NCBI GenBank assembly: GCA_030540075.1
Contig: JAUNWX010000016.1
Span: forward strand, 1 to 45,200
Reading direction: 5' to 3'
Source: Lachnospiraceae bacterium
Lineage (GTDB): Bacteria > Bacillota > Clostridia > Lachnospirales > Lachnospiraceae
DNA length: 45,200 bases
The stretch's first letter is position 1; every line of letters begins with the position of its first letter. Shown one piece after another: positions 1 to 45,200 of this stretch. The translations under genes and the position numbers were made by a program. Under the pieces are notes generated by a model, which had not been told where the DNA came from, ran no database searches, and saw only the letters and a program-made list of their open reading frames with translations.

Positions 1-141
1 TCTTTATGTTTTGGACGAACCTCTTAATTGTTCAATGTAAACTTAATGACATTGGGCGAATGAGGAGCAGCCTCAAACTCCCCAAGTCAGCCAAGGGGCG
101 GCTGAACTGTTACCATGTGGTGGCCTTTATGTTCTGTCCTT

Positions 142-2091
142 TCATCCGAGGAGTGTTTCGAATTCCTGTTCCGGCATCGGTCGGTAGTACAGGAAGCCCT
201 GGATTTCATCGCAGCCTGCCTGCACGAGGAAGTCCGATACCTCGGCCGTTTCGACGCCTTCGCACACGATGCTTTTCTTTAAGCGCTTCAGCACGTGGAA
301 GATTTCCTGCAGCACGATTTCTCCGCGCTCGCTCAGCCCGTCTGCGACGAATCGTCGATCGATCTTCACCTCATCGAAGTTGATGTCCTTCAGGCTTCCG
401 AGTGAAGAATATCCGGAGCCGAAGTCGTCCATCGAGATGCGGATATGCTGCTGATGCAGCTCATGGATCACCTCATTGACTGCCTCCGTGTTCCGGATAT
501 AGCAGCCCTCGGTGATTTCGAAGATGACACGGCTCGGATCGACCCGATAGCGCTTCATGAGCTCCTGTACGGTCTTCACGAACGACCGCGGATGTGCGAA
601 ATGCACGGGCGAGACATTGAGCGAAAGTGGCAGCGGCCCGGGATGTGCCGCCATCCACGCGAAGCTCTGCTCGTACATATAATAGTCGAGCTGCACGATC
701 TCACCGGTACGCTCCAGAAGCGGGATGAAGCTGTCCGGTGCCCGAAGCGAGCCATCCGGCAACTGCCAGCGTACCAGGACCTCCGCACTCACAATCTTCT
801 TCGTCCGGCCATCCACCTTCGGCTGAAAATACAGCCTGAATTCCTGATTCCGGAGTGCGGACGGGAAGGACTGGATGATATGCGCGTGCTCCTGCTCGGC
901 CGCCGCCATCTCCTCTGTATAGTAGCAGAGGTGCCCGTAGTTTTTCTTCGCGCTGTGGCACGCGAGGTTCGCCCGGGAGATGTACTCTTCCGCGCTGAGT
1001 CCGCCCGCCTCCATGCGGCAGGCGCCGACGTCGATAACACAGTTGCCGATCGGGTAGGCGCAGGACAATGCTTCTGCGATGCGTCTGCACCGATCCTGTG
1101 TGGTTTTTAACGCCGTCTCCTCTCCGATGTCCGTGATGTCGGTGACAGAGAGGAAGATATCGGAGTGATAGCGACAGATGAAGAGAATTTCCTTTTCCTC
1201 CCGCATCTTCTGATAGAACGCATCCAGCACCTGATTGCCCATCTGATAGCCGAAGGTATCATTGATAAAATGGAAATTCTCGATATCATTCACCACGAGC
1301 AGGTAGCTCCGGCGTGTATGCAGCATGGATTCGATCTTCGCGATCAGCGTCTCTTCCGAAATCGCAGGGAAGGAATGTCGCCCCGCCGGAAGATGTGTAT
1401 GCTCATCCGACCTGCCCTGTTTCTTCCGACTCTTATCGATGTACATGTTCTGATCGGCGGTTCTGAGAAGATCCTCCATCAGATAATAATGATTTTTATA
1501 GCTCACTTCCCAGCCGACCGCATAGCTGAGGGGCAGCGCTGCGCCCAGGTTATACTGTTCCACCAGCTTCCGAAGATGTCCCTCCATCGATTCCAGCATC
1601 TGCGGCGTCGTATGCTCCTGTATAATCACGAATTCATCGCCGCCAAAGCGGGCGAGGAAGCTGTCGCTGTTCAGAATACGCGTAAGATAGGATGCGAAGG
1701 TCTGGATGAATTCATCCCCCTTCTCATGGCCATAATTATCATTGACCCACTTAAGTCCATTGAGATCGAACATCATGATCCCGGTGTTCAGGGTATCACT
1801 CCGCTCCTGCAGCTCCAGGAGATGCTTTTCCAGTGCTTTTTTATCCCGCACACCCGTCACATCCGTGAAGGCCTTCGCGGAAACCTCCTTAAAGAAGTTC
1901 ACTAGATTCAGCTGAACCGCGATGGCCCCGGCCAGCACCAGAAGCTCCCCGAGCTGCAGATGGCGTATGAGCGCCACCGGGCTCTGCGGCAGGCGCGAAA
2001 GATACACAAGCACCAGTGCCCCACCGAAGCTCAGGGCGAGCAGCAAAAGGAGCACATAGCAGTAGCCGGCCATATTATCCTGTTTTTTCAT
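142..2091 (-). CDS. Membrane-anchored GGDEF-GGDEF(degenerate)-EAL protein, cyclic-di-GMP turnover
   Basis: A 649-residue protein predicted to make or break cyclic di-GMP at the membrane. Two hydrophobic segments lie at about residues 9-30 and 47-66. A first GGDEF domain follows, with an intact RFGGDEF motif at 148-154 and no obvious RxxD inhibitory site before it. A second GGDEF-like domain (about 240-395) has RYHSDIF at 307-313 in place of the signature, so it is probably not a cyclase. The C-terminal EAL domain (about 405-649) has EVL at 437-439 instead of EAL but keeps N492, E525, the DDFG run at 555-558, K576 and the EGVET loop at 611-615, so phosphodiesterase activity is plausible. The start is either the first ATG or M7, which has an AGGA closer upstream. 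It lies 38 bp after feoA on the same strand and is probably co-transcribed with it. Confidence 0.9.
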   Translation of the reverse strand: MKKQDNMAGYCYVLLLLLALSFGGALVLVYLSRLPQSPVALIRHLQLGELLVLAGAIAVQLNLVNFFKEVSAKAFTDVTGVRDKKALEKHLLELQERSDTLNTGIMMFDLNGLKWVNDNYGHEKGDEFIQTFASYLTRILNSDSFLARFGGDEFVIIQEHTTPQMLESMEGHLRKLVEQYNLGAALPLSYAVGWEVSYKNHYYLMEDLLRTADQNMYIDKSRKKQGRSDEHTHLPAGRHSFPAISEETLIAKIESMLHTRRSYLLVVNDIENFHFINDTFGYQMGNQVLDAFYQKMREEKEILFICRYHSDIFLSVTDITDIGEETALKTTQDRCRRIAEALSCAYPIGNCVIDVGACRMEAGGLSAEEYISRANLACHSAKKNYGHLCYYTEEMAAAEQEHAHIIQSFPSALRNQEFRLYFQPKVDGRTKKIVSAEVLVRWQLPDGSLRAPDSFIPLLERTGEIVQLDYYMYEQSFAWMAAHPGPLPLSLNVSPVHFAHPRSFVKTVQELMKRYRVDPSRVIFEITEGCYIRNTEAVNEVIHELHQQHIRISMDDFGSGYSSLGSLKDINFDEVKIDRRFVADGLSERGEIVLQEIFHVLKRLKKSIVCEGVETAEVSDFLVQAGCDEIQGFLYYRPMPEQEFETLLG

Positions 2092-2129
2092 TTGAATGTT
2101 TTATCCTTCATGCATTTTTCCGGACATCC

Positions 2130-2345
2130 TCAGCAGCTGACGATGATCATCTTCGCATACGACTCATCGATTCCGATCTTGGTTTCCTTCACATGAACCA
2201 CGAAGTAACCATTGAAGCGGGACAGAACCTGCACCGACGAGCCTGGAACGAAGCCGAGACTCTCCAGATGATGCCGTGCCTTCTCCTTCCCCAGGATTTT
2301 CTGAATCGTATAATTCACACCATTATCCACGATATTTAATGGCAT
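2130..2345 (-). CDS. feoA: FeoA-domain protein, ferrous iron transport accessory
   Basis: A 71-residue SH3-like FeoA domain covering the whole protein, with the typical run HHLESLGFVPGSSVQVL and a C-terminal IGIDESYAKMIIV strand. FeoA proteins assist the FeoB ferrous iron permease or act as small iron-linked regulators. No feoB is present in the window. The ATG at 2345 was chosen because GGAGGGG sits just upstream; an in-frame TTG ten codons earlier would place the start next to a palindrome and has no ribosome binding site. A good promoter and a palindromic operator candidate precede it, and the c-di-GMP protein follows it. Confidence 0.85.
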   Translation of the reverse strand: MPLNIVDNGVNYTIQKILGKEKARHHLESLGFVPGSSVQVLSRFNGYFVVHVKETKIGIDESYAKMIIVSC

Positions 2346-2376
2346 AGAAGTCCCCTCCACTGTGATGTCTGCCAAA

Positions 2377-2392
2377 GTTAGCGTTCGCTAAC
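2377..2392. promoter_or_regulatory. Palindromic operator candidate upstream of feoA (DtxR/IdeR-like)
   Basis: GTTAGCGTTCGCTAAC is a perfect 7-bp inverted repeat around a 2-bp centre. It lies about 5-20 nt downstream of the predicted feoA transcription start. The TTAGnnnnnnCTAA layout resembles metal-dependent DtxR-family sites. Assignment to a regulator is inference from the sequence and the iron-transport gene. Confidence 0.5.
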
Positions 2393-2403
2393 TATACGGC
2401 GTA

Positions 2404-2431
2404 ATTTTAGCACCTGAAAATGAAATGTCAA
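2404..2431 (-). promoter_or_regulatory. feoA promoter
   Basis: On the minus strand a consensus TTGACA (2426-2431) is followed after 16 bp by TAAAAT (2404-2409). The -35 box is embedded in one arm of a long inverted repeat, and a second palindrome lies just downstream of the predicted start. Confidence 0.65.
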
Positions 2432-2459
2432 TGCATTCTTGTAGAACGCATTGACATTT
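2423..2459. repeat. 16-bp-arm inverted repeat overlapping the feoA -35 box
   Basis: Arms AAATGTCAATGCATTC (2423-2438) and GAACGCATTGACATTT (2444-2459) pair with one mismatch around TTGTA. A TTGACA occurs on each strand as a result. It could be a weak bidirectional terminator, an operator, or a cruciform; no strong T-tract follows on either strand. Confidence 0.6.
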
Positions 2460-2471
2460 TAACTGTATTTC

Positions 2472-2703
2472 GTCAAAAGCCGGAGGGCCGACGCCAGAAA
2501 TCATACGGAGAGCTCGTGAAGAATCAAAATCCCATCCATTAGAAGTACTTAGAGTAATTTTTCCTTAATCCCCTCTGCAACGTTGAGTTTTCATCAAGAA
2601 AACTCAGCGATTGCAGAGGGCTTAGTACTTCTTATGGATGGGATTTTAGAGTCTTCCGAGCTCAGAGTACTGTGTTTCTGGCATCGGCCCTCCGGCTATT
2701 GAT
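2472..2703 (+). repeat. Copy 1 of a 232-236 bp structured multi-stem element
   Basis: A rod-like imperfect palindrome filling most of the cstA-feoA gap. Helices: P1 2478-2491/2684-2697 plus 2493-2500/2675-2682, extended outward to 2472/2703; P2 2510-2516/2657-2663 plus 2518-2522/2652-2656; P3 2526-2539/2634-2647; P4 2541-2549/2624-2632; P5 2571-2580/2611-2620; P6 2583-2592/2598-2607 with loop ATCAA. The one-sided loop between P4 and P5 carries GAGTAATTTTTCC. Copies 2 and 3 have the same architecture with different but compensated stem sequences. Orientation is called by the loop side. It begins 13 bp after the cstA stop codon. Confidence 0.85.
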
Positions 2704-2716
2704 AAAAGTATCGTGT

Positions 2717-4462
2717 TTAAGCGTGTACAGCCGCATCCTTGCTGTCCGTCGTACAGTTGATGTAGCTCTTTGCAGAGTTCACAACGATGGTGAGGCCGAG
2801 GATGATGAGGAGAACAGCAATGATCAGCTGAAGTCCGTTTGCGATGAAGACAGCACCCCAGGTGGTCTCACCAGCCGGGATCGCAACGGCTGCTGCGGTC
2901 TGGATGGCCTTGACCATCGCGATCAGACGCTGTACGAGTGCAGTGAAAGTTACGCAGAGCATGATGATGAGTGGCGGGAAGAGCATCTTATTGCTGCGAC
3001 CGGTCACCTTCAGGAAGACGCAGAGCGTAATCAGTACGAGTGCAGACAGGAGCTGGTTTGCAGAACCGAACAGCGGCCAGATGTTTGCATAGCCGACCTT
3101 CGTAAGGATGTAACCACATACAAGGGTGAGGATCGTGGAGAAGTAGATGTTGCAGAAGAGCTTTCTCCAGCCCTCGGCGTGCGCCATATCATCGACGCTG
3201 AAGAGCTCCTGGAAGCTCATACGTGCGATACGTGCGACAGCGTCGAGGCTCGTCAGTGCAAGTGCAGATACGCACATGGTCATGAATACGGTTGCGACAT
3301 GTGATGAGATACCGAACATCGAGATGAAGCCGGCAACACCACGGCTGAAGATCTGGAACGGTGTACCCTCCGCTGGTGTACCATCGGCAGCGGCAGCGGC
3401 ACCTGCGACACAGAGTGCGAGGACAGCGAGCAGGGACTCAAGAATCATGGCGCCATAGCCTACCTTCAGCATATCCTTCTCGTTGGAAACGGTCTTCGAA
3501 GAGGTTCCGGAGGATACCAGGCTGTGGAAACCGGAAACCGCACCGCAGGCAACCGTTACGAAAAGGATCGGGAACATGGTACCTAACTTCGCATTATTGA
3601 AGCCGGTGAAGACCGGAAGGTTCATGGTCGGGTGAGCGACGAGGAGGCCGATGGCGGCGCAGGCGATCATCGCGATGAACATGAAGGTGGTCATATAGTC
3701 TCTCGGCTGCTTCAGGATCCAGATTGGTGTGACAGCAGCGAAGAAGATGTAGATGAAGGTGATGTAGCTCCAGGTCTGCTTGCCTGCAACGAGCGGGAAC
3801 TGCATGCCGAGTGCGAAGCAGAGGACAATGAAGACGATGGCCATCACGGTCTCCTTCCAGCCGGTGAGCTTGCACTTCCGCTGGATCAGACCGTATACGA
3901 CAGCGAATACCATGAACATGATGGAAACCATGCCGGCGGCGGAGTTTGAATCTGCAGCGGCTGCCAGTGAGGTCACGCCATCGGTCACAGTGTAGGCATT
4001 GAACGTACCAGCGACCATGTCGGCGAAGGCTGCGATGACGATGCAGCAGAACAGCCAGCAGAAAAGAAGGAAGAGACGACGACCGGTCTTACCGATGTAC
4101 TTCTCGATGAGAAGACCCATGGAACGGCCCTCGTTCTTCACGCTTGCATAGAGCGCACCGAAATCGGTGACCGCACCGAAGAAGATGCCGCCGAGCAGGA
4201 TCCAGAGCAGAACCGGAAGCCAACCGAACGCAGCAGCCTGAATCGCACCGGTGACAGGACCCGCACCTGCGATGGATGAAAACTGATGGCTGAATACAGT
4301 CCAGCCGTCGGTCGGAACGAAATCCTCGCCATCCTCATACTTGACGGCCGGTGTCTTCGCCTGTGGATCGATGCCCCACTTATTGGCGAGCCAGCGTCCG
4401 TAAAGCGTATAGGCCGCGATGAGACATACGGCTGCGATCAATACGATAACAAGTGTGTTCAT
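2717..4462 (-). CDS. cstA: CstA-family transporter (carbon starvation protein)
   Basis: A 581-residue polytopic membrane protein of the CstA family, which includes peptide and pyruvate uptake systems induced on nutrient limitation. The family hallmark FSSIAGAGPVTGAIQ occurs near the N-terminus after the first membrane segment (MNTLVIVLIAAVCLIAAYTLYGR region), followed by about a dozen hydrophobic segments across the chain and a hydrophilic tail. The ATG at 4462 was chosen over one five codons upstream because GGGGG lies 8 nt before it. It has its own promoter and is flanked downstream by structured repeat copy 1. The exact substrate cannot be told from sequence. Confidence 0.9.
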   Translation of the reverse strand: MNTLVIVLIAAVCLIAAYTLYGRWLANKWGIDPQAKTPAVKYEDGEDFVPTDGWTVFSHQFSSIAGAGPVTGAIQAAAFGWLPVLLWILLGGIFFGAVTDFGALYASVKNEGRSMGLLIEKYIGKTGRRLFLLFCWLFCCIVIAAFADMVAGTFNAYTVTDGVTSLAAAADSNSAAGMVSIMFMVFAVVYGLIQRKCKLTGWKETVMAIVFIVLCFALGMQFPLVAGKQTWSYITFIYIFFAAVTPIWILKQPRDYMTTFMFIAMIACAAIGLLVAHPTMNLPVFTGFNNAKLGTMFPILFVTVACGAVSGFHSLVSSGTSSKTVSNEKDMLKVGYGAMILESLLAVLALCVAGAAAAADGTPAEGTPFQIFSRGVAGFISMFGISSHVATVFMTMCVSALALTSLDAVARIARMSFQELFSVDDMAHAEGWRKLFCNIYFSTILTLVCGYILTKVGYANIWPLFGSANQLLSALVLITLCVFLKVTGRSNKMLFPPLIIMLCVTFTALVQRLIAMVKAIQTAAAVAIPAGETTWGAVFIANGLQLIIAVLLIILGLTIVVNSAKSYINCTTDSKDAAVHA

Positions 4463-4506
4463 ACAAGTAACCCCCATTAGTTATAAAAATTTCTGAAATT
4501 CCTCAT

Positions 4507-4535
4507 GTTTTACAACCAGGTTTCGGACTTGTCAA
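4507..4535 (-). promoter_or_regulatory. cstA promoter
   Basis: On the minus strand TTGACA (4530-4535) is separated by 17 bp from TAAAAC (4507-4512). The predicted start leaves a leader of about 40 nt before the cstA ATG. A terminator lies directly upstream, so cstA appears insulated from the thi operon. Confidence 0.6.
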
Positions 4536-4546
4536 TCGTTTTTCGC

Positions 4547-4580
4547 AATAAAAAACACAGATTTCGAAGAATCTGTGTTT
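4547..4580 (-). terminator. Rho-independent terminator upstream of the cstA promoter
   Basis: Perfect 11-bp stem AAACACAGATT (4553-4563) / AATCTGTGTTT (4570-4580) with a 6-nt loop. Read on the minus strand it is followed by TTTTTTATT. It is the second terminator after thiM, which already has its own. Confidence 0.75.
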
Positions 4581-4582
4581 AC

Positions 4583-4827
4583 GTTAATCTGAGGTTATTT
4601 TAAAGATAATAAGTGCTTATAAATGGCGGAAATCGGTTATTTTTCACATAATTTCAGTTCATGTTTCCGAGGGACGCAGTGCTGGAGTCGCCGGTTTGTC
4701 AGCCTTCGTCGCGTTCAAGGACGTAGTCTCTATGTCTTTTTTATATGTCCTTTACTTCCATCTCGGTTTTCACCTGTTTTAACAACCAGCACCATTTTCA
4801 GAAAACTGCATTGCCGAATATTAACAA
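4583..4827. other. 245-bp interval between two terminators with no recognisable gene
   Basis: This stretch lies between the thiM terminator and a second minus-strand terminator. Short open frames are present but lack ribosome binding sites and resemble nothing. A weak plus-strand promoter (TTATTT, 17 bp, TATAAA ending near 4622) could drive a transcript ending at the bidirectional hairpin at 4826-4864. I did not match it to any riboswitch consensus that I know. Confidence 0.3.
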
Positions 4828-4864
4828 AAAACCGGTAATGCCAGATTCAGCATTACCGGTTTTT
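4826..4864. terminator. Bidirectional terminator after thiM
   Basis: A 14-bp perfect stem AAAACCGGTAATGC (4828-4841) / GCATTACCGGTTTT (4850-4863) with an 8-nt loop. T-runs follow on both strands (TTTTTTGTT on minus). It starts 3 bp after the thiM stop codon. Confidence 0.85.
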
Positions 4865-4866
4865 CA

Positions 4867-5829
4867 CTATAGCAAGGGCTCCCCGAGTGTAATTCTGCCC
4901 ACGATATCTTCCGCCGTCATGGTCGAAAGCGCGTCGATGAGTGCGATGTGGTAGCTTCCGCTGCCACGCGGGGCCATCTCCTCTGCGATTTCGCCGGCGA
5001 TCCCCATGAACGCCGTGGCGAGCACCGCCGCCTGGAAAGCCATCTCACAGGACAGCTTCGGCCTGCATCTATCGCAGGCATCCTCTTCCGAACCACAGAT
5101 CCCTGCCTGGAGAGCCGTTTCGTCTCCGGCAGGTCTTCTCTGCGCATTCCTTTTCTCTTCTACGGACGCCACCGCGAGGAAGGCGGCGAGCAGCTCGGTC
5201 GCCATGCAGCCGGTGCCGGTCACGCGCGACATGCGCGGGCTGCCATTCTTCACGAAGCAGAGCGCATCCCGTGAAGCGATGATATCCTCCCGACCGGATG
5301 CCACGAGAATCATCGGAAAATCCAGCGTCCGGAGGTAGTCCTGCATTCCGCGTGCCAGCGCATCTCCGGAAAGTGCCGGGTGCGCCGCATCGACGACCGC
5401 GTCCACGCCTGTGCCGGTGCCTGCATTGGCAAGCAGAGCGTGGATCTCCGAGTAGTTGCCACGGATGGCCGTCGGCTGCAGCTCCGCGATCATGCGGCGA
5501 AGCGTCTCACGCCGGAAGGTCGAGCCGGAGATCCCTACGGGATCGATGACCCGCGGAATTCCCTTCGCCCTCGCCGCCTGTCCGCTCAGGAACATCGCGT
5601 CGAGGTATTCCGTGGCGCCGAGGTTCAGCTCCAACGCCTGACTGCCACGGGTGATTTCCGCTGCCTCCCGCGGATCATGCGACATGACCGGGCGCGCGCC
5701 GATCGCAAGCAGGGCGTTTGCGCAGTCGTTGACCGTCACATAATTCGTGATGGAGTGCACGAGGGGCGCGGTGCGCTGAATCGCGTCCATCCATGTATAT
5801 ATCTGATTTCTGAAGTTTTCGTCGATCAT
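4867..5829 (-). CDS. thiM: Hydroxyethylthiazole kinase with a Cys-rich insertion
   Basis: ThiM phosphorylates 4-methyl-5-(2-hydroxyethyl)thiazole for thiamin salvage. The N-terminal HSITNYVTVNDCANALLAIG run and the VTGTGCMA motif (203-210, Cys208) are diagnostic. At 320 residues it is about 50 longer than usual. The excess is an insert at roughly 223-262 that contains four cysteines spaced C-x6-C-x2-C-x5-C (245, 252, 255, 261). The insert stays in frame and the core continues normally after it with AFQAAVLATAFMGIAGE. AGGAG precedes the ATG. Last gene of the thi operon, 138 bp after thiW. Confidence 0.92.
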   Translation of the reverse strand: MIDENFRNQIYTWMDAIQRTAPLVHSITNYVTVNDCANALLAIGARPVMSHDPREAAEITRGSQALELNLGATEYLDAMFLSGQAARAKGIPRVIDPVGISGSTFRRETLRRMIAELQPTAIRGNYSEIHALLANAGTGTGVDAVVDAAHPALSGDALARGMQDYLRTLDFPMILVASGREDIIASRDALCFVKNGSPRMSRVTGTGCMATELLAAFLAVASVEEKRNAQRRPAGDETALQAGICGSEEDACDRCRPKLSCEMAFQAAVLATAFMGIAGEIAEEMAPRGSGSYHIALIDALSTMTAEDIVGRITLGEPLL

Positions 5830-5967
5830 TCGTGGCTCCTCACTCCCGCCGGCTGCTGCCTGTCACTCGGCCTGCCGACTTTCCGCCATCCGCCGAACTG
5901 CTTCCGTGGCCAATGTCTCCATCCGGCGCCGCCCGGAAAGGGCCGCACGACGGATGTCCTGGCACGA

Positions 5968-6516
5968 TCACTTCAGCATTTCCTTCGCGCGCTCGAGGAA
6001 GCCGGTCTGGCTCAGCGCCACGGTGATGATCACCGCGATCAGGGTGCCGCCGCAGGTGCTCACCAGGAACGGAACGACGAAGGTGAAGACTGCGGCCTTC
6101 GTGTTGCCCATGATGAAGGCTGCGATCGGGTAGGACAGGATGCCACCGATGATGCCGGTGCCGAAGATCTCGCCGACATAGGCTGCCGGGAGCTTCCGAA
6201 GCTTCTTATAAAGATAGCCAGACAGGAAGGCACCGCACATGGAGCCCGGGAACGCAAGCAGCGAGCCGAGGCCCATCAGATTTCGGATGACACTGGCGAT
6301 GAACGCCGCTGCCACGCCGTAGGCCGGGCCGAGAAATACCGCGCACAGCACATTGACGAGGTGCTGTACCGGCGCACACTTCGAGCCGAAAACTGGCACA
6401 GAAAAGGTCGAGCCGACCACCGCGATGGCGGCAAATACAGCCGCGAGGGCCAGCTTCTTCGTGTTTACACTTGTGGTTGCTACGCTTGCCGTAGCAGAAT
6501 TTTCGTTACGCATCAT
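5968..6516 (-). CDS. thiW: ThiW, thiazole-precursor ECF transporter S component
   Basis: A 182-residue hydrophobic protein with five or six membrane segments and the ThiW-type run FGSKCAPVQHLVNVLCAVFLGP near residues 43-64. ThiW proteins are the substrate-binding S components of energy-coupling-factor transporters for the thiazole moiety. The shared ATPase and T components are not in the window and are presumably encoded elsewhere. AAGGAG lies 6 nt before the ATG. Its position between thiD and thiM in a TPP-riboswitch operon supports uptake of the precursor that ThiM phosphorylates. Confidence 0.88.
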   Translation of the reverse strand: MMRNENSATASVATTSVNTKKLALAAVFAAIAVVGSTFSVPVFGSKCAPVQHLVNVLCAVFLGPAYGVAAAFIASVIRNLMGLGSLLAFPGSMCGAFLSGYLYKKLRKLPAAYVGEIFGTGIIGGILSYPIAAFIMGNTKAAVFTFVVPFLVSTCGGTLIAVIITVALSQTGFLERAKEMLK

Positions 6517-6658
6517 GAATCTCCTTTTACAATCTAAGCATCGCCGAAGGAAGGTTCACCTCACTGCCTTACAAGGCCGTGTTCTTAGCTGCCTGAGATC
6601 TGTCCGCCTGCAGCCGGACCTCCACCGAGGTCGTTCTGCTGCTTCGCGGGCCAGTGGC

Positions 6659-7462
6659 TCAGACAGATGCCGAATAATCGCCCTGGATCCTGAAGCCGTG
6701 GTCCATCGGACCGCTGCCCTTTCCGAGATCCAGCATCGCATTCAGTGCGCCGGAGATATAGTTCTTCGCGTACTGTACGGATGTTTCGAGATCATATCCC
6801 TTGGCCAGATTCGACGCGATCGCTGAGGACAGCGTGCAGCCGGTTCCGTGCGTGTTCGAATTCTCAATTCGTCTGCCGTGGAACCAGGTCACCTGCTCTC
6901 CGTGCACGAGCACATCGTTCGCATCGTCCAGGCTGTGGCCGCCCTTCGTAAGCACGGCACAGCCGAAAGCTGCATGGATCCGCTTCGCCGCTTCCACCAT
7001 ATCCGCGGAGCTGCGAATCGTCATCCCGGACAGCACCTCACTCTCCGGAATGTTCGGTGTGATCACCGTCGCAAGCGGCAGCAGCTTCGACTTCAGTGTA
7101 TCGACCGCGTCGTCACTGATCAGCTTCGCCCCGCTGGTGGCGATCATCACCGGGTCCACCACGATGTTTCTGGCCTTGTAGAATGTGAGTCTTTCTGCGA
7201 TTACCTCGATGAGGCTACCGGAGGAAACCATTCCCGTTTTCACTGCATCCGGATAGATATCCGTAAAAATCATATCGAGCTGATCCTTCAGGAAATCAGG
7301 CGTCGACTCCATGATACTCTTTACGCCGGTCGTATTCTGGGCAGTCAATGCCGTAATCGCGCTCATCGCATACACGTGATTTGCGAGCATTGTCTTGATA
7401 TCTGCTTGGATGCCGGCGCCTCCACAGGAGTCACTTCCTGCGATTGTTAATGCTGTATACAT
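6659..7462 (-). CDS. thiD: Hydroxymethylpyrimidine / phosphomethylpyrimidine kinase
   Basis: Ribokinase-fold kinase that adds two phosphates to 4-amino-5-hydroxymethyl-2-methylpyrimidine. The start MYTALTIAGSDSCGGAGIQADIKT and the C-terminal HGTGCTLSSAIASNLAKG anion-hole motif are typical, and 267 residues is the usual length. The ATG at 7462 was chosen since GGAGGAG directly precedes it; an in-frame GTG five codons earlier overlaps that site. Second gene of the thi operon, 189 bp after thiE. Confidence 0.94.
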   Translation of the reverse strand: MYTALTIAGSDSCGGAGIQADIKTMLANHVYAMSAITALTAQNTTGVKSIMESTPDFLKDQLDMIFTDIYPDAVKTGMVSSGSLIEVIAERLTFYKARNIVVDPVMIATSGAKLISDDAVDTLKSKLLPLATVITPNIPESEVLSGMTIRSSADMVEAAKRIHAAFGCAVLTKGGHSLDDANDVLVHGEQVTWFHGRRIENSNTHGTGCTLSSAIASNLAKGYDLETSVQYAKNYISGALNAMLDLGKGSGPMDHGFRIQGDYSASV

Positions 7463-7651
7463 AGTACTCCTCCACACGCATTAATTTTGTATAGCGACCT
7501 GAGGTGGTGCCCCCAACCTGCCGCTGTGATTTATTTGAACGCACATGGCGATCAAACCGTAAAAACTGTCCGTCGGAGTGTCTGCCAATGCTGAGATCCG
7601 ACACGCGCCCCCATAGAAAACGAAGCCGCTCCGCTTCTTCCGGGTGCCTCG

Positions 7652-8308
7652 TCACCGATCGACGACGAGCTCATCTGCGATCGCCCGCAGCGTCCGCGCC
7701 GCTTCCGTGATGTCCACTGCACCGAAGAGACTGCTGACGACGGCGAGTCCCGCAGCGCCATGAGATTTCAGGCCGCCAGCATTGGCCGCACTGATCCCGC
7801 CGATAGCCACGACCGGAATCTGAACCGACGCTGTGATGGCCCGGAAGGTCTCGAGCGGCATCGTCTTCGCATCAAGCTTCGTGCTCGTGCCGAACACCGC
7901 GCCGGAACCGAGGTAATCCGCGCCGGCCGCTTCCGCCGCCTGCGCCTCGGCCACCGTCCGCGCGGTCACGCCGAGGATCTTCCCCGGGCCGAGGAGACGA
8001 CGGGCTTCTGCCGCCGGCATATCGCTCTGCCCGACATGGACGCCGTCGGCATCCAGCTTCTGCGCGAGGGCCACATCGTTGTTCATGATGAACGGCACCC
8101 CATGCTTCCGGCAGACCGCCTGCACCGCCCGCGCGTCCTGCTCGAACCGCGCCCCGGTGCGCTCCTTCTCACGGAACTGCACCATGGTCGCCCCACCGCG
8201 GATCGCCTTCTCCACCGCCGCGGCCAGCGCCTCGGTTTCGGAGCCCGTCATCCCCCTCAGACAGTGCCGATCTGTAATCGCATATAATCGAAGTAAATCT
8301 CTGTTCAT
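7652..8308 (-). CDS. thiE: Thiamin phosphate synthase
   Basis: A TIM-barrel enzyme that joins hydroxymethylpyrimidine diphosphate to thiazole phosphate. Motifs seen in order: RLYAITDR, GGATMVQFREK, NNDVALAQKLDADGVHVGQSD, YLGSGAVFGTSTK and VAIGGI. The ATG at 8308 was chosen because AAAGGA lies 6 nt upstream; an ATG nine codons earlier lacks a site. The 218-residue product is of normal length. First gene after the TPP riboswitch. Confidence 0.93.
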   Translation of the reverse strand: MNRDLLRLYAITDRHCLRGMTGSETEALAAAVEKAIRGGATMVQFREKERTGARFEQDARAVQAVCRKHGVPFIMNNDVALAQKLDADGVHVGQSDMPAAEARRLLGPGKILGVTARTVAEAQAAEAAGADYLGSGAVFGTSTKLDAKTMPLETFRAITASVQIPVVAIGGISAANAGGLKSHGAAGLAVVSSLFGAVDITEAARTLRAIADELVVDR

Positions 8309-8432
8309 AGTTTCCTTTTGTTCAGATGCATACACACGATCTCATCCGCCAGTTGAGTCCCTTCATCCTGGTCCTCGTCGCCAGCTTGGTTTTCCGATCA
8401 CAGCGTGTCCATCTCACATGTTATAAAAGGTA

Positions 8433-8463
8433 AAAATAAAAAGACTGCCCGATCGGACAGCCT
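8433..8463 (-). terminator. Riboswitch-controlled terminator
   Basis: On the minus strand, a 9-10 bp stem (8442-8463, AGGCTGTCC pairing with GGGCAGTCT, two wobble pairs) is followed by TTTTTATTTTT. It sits just downstream of the TPP aptamer and about 130 nt before thiE, as expected for control by premature termination. Confidence 0.8.
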
Positions 8464-8479
8464 GGAATACGCGTGCAAA

Positions 8480-8577
8480 AGCCCATCTCCCTACGTTGGC
8501 ATGATCCAAATCAGGTTTCCAGGGTCCGGAACGCACAGTTCCCATCTCAGCCGGTTCTGACCGACACCCCCGTGTAC
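8480..8577 (-). promoter_or_regulatory. TPP riboswitch (THI element)
   Basis: Read on the minus strand it has the conserved blocks in order: ACACGGGGGTGTC, GGCTGAGATGG, GGACCCTGGAAACCTGAT, TGGATCATGCC and ACGTAGGGAGAT. These form the pyrimidine- and pyrophosphate-sensing arms of the thiamin diphosphate aptamer. With the following terminator it should shut off thiE-thiD-thiW-thiM when thiamin diphosphate is plentiful. Confidence 0.96.
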
Positions 8578-8594
8578 TTTTATTTAACTTCGTC

Positions 8595-8623
8595 ATTATA
8601 GCACGGGACGGGAAGCTCAGCAA
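8595..8623 (-). promoter_or_regulatory. thi operon promoter
   Basis: On the minus strand TTGCTG (8618-8623) and TATAAT (8595-8600) are 17 bp apart. The start falls about 10-15 nt before the TPP aptamer. The -35 hexamer overlaps the outermost bases of structured repeat copy 2. Confidence 0.7.
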
Positions 8624-8855
8624 GGGGCCCCGGAGGGCCGGCAACGGATGCCATACGGAGAGATCGTGTGAAATCAAGCCGGGTCCCCTTAGCGGCACTT
8701 GGAGTAATTTTTCCATAGCACCCTCTGCAACGCTGAGTTTTCATCAAGAAAACTCGGCGATTGCAGAGGGCCTAGTGCCGCTTAGGGTCCCCGGCTTAGA
8801 GTTCACCGATCTCGGAGTACTGTGCATCCGTTGCCGGTCCTCCGGGGCCCCTTGC
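8620..8855 (+). repeat. Copy 2 of the 232-236 bp structured multi-stem element
   Basis: The outer helix P1 is 31 bp (8621-8651/8824-8854) with one G-T pair (8637/8838). Inside are P2 (GAGATCG pairing with CGATCTC, then GTGAA pairing with TTCAC), P3 (AAGCCGGG pairing with CCCGGCTT plus three pairs), P4 (8691-8699/8774-8782), P5 (8721-8730/8761-8770) and P6 (8733-8742/8748-8757, loop ATCAA). The loop GGAGTAATTTTTCC and the flanks ATACGGAGAG and GGAGTACTGT match copy 1. It occupies the gap between the divergent thi and fchA promoters. Confidence 0.88.
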
Positions 8856-8867
8856 CGAATCACAGGG

Positions 8868-8896
8868 TTTCCTTTTGCAGAAAAATCGAGTATTAT
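8868..8896 (+). promoter_or_regulatory. Candidate fchA-folD promoter
   Basis: TTTCCT (8868-8873), 17 bp, TATTAT (8891-8896), about 35 nt before the fchA start. The -10 box is good and the -35 box is weak. The promoter begins 13 bp after structured repeat copy 2. Confidence 0.45.
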
Positions 8897-8931
8897 GACA
8901 TCGAAGAATCACGAGAAAGAAGGAACATACG

Positions 8932-9615
8932 ATGACATCAGGGGAGACGACGATTCGAGAATATCTGGAGCGATTAGGTGCGCGGGAATCCGTGCCGGGC
9001 GGTGGAGGCGCAAGTGCGCTCGCGGGTGCCTACGGTGTGAGCCTCGGCATGATGGTCTGTGCATTCACCATCGGGAAGAAAACATATGCGGAGTTCGAAC
9101 CGCGCATCCGGGACATCGAGGCGCGACTTGCGAAGCTGCGTGAGGCCTTCCTGGCGCTCTCCGACGAGGATGAGAAGGTGTTCCTGCCGCTCAGTCAGGC
9201 CTATGGCCTCCCGGACAGCACACCGGAGGAGAAGGACTTCAAGGAGACGACCCTGGAAACCTGCCTCAGCACCGCATCCATGACGCCGATCAAGGTGATG
9301 GAGCGAGTCTGTGAGGCACTCGACTATCTCGGCGAGCTGGAGGCGCATGGCTCGAAGCTCATGCAGAGTGACGTCGGTGTGGCCGCCGCTTATCTCGGCA
9401 CCGCCCTCGAGGGCGCAGTGATGAATGTCTACATCAACACGAAGATGATGAAGAATCAGAACCGTATGATCGAGCTCAATGAATACGCCCGGAAGCTGCT
9501 CATGGATGGCCGCGCGAAGAGTCGGCTGATCTACGAGGCAGTCGAGGACAAGGTGAAGCCACAGTACGACCCGGAGCTGGACCGCATCGCCCGGAACAAG
9601 GTGGACTTCTCATAA
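8932..9615 (+). CDS. fchA: Methenyltetrahydrofolate cyclohydrolase (cyclodeaminase/cyclohydrolase family)
   Basis: A 227-residue, largely helical protein of the FTCD C-terminal/FchA family. The hallmark VPGGGGASALAGAYG is at about residues 21-35 and MQSDVGVAAAYLGTALEGA in the C-terminal half. Some members act as formiminotetrahydrofolate cyclodeaminase; the adjacent folD and the lack of histidine-degradation genes favour the methenyl-THF cyclohydrolase role. GAAGGA precedes the ATG. Followed after 19 bp by folD, whose cyclohydrolase residues look altered. Confidence 0.87.
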   Translation: MTSGETTIREYLERLGARESVPGGGGASALAGAYGVSLGMMVCAFTIGKKTYAEFEPRIRDIEARLAKLREAFLALSDEDEKVFLPLSQAYGLPDSTPEEKDFKETTLETCLSTASMTPIKVMERVCEALDYLGELEAHGSKLMQSDVGVAAAYLGTALEGAVMNVYINTKMMKNQNRMIELNEYARKLLMDGRAKSRLIYEAVEDKVKPQYDPELDRIARNKVDFS

Positions 9616-9634
9616 GAAAAGAAAGTGTGAATAT

Positions 9635-10516
9635 ATGCAGGAATTAAGAGGAAAAATCATCGCAGATCAGATCAAGGGCGAGTGTCTGGACTTCGTCGGA
9701 CAGTACAACGGCATCCTGCCGGCGCTGGCGATTCTGCGTGTCGGCCACAAGGAGGCCGATCTCAGCTATGAGCGCAGCATCAAGAAGCGCTTCATGGATT
9801 TCGGTCTGGAGGCGAAGGACTACGAGCTTCCGGAAAACGTATCAAACGAAGAGTTTCAGCAGGTCTTCGACTTCATCAACCAGGATCCGGAGATCCACGG
9901 CATCCTCGTGATGCGTCCGCTCCCGAAGCAGATCGACGAGGCAGCGATGCTTCGCAAGATGAATCCGCTGAAGGATCTCGACGGTATCACCGACGCAAAC
10001 GTCGCCGGCGTCATGCGTGGCGATGCGGATGCCTTCGCACCATGTACGGCCCAGGCCGTCGTAGAGATCCTGAAGGGCCATCAGATCGAGATGGCCGGTA
10101 AGGAGGTCTGCATCATCGGCCGCTCCATGGTGGTAGGGAAGCCGCTCAGCATGCTGCTGCTCCAGGAGAATGCGACCGTGACCGTCTGCCACAGTAAGAC
10201 CGAGGATCTGAAGGCCGTAGCCAGCCGTGCGGATATTCTGGTAGCGGCCATCGGTAAGGCGAAGTTCATCAGCAGCGGCTATGTGAAGGAGGATGCGACG
10301 GTCATCGATGTCGGCATCAATGTCGACGAGGCCGGCAATCTCTGCGGCGACTGTGACTGGGATCAGATCATCCTGAAGGCAGGAGCCGCTACCCCTGTAC
10401 CAGGTGGCGTCGGCACCGTCACTACCGCCGTACTCGCGAAACACCTCGTCCAGGCCGCGAAGCTTCAGATGAAGCTCGCACCGATCGACGACAACGCGGA
10501 TGAATACCTCTCCTGA
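9635..10516 (+). CDS. folD: Methylenetetrahydrofolate dehydrogenase (FolD), cyclohydrolase activity doubtful
   Basis: FolD interconverts methylene- and methenyl-THF with NAD(P). Present are KDLDGITDANVAG (113-125), the nucleotide-binding IIGRSMVVGKPLS, VTVCHSKT and PVPGGVGTVTTAVLAKH. In the usual bifunctional enzyme the catalytic lysine is four residues after the conserved tyrosine; here Y45 is followed by I49 with lysines at 50 and 51. The usual glutamine of the LPLP segment is M93 (VMRPLPKQ). These changes, with fchA next door, suggest a dehydrogenase-only enzyme. The ribosome binding site is weak (AAAGAAAG). A terminator follows. Confidence 0.92.
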   Translation: MQELRGKIIADQIKGECLDFVGQYNGILPALAILRVGHKEADLSYERSIKKRFMDFGLEAKDYELPENVSNEEFQQVFDFINQDPEIHGILVMRPLPKQIDEAAMLRKMNPLKDLDGITDANVAGVMRGDADAFAPCTAQAVVEILKGHQIEMAGKEVCIIGRSMVVGKPLSMLLLQENATVTVCHSKTEDLKAVASRADILVAAIGKAKFISSGYVKEDATVIDVGINVDEAGNLCGDCDWDQIILKAGAATPVPGGVGTVTTAVLAKHLVQAAKLQMKLAPIDDNADEYLS

Positions 10517-10589
10517 TACTATACAGGACACGATTTCCGTAGGCACGTTGCACTGTTTTGACCGGATTCATGCCTACAATTCCAAAAAC

Positions 10590-10620
10590 AAACCCCGGTG
10601 GACTGCTCCGCCGGGGTTTT
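10590..10620. terminator. Bidirectional terminator between folD and argD
   Basis: Stem 10590-10602 / 10607-10619 (AAACCCCGG arms, one wobble) with loop CTGC. TTTTCTATTCC follows on plus and TTTGTTTTTGG on minus. It separates two convergent operons. Confidence 0.85.
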
Positions 10621-10660
10621 CTATTCCTATTTTCGATATGCCATGTCTATCGTCGATGCT

Positions 10661-11902
10661 TCATGCCAGTTCTGCCAGCACCTTTTCCAGCTTTTCCTTC
10701 ATCGCGTCGATGTGCTCATGCTCGATGACGAGTGGCGGTACGAAACGAATCGTGTTGTGCTCCGCTGCGATCAGGATGACCCGCTGCTCGAGCAGCATCT
10801 TCCGGACGATCTCTCCAGCCGGTACGGATGGGGCGAACTCGAGGCCCTGAATCAGGCCCATACCGCGATGATCCTTTACCATCTCCGGGAACGCTGCCTT
10901 CAGCTCTTCGAGGGCCGTCCAGAGGTACGCACCCTGTGCCTTCGCGTGGCCCGGGATATCTGCTTCCTTGAAGACATCCAGCACCGCAGATGCCGCGGCG
11001 CAGACAAACGGATTTCCACCGTAGGTGGAGCCGTGGTCACCCGGCTGCATCGCATGTGCAGCTTCGCCACAGGCGAGGAAGGCACCGATCGGCACGCCGT
11101 TTCCCAGGGCCTTCGCCACCGTCAGGACATCCGGCTTCACGCCGTAGGCCTGCCATGCAAACATGGCGCCGGAGCGGCCCATGCCACACTGGATCTCATC
11201 GAGGATCAGCAGCAGATCATGCTCATCGCAGAGCTTGCGTACGCCCCGGAGAAATTCTTCCGTCGCCGGATAGATACCGCCCTCACCCTGGATCGTCTCC
11301 ATGATGATCGCACCGGTGTTTTCATTGATCTGCGCCTTTACGGAATCGAGATCGTTGAAGGTCGCAAAGCGCACACCCCCGATCAGCGGCTCAAACGGTG
11401 CACGGTAGTGATCCTTGCCGGTCACGCTGACCGCACCCATGGAGCGACCGTGGAAGGAGCCCTGCATCGCGATGATCTCGCAGCCGGCCCGGCCCTTATT
11501 ATAGTGGTAGCGACGCGCGATCTTCAGCGCACCCTCGATCGCCTCCGTACCGGAGTTCGTGAAGAACACACGGTCCATCCCGCTCGCCGCAAGCAGCTTC
11601 TCCGCCGCCTCGATGGACGGCTCATTGTAGAAAAGATTCGACGTGTGCAGCAGTCCCCGGTCGATCTGCTCCTTCATCGCCTGGTCCACCAGCGTGTTGC
11701 CATAGCCGAGCCCCGCCACCGCGATGCCCGCACCGAAATCGAGGTACGCATGTCCGCCCGCATCGTAGAGCTCGACGCCCTTCGCGTGATCAAACGCTAC
11801 CGGAAAGCGATTGTAGGTCTTATACAGTACCTGCTCGCCCTCCGCTACGAGGCGGTCATTCACGATATTTCCCTTTACGATGGAATCATCCATAAATTTC
11901 AT
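10661..11902 (-). CDS. argD: Acetylornithine aminotransferase
   Basis: PLP-dependent class III aminotransferase converting N-acetylglutamate semialdehyde to N-acetylornithine. Seen: FFTNSGTEAIEGALK phosphate-binding run, LILDEIQCGMGRSG with the PLP-contacting aspartate, VLTVAKALGNGVPIGA with the Schiff-base lysine at about 264, and GSTYGGNPFVCAAA. The 413-residue length is normal. The ATG at 11902 has GAGGGG about 9 nt upstream; an in-frame GTG three codons earlier and an ATG three codons later are alternatives. Last gene of the argG-argJ-argB-argD series. Confidence 0.94.
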   Translation of the reverse strand: MKFMDDSIVKGNIVNDRLVAEGEQVLYKTYNRFPVAFDHAKGVELYDAGGHAYLDFGAGIAVAGLGYGNTLVDQAMKEQIDRGLLHTSNLFYNEPSIEAAEKLLAASGMDRVFFTNSGTEAIEGALKIARRYHYNKGRAGCEIIAMQGSFHGRSMGAVSVTGKDHYRAPFEPLIGGVRFATFNDLDSVKAQINENTGAIIMETIQGEGGIYPATEEFLRGVRKLCDEHDLLLILDEIQCGMGRSGAMFAWQAYGVKPDVLTVAKALGNGVPIGAFLACGEAAHAMQPGDHGSTYGGNPFVCAAASAVLDVFKEADIPGHAKAQGAYLWTALEELKAAFPEMVKDHRGMGLIQGLEFAPSVPAGEIVRKMLLEQRVILIAAEHNTIRFVPPLVIEHEHIDAMKEKLEKVLAELA

Positions 11903-12015
11903 TTCTTTCACCCCTCATCTGTCTATCCGCCGCATATTTCGGCCAATGCACTCTCACAGCACCCGCCCGCACGGGCACTTCCACCACGATGCTCAGCGCC
12001 TCTTCCCTGAAATTT

Positions 12016-12900
12016 TCAGAACCACGCGTCGATCGACTTCTCGATCATCGTGCCGATGCCCTGGTTCGTGAAGATCTCGAGGAGTAGGCAGTGCGGCACA
12101 CGTCCATCGAGGATATGCACACGGTTTACACCCTTCTTCATCGCATCGATGCAGTTCTGGATCTTCGGCAGCATGCCGCCGACCAGCTCCCCTGCATCCA
12201 TCATCTCCTGCGCCTTCTCGATGGAAAGCGTCGTGATGAGGGAGCTCTTATCTTCGAAATCCTTATACACGCCCTCGACATCCGTAAGGAAGGCGAGCTT
12301 CTCGGCGTGCATCGCTGCCGCGATCGCGCAGGCCGCGTCATCCGCGTTGATGTTGTAGCTCTGGCCACGCTCATCGAAACCGATCGGACAGATCACCGGG
12401 ATGAAGCCGTCGCTCAGAAGATCATCGATGATGGTGGTATCCACACCGACGATGTCGCCGACGAAGCCGATGTCCTCTCCCTTTGAGTACTTCTTCACGC
12501 ACTTCAGGAGATTTCCATCCTTACCGGAGATACCGACAGCCTTGCCACCGAGGTTGTTGATGAGCTGCACCAGGGACTTGTTGACCTTGTTCAGCACCAT
12601 CTCGGCGATCTCCATGGTATCCTCATCCGTCACACGGAGTCCGTTCACGAAGTGCGGCTCCATGCCGGCCCTGCTGATCCACTTCGAGATCTCCTTGCCG
12701 CCGCCATGGACGATGATCGGCTTCAGGCCGACCAGCTTCAGGATCGCCACATCCTGCATGACATGCTTCTTCAGGTTCTCATCCGTCATCGCGGATCCGC
12801 CGTACTTTACGACGACGACCTTATCCTGAAATTTCTGAATATATGGCAGTGCCTCGACGAGGGTCGCTGCCTTATCCATGATCCTGTTCTCGATTTCCAT
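12016..12900 (-). CDS. argB: Acetylglutamate kinase
   Basis: Amino-acid kinase family enzyme phosphorylating N-acetylglutamate. Seen: [11 protein letters not shown] near residue 30, [39 protein letters not shown] and [18 protein letters not shown]. The ATG at 12900 is preceded by AGGGGG; an open frame extends 35 codons further upstream but that extension is arginine-rich, lacks a site and is not conserved-looking. The product is 294 residues, the usual size. Its N-terminal helix before VVVVKYGG is of the type seen in arginine-feedback-sensitive kinases (inference). Confidence 0.95.
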
Positions 12901-13013
12901 GATTCCCCCTGACCTGTTTCGTCTGTGATTTCGCGTGAAACGAACGACCGGCTCTCCGTTTGCTTCAGAGAGGCGATGTGCGTAGCGAGCGACTGAATGG
13001 CGCACGCGATGTA

Positions 13014-14249
13014 TCAGCTTCTGTAATCTGCGTTGATGTTTACGTACTCGTGGGTGAGGTCGCAGCCCCAGGCCGTGGCCTCCTCTGTGCCCTCGTTCAT
13101 CTCGATGAGCGCGGTGACCTCCTGGTAGCCGAGGATCTCGGATGCATAATCCTCATCGAAATCGACCGGTACACCCTGGTGGAAGACCTCGATCTTTCCG
13201 ATGTCGTTGACGAAATACAGATTCACCTTATTCGGATCGAAGCTCGCACCACTGTAGCCCATCGCGCAGAGCACACGGCCCCAGTTCGCGTCGCGACCAT
13301 AGATCGCCGCCTTCGTGAGCGTCGAAGAAACGACGGAACGTGCAAGTGTCCGGGCCTCCTGCTTGTCCTTTGCCTGGGTGACATGAACCGTGAAGAGGTG
13401 GGATGCACCCTCACCATCAGCCGCCATCTCGCGTGCCAGGGTCTTCGACACCTGGAGGAGCGCGGTCTTAAAGGTCTCATAATCCTCGCCCTCCGTATCG
13501 ATGATCGGATTCTCCGCAGCACCGTTTGCGAGGATCACGCAGGTATCATTCGTCGAGGTATCGCCATCGACGGAGATCATGTTGAAGGTATCGACGACGT
13601 TCTCGCTGAGGGCCTTCTGCAGCAGCTCCTTCGTGATCGAGAGATCGGTCGTCAGGAAGCAGATCATCGTGCACATCTGCGGATGGATCATGCCGGAGCC
13701 CTTCGTCATACCGCCGAGGTGGACCTTCTTCCCGCCGATCGTGAATTCGAGTGCGAACTCCTTATTCGTCGTATCGGTCGTCATGATGGCCTTGCTGGCT
13801 GCGGTAGCGGCTGCCTCGCTCGCCTCGAGCTTCGGAACCATCTCGGAAATCGCATTCTTCATCTTCTCGATCGGAAGCTGCAGACCGATGATGCCGGTGG
13901 ATGCCAGCAGCACGGAATCCGCAGAAATCACCTGACCGAAGGCCTCCGCGGTCGCGTCGGCCTCCTCCTTGCAGATACTAAGTCCCATCTGACCGGTGCA
14001 GGCATTGGCGATACCAGAGTTGATGACGGCGGCATGGACCGGACGGCCACTGTCGACCAGTTCACGATCCCAGAGGACCGGTGCCGCCTTCACCACGTTG
14101 CTCGTGAAGGTACCGGCCACGACGCATGGCTTCTCGGAAAAAATCATCGCCATATCATCCCGACGCTTCGACTTGATCTTCGCAGCGGTCGCCGCTGCCA
14201 TAAACCCCTCGGCAGCACAGATGCCACCCTTGACTGCTATCATTCCCAT
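13014..14249 (-). CDS. argJ: Bifunctional ornithine acetyltransferase / N-acetylglutamate synthase
   Basis: ArgJ recycles the acetyl group from acetylornithine to glutamate and is made as a precursor that cleaves itself. Seen: [39 protein letters not shown] and the C-terminal [10 protein letters not shown]. The self-cleavage threonine is T194 in HPQMCTM, preceded by Cys193 rather than the common alanine. GGGAG precedes the ATG by 6 nt. No argC or argF/carbamoyltransferase gene lies in the window, so the pathway is completed elsewhere. Confidence 0.95.
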
Positions 14250-14296
14250 GACTACTCCCTTTTCATATCTGTTTTATGTCCATCGATATCCTGCGC

Positions 14297-14361
14297 GGAC
14301 AGGTGACGGATGTCCTTCCGTCGTCAGGTCAATGCTTCCGGAATCTCATCCTCACCTGTCC
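14297..14361. repeat. Large hairpin between argG and argJ
   Basis: GGACAGGTGA (14297-14306) pairs perfectly with TCACCTGTCC (14352-14361), then after one bulged C GGATG (14308-14312) pairs with CATCC (14347-14351). The 34-nt interior has further short pairings. It lacks a T-run, so it looks like an intercistronic processing or stability hairpin and not a terminator. Confidence 0.6.
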
Positions 14362-14374
14362 ACCGAATGGATGA

Positions 14375-15637
14375 TTACTTGTTATTTGTAAGATTCTGTA
14401 CCTCGAGCAGCTTCATCGCACGTACCTTCTCTGGAAGACCGAAGAGGGTGATGAAGCCGGATGCATCGTGGTGATCATACATACTACCCGTTGTGAAGGA
14501 CGCCAGTGACTCGTTGTAGAGTGAGTACGGTGAGGTCGTGCCGGCCTTGATGATATTGCCCTTGTACAGCTTCATCTTCGTCGTACCCGTCACATACTTC
14601 TGAGTGCTCTGGACGAAGGCCTCGAGTGCCTCACGAAGCGGATCGAACCACTTGCCCTCGTAGACGACCTGCGAGAACTTCACATCCACCATGTTCTTGA
14701 ACTCCATGGTCTGACGGTCGAGGATCAGCTCCTCGATCTGCTTGTGTGCCTCCATGAGGATCGTAAGGCCCGGGGTCTCGTAGACGCCACGGCTCTTCAT
14801 GCCGACGACACGGTTCTCGACGATGTCGATGATACCGATCCCGTTCTCACCACCGAGCTTGTTGAGCTCGAGGATGATCTCCTTCACTGTCATCTTCTGT
14901 CCATTCAGCTCGACCGGAACACCGTTCTCCCACTTGATCTCGACATCCGTATCATGATCCGGTGCCTTCTCCGGTGTCACCGACAGCATCAGCATATGAT
15001 CGTAGTTCGGCTCCTGAGACGGATCCTCCAGCTCGAGGCCCTCATGAGAGATATGCACGAGGTTCCGGTCACGGCTGTAGGAATTATCCTCGGAGAAGGT
15101 GAGCGGGATGCCCTTCGACTTGATGTAATTGTACTCATCCTCACGGGACTGGAAGGTCCAGATATCCGTCATACGCCACGGAGCGATGATATCGAGATCC
15201 GGGGCCAGTGCCTTGATGGCCAGCTCGAAACGAATCTGATCATTTCCCTTACCGGTTGCACCATGGCAGATCGCCTTCGCGCCCTCCTTCCGTGCGATCT
15301 CGACCAGCTTCTTCGCGATCGCCGGACGCGCCATCGAGGTACCGAGCAGGTACTTGTTCTCGTAGGTTGCATTGGCCTCGAGACACGGAAGCACATAGTT
15401 GTCGCAGAAGTCGTCAGTGATATCCTCGATATACAGCTTCGACGCACCCGAGATCTTCGCACGCTCTGCCAGACCATCCAGCTCGTTGCCCTGCCCTACA
15501 TCGACACAGCAGCAGATCACCTCATAGCCGAAGGTCTCCTTCAGCCACGGCACGATGCAGGTCGTATCGAGACCACCGGAATAAGCCAGAACGACCTTCT
15601 CTCCCTGTGTACTGTTCTTTGGTGCAAGATTACTCAT
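14375..15637 (-). CDS. argG: Argininosuccinate synthase
   Basis: ATP-dependent condensation of citrulline with aspartate. Seen: [18 protein letters not shown] (P-loop of the N-type ATP pyrophosphatases), [42 protein letters not shown] and YNESLASF. Two ATGs two codons apart start the frame (ATG-ATT-ATG); the second, at 15637, is chosen because AGGAG lies 8 nt upstream of it and only 2 nt before the first. Its leader carries an extended -10 promoter and ArgR-like boxes. Confidence 0.95.
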
Positions 15638-15754
15638 AATCATTTCTCCTCTATCAAACGCCCCCGATGCACATCATGCATCCCCCGGAAGCACCCCTCA
15701 TTTACGATGCCGTTATCATACGCCATCAAAAAACAGATTGCAAGCGCAAATTTG

Positions 15755-15800
15755 TATATTTATGCATGTAGAATTGCATTAATTTCCGTTTTTATGCACG
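15755..15800 (-). promoter_or_regulatory. Candidate ArgR operator cluster upstream of argG
   Basis: Three TGCATAAA/TTTATGCA-type half sites occur within 46 bp: TATTTATGCATG (15759-15770 region), ATTGCATTAATT (15774-15785 region) and TTTTTATGCACG (15789-15800). They lie downstream of the argG -10 box. Their A/T-rich TGnATnnnn pattern resembles arginine-repressor boxes of Gram-positive bacteria. Confidence 0.45.
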
Positions 15801-15820
15801 CGATATGTATATTATACCAG

Positions 15821-15829
15821 CTATAACTC
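15821..15829 (-). promoter_or_regulatory. argG promoter (extended -10)
   Basis: On the minus strand TGGTATAAT gives a perfect -10 hexamer with the TGn extension. No convincing -35 box is present. It lies between structured repeat copy 3 and the ArgR-like boxes, about 180 nt before argG. Confidence 0.55.
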
Positions 15830-15850
15830 ATTAATATACACGATAAAGAA

Positions 15851-16082
15851 ATGTAGAAAGGCGAAGAGTCCACTCCGGAGGCTTTGAGCCGGGACCGTGA
15901 AAACTCAAAACCGGACCCCTTAGAAACACTTGGAACAATTTTCCTCAGCACTCCTTCCAACGCCGGGTTTTCATAAAGAAAACCCGGTGATTGGAAGGAG
16001 CCTAGTGTTTCTTAGGGGTCCGGTTTTAGAATTTTCCGGTCACGGCGACCAGCCTCCGGAGGGGACTCTTCGCGTTCTACAT
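15851..16082 (+). repeat. Copy 3 of the 232-236 bp structured multi-stem element
   Basis: Most diverged copy. P1 consists of 15851-15858/16075-16082, 15861-15871/16063-16073 and 15873-15883/16051-16061; P2 has GACCG pairing with CGGTC and AAAA with TTTT; P3 15907-15920/16014-16027 is 14 perfect pairs; P4 15922-15930/16004-16012; P5 15951-15960/15991-16000; P6 15963-15972/15978-15987 with loop ATAAA. The left loop reads TTGGAACAATTTTCC. Its outermost base pair includes the last base of the argH stop codon. Confidence 0.85.
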
Positions 16083-17428
16083 CAGTTATCTGCATCCTCG
16101 AGCAGTGCCCCCGGCGCACCCAGCGTCTTCCGGTTCCGCACACAGGTCTCCAGCGAAATCGCCTCATAAATATCTGGATCGATCTCGTCACATACCGTAT
16201 GATACTCATCGATCGTCAGATCATCGAGCGCACAGCCCTTCTGCTCACAGAGCAGCACCAGCTCCCCGACGATGCCATGCGCCGTACGGAACGGCACACC
16301 CTTCCGCACGAGATAATCCGCCACATCCGTCGCATTCGTGAAGCCGAGCTTCGCCGACTCCTCCATCCGCGCCCGGTTCCAGCTCATGGTCGCCAGCATA
16401 TCCTTCATGAGCATCACCGAATTCTGCACCGTATCCATCGCGTCGAACGCGAGCTCCTTATCCTCCTGCATATCCTTATTATAGGCGAGCGGCAGCCCCT
16501 TCATCACCGTTAGGAGACTCATCAGCGCACCGTATACCCGACCGGACTTGCCACGGATCAGCTCCGCGATATCCGGATTCTTCTTCTGCGGCATGATGCT
16601 CGAGCCCGTCGAATACTTGTCCGAGATCTTCACGAACTTATACTCGTTCGAGTTCCAGATGCAGATTTCCTCACTGAGACGGCTGAGGTGCATCTGGATC
16701 GTCGCGAGATCGAAGAGGTACTCGAGGAGATAGTCACGATCCGACACCGAATCCATCGAGTTCTCCGTCGGCTTTCGGAAGCCGAGCTTCCGCGCAGTGA
16801 AGTCGCGGTCGAGCGGGTAGGTCGTCCCGGCGAAGGCACCGGCACCGAGCGGACACTCATTGAGACGATCCCGGGTATCCCCGAGCCGGCTGATATCCCT
16901 GAGGAACATCTCGCGGTACGCGCCCATGTGGTGTGCCAGTGTCGTCGGCTGCGCCTTCTGCAGATGCGTGAAGCCCGGCATATACGTCACCCGGTTCTCC
17001 GCCATGATGCCCTCGACGGTATCCAGCAGCGCCTGCATGTGCCCCACCATCTCATCGATGTGGTCCCGTGTATACATCTTCATGTCGAGCGCCACCTGGT
17101 CGTTCCGGCTCCGTCCGGTATGCAGACGCTTGCCCGGCTCCCCGATACGCTCCGTCAGCTCCGCCTCGACGAAGCTGTGGATATCCTCGGCGTCGCCCTC
17201 GATCACGAGCTTTCCGTCCTCGATGTCCTGCAGGATCCCCTCGAGACCCGCGATGATCGCCGCACTGTCTTCCTGCGAGATGATGCCCTGCCGTCCGAGC
17301 ATCTCCGCATGCGCGATCGAGCCCGTGATATCCTGCCGGTACATCCGCTTGTCGAAGCTCAGGGACTCGTTAAATTCCTCCGTCCGCTGATCCTCTGCCT
17401 CTGTAAATCGTCCACCCCAAAGCTTCAT
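16082..17428 (-). CDS. argH: Argininosuccinate lyase
   Basis: Cleaves argininosuccinate to arginine and fumarate. The MKLWGGRF start, DIHSFVEAELTERIG, KLHTGRSRNDQ-like RLHTGRSRNDQVALD, and the fumarase/lyase signature GSSIMPQKKNPD at about 280-291 are diagnostic; 448 residues is within the normal range. GGAGGGG precedes the ATG. It follows yfhO by 29 bp, so it is probably transcribed with the gtrA-yfhO pair and separated from argG by structured repeat copy 3 and a fresh promoter. Confidence 0.95.
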   Translation of the reverse strand: MKLWGGRFTEAEDQRTEEFNESLSFDKRMYRQDITGSIAHAEMLGRQGIISQEDSAAIIAGLEGILQDIEDGKLVIEGDAEDIHSFVEAELTERIGEPGKRLHTGRSRNDQVALDMKMYTRDHIDEMVGHMQALLDTVEGIMAENRVTYMPGFTHLQKAQPTTLAHHMGAYREMFLRDISRLGDTRDRLNECPLGAGAFAGTTYPLDRDFTARKLGFRKPTENSMDSVSDRDYLLEYLFDLATIQMHLSRLSEEICIWNSNEYKFVKISDKYSTGSSIMPQKKNPDIAELIRGKSGRVYGALMSLLTVMKGLPLAYNKDMQEDKELAFDAMDTVQNSVMLMKDMLATMSWNRARMEESAKLGFTNATDVADYLVRKGVPFRTAHGIVGELVLLCEQKGCALDDLTIDEYHTVCDEIDPDIYEAISLETCVRNRKTLGAPGALLEDADN

Positions 17429-17457
17429 AATTTTCCCCTCCGGACGTTTCCCGTCCT

Positions 17458-20142
17458 TTATTCTTCATGAATTGCGATGATCTCGAGATCCGCATCGTCT
17501 TCGTTTCCGTCAGTTTCCTCTGCCAATACTTCCGGCACCACATCGTCACCAGCCGCATCCGCGTCCGCAGGCGCTGCCATCGATTCCGGTCCCTCCTCGA
17601 ACGCAGCCATCGTCTCCTCTGCTTCGTCCTCCTGCGTCAGCTCCTCAAATTCCCGGAGCCCGTCGCCGAGCAGTCCGAAACGCCGTGTCAGGAGCCAGAT
17701 AACGAGCAGCATCGCGAGGCTGAGCGCCGTGATGAGACCGCCGAGGACGAGGCCCTGCGGCATGAAGCGCAGCTCGATGGTATGCGTGCCCGGCGTGAGC
17801 TCCACCCCGAGGAAGGTATCCTTCACCTCGGTGATATCCGTCTCCACACCATCCACGAAGACCTTCCAGCCCGGATCATACGGGATGCTCGTCATCATGA
17901 CACCACCCTGCTCCGTCGTGATCGTCCCGGAAAGCTTCGTATCCTTCCAGCTCGTGAGCTCCAGGCTCTCATCCTGCAGCACATCCTGCAGCTCGCGCAG
18001 CGCATTGTAGTCGAAACGGTATACATCCGCCGATACGCTCTGGCCCTCGGTCTTACTGTGAAGCGTCACGGTATCGCCCGCCTCGAGATAACCGAGCTCC
18101 AGAAGATACCCGCGGTCGACATTGTTGAAGCTCTTCTCGGTGTAGCCGTAATTTGCGACCACCTGCTTTACGGAAGCATTATTCACGTAGGCATAGTACT
18201 CCCCTGCCTGGTCCGCCGTGAAGCTGTAATCCGAATCATAGAACTCACCCAGCACACTGCTCATCACCGGCGCACAGTCGAGGGCTTCACATAAGCTGTT
18301 CTGTGCGAGCGCCGGCGTGCCGGCATGCGTATCCCACGCCTCCAGCGCCGCATCCGACAGCATGTAGCCGAGCGGCAGTGCAAACTCCGTCTGATAGATA
18401 CTGGTCATGCCGGAGCTCGCGATGTAGCTGAGCCCCATCTCACCCGGTGCCTGCGGCTCCTCGGAGTAGATGCCGTATTTCACGGACATCAGCATGTTCA
18501 TGAGCGGTGTGGAGCCGGTGATCGAGTAGGCATTCGTCGAGGACTCCATGCCCATACGCTTGAAGAAATCCGAGCAGTGAGCATACGCCGTCGATGAAAA
18601 GAGCGAGACGCTCGGGAAGTTCATCCAGGCACCATCGTCCTTCGTCTTCCGTGTGATCTTCTCGAAGCGGTAGAAACCGTCATCCTCCGCACGCACCGCC
18701 TGCACCAGCTTTTCAACATCCTTATTGTCGCTGACATAGGCTGTACGCGAGGTCGTCGTCACCGAGGTCACGGCCATGTTGAGGGTTGCCTCCACGGAAA
18801 CGACCACCAGCATCGCGATGGCCGTCCAGCGATGTGTCCTCTTCGTGCGTGTCCGCTCGGTATACAGGAAGCAGTAGTACAGAAGCACGAACAGACCGCT
18901 CAGATAGAACACGCTGAAGTGGATCGCATCATCCGTCACGACCTTCTGCGCGACGAGGAGAAACGCGATGGCCATCCCGAAGGAAGCATTGACCTCCCTC
19001 GCAGAGGAGGCTGCCCGATCGAGCCAGGCCTCGTAGCAGAGCACGAGGATAAGGAAAATATATATGAAACTCTGGCGACATGGAAGTGAATTCGGGTAAT
19101 GGAAGCCATGCCAGATGAAATTCAGGATGTTGACGCTGAAGCTCAGATAGAAGAAAACGAGCAGGAGGCCGTTCACGATCTTCTCCCGAAGCTCGATTTT
19201 CCGGTTCATGAAGTACAGCGGCAGCAGCAGGAACACGAGTGCGCCGGCGTAGATATTCGGCCAGTGGTCGAGGCCCTGTTCCGTCTCGACGAACGGCATC
19301 TGCCGTGCGAACATATCGATGATCGTGAAGTACTGCGTCGCGGTCTGCGGGAAGTTAAAGTCACTCGACGCCGTCATCTGGAGCGCATAGATCTCCGGCA
19401 GCAGCGTCACCGCCGCCAGTCCGCCCGCGATCAGCGAGTAGAGACCGAAGCGCAGGACACGAAGTCCCACGACACGTGCGTTCCCGATGCCCTCGAGGAC
19501 ATTGAGGCAGATGAAGTAGATGACCATGAAGATGCAGGTCATGATGGAAATATAGTAGTTTGAAAGAATCGAGAGTCCCAGTGCGATTACATAGAGCATC
19601 GCGCTCTCCCCGCGCACGAGACGCTCGAGACCCAGCATGATCAGCGGAAACAGGATGATGCAGTCGAGCCACATGAGATTCCAGCTGTACGCGGAGATGT
19701 AGCCGGACAGCGCATACAGAATCGCGATGAAGCTGCAGCCGAGTGTCTGCTCCGGAAAGCGGCGACGCAGATACCAGCTCATCGCGACACCCGCGAGCCC
19801 GATCTTCACGACGATCATGTAGGTCATGAACTCGAGGATCAGTCCCTTCGGACAGAGAAGGAGCAGCCAGTTCAGCGGACTCGCGAGATAGTAGGCATAG
19901 AGCGCGCTGAAATTGATGCCGAGCCCGACATCCCAGCTGTACAGCAGCGAGCCGCCATGGTGGAGTTTATACTGAAACTCCGAGAAAAACGGCGCATACT
20001 GATGATACATATCGGTACGCAGAAAGGTTTCCTTTCCGAAGGGAAAGATCCCCCGGAAAATAAAAATCAGAATCATCGCCACGACCGGGATGATAAACGA
20101 GATAAGATAGGCCCTCCGGCCCTGTACTCTATGCTTTTCCAT
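17458..20142 (-). CDS. yfhO: YfhO-family membrane protein, probable cell-envelope polymer glycosyltransferase
   Basis: An 894-residue polytopic protein with a GT-C-like layout: about a dozen membrane segments in the N-terminal half, an extracytoplasmic domain (about residues 450-800), a final membrane segment near 815 and an acidic cytoplasmic tail. The early motif RTDMYHQYAPFFSEF and the LYSWDVGLGINF run are typical of YfhO proteins. In Bacillus and Listeria, YfhO-type proteins attach lipid-linked sugars to teichoic acids outside the membrane. AAGGAG precedes the ATG. The gtrA gene lies 90 bp upstream on the same strand, which fits a shared pathway. Confidence 0.85.
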   Translation of the reverse strand: MEKHRVQGRRAYLISFIIPVVAMILIFIFRGIFPFGKETFLRTDMYHQYAPFFSEFQYKLHHGGSLLYSWDVGLGINFSALYAYYLASPLNWLLLLCPKGLILEFMTYMIVVKIGLAGVAMSWYLRRRFPEQTLGCSFIAILYALSGYISAYSWNLMWLDCIILFPLIMLGLERLVRGESAMLYVIALGLSILSNYYISIMTCIFMVIYFICLNVLEGIGNARVVGLRVLRFGLYSLIAGGLAAVTLLPEIYALQMTASSDFNFPQTATQYFTIIDMFARQMPFVETEQGLDHWPNIYAGALVFLLLPLYFMNRKIELREKIVNGLLLVFFYLSFSVNILNFIWHGFHYPNSLPCRQSFIYIFLILVLCYEAWLDRAASSAREVNASFGMAIAFLLVAQKVVTDDAIHFSVFYLSGLFVLLYYCFLYTERTRTKRTHRWTAIAMLVVVSVEATLNMAVTSVTTTSRTAYVSDNKDVEKLVQAVRAEDDGFYRFEKITRKTKDDGAWMNFPSVSLFSSTAYAHCSDFFKRMGMESSTNAYSITGSTPLMNMLMSVKYGIYSEEPQAPGEMGLSYIASSGMTSIYQTEFALPLGYMLSDAALEAWDTHAGTPALAQNSLCEALDCAPVMSSVLGEFYDSDYSFTADQAGEYYAYVNNASVKQVVANYGYTEKSFNNVDRGYLLELGYLEAGDTVTLHSKTEGQSVSADVYRFDYNALRELQDVLQDESLELTSWKDTKLSGTITTEQGGVMMTSIPYDPGWKVFVDGVETDITEVKDTFLGVELTPGTHTIELRFMPQGLVLGGLITALSLAMLLVIWLLTRRFGLLGDGLREFEELTQEDEAEETMAAFEEGPESMAAPADADAAGDDVVPEVLAEETDGNEDDADLEIIAIHEE

Positions 20143-20232
20143 CTTGCTGCTCCTTCGTGCATGTCTTTTTCCGGCGGCATGCAGACCTCGATATCCTCAT
20201 ATCCACAGAATGAACGAACAGGTTTCCGGCCA

Positions 20233-20667
20233 TCACGGTGCTTCATCCTTCGCTTTTCCAAACACGAGGAACTTACTGAAAATATAATTTAACACCGTGA
20301 CGACCACCTGCACCAGCAGCTTCGCCAGTTTGTCATTCATGCCGAGCAGGGTCACCGTCACAAACATGATCAGCATATCAAGCAGCAGTGTGCCCACACG
20401 TGACATATAGAAGCGGGCCGCCTCCTCACGGATCTTCGTGCTGTGACTCTCGAACACAAATTTCCGGCTCATAACATACGCAAACGTCACCGCCGCAACC
20501 CAGGACAGAATATTCGCCAGCTGCAGCAGCAGCGGATTCCCCGGATCCAGCACCGTCAGCACGAGCCCATAGTAGACACCGAGACTCACCACCGTCGTCA
20601 GCACCCCGACGATCAGATAGTGCACGATTTCCTTATACCGTTTATATAAAGCCTGAAGCATTCTCAT
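20233..20667 (-). CDS. GtrA-family protein, probable lipid-linked sugar flippase
   Basis: A 144-residue protein with four membrane segments (about 16-36, 46-66, 88-106 and 115-135) and GtrA features: YLIVGVLTTVVSLGVYY at the N-terminus, FAYVMSRKFVF in the middle and NYIFSKFLVF at the C-terminus. GtrA/GtcA proteins are thought to flip undecaprenyl-linked sugars for polymer glycosylation. The ATG at 20667 has AGGAG 8 nt upstream; an open frame runs 25 codons further but lacks a site. Transcribed ahead of yfhO. Confidence 0.88.
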   Translation of the reverse strand: MRMLQALYKRYKEIVHYLIVGVLTTVVSLGVYYGLVLTVLDPGNPLLLQLANILSWVAAVTFAYVMSRKFVFESHSTKIREEAARFYMSRVGTLLLDMLIMFVTVTLLGMNDKLAKLLVQVVVTVLNYIFSKFLVFGKAKDEAP

Positions 20668-20699
20668 TATAGTCTCCTCTATTCTATGTAACAGGGTAG

Positions 20700-20728
20700 A
20701 GTATACATAAATCCCCCATTCTTCGCAA
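20700..20728 (-). promoter_or_regulatory. Promoter of the gtrA-yfhO-argH unit
   Basis: On the minus strand TTGCGA (20723-20728), 17 bp, TATACT (20700-20705), about 33 bp before the gtrA start codon. Confidence 0.6.
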
Positions 20729-20751
20729 TAACCCGGCATCACGGTTCAGAT

Positions 20752-20795
20752 GGCGTGCCGGAGGGCTGTTTCCGGCAACGATCCTCCGGCACGCC
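20752..20795. repeat. 13-bp perfect palindrome between gtrA and carD
   Basis: GGCGTGCCGGAGG (20752-20764) pairs with CCTCCGGCACGCC (20783-20795) across an 18-nt loop. No T-run follows and the flanking genes diverge, so a terminator is unlikely. The CCGGAGG/CCTCCGG core and the inner CCGGCAACGAT recall the outer helix of structured repeat copies 1 and 2, so it may be a collapsed relic. Confidence 0.6.
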
Positions 20796-20971
20796 TCTCA
20801 CCATCATGGCAAAATGCAATTAAATTGTGCGAAACTGACTTTCCGAAAAGCTTTTTCTGGTGTAAACTGGTAGTAAGCTATGGTTAACTGTAAACGCGTA
20901 CCGCCCCGAAGGCGTGCGTCTCATTCGCTGGAAAGGACGAATGGAGAAGAATTTGAAAAGAAGGAGGACCT

Positions 20972-21488
20972 ATGTTTTTTTCAGCCAGGTGAATATGTCA
21001 TTTATGGATGTAAGGGTGTTCACAGAATCATGGATCGTGTGATGCTGGCCATGGATGGCAGTGCCAGCGAGAAGGAGTATTACGTGATGCAGCCGTGCGG
21101 AAAGCCGGAAGGCTCCGTCTACGCACCGGTGGATGCAGCGAAAACGAATATGCGTCGCATCATGACACGCCCGGAAGCCGAACAGTTCCTGCGCACGGCC
21201 CCCGCTATACAGCTTCTGGACTTTCATAACCGGAAGCTCCTCGAGGACGCCTGCAAGGAGTGCATCCGAAGCTGTGATCCGGAGGAACTCATGCGCGTCA
21301 TCCGCACCCTGTATACGCGGAAGCAGGAACGCCTGCGGCAGGGAAAGAAAATGACACTCACCGATATCCACTACATGGAGCAGGCTGAAAACATCCTCTA
21401 TATGGAACTCTCCATCGTCTTCGACGTTCCGAAGGACGAAGTTCCCGAGCTGATCCACCAGACGCTCGTACAGGCAGACGCCATTTAA
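20972..21488 (+). CDS. CarD-like transcription factor with apparent frameshift at a T7 tract
   Basis: The frame encodes FFQPGEYVIYGCKGVHRIMDRV followed by a helical C-terminus, the CarD/CdnL layout of an RNA-polymerase-binding Tudor-like domain plus a helical DNA-contact domain, about 170 residues. The only good start, AAGGAGG then ATG at 20972, is one base out of frame: with the seven Ts at 20975-20981 it reads six codons to a stop (MFFSAR). With six Ts it would read straight into the CarD domain. The frame itself can be opened upstream at an ATG at 20880, but that adds about 35 arginine-rich residues and lacks a ribosome binding site. Sequencing error, slippage and a real mutation are all possible. 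Confidence 0.75.
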
Positions 21489-21512
21489 AAAGGACCCCTC
21501 GGGGTCCTTTTC
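21487..21512. terminator. Bidirectional terminator between carD and rlmH
   Basis: AAAAGGACCC and GGGTCCTTTT pair around the tetraloop CTCG. T-runs follow on both strands. It begins inside or at the end of the carD stop codon and ends 2 bp before the rlmH stop codon. Confidence 0.85.
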
Positions 21513-21513
21513 T

Positions 21514-21993
21514 TCATTTATGGTACGGCTCATGCGCATTGATCTTAAACGCACGGTACACCTGCTCGAGCAGAATCACCCGCATCAGCTGGTGCGGAAA
21601 GGTCATGCGGCTGAAGCTGAGCTTCCTGTCCGCACGCTTCAACACCGCCGGACTGAGTCCCAGTGAGCCGCCGATGATGAAGCTGATGTCCGAGCGTCCG
21701 CGCAGCATCAGCTCCTGCACACACTCCGCCAGCCCCTCGGAGCTCAGCATATCCCCCTCGATGGCAAGCGCGACCACATAGCTCCGCTCACTGATCTTCG
21801 CGAGGATACGCTGGCCTTCCGTCTCCTTGATCCTGGCCTCCACCGTCTCCGGCGCATGCTCCGGTGTCTTCTCATCCGCGACCTCGATGATGCTGAGATC
21901 ACAGTAAGCAGACAGCCGCTTCGCATACTCCTGGATCGCATCCCGGAGGTACTTCTCCTTCACCTTTCCCACAACAATCAGATTGATCTTCAT
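21514..21993 (-). CDS. rlmH: 23S rRNA (pseudouridine-1915 N3)-methyltransferase
   Basis: SPOUT-class methyltransferase acting on pseudouridine 1915 of 23S rRNA in assembled ribosomes. The [16 protein letters not shown] start, [18 protein letters not shown] knot region with the SAM-binding [26 protein letters not shown] and the terminal PYHK are diagnostic; 159 residues is the standard length. The upstream terminator at 22033-22090 suggests it has its own promoter, though I could not place one with confidence. Confidence 0.96.
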
Positions 21994-22032
21994 ACTTTCT
22001 GTTCCATTTCCTGCTTCTTATACCCGATACCG

Positions 22033-22090
22033 AAAAGGCAGGGAGCATCGAGTGCTCCGGATCTCCGGAGCCTCATCCGCTTCCTGCCTT
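22033..22090 (-). terminator. Two-tier terminator after the cell-wall-binding protein gene
   Basis: Outer stem 22035-22046 / 22079-22090 (AAGGCAGG arms) encloses a second perfect stem GCTCCGGA/TCCGGAGC. Read on the minus strand it ends in CCTGCCTTTTCGG. It lies directly after the stop codon at 22096. Confidence 0.65.
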
Positions 22091-22095
22091 CATCC

Positions 22096-22692
22096 TTATA
22101 GATCACTTACTTCCGTTCGATTGCGTCCGTAGGTCTTCGCCATGCCGATCATGGTCTGTACGCAGTGACCGTTTGCGTCAAACTGGTACTCCTGACCATC
22201 GATGGTATAGCTCTTATAGTAGCCTGCTGCATCGCTTCCGTACATGCCACTCGGGATCCCCGTCGTCGCATCGGTTCCGAAGTAGTAATACTGCATGCTG
22301 CCGTTCGTCGCACGGATCTGTGCCCAGCCGCTGATGACCTTTCCGGCATCCGGATTGTTCCGGGCCATGTTGTCATACTGCGCGAAGAACCAGCGGCCGC
22401 TCGCATCCTGGAACCAGCCCTCGACCATATCGCCCTGATCATCGAAATAATAGAAGCTTGCACCGATCTGTACCCACTTATGGGCGTAGGTCCACTGTGT
22501 ACTGGACGGTGTCAGATACAGAAGGCGCCAGCTCGTCCCGGTATTCTCCCAGGCGAACTTGCTCTTCTGGGTCGCCGCTACTTCCTGAAGCTCAACCGCG
22601 CTTGCAGGGTGCTCGGCCGCCATCGCTGCCACTGGCGCAGTCATTGACAGTGCCAGTGCCAGAGCGACACCCACTACATGTGTACGTTTCAT
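22096..22692 (-). CDS. Secreted cell-wall-binding-repeat protein
   Basis: A 198-residue protein with a clear signal peptide (basic MKRTH, hydrophobic core, likely cleavage after AMA at about residue 25). The mature part carries aromatic-rich beta-hairpin repeats of the choline/cell-wall-binding type: WVQIGASFYYFDDQGDMVEGW, WFFAQYDNMARN, GWAQI and YYYFGTD. No catalytic domain is visible. Such proteins sit on the cell surface by binding wall polymers. GGGAGG precedes the ATG. It starts only 19 bp after valS on the same strand, so it is probably co-transcribed with it, which is an unusual pairing. A terminator follows. Confidence 0.8.
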   Translation of the reverse strand: MKRTHVVGVALALALSMTAPVAAMAAEHPASAVELQEVAATQKSKFAWENTGTSWRLLYLTPSSTQWTYAHKWVQIGASFYYFDDQGDMVEGWFQDASGRWFFAQYDNMARNNPDAGKVISGWAQIRATNGSMQYYYFGTDATTGIPSGMYGSDAAGYYKSYTIDGQEYQFDANGHCVQTMIGMAKTYGRNRTEVSDL

Positions 22693-22711
22693 GATCTGTT
22701 TCCTCCCACGT

Positions 22712-25351
22712 TTACTTACTGAGGGCAGCGAGACGCTCGGTCACCTGCTGAAGAAGCTGTGTATTCCGCTGAAGCTTTTCACGCTCCTCCTCTACCTTCT
22801 CTGCCGGTGCCTTCGAAGTGAAGCGCTCGTTGTTGAGCATGCCGGTGGAACGCTTGATCTCTGCTTCCCACTTCTGCTTCTCCTTCTCGAGACGCTCGAT
22901 CTCCTTTGCGATGTCCACGAGATCCGCAAACGGGATATGGATCACCGCATCCGGAATCGCTACCGTTACGGCATCGTCTGCGATGCCGGTCTTATCACTC
23001 TGAATTATAACATCCGATGCATAGGCAAGGGTAGCGAAGAATACCTTACTATGTTCGAACGTTTTTCTTACGCGCTCGTTCCCGGTCACGACGTAGGTCA
23101 TCGCCTTTCTGGACGGTGCAACGTTCATATTCGTACGCACATTACGGATCGAACGTACGGCTTCCTTGATGGTCTCGATCTCTGCCTCATCCTCCTGGAA
23201 GTTCAGCGCCTCACTGAACTCCGGCCATGCCTGACGCATGAGCGGGGTCTCCGGATTCTCGAGGGTATCGAAGATCTCCTCGGTGATGAACGGACAGAAC
23301 GGGTGCAGGAGCTTCAGTGAGGTGATGAGCACATGCTTCAGTGTCCAGAGGGCGGCTGCCTTCGTTTCATCCTCTTCGTTCCAGAGACGTGGCTTCACCA
23401 TCTCAATGTACCAGTCACAGAACTCCTCCCAGATAAAGTTCTGCACCTTATCGAGGGCGATTCCGAGGTCGAAGGCTTCCAGATTACGGGTTACATCCGC
23501 GATGAGGCTGTTCACCTTACTGAGGATCCACTTATCGGCCATGGTCAGGTTTGCCGGCATCGTCTCCGGAAGATCCGCCTTATCGAGGTTCATCATGATG
23601 AAGCGGGAAGCATTCCATACCTTATTCATGAAGTTTCTGGAGGCCTCGACTCTCGACCAGTAGAAACGCATATCGTTACCCGGTGCATTACCGGTGAGGA
23701 GCGTCATACGAAGGGCATCGGCGCCATACTTCCGGATGACCTCGAGCGGATCGATACCGTTGCCGAGCGACTTACTCATCTTCCGCCCCTGATCATCACG
23801 TACGAGTCCGTGGATCAGTACCTTATGGAACGGAACCTTACCGGTCTGCTCGATACCGGAGAATACCATACGAACTACCCAGAAGAAGATGATATCGTAG
23901 CCGGTCACGAGTACATCGGTCGGATAGAAATACTTATACTCCGGGGTCTCCTCCGGCCAGCCGAGGGTCTCAAACGGCCAGAGTGCGCTGGAGAACCAGG
24001 TATCGAGGGTATCCTCATCCTGACGGAAGTGATGTCCGCCGCACTTCGGGCAGGTCTCCGGTGCCTCGAATCCGACCACCATCTCACCACAGTCCTCACA
24101 GTAGTAGGCCGGGATACGATGTCCCCACCAGAGCTGACGGGAGATACACCAGTCCTTGATGTTCTCGAGCCAGTGCAGATAGGTCTTGCTGTAGTTCTCC
24201 GGAACGAACTGGAGCTCGCCGGTCTCGATTGCCTTGATTGCCGGCTTCGCCATCTCCTCCATACGTACGAACCACTGCGGCTTGATCATCGGCTCGACGG
24301 TAGTACCACAGCGGTCGTGGGTACCGACATTATGCTTCGTCGGAACGACCTTTACGAGAAGTCCGAGATCCGTGAGATCCTGTACCATGGCCTTCCGCGC
24401 CTCGTAGCGGTCCATGCCATCGTACTTCGAGCCCGGGCAGTTGATGGTCGCATCATCGTTCAGGATATTGATCTCCGGCAGATTGTGACGCTTGCCGACC
24501 TCGAAATCGTTCGGGTCGTGCGCCGGTGTGATCTTTACGGCACCGGTTCCGAAGGTCATGTCGGCATGCTCATCCCCGACGATCGGAATCTCACGATCGG
24601 TCAGCGGAAGCTTCACCATCTTGCCGATCATGTCCTTATAGCGCGGATCCTCCGGATTGACGGCGACGGCGGTATCACCGAGCAGGGTCTCCGGACGGGT
24701 GGTTGCGATCTCGATCTGGCCGGAACCATCCGCGAGCGGATAGAGGATATGCCAGAAGTGGCCTTCCTGCTCCTCGTGGTTTACCTCTGCATCACTGAGG
24801 GAAGTATGGCAGACCGGACACCAGTTGATGATTCTGGAGCCCTTATAGATGTAGCCCTTCTTATACAGATTGATGAAGGTCGTCTGAACGGCGTGTGTGC
24901 AGCCCTCGTCCATGGTGAAGCGGAGTCTGTCCCAGTCGGCACTGGAACCGATCTTGTGGAGCTGGTTGACGATTCTGGACTCGTACTCCTCCTTCCACTT
25001 CCAGGCCTCCTTCAGGAAGCCCTCACGACCGAGCGCGTGCTTATCGATACCACGCTCCTTCAGCTGATTGGTGACCTTCACCTCGGTTGCGATCGCCGCA
25101 TGATCACTGCCCGGCTGCCACAGTGCTTCATAGCCCTGCATGCGCTTCCAGCGGATCAGGGAATCCTGCAGTGTGTTGTCGAGGGCATGGCCCATGTGCA
25201 GCTGACCGGTTACGTTTGGTGGCGGCATCATGATGGTAAACGGCTTCTTGTTCGGATTGACCTCCGCATGGAAATAGTGGCCCTTCAGCCACATATCATA
25301 GATGCGGTCCTCAACCTCCTCCGGGTTGTACTGCTTTGCAAGTTCTTTCAT
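22712..25351 (-). CDS. valS: Valyl-tRNA synthetase
   Basis: Class I tRNA synthetase of 879 residues. The HIGH-type motif PNVTGQLHMGHA lies near residue 47, the editing domain carries ATTRPETLLGDTAVAV and TPAHDPNDFEVG, the zinc-knuckle-like CEDCGEMVV...CPKCGG is present, and the KMSKS loop reads GRKMSKSLGNG. The C-terminal coiled coil (KEIERLEKEKQKWEAEIKR region) that contacts tRNA is intact. Two ATGs start the frame (ATG-ATT-ATG); the second at 25351 has the better spacing from AAGGA. No T-box leader is present; it lies 97 bp after a TPR-like gene and may be read through from that operon. Confidence 0.97.
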   Translation of the reverse strand: MKELAKQYNPEEVEDRIYDMWLKGHYFHAEVNPNKKPFTIMMPPPNVTGQLHMGHALDNTLQDSLIRWKRMQGYEALWQPGSDHAAIATEVKVTNQLKERGIDKHALGREGFLKEAWKWKEEYESRIVNQLHKIGSSADWDRLRFTMDEGCTHAVQTTFINLYKKGYIYKGSRIINWCPVCHTSLSDAEVNHEEQEGHFWHILYPLADGSGQIEIATTRPETLLGDTAVAVNPEDPRYKDMIGKMVKLPLTDREIPIVGDEHADMTFGTGAVKITPAHDPNDFEVGKRHNLPEINILNDDATINCPGSKYDGMDRYEARKAMVQDLTDLGLLVKVVPTKHNVGTHDRCGTTVEPMIKPQWFVRMEEMAKPAIKAIETGELQFVPENYSKTYLHWLENIKDWCISRQLWWGHRIPAYYCEDCGEMVVGFEAPETCPKCGGHHFRQDEDTLDTWFSSALWPFETLGWPEETPEYKYFYPTDVLVTGYDIIFFWVVRMVFSGIEQTGKVPFHKVLIHGLVRDDQGRKMSKSLGNGIDPLEVIRKYGADALRMTLLTGNAPGNDMRFYWSRVEASRNFMNKVWNASRFIMMNLDKADLPETMPANLTMADKWILSKVNSLIADVTRNLEAFDLGIALDKVQNFIWEEFCDWYIEMVKPRLWNEEDETKAAALWTLKHVLITSLKLLHPFCPFITEEIFDTLENPETPLMRQAWPEFSEALNFQEDEAEIETIKEAVRSIRNVRTNMNVAPSRKAMTYVVTGNERVRKTFEHSKVFFATLAYASDVIIQSDKTGIADDAVTVAIPDAVIHIPFADLVDIAKEIERLEKEKQKWEAEIKRSTGMLNNERFTSKAPAEKVEEEREKLQRNTQLLQQVTERLAALSK

Positions 25352-25448
25352 AATCATTTCCTTCTTCTATCTAGATTCTGAGATGGGGGATGGCGTTCCG
25401 GTCGTCTGCATTGGCCTCGGCTTCTGCAGGACGGCGACGCCGCTTCTT

Positions 25449-26243
25449 TTATACCTTCTCGCGGTATTCCTTTTTCCACTTGACCAGCCAGAGCTTCGCT
25501 TCCTTCCGGAATTCGCCGCGGTCCTTCTGGTAGACGTCATCGACCTGACGGACATGCTCGGAATCTTCTGCCTGTGTCAGTACATTATCATACTGAAGCT
25601 CCCAATCTGCAAGCATTTCCGTATCGATATGGTCGATATACTTTTCGATCGTCTTCACCGACGGCTCGAGCTTCGAGATGAAGTAGAGCTTACGAAGCGG
25701 CTCCAGCGTCGCGGTCTCGACGAAGACCTGCTCGAAGATATCCGATGCACGGCGGAACTGCATGACCGTAACACAGGCACTGCCGAGCTTCATCTTGACG
25801 AGCATACTGTCCTGATAGTGCAGCGACTCAGTATAGGCCTCGATCGCCCGGCCATAGCGGCCCATGTGGAAGTAGGCATCGCCGAGCAGATCATAGAACT
25901 GGTCACGATCGATGTGACGAAGACGCCGGTACTCGGTCTCAAAACAGCTGATCTCCTGCTGCGTGTAATAGTTGCTCTCACGCAAAATCATGAGCAGCAG
26001 GCGTTCCTGGAGCTCTCCGCCTTCACCGGAGCCCATGTACTGCTCGAGCTTTGCGGCGAGGATACCCATGTGCAGCTCATCACGGATCCAGCTGCTCAGC
26101 TTCCGGTCCACGAGATCGGTCGGCAGCATGATCGGATAGTGGTAGATCACATAGGAAAGCTCCTGGATCGACCAGAGATTGATATCCAGTTTTTCATAAT
26201 AGAACGGGTGCTGTGCACACCTTGTACATAGTAATAAGCCCAT
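25449..26243 (-). CDS. TPR-like protein of the three-gene chaperone-like operon, function unknown
   Basis: A 264-residue soluble helical protein. It begins with a CTRC motif (C6, C9) followed by WSIQELSYVIYHYPIMLPTDLVD, then helical repeats resembling TPRs, for example DQFYDLLGDAYFHMGRYGRAIEAYTESL at about 114-141 and the RRASDIFEQVF helix. The C-terminus is charged. I recall homologues in Lachnospiraceae beside DUF5716- and DUF5717-type genes but know no function. It starts 14 bp after the HSP70-like gene with a weak site (GGCGGGA), which argues for translational coupling. Third gene of the operon. Confidence 0.8.
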   Translation of the reverse strand: MGLLLCTRCAQHPFYYEKLDINLWSIQELSYVIYHYPIMLPTDLVDRKLSSWIRDELHMGILAAKLEQYMGSGEGGELQERLLLMILRESNYYTQQEISCFETEYRRLRHIDRDQFYDLLGDAYFHMGRYGRAIEAYTESLHYQDSMLVKMKLGSACVTVMQFRRASDIFEQVFVETATLEPLRKLYFISKLEPSVKTIEKYIDHIDTEMLADWELQYDNVLTQAEDSEHVRQVDDVYQKDRGEFRKEAKLWLVKWKKEYREKV

Positions 26244-26257
26244 ATTTCCCGCCTTAT

Positions 26258-27490
26258 TTAAACCTTGTCCGCGAGGTCGATCTCCTCGGTGATTTCCTGT
26301 CCGCTGGACGGGAAGAGATCACCGAAGCCGAGATCCCGTACGGTAACGCGGAGGGTCTCCGCATCCACAAACTCCGTCGACATGCGTATCCTCGTCGTAC
26401 GGTTCTCCCGCTTCGGGAAGCGGTCGAGCATCATGCGAAGACGGATCGGACGACGTGGATGGGCGAGGGAGGTGACCTGAAAATCGATGTAGTCCTGGTC
26501 GTCCTCGATCAGCTCATAGGAGGTTCTCGAGTCCATCCAGTTCGTACCGGCCTTCACGATCGGCAGATTTTCTTCCTTCTCGTTGATCACGACACGTGCA
26601 GAGATATCCGCACTCACGCGTGTATCGCAGAGAATCGTGTACTCCTCGCTCTTTCCCTCATCGATGTTCCGGGCATGAATCTCTGCACCGATGCAGAAGA
26701 GTCCCGGCTCGATCAGTACGCGGCGCCGATTGCAGATGAAATTCATGAAGTTCGTCGCGAAATTCGTATCCCGGAAGCCACGCCCGCAGAGAAATACCGC
26801 AGAGTAGGAGTCCTTCCCCAGTGTCCGCTCCGCGACGGTCGTCAGTATCCGGTCGGCGATCTTCCCGCCGGAGGTCGTCTTCAGGATATCGATATTGAAG
26901 GCCTCAGTCTCCGCCTCGGAGCCGAGCAGCGCGAAGCGCCGGGTTCCGCGGGATACATGCATCTCATAGTAGCAGAGACACTGATTATTTAATTCAAACA
27001 TGCCCACCTTACGATTGTACAGGCTGGAATCCTGGTGCAGCACGAAATGCGCGAAGCTTTCCGTATGGCTGATGATGTGCAGGTTCTCCTCCCGGACACC
27101 GGTGCGGAGGATGGCCTCCTGCAGCTTCTCCACCATGGTGCGGCTTGCCTTCCGGATCGTGACGACGACGATATCCCCGCTTCGATCCTCCTCGCTCGGA
27201 TCCTCCTCTGTCCGGAGGAGCTCCTGGAAGTAATGATAGACGATATCGATCGCCGTATACTTCACACGCGCGATGGTGGCCGTCCCGTTTTTCTCGAGCA
27301 GGCTGACCAGTTTATCGACGATCACACCAGAGCCAGCGAGGGTTTCCTTATAGGCCTCCTCTCCGACCGTCCAGCGATCGTCCTTTTTATGTTTGGCGAT
27401 GACTGTCGGCAGCGGTTTCGTTACCGTCTCATCATTGATACAGACATTTGTATAGTCATCGTCCAGTGAAATTCCTATATATCGACTCAC
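26258..27490 (-). CDS. HSP70/actin-fold ATPase-like protein (DUF5716-like)
   Basis: A 410-residue protein with the start YIGISLDDDYTNVCI (4-18), matching the first phosphate loop of the actin/HSP70 fold, and IISHTESFAHFVLHQ (139-153) in the place of the HSP70 INEPTAA segment. The second phosphate region is degenerate (KVGMFELNNQ, 161-170), and the adenosine loop reads VFLCGRGF (232-239). The last 120 residues look like a beta-rich domain. ATP hydrolysis is uncertain. The start codon is GTG with AAGGAG 9 nt upstream. It sits 13 bp after the large solenoid gene and 14 bp before the TPR-like gene. I tentatively equate it with DUF5716 from memory. Confidence 0.82.
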   Translation of the reverse strand: MSRYIGISLDDDYTNVCINDETVTKPLPTVIAKHKKDDRWTVGEEAYKETLAGSGVIVDKLVSLLEKNGTATIARVKYTAIDIVYHYFQELLRTEEDPSEEDRSGDIVVVTIRKASRTMVEKLQEAILRTGVREENLHIISHTESFAHFVLHQDSSLYNRKVGMFELNNQCLCYYEMHVSRGTRRFALLGSEAETEAFNIDILKTTSGGKIADRILTTVAERTLGKDSYSAVFLCGRGFRDTNFATNFMNFICNRRRVLIEPGLFCIGAEIHARNIDEGKSEEYTILCDTRVSADISARVVINEKEENLPIVKAGTNWMDSRTSYELIEDDQDYIDFQVTSLAHPRRPIRLRMMLDRFPKRENRTTRIRMSTEFVDAETLRVTVRDLGFGDLFPSSGQEITEEIDLADKV

Positions 27491-27503
27491 AGAACTGCTC
27501 TCC

Positions 27504-30173
27504 TTACTCCACGCTCTTCGCTTCCATCATCTCCTTCGTGAAAAGGGCCTCGATGACGGCTTCATTCCGGACATAACGGTGCATGGCCTGGTATAACTCC
27601 TGGTCCTGGTCCTTCCCGATCAGTCCGGACATCTCACTCAGAATATCGTAGGTGTCCCCCTTCAGGCGCACGGTACCGTCCCAGGTGATGCTGCCACTGG
27701 CCGCCGGCGTCTGGTCCTTCACAGATTCATAGATCTGGTACTCTGCACGCTCCCCGGCAAACAGCGTCACCGGACGCACATAGATATTCTGATAGATTCT
27801 CGTAATCTCTTCCTCCTCGAAATCCCCCTGATCCGGAAGGATACGGAGATACAAGGACGGGCGGATATCCTTATGACCATGGTACTCGATATAGTACCGG
27901 TCCATCACGCTGTCCGGAATCCGCACGAAACGGTACAGCGTTCTCGTATATGCAAAAATCAGTTTCTTCCGGATCAGATAGTCCATCGTCTCCTGAAGCA
28001 CGAGCTTTTCTTCTCCGTTCAGATCCTTCTGCCCGGACATGTGCTTCGACATCGCCAGCAGATAGATCACCGGGACACGCTCCTTATAGCGCTCATCCCG
28101 CACGATGCCATAGATATCCGAGAACACCCTGTCCCGGATCACCCGGCCGTCGATGAAATAATCCACCGCGCGCTTCGTGATATAGGCACGCAGCAGCACA
28201 TTCTCCGCATCCGGGAAGCTCCGGTAGAGCTCGAATACATCATCGAGTCCCTGCTCGGTCCGGCTGAACAGCATCTGCGCCAGCAGGCGCTCTGCCATCT
28301 CCCGCTGCCCGTCCACCTTCAGTTTCTGTCCACGCAGCAGAATCGCCAGCATGTCCTGGGACAGGCCGTTGTAGTGTTCCATCAGATACTGCAGGATCGT
28401 CTTATCCTTCGTGCCGAGTGTAAACAGGTAGTAGCCGAGATCCATGAGCTCCGCGGAACGCACATGGCTCTCCGCGAGGATGAGGCTCCGCACCAGCTTC
28501 TCGAGGTACGGACGGTCCAGTCCGCGTTCACCGCTCGACAGCAACAGGCGATACGCCTCCTCGAACATATCGAGCCGGATCAGTGTCCGAAGCAGCATCT
28601 TCTGCTCACCGTGGTCGAGCTCCTGCTGCGGGATCTCCGCGAGAAACTGCTTCTCCTCCTCATCAATCGTCGGATCCGAGTCGCGCAGCTTATCATGATA
28701 GCTCAGAATCACATTCAGAAGATAGGCACGGTATGGCCCGGCGAGTGGCATCTCGCGTATCACCGATTCAAGCAGCTGCAGCTCCTCCGCACTCTGGATA
28801 CCGTTCCGTGCGATGCGCCGTGCCCGGGTAAGCTTCAGCATCGGCTGTTCCGGCACCACCTGGAAGCAGCGCTTCTCGAGCTCCGGCTTCTCCATGATCC
28901 GCGTCTTCTCATACGCGATATCCGTGTAGCGGTCGCCGTACGCATCCTGGAACAGCAGCACACTGTTCTCGAAGAACAGCGGGATATACGCGCTCCCTTC
29001 CTTCAGCGGATAGAGCTCCTCCCGATCCAGCTCCAGGTATCGCACGACGACATAGCGCATGCGCGGGTCACTGGTCGACACACGGTAAGCACGAAGGATC
29101 GCCGGCAGTACCGTACCGATCCGCTCGTCCACCATATCCACGAGGATCATCCGCTCATACAGCACACTCAGACGCTGGTCGAAGGCCGACTTCAGCAGCT
29201 GATCGATCGTGAACTTCTGAATCTTCTTCTCGAAGCGCTGATAGATATCCTCCTCCGCGCCGAAGTTCATCACGACGTTATAGTACAGCGGCAGCTTCAT
29301 GTTCTCCGGGATATCGCACTCATAGGCGAAGTAGAGATAGACCTCGCGCGGCAGACGCCCCTGGTAGCCCTTCGGCATCGCGAACATATAGTACTCGTAC
29401 AGCCGGGTGATCTGGGACTGCATCTCGATCGCCCGCTGGTAGATCCGAAACGCCAGCTCCGTCGTCGCACCGGCACGTATACAGCAGCCGGCCGCCTCCT
29501 CGACGAGCTCCGCGTCCTCCAGCTCTTCCACCGGTACGTCTGCTCTGTTCAATGTCTCCTTCGTGCACCCGCTCTCTACGCGTGAAACCCGGGCCGCCGT
29601 CTCCTGCTCCGGATGCCCGATGGCATACAGGAAGGCCTCGAGTGCATGCACCCTGTCCGGTCCCTTCCGGAGGCCATCATAGAGCGCGCGAAAACGTGCA
29701 TCGTTCATAAACGGTGCACGGACGAAATCATCATATTCAAATACACGGAGAGCCGCGTCCCCGTTTGTCTGGTACAGCTTAAGAAAGTCTTCCGGTGTAC
29801 GTAAGCCCGGAATCACCTCGGCCGAGGCGTAGGAACGAACCTCGAAGGCAAACGGAAGCCGTGTTTCACCACCGTTCGATACGATGCACAGTTCCCCCTC
29901 GATATGGTCGCCATCCTGCAGCGCACGTGCGTCGACGAGCGCACTGATGCGGGTACGCAGTCCGAGAAAGGTATTCTTCTGAATCGTCACATACGGACTG
30001 TCCGAGTAGATCAGGCCCTTCAGAAGGATGCCATTCTCAGATGTCAGGATCAGGTCCAGCTTTAAGGTCTCGCCCGCGCAGATCATGCCGTGGAAGGCCG
30101 TATCGCTGAGGCGAAGCTCCGGGCAGGCCAGGTCGACGATGCCCCTGGCCAGCTTATTTATGCGTTCTTTCAT
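27504..30173 (-). CDS. Large alpha-solenoid protein (DUF5717-like), function unknown
   Basis: An 889-residue cytoplasmic protein without signal peptide or membrane segments. Residues about 25-130 look like a beta-sandwich (GETLKLDLILTSENGILLKGLIYSD and VDARALQDGDHIEGELCIVSN), the middle 600 residues are dense helices consistent with TPR-like repeats, and the C-terminal 130 again turn beta-rich (IYVRPVTLFAGERAEYQIYE). I tentatively recall it as DUF5717. First gene of a three-gene operon with an HSP70-like and a TPR-like protein. The ATG at 30173 is chosen; GTG two codons earlier is the alternative. Confidence 0.82.
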   Translation of the reverse strand: MKERINKLARGIVDLACPELRLSDTAFHGMICAGETLKLDLILTSENGILLKGLIYSDSPYVTIQKNTFLGLRTRISALVDARALQDGDHIEGELCIVSNGGETRLPFAFEVRSYASAEVIPGLRTPEDFLKLYQTNGDAALRVFEYDDFVRAPFMNDARFRALYDGLRKGPDRVHALEAFLYAIGHPEQETAARVSRVESGCTKETLNRADVPVEELEDAELVEEAAGCCIRAGATTELAFRIYQRAIEMQSQITRLYEYYMFAMPKGYQGRLPREVYLYFAYECDIPENMKLPLYYNVVMNFGAEEDIYQRFEKKIQKFTIDQLLKSAFDQRLSVLYERMILVDMVDERIGTVLPAILRAYRVSTSDPRMRYVVVRYLELDREELYPLKEGSAYIPLFFENSVLLFQDAYGDRYTDIAYEKTRIMEKPELEKRCFQVVPEQPMLKLTRARRIARNGIQSAEELQLLESVIREMPLAGPYRAYLLNVILSYHDKLRDSDPTIDEEEKQFLAEIPQQELDHGEQKMLLRTLIRLDMFEEAYRLLLSSGERGLDRPYLEKLVRSLILAESHVRSAELMDLGYYLFTLGTKDKTILQYLMEHYNGLSQDMLAILLRGQKLKVDGQREMAERLLAQMLFSRTEQGLDDVFELYRSFPDAENVLLRAYITKRAVDYFIDGRVIRDRVFSDIYGIVRDERYKERVPVIYLLAMSKHMSGQKDLNGEEKLVLQETMDYLIRKKLIFAYTRTLYRFVRIPDSVMDRYYIEYHGHKDIRPSLYLRILPDQGDFEEEEITRIYQNIYVRPVTLFAGERAEYQIYESVKDQTPAASGSITWDGTVRLKGDTYDILSEMSGLIGKDQDQELYQAMHRYVRNEAVIEALFTKEMMEAKSVE

Positions 30174-30197
30174 AATCACAAATCTCCATGAACGTAT

Positions 30198-30225
30198 ATT
30201 TTAACACAGAAAAGCCATGTGTAAA
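30198..30225 (-). promoter_or_regulatory. Promoter of the three-gene chaperone-like operon
   Basis: On the minus strand TTTACA (30220-30225), 16 bp, TAAAAT (30198-30203), about 25 bp before the first gene. It is back to back with the DUF4364 promoter. Confidence 0.6.
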
Positions 30226-30237
30226 AGGTCCGTCTAA

Positions 30238-30266
30238 TTGAAATACGCCCTCTTTCCTGTTATTAT
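30238..30266 (+). promoter_or_regulatory. Promoter of the DUF4364 gene
   Basis: TTGAAA (30238-30243), 17 bp, TATTAT (30261-30266), 32 bp before the start codon. Confidence 0.6.
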
Positions 30267-30298
30267 AATGAAACATAGAACGATAGAAAGGGCATTTT

Positions 30299-30817
30299 AT
30301 GATTACCGAGCCTTTAACCCTGTATAAGCTGATGATTCTCTATCTGCTGAAATCCATCAACTACCCGCTGACGAACAATCAGCTGAGTGGTTTCTTTCTG
30401 GATTATGAGTACACGACCTACTTCACGCTGCAGCAGGCGATTTCCGCACTGGAGGATGCGCACCTGATCACCGCGCATACCGCGCGAAACGCAACACGCT
30501 ATGAGATCACGCGGGAGGGTTCCGAGACACTGGAGCTCTTCGGCAGCGACATCTCGTCAGGTGCGATCGAGGATATGAACAAGTTCCTGAAGGCAAACAA
30601 GCTGAAGCTCCGCCAGGAATCCTCGAACTATACAGACTATGAGCAGGATGATAACGGAAACTACATCGTCCATATGGAGGTCCGGGAGGAAAGCTCACTC
30701 CTCTACTCTGTCGATATCAATGTTCCGGATCAGGATTCCGCCGAGCGTATGTGTGCAAAGTGGGCCGCCAATAATCAGGAGATCTACGCACATATCATGA
30801 AGCAGCTCCTGAGCTGA
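30299..30817 (+). CDS. DUF4364 family winged-helix-like protein
   Basis: A 172-residue protein. The N-terminal 80 residues read as a winged helix (LYKLMILYLLKSINYPLTNNQL, TLQQAISALEDAHLI, then RYEITREGSETLELF), the remainder is a beta-rich domain with a C-terminal helix. The DUF4364 family is widespread in Clostridia and lacks an assigned target. GAAAGG precedes the ATG. It is divergent from the large solenoid operon and shares a 125-bp promoter region with it, so it is a candidate regulator of that operon (inference). Confidence 0.85.
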   Translation: MITEPLTLYKLMILYLLKSINYPLTNNQLSGFFLDYEYTTYFTLQQAISALEDAHLITAHTARNATRYEITREGSETLELFGSDISSGAIEDMNKFLKANKLKLRQESSNYTDYEQDDNGNYIVHMEVREESSLLYSVDINVPDQDSAERMCAKWAANNQEIYAHIMKQLLS

Positions 30818-30837
30818 CGCGAAGGGCATAATCAAAT

Positions 30838-30893
30838 AATTCCGCCGAGGGCCGTCTCAGAACACCTTTGAGACGGCCCTCGGCGGAATTTTT
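30838..30893. terminator. Strong bidirectional terminator after DUF4364
   Basis: A 22-bp perfect stem (30838-30859 / 30869-30890) with a 9-nt loop, followed by TTTTTATTT on plus. It separates the DUF4364 gene from the convergent aminotransferase gene. Confidence 0.9.
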
Positions 30894-30895
30894 AT

Positions 30896-32239
30896 TTATG
30901 CCTGTACCGGTGCCTCGGACTCCGGTGCGTCCAGAACCTCGACGGCCTGGTGTGTCTTCTCGGAGAGAATCTTCTCCACGGAGCAGAGCTTTACGCAGAG
31001 GCAGAACAGGTTCGCCGCGATCTTCAGGTCATCGACCGGCGGGTAGGTCGGCGCGATACGGATGTTCGTATCCTCCGGATCGTGGTGGTACGGGAAGGTT
31101 GCACCGGCATCGGTCAGCTTGACACCGGCTTTCTTGCAGTGATCTACGACTGCCTTCGCACAGCCCGGCATGGTGTCGAAGCTGATGAAGTAACCACCGT
31201 TCGGCTTCGTCCACTCACCGATGCCTAAGCCGCCGAGCTCCTTCTCAAAGATGCTCTCTACGGTCTCAAACTTCGGACGAATGATGTCGGCATGCTTCCG
31301 CATGTGCTCGATCATGCCATGGATATCCTTGAAGAAACGCACATGACGAAGCTGATTTACCTTATCATAGCCGATGGTCTGGTGCTTCATCTGGTTACGG
31401 ATATCATCGAGGTTGTTTGAGCTCGTCGCGAGTGCTGCGAGGCCGGAACCCGGGAAGGTGATCTTCGAGGTCGAGGCAAACTTATAGACCATATCCGGAT
31501 TACCCGCGCGCTTACACTCGGCGAGGATCTCGATGAGGTAATCCTGGTTCTTATCATAGAGGTGATGCACACCGTAGGCGTTGTCCCAGTAGATACGGAA
31601 GTCACGTGCAGCCGGCTGGAGACGTGCGAAACGACGTACGGTCTCATCGCTGTAGCTGTAGCCCTGCGGGTTACTGTACTTCGGAACACACCAGATGCCC
31701 TTGATGGCGTCGTCTTCCTTCACGAGCTTCTCGACGATGTCCATATCCGGACCGGTCGGTGTCATCGGCACGTTGATCATCTCGATACCGAAATACTCAG
31801 TGATACCGAAGTGACGGTCATAGCCCGGTACCGGACAGAGCCACTTCACCTTATCGAGCTTACACCATGGTGTGGAACCCATGACACCGTGGGTCATCGA
31901 TCTCGAAATGGAATCATACATGACATTCAGTGAAGAGTTACCATAGATGATGATGTTGTTCGGGTTGTTCTCCATCATATCCGAGAGCAGCTCCTTCGCC
32001 TCTTCGATACCGCCGAGTACACCGTAGTTACGGCAGTCGGTACCATCGGCACAGTACATATCACAGCCGCTGGTCAGTGCATCCATCAGGCCCATGCTGA
32101 GATCCAGCTGTTCCTTACATGGTTTACCACGGCTCATATCGAGGCTCATCTCCATCGCCTGATACTTCTCGTACTGCTTCTTCAGCTCGTGAAGCTCCTT
32201 CTCGAGCTCGTCCTTCGTCATCTTCGTGTATGATTTCAT
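30896..32239 (-). CDS. Aspartate aminotransferase, MocR-like/AspT subgroup
   Basis: PLP-dependent fold-type I aminotransferase of 447 residues. It matches the subgroup typified by corynebacterial AspT: DMSRGKPCKEQLDLSMG at 34-50, DCRNYGVLGGIEEAKEL, PKYSNPQG (N190), YWDNAYGVHHL (D219, Y222) and the Schiff-base lysine K259 in ASTSKITFPGSG, with the carboxylate-binding arginine in IRIAPTYPPVDD. It interconverts aspartate/oxaloacetate with glutamate/2-oxoglutarate. AGGAGG lies 8 nt before the ATG. Monocistronic between terminators. Confidence 0.92.
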   Translation of the reverse strand: MKSYTKMTKDELEKELHELKKQYEKYQAMEMSLDMSRGKPCKEQLDLSMGLMDALTSGCDMYCADGTDCRNYGVLGGIEEAKELLSDMMENNPNNIIIYGNSSLNVMYDSISRSMTHGVMGSTPWCKLDKVKWLCPVPGYDRHFGITEYFGIEMINVPMTPTGPDMDIVEKLVKEDDAIKGIWCVPKYSNPQGYSYSDETVRRFARLQPAARDFRIYWDNAYGVHHLYDKNQDYLIEILAECKRAGNPDMVYKFASTSKITFPGSGLAALATSSNNLDDIRNQMKHQTIGYDKVNQLRHVRFFKDIHGMIEHMRKHADIIRPKFETVESIFEKELGGLGIGEWTKPNGGYFISFDTMPGCAKAVVDHCKKAGVKLTDAGATFPYHHDPEDTNIRIAPTYPPVDDLKIAANLFCLCVKLCSVEKILSEKTHQAVEVLDAPESEAPVQA

Positions 32240-32282
32240 AGCGAGATCCTCCTAACGGTGTGAACACAAACGAAACAAAAAA

Positions 32283-32311
32283 AGTATAATCAAAAAGCCT
32301 GATGCATGCAA
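32283..32311 (-). promoter_or_regulatory. Aminotransferase promoter nested in the preceding terminator
   Basis: On the minus strand TTGCAT (32306-32311), 17 bp, TATACT (32283-32288). The -35 box lies in the loop of the terminator of the upstream lipoprotein gene. Confidence 0.55.
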
Positions 32312-32321
32312 GCATCAGGCT
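32292..32321 (-). terminator. Terminator of the dut-lipoprotein unit
   Basis: AGCCTGATGC (32296-32305) / GCATCAGGCT (32312-32321) with a 6-nt loop; TTTTT follows on the minus strand. Confidence 0.85.
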
Positions 32322-32449
32322 GTCAAACATCCATGTAAGTTCTGCGTCCGTATTCGGTAAAATTACAGCAAATCCGTGCGAAAACAGCGAACACCGGCCC
32401 GGAAGCGCCGACCGATGTTCTGTCACTTCCGTATCCGAAGGCAAGCTTC

Positions 32450-33088
32450 TCAGCCGGTCGTCGATGGGACGCCGCCACCACCGGCAGCCGTGTTGGTCGA
32501 GAGTTCATCGATCCGGGTCCGCAGAAACGCAAGCTCGCGGGTCGCATCGACGTCCCCCGGATAGTTGTCGAGGAAGGTCTGCACGGCCTCATAGGCCTCC
32601 TGCCACTGTGCCGTTTTCTCGAGGTACACGAGCTCATCGAACTGGTAGTCCTTATCATTCGTGAGTCCGGCGGCCTTCGCCTGGTCGAGGCTTTCACGGG
32701 CCGCGTCCGTGTCGCCGTCATTCAGCGCCTTCGTCGCGCTTTCGACGTACTGCCGCGCGTCGAGCTGGGTCTGGAACTGGAGATACAGCTCCTGATCTCC
32801 GTTCACCTCACGCAGGGTTTCGATGATTTTCCGGGCTGCATCATAATCACCGAGCATGTACTCGGCTTCCGCCTTATACAGCAGGATGTCATACTGTTCG
32901 GCACCGACCCTGCCCTTGCTCCTCTCCATCGCCTCATCAAGGGTCGTGATGGCCTCTTCATATTTTCCTTTTTCCACGAGATCGATGCCCTGCAGGCGGA
33001 GCTCCTCCACCTTATTCCCGCAGCCGGTCAGCAGCAGGGCCACGCATCCGATCCATGCGGCCGTCTTCATCAGCTTCAGTATATGCAT
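32450..33088 (-). CDS. TPR lipoprotein
   Basis: A 212-residue exported protein. The signal peptide MHILKLMKTAAWIGCVALLLTGCG ends in a lipobox (LTGC) with Cys at residue 23, so it should be lipid-anchored outside the membrane. The rest is helical repeats of TPR type (LVEKGKYEEAITTLDEAME, EAEYMLGDYDAARKIIETL, TAQWQEAYEAVQTFL) and a Gly/Thr-rich tail. The ATG at 33088 is chosen because it sits just before the signal peptide and has GAGGTG upstream. It starts 10 bp after dut. Its partner is unknown. Confidence 0.82.
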   Translation of the reverse strand: MHILKLMKTAAWIGCVALLLTGCGNKVEELRLQGIDLVEKGKYEEAITTLDEAMERSKGRVGAEQYDILLYKAEAEYMLGDYDAARKIIETLREVNGDQELYLQFQTQLDARQYVESATKALNDGDTDAARESLDQAKAAGLTNDKDYQFDELVYLEKTAQWQEAYEAVQTFLDNYPGDVDATRELAFLRTRIDELSTNTAAGGGGVPSTTG

Positions 33089-33098
33089 CTCCGGCACC

Positions 33099-33539
33099 TC
33101 AGTTCTTCCCGGTGGAGCCGAAGCCGCCACGGTCCTGATTCCCGAGAGAGTCCACCTCTTCAAACACGATGTGCGGCTGGTGCTCGAGGATGCGGAACTG
33201 GCAGATCCGGTCGTTCACATGGAGCTCGGTATCGCGGGTCGCATACACCGGCATGCGGATGATGTCGTGATCACCGCAGTAGCTCTCATCGATGATGCCG
33301 AGGGAGTTCGTCTGAATCAGACCGAAGTTCTTAAAGGTCGAGCTGCGCGGTGCGAGCAGCATCTCGTAGCCGTCCGGCACCTGCACGGAGATGCCCATGC
33401 TGATGAGCCGGAACTCGCCCTTCTGCAGGGTGACATTCTCTGCGACACGGAGGTCGATCCAGTCGCTCTTCCCGGCGATGTACTCGAGCTTCTCGATTTC
33501 ATCGGAATGATATTTGATACGCATTGTTTTTTCCATCAT
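33099..33539 (-). CDS. dut: dUTP diphosphatase
   Basis: Trimeric dUTPase fold, hydrolysing dUTP to dUMP to keep uracil out of DNA. All five motifs are visible: WIDLRVAE, APRSSTFKNFGL, NSLGIIDESYCGD, DRICQFRI and the C-terminal P-loop-like RGGFGSTG. 146 residues is the usual length. AAGGA precedes the first of two adjacent ATGs. Followed closely by the TPR lipoprotein gene. Confidence 0.93.
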   Translation of the reverse strand: MMEKTMRIKYHSDEIEKLEYIAGKSDWIDLRVAENVTLQKGEFRLISMGISVQVPDGYEMLLAPRSSTFKNFGLIQTNSLGIIDESYCGDHDIIRMPVYATRDTELHVNDRICQFRILEHQPHIVFEEVDSLGNQDRGGFGSTGKN

Positions 33540-33628
33540 GCTGTCCTTCCTGTTCTGTGAATCCGCCTTTATCTGATCTGAGGCGGAGCTGTACGCTGTG
33601 TAGATGCGTGGGCCGATCGCTGCGATCC

Positions 33629-34432
33629 TCAGTCGGGATCAGCCGGCGTGTCACTTTCGGTGGTTGCATTTTCTGCTTCCGGCACTGCTTCCTCGGCGTG
33701 GCCCATGATATCGACGACCTCGTCATGAACCTCCTGCTTGATTTCTGCCTCGACCTCCGGATTCAGGTCCGGAAGCTCCTGGATGGAGCTCACGCCGAAG
33801 CGGCGCAGGAACTCCTCGGTGGTCGCGAAGAGAGCCGGTCGGCCCGGTGCATTGAGACGTCCGACCTCATACGCGAGGCCATACTCGACGAGACGGTTTA
33901 CCGCATGGTCCGAGCTGACGCCACGGATACGCTCGATCTCCGCCTTTGTGACCGGCTGCTTGTAGGCAATGATGGACAGGGTCTCCATCACGACGTCGGT
34001 CAGTACCGGCTTCTTCGGCTGCTTCGCCACGCGGATGAGGGCCGGATAGCATGCCGGATCCGCAGCCATCTGGTAGCGCTTCTCGAGCCGTCTGATCACC
34101 ATACCGCCCTTACGCTCCTCATACTTCGCGATGAGTCGCTCGACCGCATCCTGTGCGATCTTCTTTCCTGCATTGAGGGCCGTCGCGATCTCATCGAGGC
34201 CGACGGAACGTCCCATCGTAAACAGCAGCGCCTCGACGATGCGCTCCTCCTCGAGAAGATCCGCGGAGAACTCCTGATCGATTTCCTCGGCCAGCTTCTG
34301 TGTTTCCGTATCGAGCCCGATGGAGGCATTGTCCTCCTGTGCTGCTGCGGTGCCGGTATCTGTCAAGGTGGCCGGCGTCGCCGTTTCTACCGTCGTATCC
34401 TCAGCCCTCGTCTTCTGCTCTTCCTTTTCCAT
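33629..34432 (-). CDS. scpB: Segregation and condensation protein B
   Basis: Kleisin-interacting subunit of the SMC-ScpAB condensin, needed for chromosome segregation. The two winged-helix domains read from RIVEALLFTMGRSVGLDEIATAL through VLTDVVMETLSIIAYKQPVTKAEIERIRGV, then LVEYGLAYEVGRLNAPGRPALFATTEEFLRRFGV. It carries an unusual acidic N-terminal extension of about 58 residues and a similar acidic tail, giving 267 residues against about 190-200 for most. Its ATG overlaps the scpA stop (TGATG), with GGAGG upstream, so the two are translationally coupled. Confidence 0.94.
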   Translation of the reverse strand: MEKEEQKTRAEDTTVETATPATLTDTGTAAAQEDNASIGLDTETQKLAEEIDQEFSADLLEEERIVEALLFTMGRSVGLDEIATALNAGKKIAQDAVERLIAKYEERKGGMVIRRLEKRYQMAADPACYPALIRVAKQPKKPVLTDVVMETLSIIAYKQPVTKAEIERIRGVSSDHAVNRLVEYGLAYEVGRLNAPGRPALFATTEEFLRRFGVSSIQELPDLNPEVEAEIKQEVHDEVVDIMGHAEEAVPEAENATTESDTPADPD

Positions 34433-35238
34433 CAGTCAAAATCCTCCAGTCCCTTCATGTCGAGCTCGTCATCCGAGCCCTCCGGGCGTTCCACCTCTGC
34501 GATATCGAGGTCGCCAAATGGCTGCTCCTGTACGGCCGTGATGCGGCCCATCTTCATCAGCTCCAGGATGGCCAGAAAGCTGACAACGACCTCCATCTTA
34601 TCCTTTTTCTCCGCCACCATGTGCCGGAAGGAGACGCGATGATGACCGCGGACATACTTCAGTACATCGCGGATGCGGCCCTCCAGCGAGATCTTCTCCC
34701 GCTTGATCACACCAAAGCGTGAGCGGACCTGATCGACAGACTCGTCTCTCCGCTTCATGACATCCTCGAAGACCTTCCGCATGCGCTCGAGGGTCACGTC
34801 CTTCAGCAGTGCATCGAGATCGATCGGCGGTACATACTTCTCGACCTCCTTCGGAATCGTCGGCGGCTTATAAAAGTAAAGCTCTGCCTGATCCTCCTGG
34901 TTTTCGAGCTGCTCTGCCATGTACTTATACTTCCGGTACTCGAGCAGACGGGCAACGAGCTCCGCACGCGGGTCGACCTCCTCACCAGTCTCCTCATCCA
35001 CCTCCTTCGGGAGCAGCATGCGCGACTTGATTTCGAGGAGCGTCGCCGCCATCACGAGGAAATCCGAGACGAGATCGAGATCTTCCTCCTCCATATTCGT
35101 GATGTAGTCCATATATTCTGCCGTGATCTGCACGATCGGGATATCGAAGATGTCGATCTTATCGCGCTCAATCAGATGAAGCAGCAGGTCCAGCGGACCC
35201 TCAAATTTTTCCAGTTTAAATGTTAATTCCTGTGCCAT
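34432..35238 (-). CDS. scpA: Segregation and condensation protein A
   Basis: Kleisin of the SMC-ScpAB complex. The N-terminal FKLEKFEGPLDLLLHLIERDKIDIFDIPI and FLVMAATLLEIKSRMLLP blocks bind the SMC neck and the C-terminal winged helix (VVVSFLAILELMKMGRI) binds the SMC head. 268 residues is typical. It overlaps the end of the metallophosphoesterase gene by 16 bp and the start of scpB by 1 bp, so the three genes form one operon. smc is not in the window. Confidence 0.95.
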   Translation of the reverse strand: MAQELTFKLEKFEGPLDLLLHLIERDKIDIFDIPIVQITAEYMDYITNMEEEDLDLVSDFLVMAATLLEIKSRMLLPKEVDEETGEEVDPRAELVARLLEYRKYKYMAEQLENQEDQAELYFYKPPTIPKEVEKYVPPIDLDALLKDVTLERMRKVFEDVMKRRDESVDQVRSRFGVIKREKISLEGRIRDVLKYVRGHHRVSFRHMVAEKKDKMEVVVSFLAILELMKMGRITAVQEQPFGDLDIAEVERPEGSDDELDMKGLEDFD

Positions 35239-36191
35239 TCTTTTTCCTGTGCAGGGCCGGTGCCTTCCGGCAGCAGTGTGATCACGGAGATCTCCGGCTT
35301 ATCGTTGATGCGGATGTTGATCGAATGTGTACCGAGTCCGCGATTGATGAGCAGTGTGCCCTCCCCCTCCCGGAAGATGCCGGCGCACTCCCGGACGAAA
35401 AACTGAAACTGCGGCGTCATCAGCGCGCCGATCCGCGGAATCCGGATCGTGCCGCCATGGTAGTGACCGCTGAGGACCAGGTCCTCGCCATGTCGCAGTG
35501 CCTCATGCCCATACATGGGCGTATGCAGCAGCATGATTGAAAACTTCGTTCTGTCCGGCGTACCGACCTTCGCGCGGATCTCCTCTTCCCGAAGCGGCTT
35601 TCGCGGGTGTGTCAGCATGTTCCGGAAGTAGCTGAGATCCAGGGTCAGTCCGCTGAGCTCGAGCTCATCGAGCGTCACACAGTCATCATCCAGTACATGG
35701 ACGCCCTTCAGCGCCTCCTCAAGTCGTGCATAGTCTGCCCGGGCCATATCCTGTATATATGTATCATATTTCGCCCCACTCGTGCAACGCACGATTCCGG
35801 CTTTCTCCCGCAGGCGTGCCTCATGGTTTCCGATGGCATAATAGACCGGATAGCGGTCCCGGATAGCCTCCAGAAAGCGGCAGCTCACCTCAACGCTGTC
35901 CTGGTGTCGATGGCCTGTCCATGGCCGGACCTTATGGCAGCGGATGAAGTCACCACCGATCAGTATGAAATCCGGATGCTCTGCGTCGATTGCTTCCAGC
36001 AGGCGCTGATTGTCCTTTCCGAACATAACCTCATGAAGATCCGAAAGGAAAATAAAGCGGTATGGCCGGCGGATGCGGCTGGAACAGAGCGTATATCTTT
36101 CCGGCATCAGTATACTTCTTTCGTGCTTTGATATAGTTAAAAGAATGGCTGGTATAAGCAGCAGCAATAATATAATGAGCATCCTCAGCAT
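35223..36191 (-). CDS. Membrane-anchored metallophosphoesterase (YkuE-like)
   Basis: A 322-residue calcineurin-like phosphoesterase with an N-terminal membrane anchor (MLRMLIILLLLLIPAILLTI). All metal-binding motifs are present in order: FLSDLHEV (DxH), LIGGDF (GGD), AIGNHE (GNHE), LLHTP and SGHYHGG (GHxH). The closing NRGLGTHSINIRIND is typical of the YkuE/YaeI branch, some of which act on lipid pyrophosphates. Its substrate is unknown. It overlaps scpA by 16 bp. Confidence 0.88.
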   Translation of the reverse strand: MLRMLIILLLLLIPAILLTISKHERSILMPERYTLCSSRIRRPYRFIFLSDLHEVMFGKDNQRLLEAIDAEHPDFILIGGDFIRCHKVRPWTGHRHQDSVEVSCRFLEAIRDRYPVYYAIGNHEARLREKAGIVRCTSGAKYDTYIQDMARADYARLEEALKGVHVLDDDCVTLDELELSGLTLDLSYFRNMLTHPRKPLREEEIRAKVGTPDRTKFSIMLLHTPMYGHEALRHGEDLVLSGHYHGGTIRIPRIGALMTPQFQFFVRECAGIFREGEGTLLINRGLGTHSINIRINDKPEISVITLLPEGTGPAQEKEWHRN

Positions 36192-36372
36192 TCTCTCCCA
36201 TCCTTGCTATATATAATGAATTTAAAGAACATTATTTATCTGTTTGATATCCTCTCCTCAGCCAAATCCTGTCTCTGAAAACCACGCTCGCTGGCTGTTT
36301 CAAACCGGTTCGATGTGCCTTTTATTTTCCGATGCAATCCCAGGAAAAAATAAAAAAAGGACGGTATCCACC

Positions 36373-36630
36373 ATGAGATCCAAGCGAAAGCGTTCATATG
36401 ACAAAATGATATCCTACGCGCCTTTCTGGCGTACACTGCATAGAAAAAATCTGACACAGTATGATCTCGTCGCCCATATGAGCATCTCCAGCAGCATGAT
36501 GCAGCGTCTGCGTTCGGACGCGCCGATTTCACTGAAATCCGTCGCCATGCTCTGCGACTATCTCGACGTCGTTCCGTCGGAGATTTTCACCTTCCAGCCG
36601 GAAGAGATTCCGACGCTGCAGGATCCGTAA
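36373..36630 (+). CDS. Small Cro/C1-type HTH protein
   Basis: An 85-residue DNA-binding protein. The XRE helix-turn-helix spans most of it: FWRTLHRKNLTQYDLVAHM, SISSSMMQRLRSD, then ISLKSVAMLCDYLDVVPSEIFTF. No other domain is present. The ATG at 36373 has AAAGGA 11 nt upstream; an ATG ten codons later is a possible alternative, and the open frame upstream of 36373 looks non-coding. It is alone between divergent and convergent neighbours, so its targets cannot be inferred. Confidence 0.75.
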   Translation: MRSKRKRSYDKMISYAPFWRTLHRKNLTQYDLVAHMSISSSMMQRLRSDAPISLKSVAMLCDYLDVVPSEIFTFQPEEIPTLQDP

Positions 36631-36698
36631 GGCAGCGTCCGGGCCGGGACTCGCCGACTCGACACGCCCGGCTTTCTGAAGCCGGAGGACATAAATGT

Positions 36699-36738
36699 GA
36701 AAAGAGCTGTCTGCGGAGATCATCCAGCAGACAGCTCT
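36699..36738 (-). terminator. ftsH terminator
   Basis: AGAGCTGTCTGC (36703-36714) pairs perfectly with GCAGACAGCTCT (36727-36738). On the minus strand TTTTCAC follows. It begins 4 bp after the ftsH stop codon. Confidence 0.8.
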
Positions 36739-36742
36739 GCAT

Positions 36743-38836
36743 TTATACCTGTTTCGTATCGGTATCCTCTGATGCCGGGGACGCCGGTGCGCCCTCTTTA
36801 CCGTCCGTGTCCGGTGCCGCATAGCGTGCACGTACCTCTTCGAAGGAAGCCTTCTCTTCGGTCTTCCGCACATCCTGCGCCAGCTTCTCCGCCTGCACGT
36901 CGATCATCGATTCCTGTGCATCCGCTACGGTCTCCTCCGGATGCTGGATCCTGTGCAGGATGTCCATGAACTCCTTACCGGTGATGGTCTCCCGTTCGAT
37001 CAGGAACGCCGCGATCTGGTCCAGCGCCTCACGGTTCTCGCGAAGGATACGCTTCGCCTCCTCGTAGCAGGACTTCAGTACCTGCATCACCTCCTGATCG
37101 ACGGCCGTCGCGGTATCATCACCACAGTTCATCACCGTCCGTCCGGTATTGAGGTACAGGGACTCCTGACTCTCGAGGCCCATCAGTCCGAAGCGCTCCG
37201 ACATACCATACTGTGTGACCATCGCACGTGCCAGCTTCGTCGCCTTCTCGATATCGTTGGCAGCGCCGGTCGTCACCGTATCAAATACGATTTCCTCCGC
37301 TGCACGACCCGCCAGGAAGGTCACCAGCATCGCATGAAGCTCTGCCTTCGTGTTCAGATACTTCTCTTCCTCCGGCACCTGCATCACATAGCCGAGTGCA
37401 CCCATCGTACGCGGTACGATGGTGATCTTCTGTACCGGCTCCGCATCCTTCTGAATCGCGGAGACCAGTGCATGTCCGACCTCATGGTAGGAAACGATAC
37501 GACGCTCCTCCTGACTGAGGATACGATCCTTCTTCTCCTTACCGACGAGCACGACCTCGACCGCCTCGAAGAGATCCGCCTGGGATACCTTCTTACGACC
37601 ATGCTTGACCGCCGTGATGGCTGCCTCATTCATCATGTTTGCGAGGTCTGCACCGACCGCGCCGGAGGTCGCCAGTGCGATCTCGTTGAAGTCGACGGAA
37701 TCATCCAGCTGCACATCCCGTGCATGCACCTTCAGAATATTGACACGGCCCTTGAGGTCCGGCTTCTCCACGACGATACGACGGTCGAAACGCCCCGGAC
37801 GCAGCAGCGCCGGATCGAGGATTTCCGGACGGTTCGTCGCACCCATGACCATGATACCCTTCGAAGCATCGAAGCCATCCATCTCGGACAGCAGCTGGTT
37901 CAGTGTCTGCTCACGCTCCTCGTTTCCACCAAAGCGGGTATCTCGCGTCTTACCGATGGCATCGATCTCATCGATGAAGATGATGCACGGTGCCGACTGC
38001 GTCGCCTGCTTAAACAGATCACGCACACGGCTCGCACCGACGCCCACGAACATCTCGACGAAGTCCGAACCGGACAGACTGTAGAACGGCACCTGTGCCT
38101 CGCCGGCCACGGCCTTCGCAAGCAAGGTCTTACCGGTTCCAGGAGGGCCCACCAGCAGGGCACCCTTCGGGAGCTTCGCACCGATGGCCGTATACTTCGT
38201 CGGATTATGCAGGAAGTCGACGATCTCAATCAGCGACTCCTTCGCCTCATCCTCGCCGGCCACATCCTTAAAGGTGACACCGGTCTCCTTCTGCATATAC
38301 ATCTTCGCGGTCGACTTGCCGACACCCATGATGCCGCCGTTTCCGTTTCCCATGCGGCGCATGGTCATATTCATGACGACGAAGATCAGAACAAACGGGA
38401 GGACGATGCTGATGAGGGCCTCCATGATAAATCCGGAATTGTCCGGTTTCTTCTTATAGATGACGACCCCATGCTCGAGCATACGGTCCACGAGCTTCTG
38501 GGCGTCTGCACCGACCGGCACGACATAGTAGCGGACATCCACCTGATTCAGGTACTGACTGTACTCTCCGGAGCTGCCCGACGGCATCGACGCGCCCTCC
38601 TTCGGGATGATCGTGATATCACTGTCGCCCCACTCCACCTTCTGGACCTGGTCACTGTCGACCATCGTAACGAACTCGGTATAGCTGATCTCCTGCGTCA
38701 CGCCCGTGACAAACGCGCCACGAATCAGTGTATATACGAAAAAGGTGATGACAGCGGCGATGATCAGAATCATAAAAGTCTGCCCCGAATGCCGGAAGCC
38801 TCTGCCGTCGTTCCCCTGGTTGTTATTATTCTCCAT
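36743..38836 (-). CDS. ftsH: ATP-dependent zinc metalloprotease FtsH
   Basis: Membrane-bound AAA+ protease, 697 residues. N-terminal and second membrane segments (about 20-42 and 136-155) flank an extracytoplasmic domain. Walker A GPPGTGKT lies at about 230-237, Walker B IIFIDEID follows, then the SRH region [18 protein letters not shown]. The zinc site reads HEVGH (451-455) where HEAGH is common; both histidines and the glutamate are intact. The C-terminus is an acidic, low-complexity tail. The ATG at 38836 has GGAG 6 nt upstream; an upstream frame of 17 codons is unlikely to be used. Its own promoter and terminator flank it. Confidence 0.95.
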
Positions 38837-38955
38837 CTGTTCTCCATTTCTTTCACCCGCCGGAATCCCGTCCACCGGATGGCCCACTGCATATTCACTC
38901 GGAATCCTCAGCGCCTATCATGCACATAAAGCTTCCATTTTTTGCAGTAAACATA

Positions 38956-38984
38956 ATTATACGGAAGGCCACCTGCAAAATCAA
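38956..38984 (-). promoter_or_regulatory. ftsH promoter
   Basis: On the minus strand TTGATT (38979-38984), 17 bp, TATAAT (38956-38961), leaving a leader of about 110 nt before ftsH. Confidence 0.65.
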
Positions 38985-39020
38985 GGTTCCCTGCATGTTC
39001 CATTCACAAAACATACACCA

Positions 39021-39045
39021 TAAAAGGGGTCCCGAAGGACCCCTT
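39021..39045 (-). terminator. Terminator after the DUF1015 gene
   Basis: AAGGGGTCC / GGACCCCTT around a UUCG-type tetraloop (minus strand), followed by TTAT. It is 7 bp past the stop codon. Confidence 0.8.
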
Positions 39046-39052
39046 ACGCCGT

Positions 39053-40342
39053 TTATCGTTCAATTTCGTGAATGAAGATACCGGAGCGAAGCTTCGGCTC
39101 AAACCAGGTGGACTTCGGCGGCATCAGAAGATGATGATCCGCGACATCCAGAAGCTCCGTGATTCCCGTCGGATGCATCGCGAAGGCGACCGCCGGGCCG
39201 AGCTCCTCGAGACTGCCATCCATCGCGTGTGCATAGGTATGCTGGCTCACGTGCTTCTCCAGCTCCCGAAGTCCCCGGATCCCACCGACGAACTCGATGC
39301 GCTTATCAGTACGCGGATCCCCGATCCCCAGCAGCGGCCCGAGAATCGTATCCTGCAGAAGCGATACATCCAGTGCCTTGACCGGATCGATGGAGCGTGC
39401 CGACAGCAGCTCCGCACGTGCGCGAAGCAGGAACCACTCACCGCCGAGGTACATGCAGATCTCCCCCTTCACCTTCGGAGAAATCGGCTGTGTCAGATGG
39501 AACACCTGAAAGTCCTCCTCGATGGAGAACATGAAATCCTCCGGATCCATCCCATGAAGATCCTTGACGACACGGTTGTAGTCCATGATCTTCAGTTCCT
39601 TATCCGGGAACAGCACCGACAGGAAGTAATTGAACTCCTCCGAACCGTCATAGTCCGGATGCGCCTCCCGACGCCGGAGACCGACCTTGACCGCACTCGC
39701 CGCACGATGATGCCCGTCCGCGATATAGGTCGCCGGCACCTTCTCGAAAAGTGCCTCCAGCGCCGCTACCCGCTCACTGTCCGCGATTCTCCATACGCGA
39801 TGGCCGATGCCGTCATCCGTCACGAAATCATAGAGCGCCGTCTCCTTCTTTACCGCCTCCACGATCGCCTGGATCCCGGCATGTGCACGATAGGCGAGGA
39901 AGATCGGTCCCGTCTGCGCCGAGCAGGTATCCACATGGCGGATACGATCCTGCTCCTTCTCCTCCACCGTGTTCTCGTGCTTCTTACAGATGCCGTTCAG
40001 GTAATCATCGATCGAGCTGAGCGCGACGATGCCGGTCTGTGCCCGGCCCTCCATCGTCAGCTCATAGATGTAGTAGCATGCACTCGTTTCACGCACGAAG
40101 GTCCCGTCTGCGATTTCTGCCTGCAGCTTATCCGAAGCCTTCCGATACACCTCCGGTGCATACATATCCTGCGTCTCCGGGAACTGGGTTTCCGGTCGGT
40201 CAATGTTTAAGAAGGAAAGCGGATGGCCCGCCACCGCTTCACGTGCCTCCGCACGGGAATAAACATCATATGGAAGTGCTGCCACCTCCCGAACGCACGC
40301 TGCGTCCGGACGGATCGCTCTGAAAGGTTTAACGGTTGCCAT
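39053..40342 (-). CDS. DUF1015 family protein, serine-operon associated
   Basis: A 429-residue soluble protein of the DUF1015 family. Recognisable blocks are VKPFRAIRPDAACVREVAALPYDVYS at the start, LSFLNIDRPE, YIYELTMEGRAQTGIVA, ATYIADGHHRAASA near the middle and HPTGITELLDVADHHLLMPPKSTWFEPKLRSGIFIHE at the end. In Clostridia this family commonly sits next to serA and serC, suggesting a role in serine metabolism, but I know no firm activity. AAGGAGG lies before the ATG at 40342. It follows hppA by 160 bp, a spacer that holds a 10-bp inverted repeat. Confidence 0.9.
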   Translation of the reverse strand: MATVKPFRAIRPDAACVREVAALPYDVYSRAEAREAVAGHPLSFLNIDRPETQFPETQDMYAPEVYRKASDKLQAEIADGTFVRETSACYYIYELTMEGRAQTGIVALSSIDDYLNGICKKHENTVEEKEQDRIRHVDTCSAQTGPIFLAYRAHAGIQAIVEAVKKETALYDFVTDDGIGHRVWRIADSERVAALEALFEKVPATYIADGHHRAASAVKVGLRRREAHPDYDGSEEFNYFLSVLFPDKELKIMDYNRVVKDLHGMDPEDFMFSIEEDFQVFHLTQPISPKVKGEICMYLGGEWFLLRARAELLSARSIDPVKALDVSLLQDTILGPLLGIGDPRTDKRIEFVGGIRGLRELEKHVSQHTYAHAMDGSLEELGPAVAFAMHPTGITELLDVADHHLLMPPKSTWFEPKLRSGIFIHEIER

Positions 40343-40371
40343 AAGCTCCTCCTTCGGTCTCTCTACCTGAA

Positions 40372-40428
40372 GATATCTGTCCGTCCCACCGGCATTCAAC
40401 GAACGCCTATGCAGAACAGACAGATATC
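40372..40428. repeat. Inverted repeat between hppA and DUF1015
   Basis: GATATCTGTC (40372-40381) and GACAGATATC (40419-40428) are perfect complements 37 nt apart. A second imperfect hairpin (TTTCATTCG/CGAACGAAA) lies nearer hppA at about 40465-40492. No T-runs follow. Confidence 0.5.
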
Positions 40429-40505
40429 CGCTTTGATTTCGTATTCTGTTTCTGTTTTACAGACATTTCATTCGTACAGTTCCGAACGAAACTTCTTTAA
40501 ATATA

Positions 40506-42494
40506 TTACAGGAGGCCGCCAATCGCAACAAAGAGCGGTGCGAATACCAGAGAAATGACCGTCATCAGCTTGATCAGGATGTTGATGGACGGTCCGGAGG
40601 TATCCTTGAACGGGTCTCCGACGGTATCGCCGACCACGGCTGCCTTATGTGCTTCACTGCCCTTACCGCCGTTGTGCCCCTCCTCGATGTACTTCTTTGC
40701 ATTATCCCATGCGCCGCCGGAGTTCGACATGAAGATCGCCAGCATGACACCGGATACGAGTCCACCCGCGAGCAGTCCGCCGAGGGCATCGGCACCGAGT
40801 ACGATGCCGACCGCAAGCGGCGCTGCGACGGCCAGCACACCCGGCAGGATCATCTCACGAAGCGCGGCGGTCGTCGAGATTGCGACGCAGGACTTGTAGT
40901 CCGGGCGGGACGTACCGGCCATGATGCCGGGATCTGCATGGAACTGACGACGTACCTCCTCGATCATGGAATAGGCTGCCTTCGATACCGAGCTCATGGT
41001 AAATGCGCTGAAAAGGAACGGCAGCATACCGCCGATGAGGATACCGATGGTGACGCGGGTATCGAGGATATTGATCTCCTCGAGACCGACCGCGCTGGCG
41101 TAGGAAACAAACAGCGCAAGTGCGGTCAATGCAGCTGAACCGATGGCGAAGCCCTTCCCCATCGCCGCCGTCGTGTTTCCGACGGCATCCAGCTTGTCGG
41201 TGATATTTCGTACGGACTCATCCAGTCCGGACATCTCGGCGATACCGCCGGCATTGTCCGCGATCGGCCCATAGGCATCGACCGCGACGGTCACGCCGGT
41301 CGTCGACAGCATGCCGACCGCTGCCAGTGCGATGCCGTAGAGGCCCATGCACTGGAAAGAGATGAACACACCGATACAGATCAGCAGGATCGGAAGTGCC
41401 GTGGAGCGCATGCCGACCGCAAGACCGGCGATGACGTTCGTACCGGAACCCGTCTCCGATTCCTGCGCGATCTCCTGCACCGGATGATAATCACCCGAGG
41501 TATAGAACTCCGTGATCGTTCCAATCAGCACGCCGACGACGAGTCCTGCGATCACCGCGATCGCCGCCTGGAAGCTGTGGAACACGAACTGGCTGCCTGC
41601 GACCGCCACGATCATCACGATCGCGCTGGCGATATAGGTTGCACGGTTCAGTGCCTTATGAGGGTTGCCATCCTCGCCACCGCCCACGAAGAGCGAGCCG
41701 ATGATCGCCGCCGCCAGTCCGCAGCCGGAAATGATCAGCGGATACAGTACACCGGCACCGTTTTCAAAGCCGCCGGCCACCCCGAGGGTGAGGGCCGATA
41801 CCAGTGCCCCGACATAGGACTCGAACAGGTCTGCGCCCATACCTGCGACGTCGCCGACATTGTCCCCGACATTATCTGCGATGACCGCCGGGTTACGCGG
41901 GTCGTCCTCCGGGATACCGGCCTCGACCTTACCGACGAGATCCGCACCGACGTCCGCGGCCTTCGTATAGATACCGCCGCCGACACGGGCGAAGAGCGCG
42001 ATGGAGCTGGCCCCCAGCGAGAAGCCGGACAGTACCCCGGCATCGCCGGTGAGAATATAGAACAGCGATACGCCGAGCACACCGAAACCAGCCACGCACA
42101 TACCCATGACCGAGCCGCCGGCGAAGGCGATCTGCAGCGCCCGGTTCATACCCGAGGTCATCGCGGCGTTGGTCGTCCGCACATTGGCCTTCGTCGCAAC
42201 GGTCATACCGAAGTAGCCGGCGAGGGTCGAGAACAGGGCACCCACCACGAAGGCGATGGCCGTCGTCCAGGAACCGAGGCCCAGGCCGATGGCGATGAAG
42301 AGGATCGCCACGAACGCGATGAGGATGCGATACTCAGAGAAAAGGAATGCATGCGCGCCCTCTGAAATCGCGCCTGCGATCTCCTTCATCCTGTCATTTC
42401 CAGCCTCCGCTGCATGAACGCGCTGCGCCTGCATCCCCGCAAAGACCAGTGCGCACAAACCGAGGACAGGGGCAACATAAAGAAGTGTCGTCAT
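40506..42494 (-). CDS. hppA: Membrane-bound, K+-dependent-type ion-pumping pyrophosphatase
   Basis: A 662-residue protein with about 16 membrane segments that couples pyrophosphate hydrolysis to export of H+ or Na+. The substrate-binding region reads [35 protein letters not shown] with all acidic residues, and the C-terminal matching motif is [17 protein letters not shown]. The GNTTAA segment has Ala where K+-independent enzymes have Lys, so it should need potassium. Sequence alone does not settle H+ versus Na+. GGGAG precedes the ATG. It lies 42 bp after serA, inside the serine gene series. Confidence 0.95.
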
Positions 42495-42536
42495 TTTTTC
42501 GTCTCCCTTATTATTCGTATTTCACCCGGATGAAAT

Positions 42537-43706
42537 TTACTTCACCTTCCGCACACGGAGGATACCGTCGATGAGACCGAGATTGTGGAAGCCCTCGTCG
42601 GTCAGGTGCTGATTGATATCCATCAGCGTATACGCGTAGTCGCCGCGGGACTTGTTCTGAAGACCGTCGATGTTGATGTTCGCATCACCGAGGGCCTTCG
42701 TGATCTGTCCGAGCATGTTCGGGATGTTCCGGTGCAGGATGGCGATACGTCCGCCGCTGCTGCAGACACCCATATCGGTATCCGGGAAGTTTACGGAGTG
42801 ATGGATGTTACCATTGTCAAGGTAATCCTGTACCTCCTCGACGGCCATCACCGCACAGTTGTCCTCGGCCTCCTCGGTGGATGCGCCGAGATGCGGCAGA
42901 ACGACGGCACCCGGCATCGTCGCTGACTTTGGATTCGGGAAATCGGTCACATAGGTCTTTACCTTTCCTCTGGTCAATGCTTCTGCCATGTCATCGTCAT
43001 TCACCAGCACATCGCGGGCGAAATTCAGGATGCGGACGCCGTCCTTCATGCGGGCGATGGCATCCTGGTTGATCATGCCCTTCGTACTGTCGACGGCCGG
43101 TACATGGATCGTGATATAGTCGCACTTATCATAGATTTCATCGAGGATCGCTGCGTGATGCACCTTCTGGGAGAGGTCCCAGGCAGACTTCACGGAGAGG
43201 TACGGATCATAACCATAGACCTCCATACCGAGATCAACCGCCGCATTTGCTACCAGTACGCCGATCGCACCGAGACCGATGACACCGAGGGTCTTCCCCT
43301 TGATTTCACAGCCGGCGAAGTTCTTCTTCGCCTTCTCGGCATCCTTCTGGATGGTCGGGACATCGGCATGCTCCCGGATCCACTGATTACCACCGATGAT
43401 GTCACGGCTCGCCAGCATCAGACCTGCGATCACCAGCTCCTTCACGGCATTGGCATTGGCACCCGGAGTGTTGAAGACGACGATGCCCTGCTCGGCACAG
43501 CGGTCGAGCGGGATGTTGTTGACGCCGGCACCGGCACGTCCGATGGCACGGAGTGTCGGCGGGAAGTCCATCGCCTTCATATCGGCAGAGCGCACCAGAA
43601 CGCCGGCAGCGTGGTCGATCTCGTCCACCAGGGTATAACCCTTCCGGAAACGTCCGGTTCCGACACGGCTGATATTATTTAAGCAGTAAATTTCACGATC
43701 CTTCAT
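42537..43706 (-). CDS. serA: Phosphoglycerate dehydrogenase with C-terminal ACT domain
   Basis: First enzyme of serine synthesis, oxidising 3-phosphoglycerate. The 389-residue chain has the D-2-hydroxyacid dehydrogenase core with IGRAGAGVNNIP, the NAD-binding LGVIGLGAIGVLVAN (140-154), the catalytic Arg231 in NFARDVLV and His272 in LPHLGAST. The usual catalytic glutamate position (in EP motifs) reads TDFPNP (254-259). A short C-terminal ACT domain (about 318-389) suggests amino-acid control. AAGGA precedes the ATG. Lies 110 bp after serC. Confidence 0.94.
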   Translation of the reverse strand: MKDREIYCLNNISRVGTGRFRKGYTLVDEIDHAAGVLVRSADMKAMDFPPTLRAIGRAGAGVNNIPLDRCAEQGIVVFNTPGANANAVKELVIAGLMLASRDIIGGNQWIREHADVPTIQKDAEKAKKNFAGCEIKGKTLGVIGLGAIGVLVANAAVDLGMEVYGYDPYLSVKSAWDLSQKVHHAAILDEIYDKCDYITIHVPAVDSTKGMINQDAIARMKDGVRILNFARDVLVNDDDMAEALTRGKVKTYVTDFPNPKSATMPGAVVLPHLGASTEEAEDNCAVMAVEEVQDYLDNGNIHHSVNFPDTDMGVCSSGGRIAILHRNIPNMLGQITKALGDANINIDGLQNKSRGDYAYTLMDINQHLTDEGFHNLGLIDGILRVRKVK

Positions 43707-43816
43707 GATGTTCGTCCTTTCCGTACGAGAGTCCGCGTCATGGCCGGCCCTCGCGATTCTTCTGTATGGTACAGCATCGCCGGCAGAAGCATGGGCCTCT
43801 GTCCGGAGCGTGCTTC

Positions 43817-44899
43817 TTATCGGTTATTCTTCTCGAATGCATCCATGAACTCGACGAGCTTTACGACGCCCTCCTGCGGCATCGCGTTATAGAGCGATGC
43901 GCGCATACCACCGACGGTGCGGTGTCCCTTCAGGTTCTTGAAGCCGGCTGCGGATGCCTCTGCGATGAACTTTGCATCGAGGTCTGCATCACCGGTGATG
44001 AACGGGATATTCATGAGGGAACGATCCTTCGGTGCGACGGTGCCGCGGAACATCGCCGACTGGTCGAGGTAATCATACAGAATCTTCGCCTTCTGCTCGT
44101 TCCGCTCCTTCATCACGCCGAGGCCGCCCATCTCCTTCAGCCACTTGAACACGAGACCGCATACATAGATGTTGTAGCATGGCGGCGTGTTGTACAGGGA
44201 CTTCGCATCAGCATGGGTCTTGTAACGAAGCATAGTCGGGGTGCCCGGAAGCACATCCTCACGGATGAGGTCGTCACGGATCACGACGATGGTCACGCCG
44301 GCCGGGCCGACGTTCTTCTGCACACCGCCCCAGAGGACACCGTACTTCGAAACATCCATCGGCTCGCTCAGGAACATGGAGGAGACGTCGGATACGAGAT
44401 CCTTGCCCTTCGTGTTCGGAAGCTCACGGATCGTGGTTCCGTAGATCGTGTTGTTCTGGCAAATGTATACATAATCTGCGTCATCGTCGATGTCGAGGTT
44501 CTGAAGATCCGGGATATAGCTGAAGGTCTTGTCGGCCGAGCTTGCGACCACGTTCACCTTTCCGTACATCTCCGCTTCCTTCGCGGCCTTCTTCGCCCAC
44601 TGGCCTGTCACGATGTAATCGGCCACACCATGGCGCATCAGGTTCATCGGCACCATCGCAAACTGGGTGTTTCCTCCGCCCTGCAGAAACAGTACCTTAT
44701 AATTATCCGGTACGCCCAGCAGCTCTCTGAAATCTGCCTCGGCGGTATCGATGATCGCCTGAAAGTCCTTGGAGCGATGAGACATCTCCATCACGGACAT
44801 CCCGCATCCATGATAATCCAGCATCTCCGCCGCTGCTGTCCGAAGAACCTCCTCCGGTAAAACTGCTGGTCCCGCACTGAAATTATAGACTCTGCTCAT
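43817..44899 (-). CDS. serC: Phosphoserine aminotransferase
   Basis: PLP-dependent class V aminotransferase making O-phosphoserine from 3-phosphohydroxypyruvate. It begins VYNFSAGPAVLPEEVL, carries FLQGGGNTQFAMVPMNL, the PLP-contacting D171 in LVSDVSSMF, the Schiff-base K195 in GGVQKNVGPAG, and ends with GGMRASLYNAMP. 360 residues is the standard length. AAAGGAG lies 6 nt before the ATG. First gene of serC-serA-hppA-DUF1015. Confidence 0.96.
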   Translation of the reverse strand: MSRVYNFSAGPAVLPEEVLRTAAAEMLDYHGCGMSVMEMSHRSKDFQAIIDTAEADFRELLGVPDNYKVLFLQGGGNTQFAMVPMNLMRHGVADYIVTGQWAKKAAKEAEMYGKVNVVASSADKTFSYIPDLQNLDIDDDADYVYICQNNTIYGTTIRELPNTKGKDLVSDVSSMFLSEPMDVSKYGVLWGGVQKNVGPAGVTIVVIRDDLIREDVLPGTPTMLRYKTHADAKSLYNTPPCYNIYVCGLVFKWLKEMGGLGVMKERNEQKAKILYDYLDQSAMFRGTVAPKDRSLMNIPFITGDADLDAKFIAEASAAGFKNLKGHRTVGGMRASLYNAMPQEGVVKLVEFMDAFEKNNR

Positions 44900-44982
44900 C
44901 GCTATCTCCTTTGAATCGTGTATTTGAATGTTTCCCTTGGTTAGGCATATGATAGCACTGACCAGCTTTATGTAGTATATAA

Positions 44983-45011
44983 ATTATTTTTATGTATCAG
45001 CTTTTGTACAA
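44983..45011 (-). promoter_or_regulatory. Candidate serC promoter
   Basis: On the minus strand TTGTAC (45006-45011), 17 bp, AATAAT (44983-44988), in an A/T-rich stretch about 80 nt before serC. Other -10-like hexamers nearby (TATACT, TATCAT) lack a spaced -35 box. Confidence 0.35.
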
Positions 45012-45025
45012 TCCAGAAAGAAACA

Positions 45026-45124
45026 GGGGTCAGACCCTCTTCTGCATCTCCCGGGAATTTCAGGGGTCTGACCCCTTTCTGTATGCCGGAAAGAGGTCAT
45101 TTAATTTAAGCGGGGTCTGACCCC
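45026..45124. repeat. Cluster of three GGGGTC-N-GACCCC palindromes
   Basis: Three near-identical short palindromes: GGGGTCAGACCCT (45026-45038), AGGGGTCTGACCCCT (45062-45076) and GGGGTCTGACCCC (45112-45124), spaced about 36 and 50 bp apart. This motif recalls the REP-like repeats linked to Y1 tyrosine transposases of the IS200/RAYT type in many bacteria (from memory). No transposase gene is inside the window. Confidence 0.65.
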
Positions 45125-45149
45125 CTGGCCTCTCAGGAGTTCTTTGGGC

Positions 45150-45179
45150 GCGAAAAAGCCCGGTGCAGATGCACCGGGC
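45150..45179 (-). terminator. Terminator of a minus-strand gene beyond the right edge
   Basis: GCCCGGTGC (45158-45166) / GCACCGGGC (45171-45179) with loop AGAT; on the minus strand TTTTTCGCG follows. Confidence 0.75.
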
Positions 45180-45200
45180 GAAATATGTTCCTACGCGGAC

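Follow-up and report, generated by a model that had tools for sequence, protein, structure and literature searches.

Genomes of the genus Oribacterium (Lachnospiraceae) harbor a multicopy, non-autonomous, MITE-like DNA palindrome, whose two arms have probably been made complementary by copying of one arm into the other, while its core appears to be selected as a fold. Three copies lie on the plus strand of the 45,200-nucleotide stretch that we analyzed (hereafter the window), as a sequence-only reading of this DNA had described (Table 1). Each of them is predicted to form one long unbranched rod, with energies of −148, −186.5, and −158.3 kcal/mol for copies 1, 2, and 3, respectively, and z scores between −17 and −21, none of 200 shuffled sequences being equally stable. 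The core of that description is borne out: the element is repeated, adopts a single fold, and combines compensated stems with loops that stay constant. The variants of helices P4 and P5 come with matching complements. Two details have to be amended. The length of 232–236 bp applies to the copies of the window, whereas well-preserved copies are longer (256–262 bp and 283 bp). Moreover, the helices are not matched throughout: a one-sided loop, bulges, and a pair of T·T mismatches separated by ten pairs are constant parts of the rod. Copy 2 is found between a TPP riboswitch, which immediately precedes a thiamine monophosphate synthase-like gene (7652–8335, minus strand), and a gene encoding an FTCD_C domain.

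Table 1. Copies of the palindromic element in the window, parts of copy 1, and neighboring features
Feature	Position	Strand	Remarks
Palindromic element, copy 1	2472..2703	+	Outer ends decayed; fold z −20.6; R1 match 2484-2707, E 6.5e-54
Palindromic element, copy 2 (AGCGGCACT subfamily)	8620..8855	+	Fold z −18.1; R1 match 8634-8857, E 2.3e-57
Palindromic element, copy 3 (outer internal loop variant)	15851..16082	+	Fold z −17.3; R1 match 15865-16085, E 2.8e-46
Copy 1, conserved T·T mismatch 1	2540, partner 2633	+	Predicted structure; non-complementary in 104/104 aligned copies
Copy 1, conserved T·T mismatch 2	2550, partner 2623	+	Predicted structure; non-complementary in at least 103/104 aligned copies
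Copy 1, one-sided loop (AGTAATTTTTCCTTAATC)	2553..2570	+	From fold and alignments
Copy 1, apical stem-loop	2571..2620	+	Conserved tip TTTTCAT.AAGAAAA; extrahelical A on 3′ side (2610); from fold and conservation
CstA-like gene, neighbor of copy 1	2717..4477	−	Stop codon 13 bp beyond copy 1
Argininosuccinate-lyase-like gene	16082-17428	−	Stop codon touched by right edge of copy 3
TPP riboswitch, neighbor of copy 2, outside the element	8470..8581	−	Rfam match

The family extends far beyond these three copies. Using blastn, and then a covariance model (R1) built from 41 copies (alignment A2, for which we dropped four of 45 blast clusters, three partial and one cut by a contig end), we found 49 full-length copies in the window's genome (2.31 Mb) and two more cut by contig ends, so the existence of further copies, on which the sequence-only reading had made its proposal depend, is established. 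Since contigs of this genome end inside elements (C41:1-128 and C7:1-137), its total probably exceeds 51 copies. The same genome contains several remnants of 56–68 bp and, judged from their sequence, some of the partial copies seem to have arisen by deletion across the hairpin, between short direct repeats. R1 matched 10 of the 17 Oribacterium genomes at E up to 1e-4, the window's own included; among the matches listed, full-length copies are present in at least eight of the 17, with weaker matches in G005 and G014. The 128 copies used below, a subset of the matches counted with R1, come from nine genomes (49, 22, 20, 15, 12, 4, 3, 2, and 1 copies). A pattern scan of named genomes returned 30 stretches, 29 of which are from Oribacterium (NK2B42, KHPX15, C9, WCC10, and RUI013), the other being an unrelated tandem repeat. 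Viral contigs had zero exact matches to four core patterns, in a scan covering both spacings of these patterns seen in Oribacterium copies (68–71 and 130–150), and plasmids and phages had no match to L213, a single copy used as query. At gathering score, Rfam 15 detected in the window the TPP riboswitch only, leaving the element unmatched, and at E up to 1 it returned nothing relevant for loci L213, L082, and L299. The element hence belongs to no known Rfam family, and we found it in no paper on Oribacterium repeats, Lachnospiraceae palindromes, IS66 and MITEs, hairpin MITEs and RNase III, or the end motif, in a literature surveyed largely at the level of titles. We regard it as a new family among the palindromic, MITE-like elements, a kind already known, with a behavior that is unusual and testable.

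How widespread might such rods be outside Oribacterium? An R1 scan of 299 sampled genomes of the family added one genome, G268, in which a separate search found 17 copies (E 5e-11 to 8e-6) that share the motifs CCCTTAG....ACTTGG and CCTAGT....CTTAGGG with those of Oribacterium. A second model (R2), built from 11 G268 cores, matched 8 of 397 genomes and 7 of 334 genera, including that of G268. The matched elements consist of a long stem that bears two hairpins, one at its side and one at its apex, and in most of them the outer stems vary from copy to copy. Rods with a related branched core were found, among the genomes sampled, in seven genera besides Oribacterium, with weak matches in some cases, and these genus counts are lower bounds because the family scans scored six to seven candidates per genome (six for R2). 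Since R2 finds no Oribacterium copies (0 in the window's genome), the six further genera are tied to the window through G268 alone, and since any long hairpin scores well under a rod-shaped model, the weakest matches to R2 (G170, G383, and G171) may be unrelated. The tie of the element to the more distant genera is among our weakest claims. A coding role of the 5′ arm, considered because of a reading frame in G268, was dropped upon inspection by eye, other copies having stops.

In well-preserved copies, the long rod is flanked by inverted repeats of the GTAACAGTTCAG type. In five of the 128 copies, 8-bp direct repeats abut both ends (GTTTACTT, ATTTACAG, ATGCATTG, CTTTATTT, and ACATTTTC), and the ends of these five resemble GTAACAGTTCAG at 8–12 of 12 positions. 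The length between target duplications is 256–262 bp for the four copies in the window's genome and 282 bp for the one in G013, and a 283-bp copy with perfect ends (L213) is found in a relative. Any flank repeat of 8–10 bp was seen in 12/128 copies, compared to 37/1084 mispaired flanks; given this rarity, a visible duplication is missing from most copies, either through loss or from the outset. The end motif GTAACAGTTCAGCCGGG (up to two mismatches) is present in 12 of the 17 genomes, with 26 occurrences in the window's genome, 95 in G004, 56 in G011, and 51 in G012, while the reversed motif used as a control occurs zero to one time per genome (0 in each of these four). Small elements of 47–101 bp with the same ends exhibit an exact 8-bp duplication in nine of 14 cases (six of the 20 fetched regions had no end-to-end pair), and end-to-end pairs have an exact 8-bp repeat in four of 12 cases, two of these four also belonging to the small-element set. 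There is no transposase gene inside the element (256–283 bp), and an ORF lying partly or wholly on it was called in only one of 118 loci. The element is thus a non-autonomous, MITE-like mobile palindrome, its mobility being one of our strongest claims. The sequence-only reading had recognized in it no known RNA class, REP, or MITE, which stands with respect to Rfam but not to MITEs, since terminal inverted repeats and 8-bp target duplications make it MITE-like.

Several other sequences with related ends were seen along the way. The small elements (L277–L289 and L294, in G004 and G011), of which the 101-bp ones are near-perfect palindromes, may carry end variants such as GTAGCAG or AGTCGG at both ends of one copy. 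Six loci (L245, L246, L248, L249, L247 at 11778–12126, and L212) have GTAACAGTTCAGCC ends around a different, repeat-rich interior of 219–876 bp, with one exact 8-bp duplication and two matching at 7/8. In L211 (G011 C203), helix-turn-helix–like and transposase-like ORFs start shortly inside a 63-bp stretch common to these repeat-type elements, which is suggestive of an IS3-type insertion into one such element, the family being named by eye. Finally, at the start of a contig of the window's genome (L121 1–112, C25), a GTAAC end is followed by a terminator-like hairpin, and then by sequence resembling the start of a group II intron.

IS66 elements generate 8-bp duplications and start with GTAA. 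In G006, a gene for an IS66-family transposase (558 aa, PF03050 E 1.9e-20) lies between GTTACTGTTCAC ends, which are like those of our element at 9 of 12 positions, and the sequence of two contig ends places CTTTTGAC on both of its outer sides. The element shares with the IS66 family the 8-bp duplication and the GTTACTGTTCAC ends of this G006 element but, unlike IS66 insertion sequences, it has no transposase, and its exact ends were found on no IS66 copy: with up to three mismatches, the end was found at none of 22 IS66-type loci (L255–L276), which span 1.5 kb beyond the match. A canonical IS66 was rejected as a partner because of this result and because both IS66 matches found in the genome of the window start with GTAAGCGCTCAG and have other ends. 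G008 and G011 (73% and 77% complete) have elements and no IS66 match. An element at a contig end in G004 (L236) has a weak similarity to the left portion of the IS66-like element of G006, with a score of 34 against 30 for the best of 200 shuffles. A DDE transposase of IS66 type probably mobilizes the element in trans, this putative partnership being among our weakest claims. A multicopy single-ORF IS66-like transposon was also noticed in G004 (L240, C29) and G006 (L266, L269, L271, and L274), and its left end in G004 lies 41 bp inside a GTAAC-ended element, as a nested insertion. The window's genome, in addition, encodes a single RAYT-like Y1 protein (L050; C67:24567-24896, minus strand).

Elements are mostly found directly behind stop codons and rarely between divergent genes. 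Of 118 loci in five Oribacterium genomes, 114 could be classed (four could not), with 30 copies between convergent genes and six between divergent ones (binomial test, 7e-5), and the corresponding numbers in other genera are 13 and 2 (30 of 31 loci could be classed). Measured from the modeled edge, the median distance is 16 bp for 3′ ends of genes (n = 138) and 112 bp for 5′ ends (n = 90), and since complete elements extend beyond the modeled edge, many begin at the stop codon itself. This 3′-end placement is among our strongest claims, and the reason for it is probably that insertions elsewhere have been purged. Relative to the upstream gene, antisense copies outnumber sense copies 48:30 in Oribacterium (p 0.054; 24:8 in the window's genome) and 11:4 in other genera (p 0.12), with a pooled p of 0.012. 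Between distant species, six of seven pairs, at five sites, have elements in opposite orientation at one intergenic site (L009/L143, L017/L077, L121/L152, L121/L192, L186/L174, and L099/L178), as the result of either an in-place flip or an independent insertion.

Compensatory change is widely held to be the best comparative proof of RNA structure, and it is abundant here. In A2, both sides change in 51 of 68 pairs, with 423 double-change cells versus a mean of 111 after shuffling (a value reached in none of 500 shuffles), and pairing falls from 96.6% to 44–52% once the partner is shifted by a single column. Double changes and covariation score exceed those of all 500 shuffles and all slid versions, and in a larger, model-fitted alignment (A3, 104 copies) 59 of 68 pairs change on both sides. 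Lack of covariation is therefore no longer a concern for the compensated stems reported in the sequence-only reading.

The mismatches tell a different story from that of RNA. Among the 2786 cells of A2, those that are not Watson–Crick comprise 30 G·U, 31 A·C, and 64 others, so that the strand hint that the sequence-only reading had drawn from wobble pairs vanishes over 41 copies. Isolated mismatches in distinct contexts across the 128 copies give 47 G·U and 49 A·C, and the outer arms in other genera six and nine (14 loci, two of 16 having been left out near contig starts). In contrast, 18 tRNAs used as a control, i.e., those of about 20 that parsed with >70% Watson–Crick pairs, have 32 G·U and 0 A·C (Fisher's test versus A2, 7e-8). 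Three counts do lean toward G·U, namely A3 (99 versus 72 A·C), a fold-based same-site count (20 versus 10), and the G268 stems (4 versus 1); we attribute the first two to the way of choosing pairs, while the third is a small sample. Since A3 was fitted to the model and leans toward G·U, the unfitted A2 count was used. The double changes themselves are of 86 types in A2, 41 transitions and 45 transversions, and 14 of 34 same-site double changes (see below) are able to pass through G·U. These shares are below the 61.0% of transition type reported among instantaneous compensations in RNA genes (PMC8794818), with binomial values of 0.015 for A2 and 0.022 for same-site changes, in a comparison that is rough because that study counts events and ours types or pairs. 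As G·U and A·C are about equally frequent, unlike in tRNAs, we do not read stem covariation as selection on RNA, and the missing wobble signal is one of our strongest claims.

Compensation can be seen at fixed sites. By their flanks, 10 close pairs represent the same insertion in two species, seven of which, of equal length, were counted (the three of unequal length were left out). With a flank identity of 92–97%, these seven pairs exhibit 34 double changes (1, 11, 8, 5, 0, 1, and 8 per pair), 49 single changes, and four other both-side changes, when about 0.7 double changes would be expected from independent mutation. G004_L180 and G011_L194 differ inside the element solely by one A-T pair that has become T-A, while two other pairs show mostly single changes (0 double versus 3 single, and 1 versus 9). 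Two plain 101-bp palindromes with the same ends and without the core also differ from one another on both arms. Within one genome, the fraction of double changes is 0.35 at 90–95% identity and rises to about 0.73. The outer stems of G268 (46 bp; 11 copies parsed and six of 17 not) are nearly perfect, with 501 Watson–Crick, four G·U, and one A·C pairs, although copies differ pairwise by 16.7 pairs on average, with 871 double versus 48 single changes; even the closest copies differ in 6–7 of 46 pairs, nearly all on both arms. Since none of these 11 copies is a recent duplicate, their arms have been leveled in situ or via a long chain of lost copies.

The core behaves in the opposite way. The two T·T mismatches are kept in at least 207 of 208 cases (two sites in 104 copies), and the CTTAG-block pairs beside them are nearly fixed, while the helices beyond are rewritten. 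Selection on the folded core, with its T·T mismatches and loops, does look real. We infer that some factor reads the core; in the simplest case, this would be the mobility machinery, with a single-stranded hairpin or cruciform as its substrate, a role that is among our weakest claims. The selection on structure that the sequence-only reading proposed appears to hold for the core but is not supported, at the RNA level, for the stems: these show no G·U excess, the 101-bp palindromes also differ on both arms, and same-site copies gain double changes quickly.

We consider it probable that, at the DNA level, one arm repeatedly serves as a template for the other, through template switching or hairpin-templated repair at the fork. 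Template switching between the arms of inverted repeats is described as making them alike at the DNA level (PMC8604942, PMC8794818). The arms would stay complementary because any mutation arising in one of them would either be transferred to its partner or be removed, and this leveling would act in place and without G·U intermediates, a pattern that is observed, with a putative enzymology. Single changes in resident copies would be mutations not yet leveled. The core, with its two T·T mismatches one helical turn apart within CTTAG blocks, bulges, and apical loop, would be spared, which suggests that selection acts on its single-stranded fold; the most likely form would be a hairpin or cruciform of DNA that the mobility machinery recognizes. 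Blind arm copying should have erased the T·T mismatches, and their survival calls for a second force. Other points speak against arm-to-arm copying: ectopic gene conversion from another copy could be the source of in-place double changes, the two same-site pairs with mostly single changes and the fraction of 0.35 in the closest copies would also fit slow, selection-driven compensation, and the conserved internal loops and loop sequences look RNA-like.

Could the element instead be a multicopy structured non-coding RNA, trans-acting or in 3′ untranslated regions, that was spread by transposons and whose fold is under selection? The covariation in both alignments, the conserved loops, bulges, and T·T mismatches, the similar architecture in other genera, and the weak G·U leanings of three counts all favor this reading, but we regard it as unlikely. 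G·U and A·C are balanced in the three main counts when tRNAs show 32:0, transversion doubles are as frequent as transition doubles, copies are found in either orientation relative to the upstream gene, somewhat more often antisense, palindromes devoid of the core change on both arms as well, and Rfam has no match. Somewhat less probable still is that the arms are compensated by gene conversion between different copies, i.e., by exchange of whole modules. Each genome offers many donor copies, and the helix modules AGCGGCACT, AGAACCAGT, and AGAAGTACT appear by eye in mosaic combinations, but L180 and L194 are set apart by a single double change, and the 11 parsed G268 copies are never near-identical (minimum 6/46 pairs), so that donors would bring further changes.

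That these are REPIN-like elements moved as single-stranded hairpins by a RAYT (Y1 HUH transposase) seems very improbable. They are palindromic, extragenic, mismatched hairpins with compensatory changes, which on both hairpin sides are called common in REPINs (PMC3116915), and a RAYT-like Y1 protein is encoded in the window's genome, but no element lies within its 3.3-kb locus. There is no match to PF01797 (Y1) in three genomes that carry elements, G007 (97% complete), G008 (73%), and G013 (97%; at least 20 copies), for which reason we rejected a REPIN/RAYT identity. To our knowledge, 8-bp target duplications and GTAAC-type ends are not REPIN features.

The element combines traits of several known systems. 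With the hairpin MITEs of bacteria, which include Correia, ERIC, and QMITE2, are found at gene ends in some cases, and are reported with hairpin transcripts and 3′-end insertions (PMC10969869), it has in common that it is short, non-coding, and intergenic, in some cases at 3′ ends, with inverted ends, a target duplication, and a stable single-strand stem-loop (PMC10969869). It differs from them by a stem renewed through compensated changes, a fixed T·T core, and the occurrence elsewhere of rods with a related core and other outer stems; the terms IS66, compensatory, and Lachnospiraceae are absent from the main text of that review (PMC10969869). With REPINs, as described in PMC3116915, it shares being an extragenic, mobile, and compensated hairpin, but it needs no Y1 gene, has an 8-bp duplication and GTAAC ends, is longer, and is branched in other genera. 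With template-switched inverted repeats, it would share the likening of arms at the DNA level and instant double changes (PMC8794818, PMC8604942, PMC6649704). The cases presented in these papers concern rRNA and other RNA genes, yeast coding genes, mitochondrial genes, and coding palindromes of Nematomorpha (PMC8794818, PMC8604942, PMC6649704); unlike them, ours involves a mobile family, a readout of wobble versus A·C, and same-site pairs.

Taken together, these findings indicate that matching changes in two arms do not by themselves prove a working RNA: compensation in this family is very strong, yet the wobble ratio and the transition share speak against RNA pairing as its driver. The comparison of G·U with A·C offers a simple diagnostic for other covarying "RNAs". 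Same-site pairs in named Oribacterium strains make the hairpin-keeping role proposed for template switching (PMC8794818) directly measurable, and the kept T·T mismatches point to a putative reader of the fold. More tentatively, and with rather less than even confidence, we suggest that the element may represent a Lachnospiraceae-wide class of folded, mobile single strands with a mismatch core read by a protein and stems rewritten by replication faster than by point mutation. If true, this would provide a case of near-perfect covariation without RNA function, and a natural recorder of template switching.
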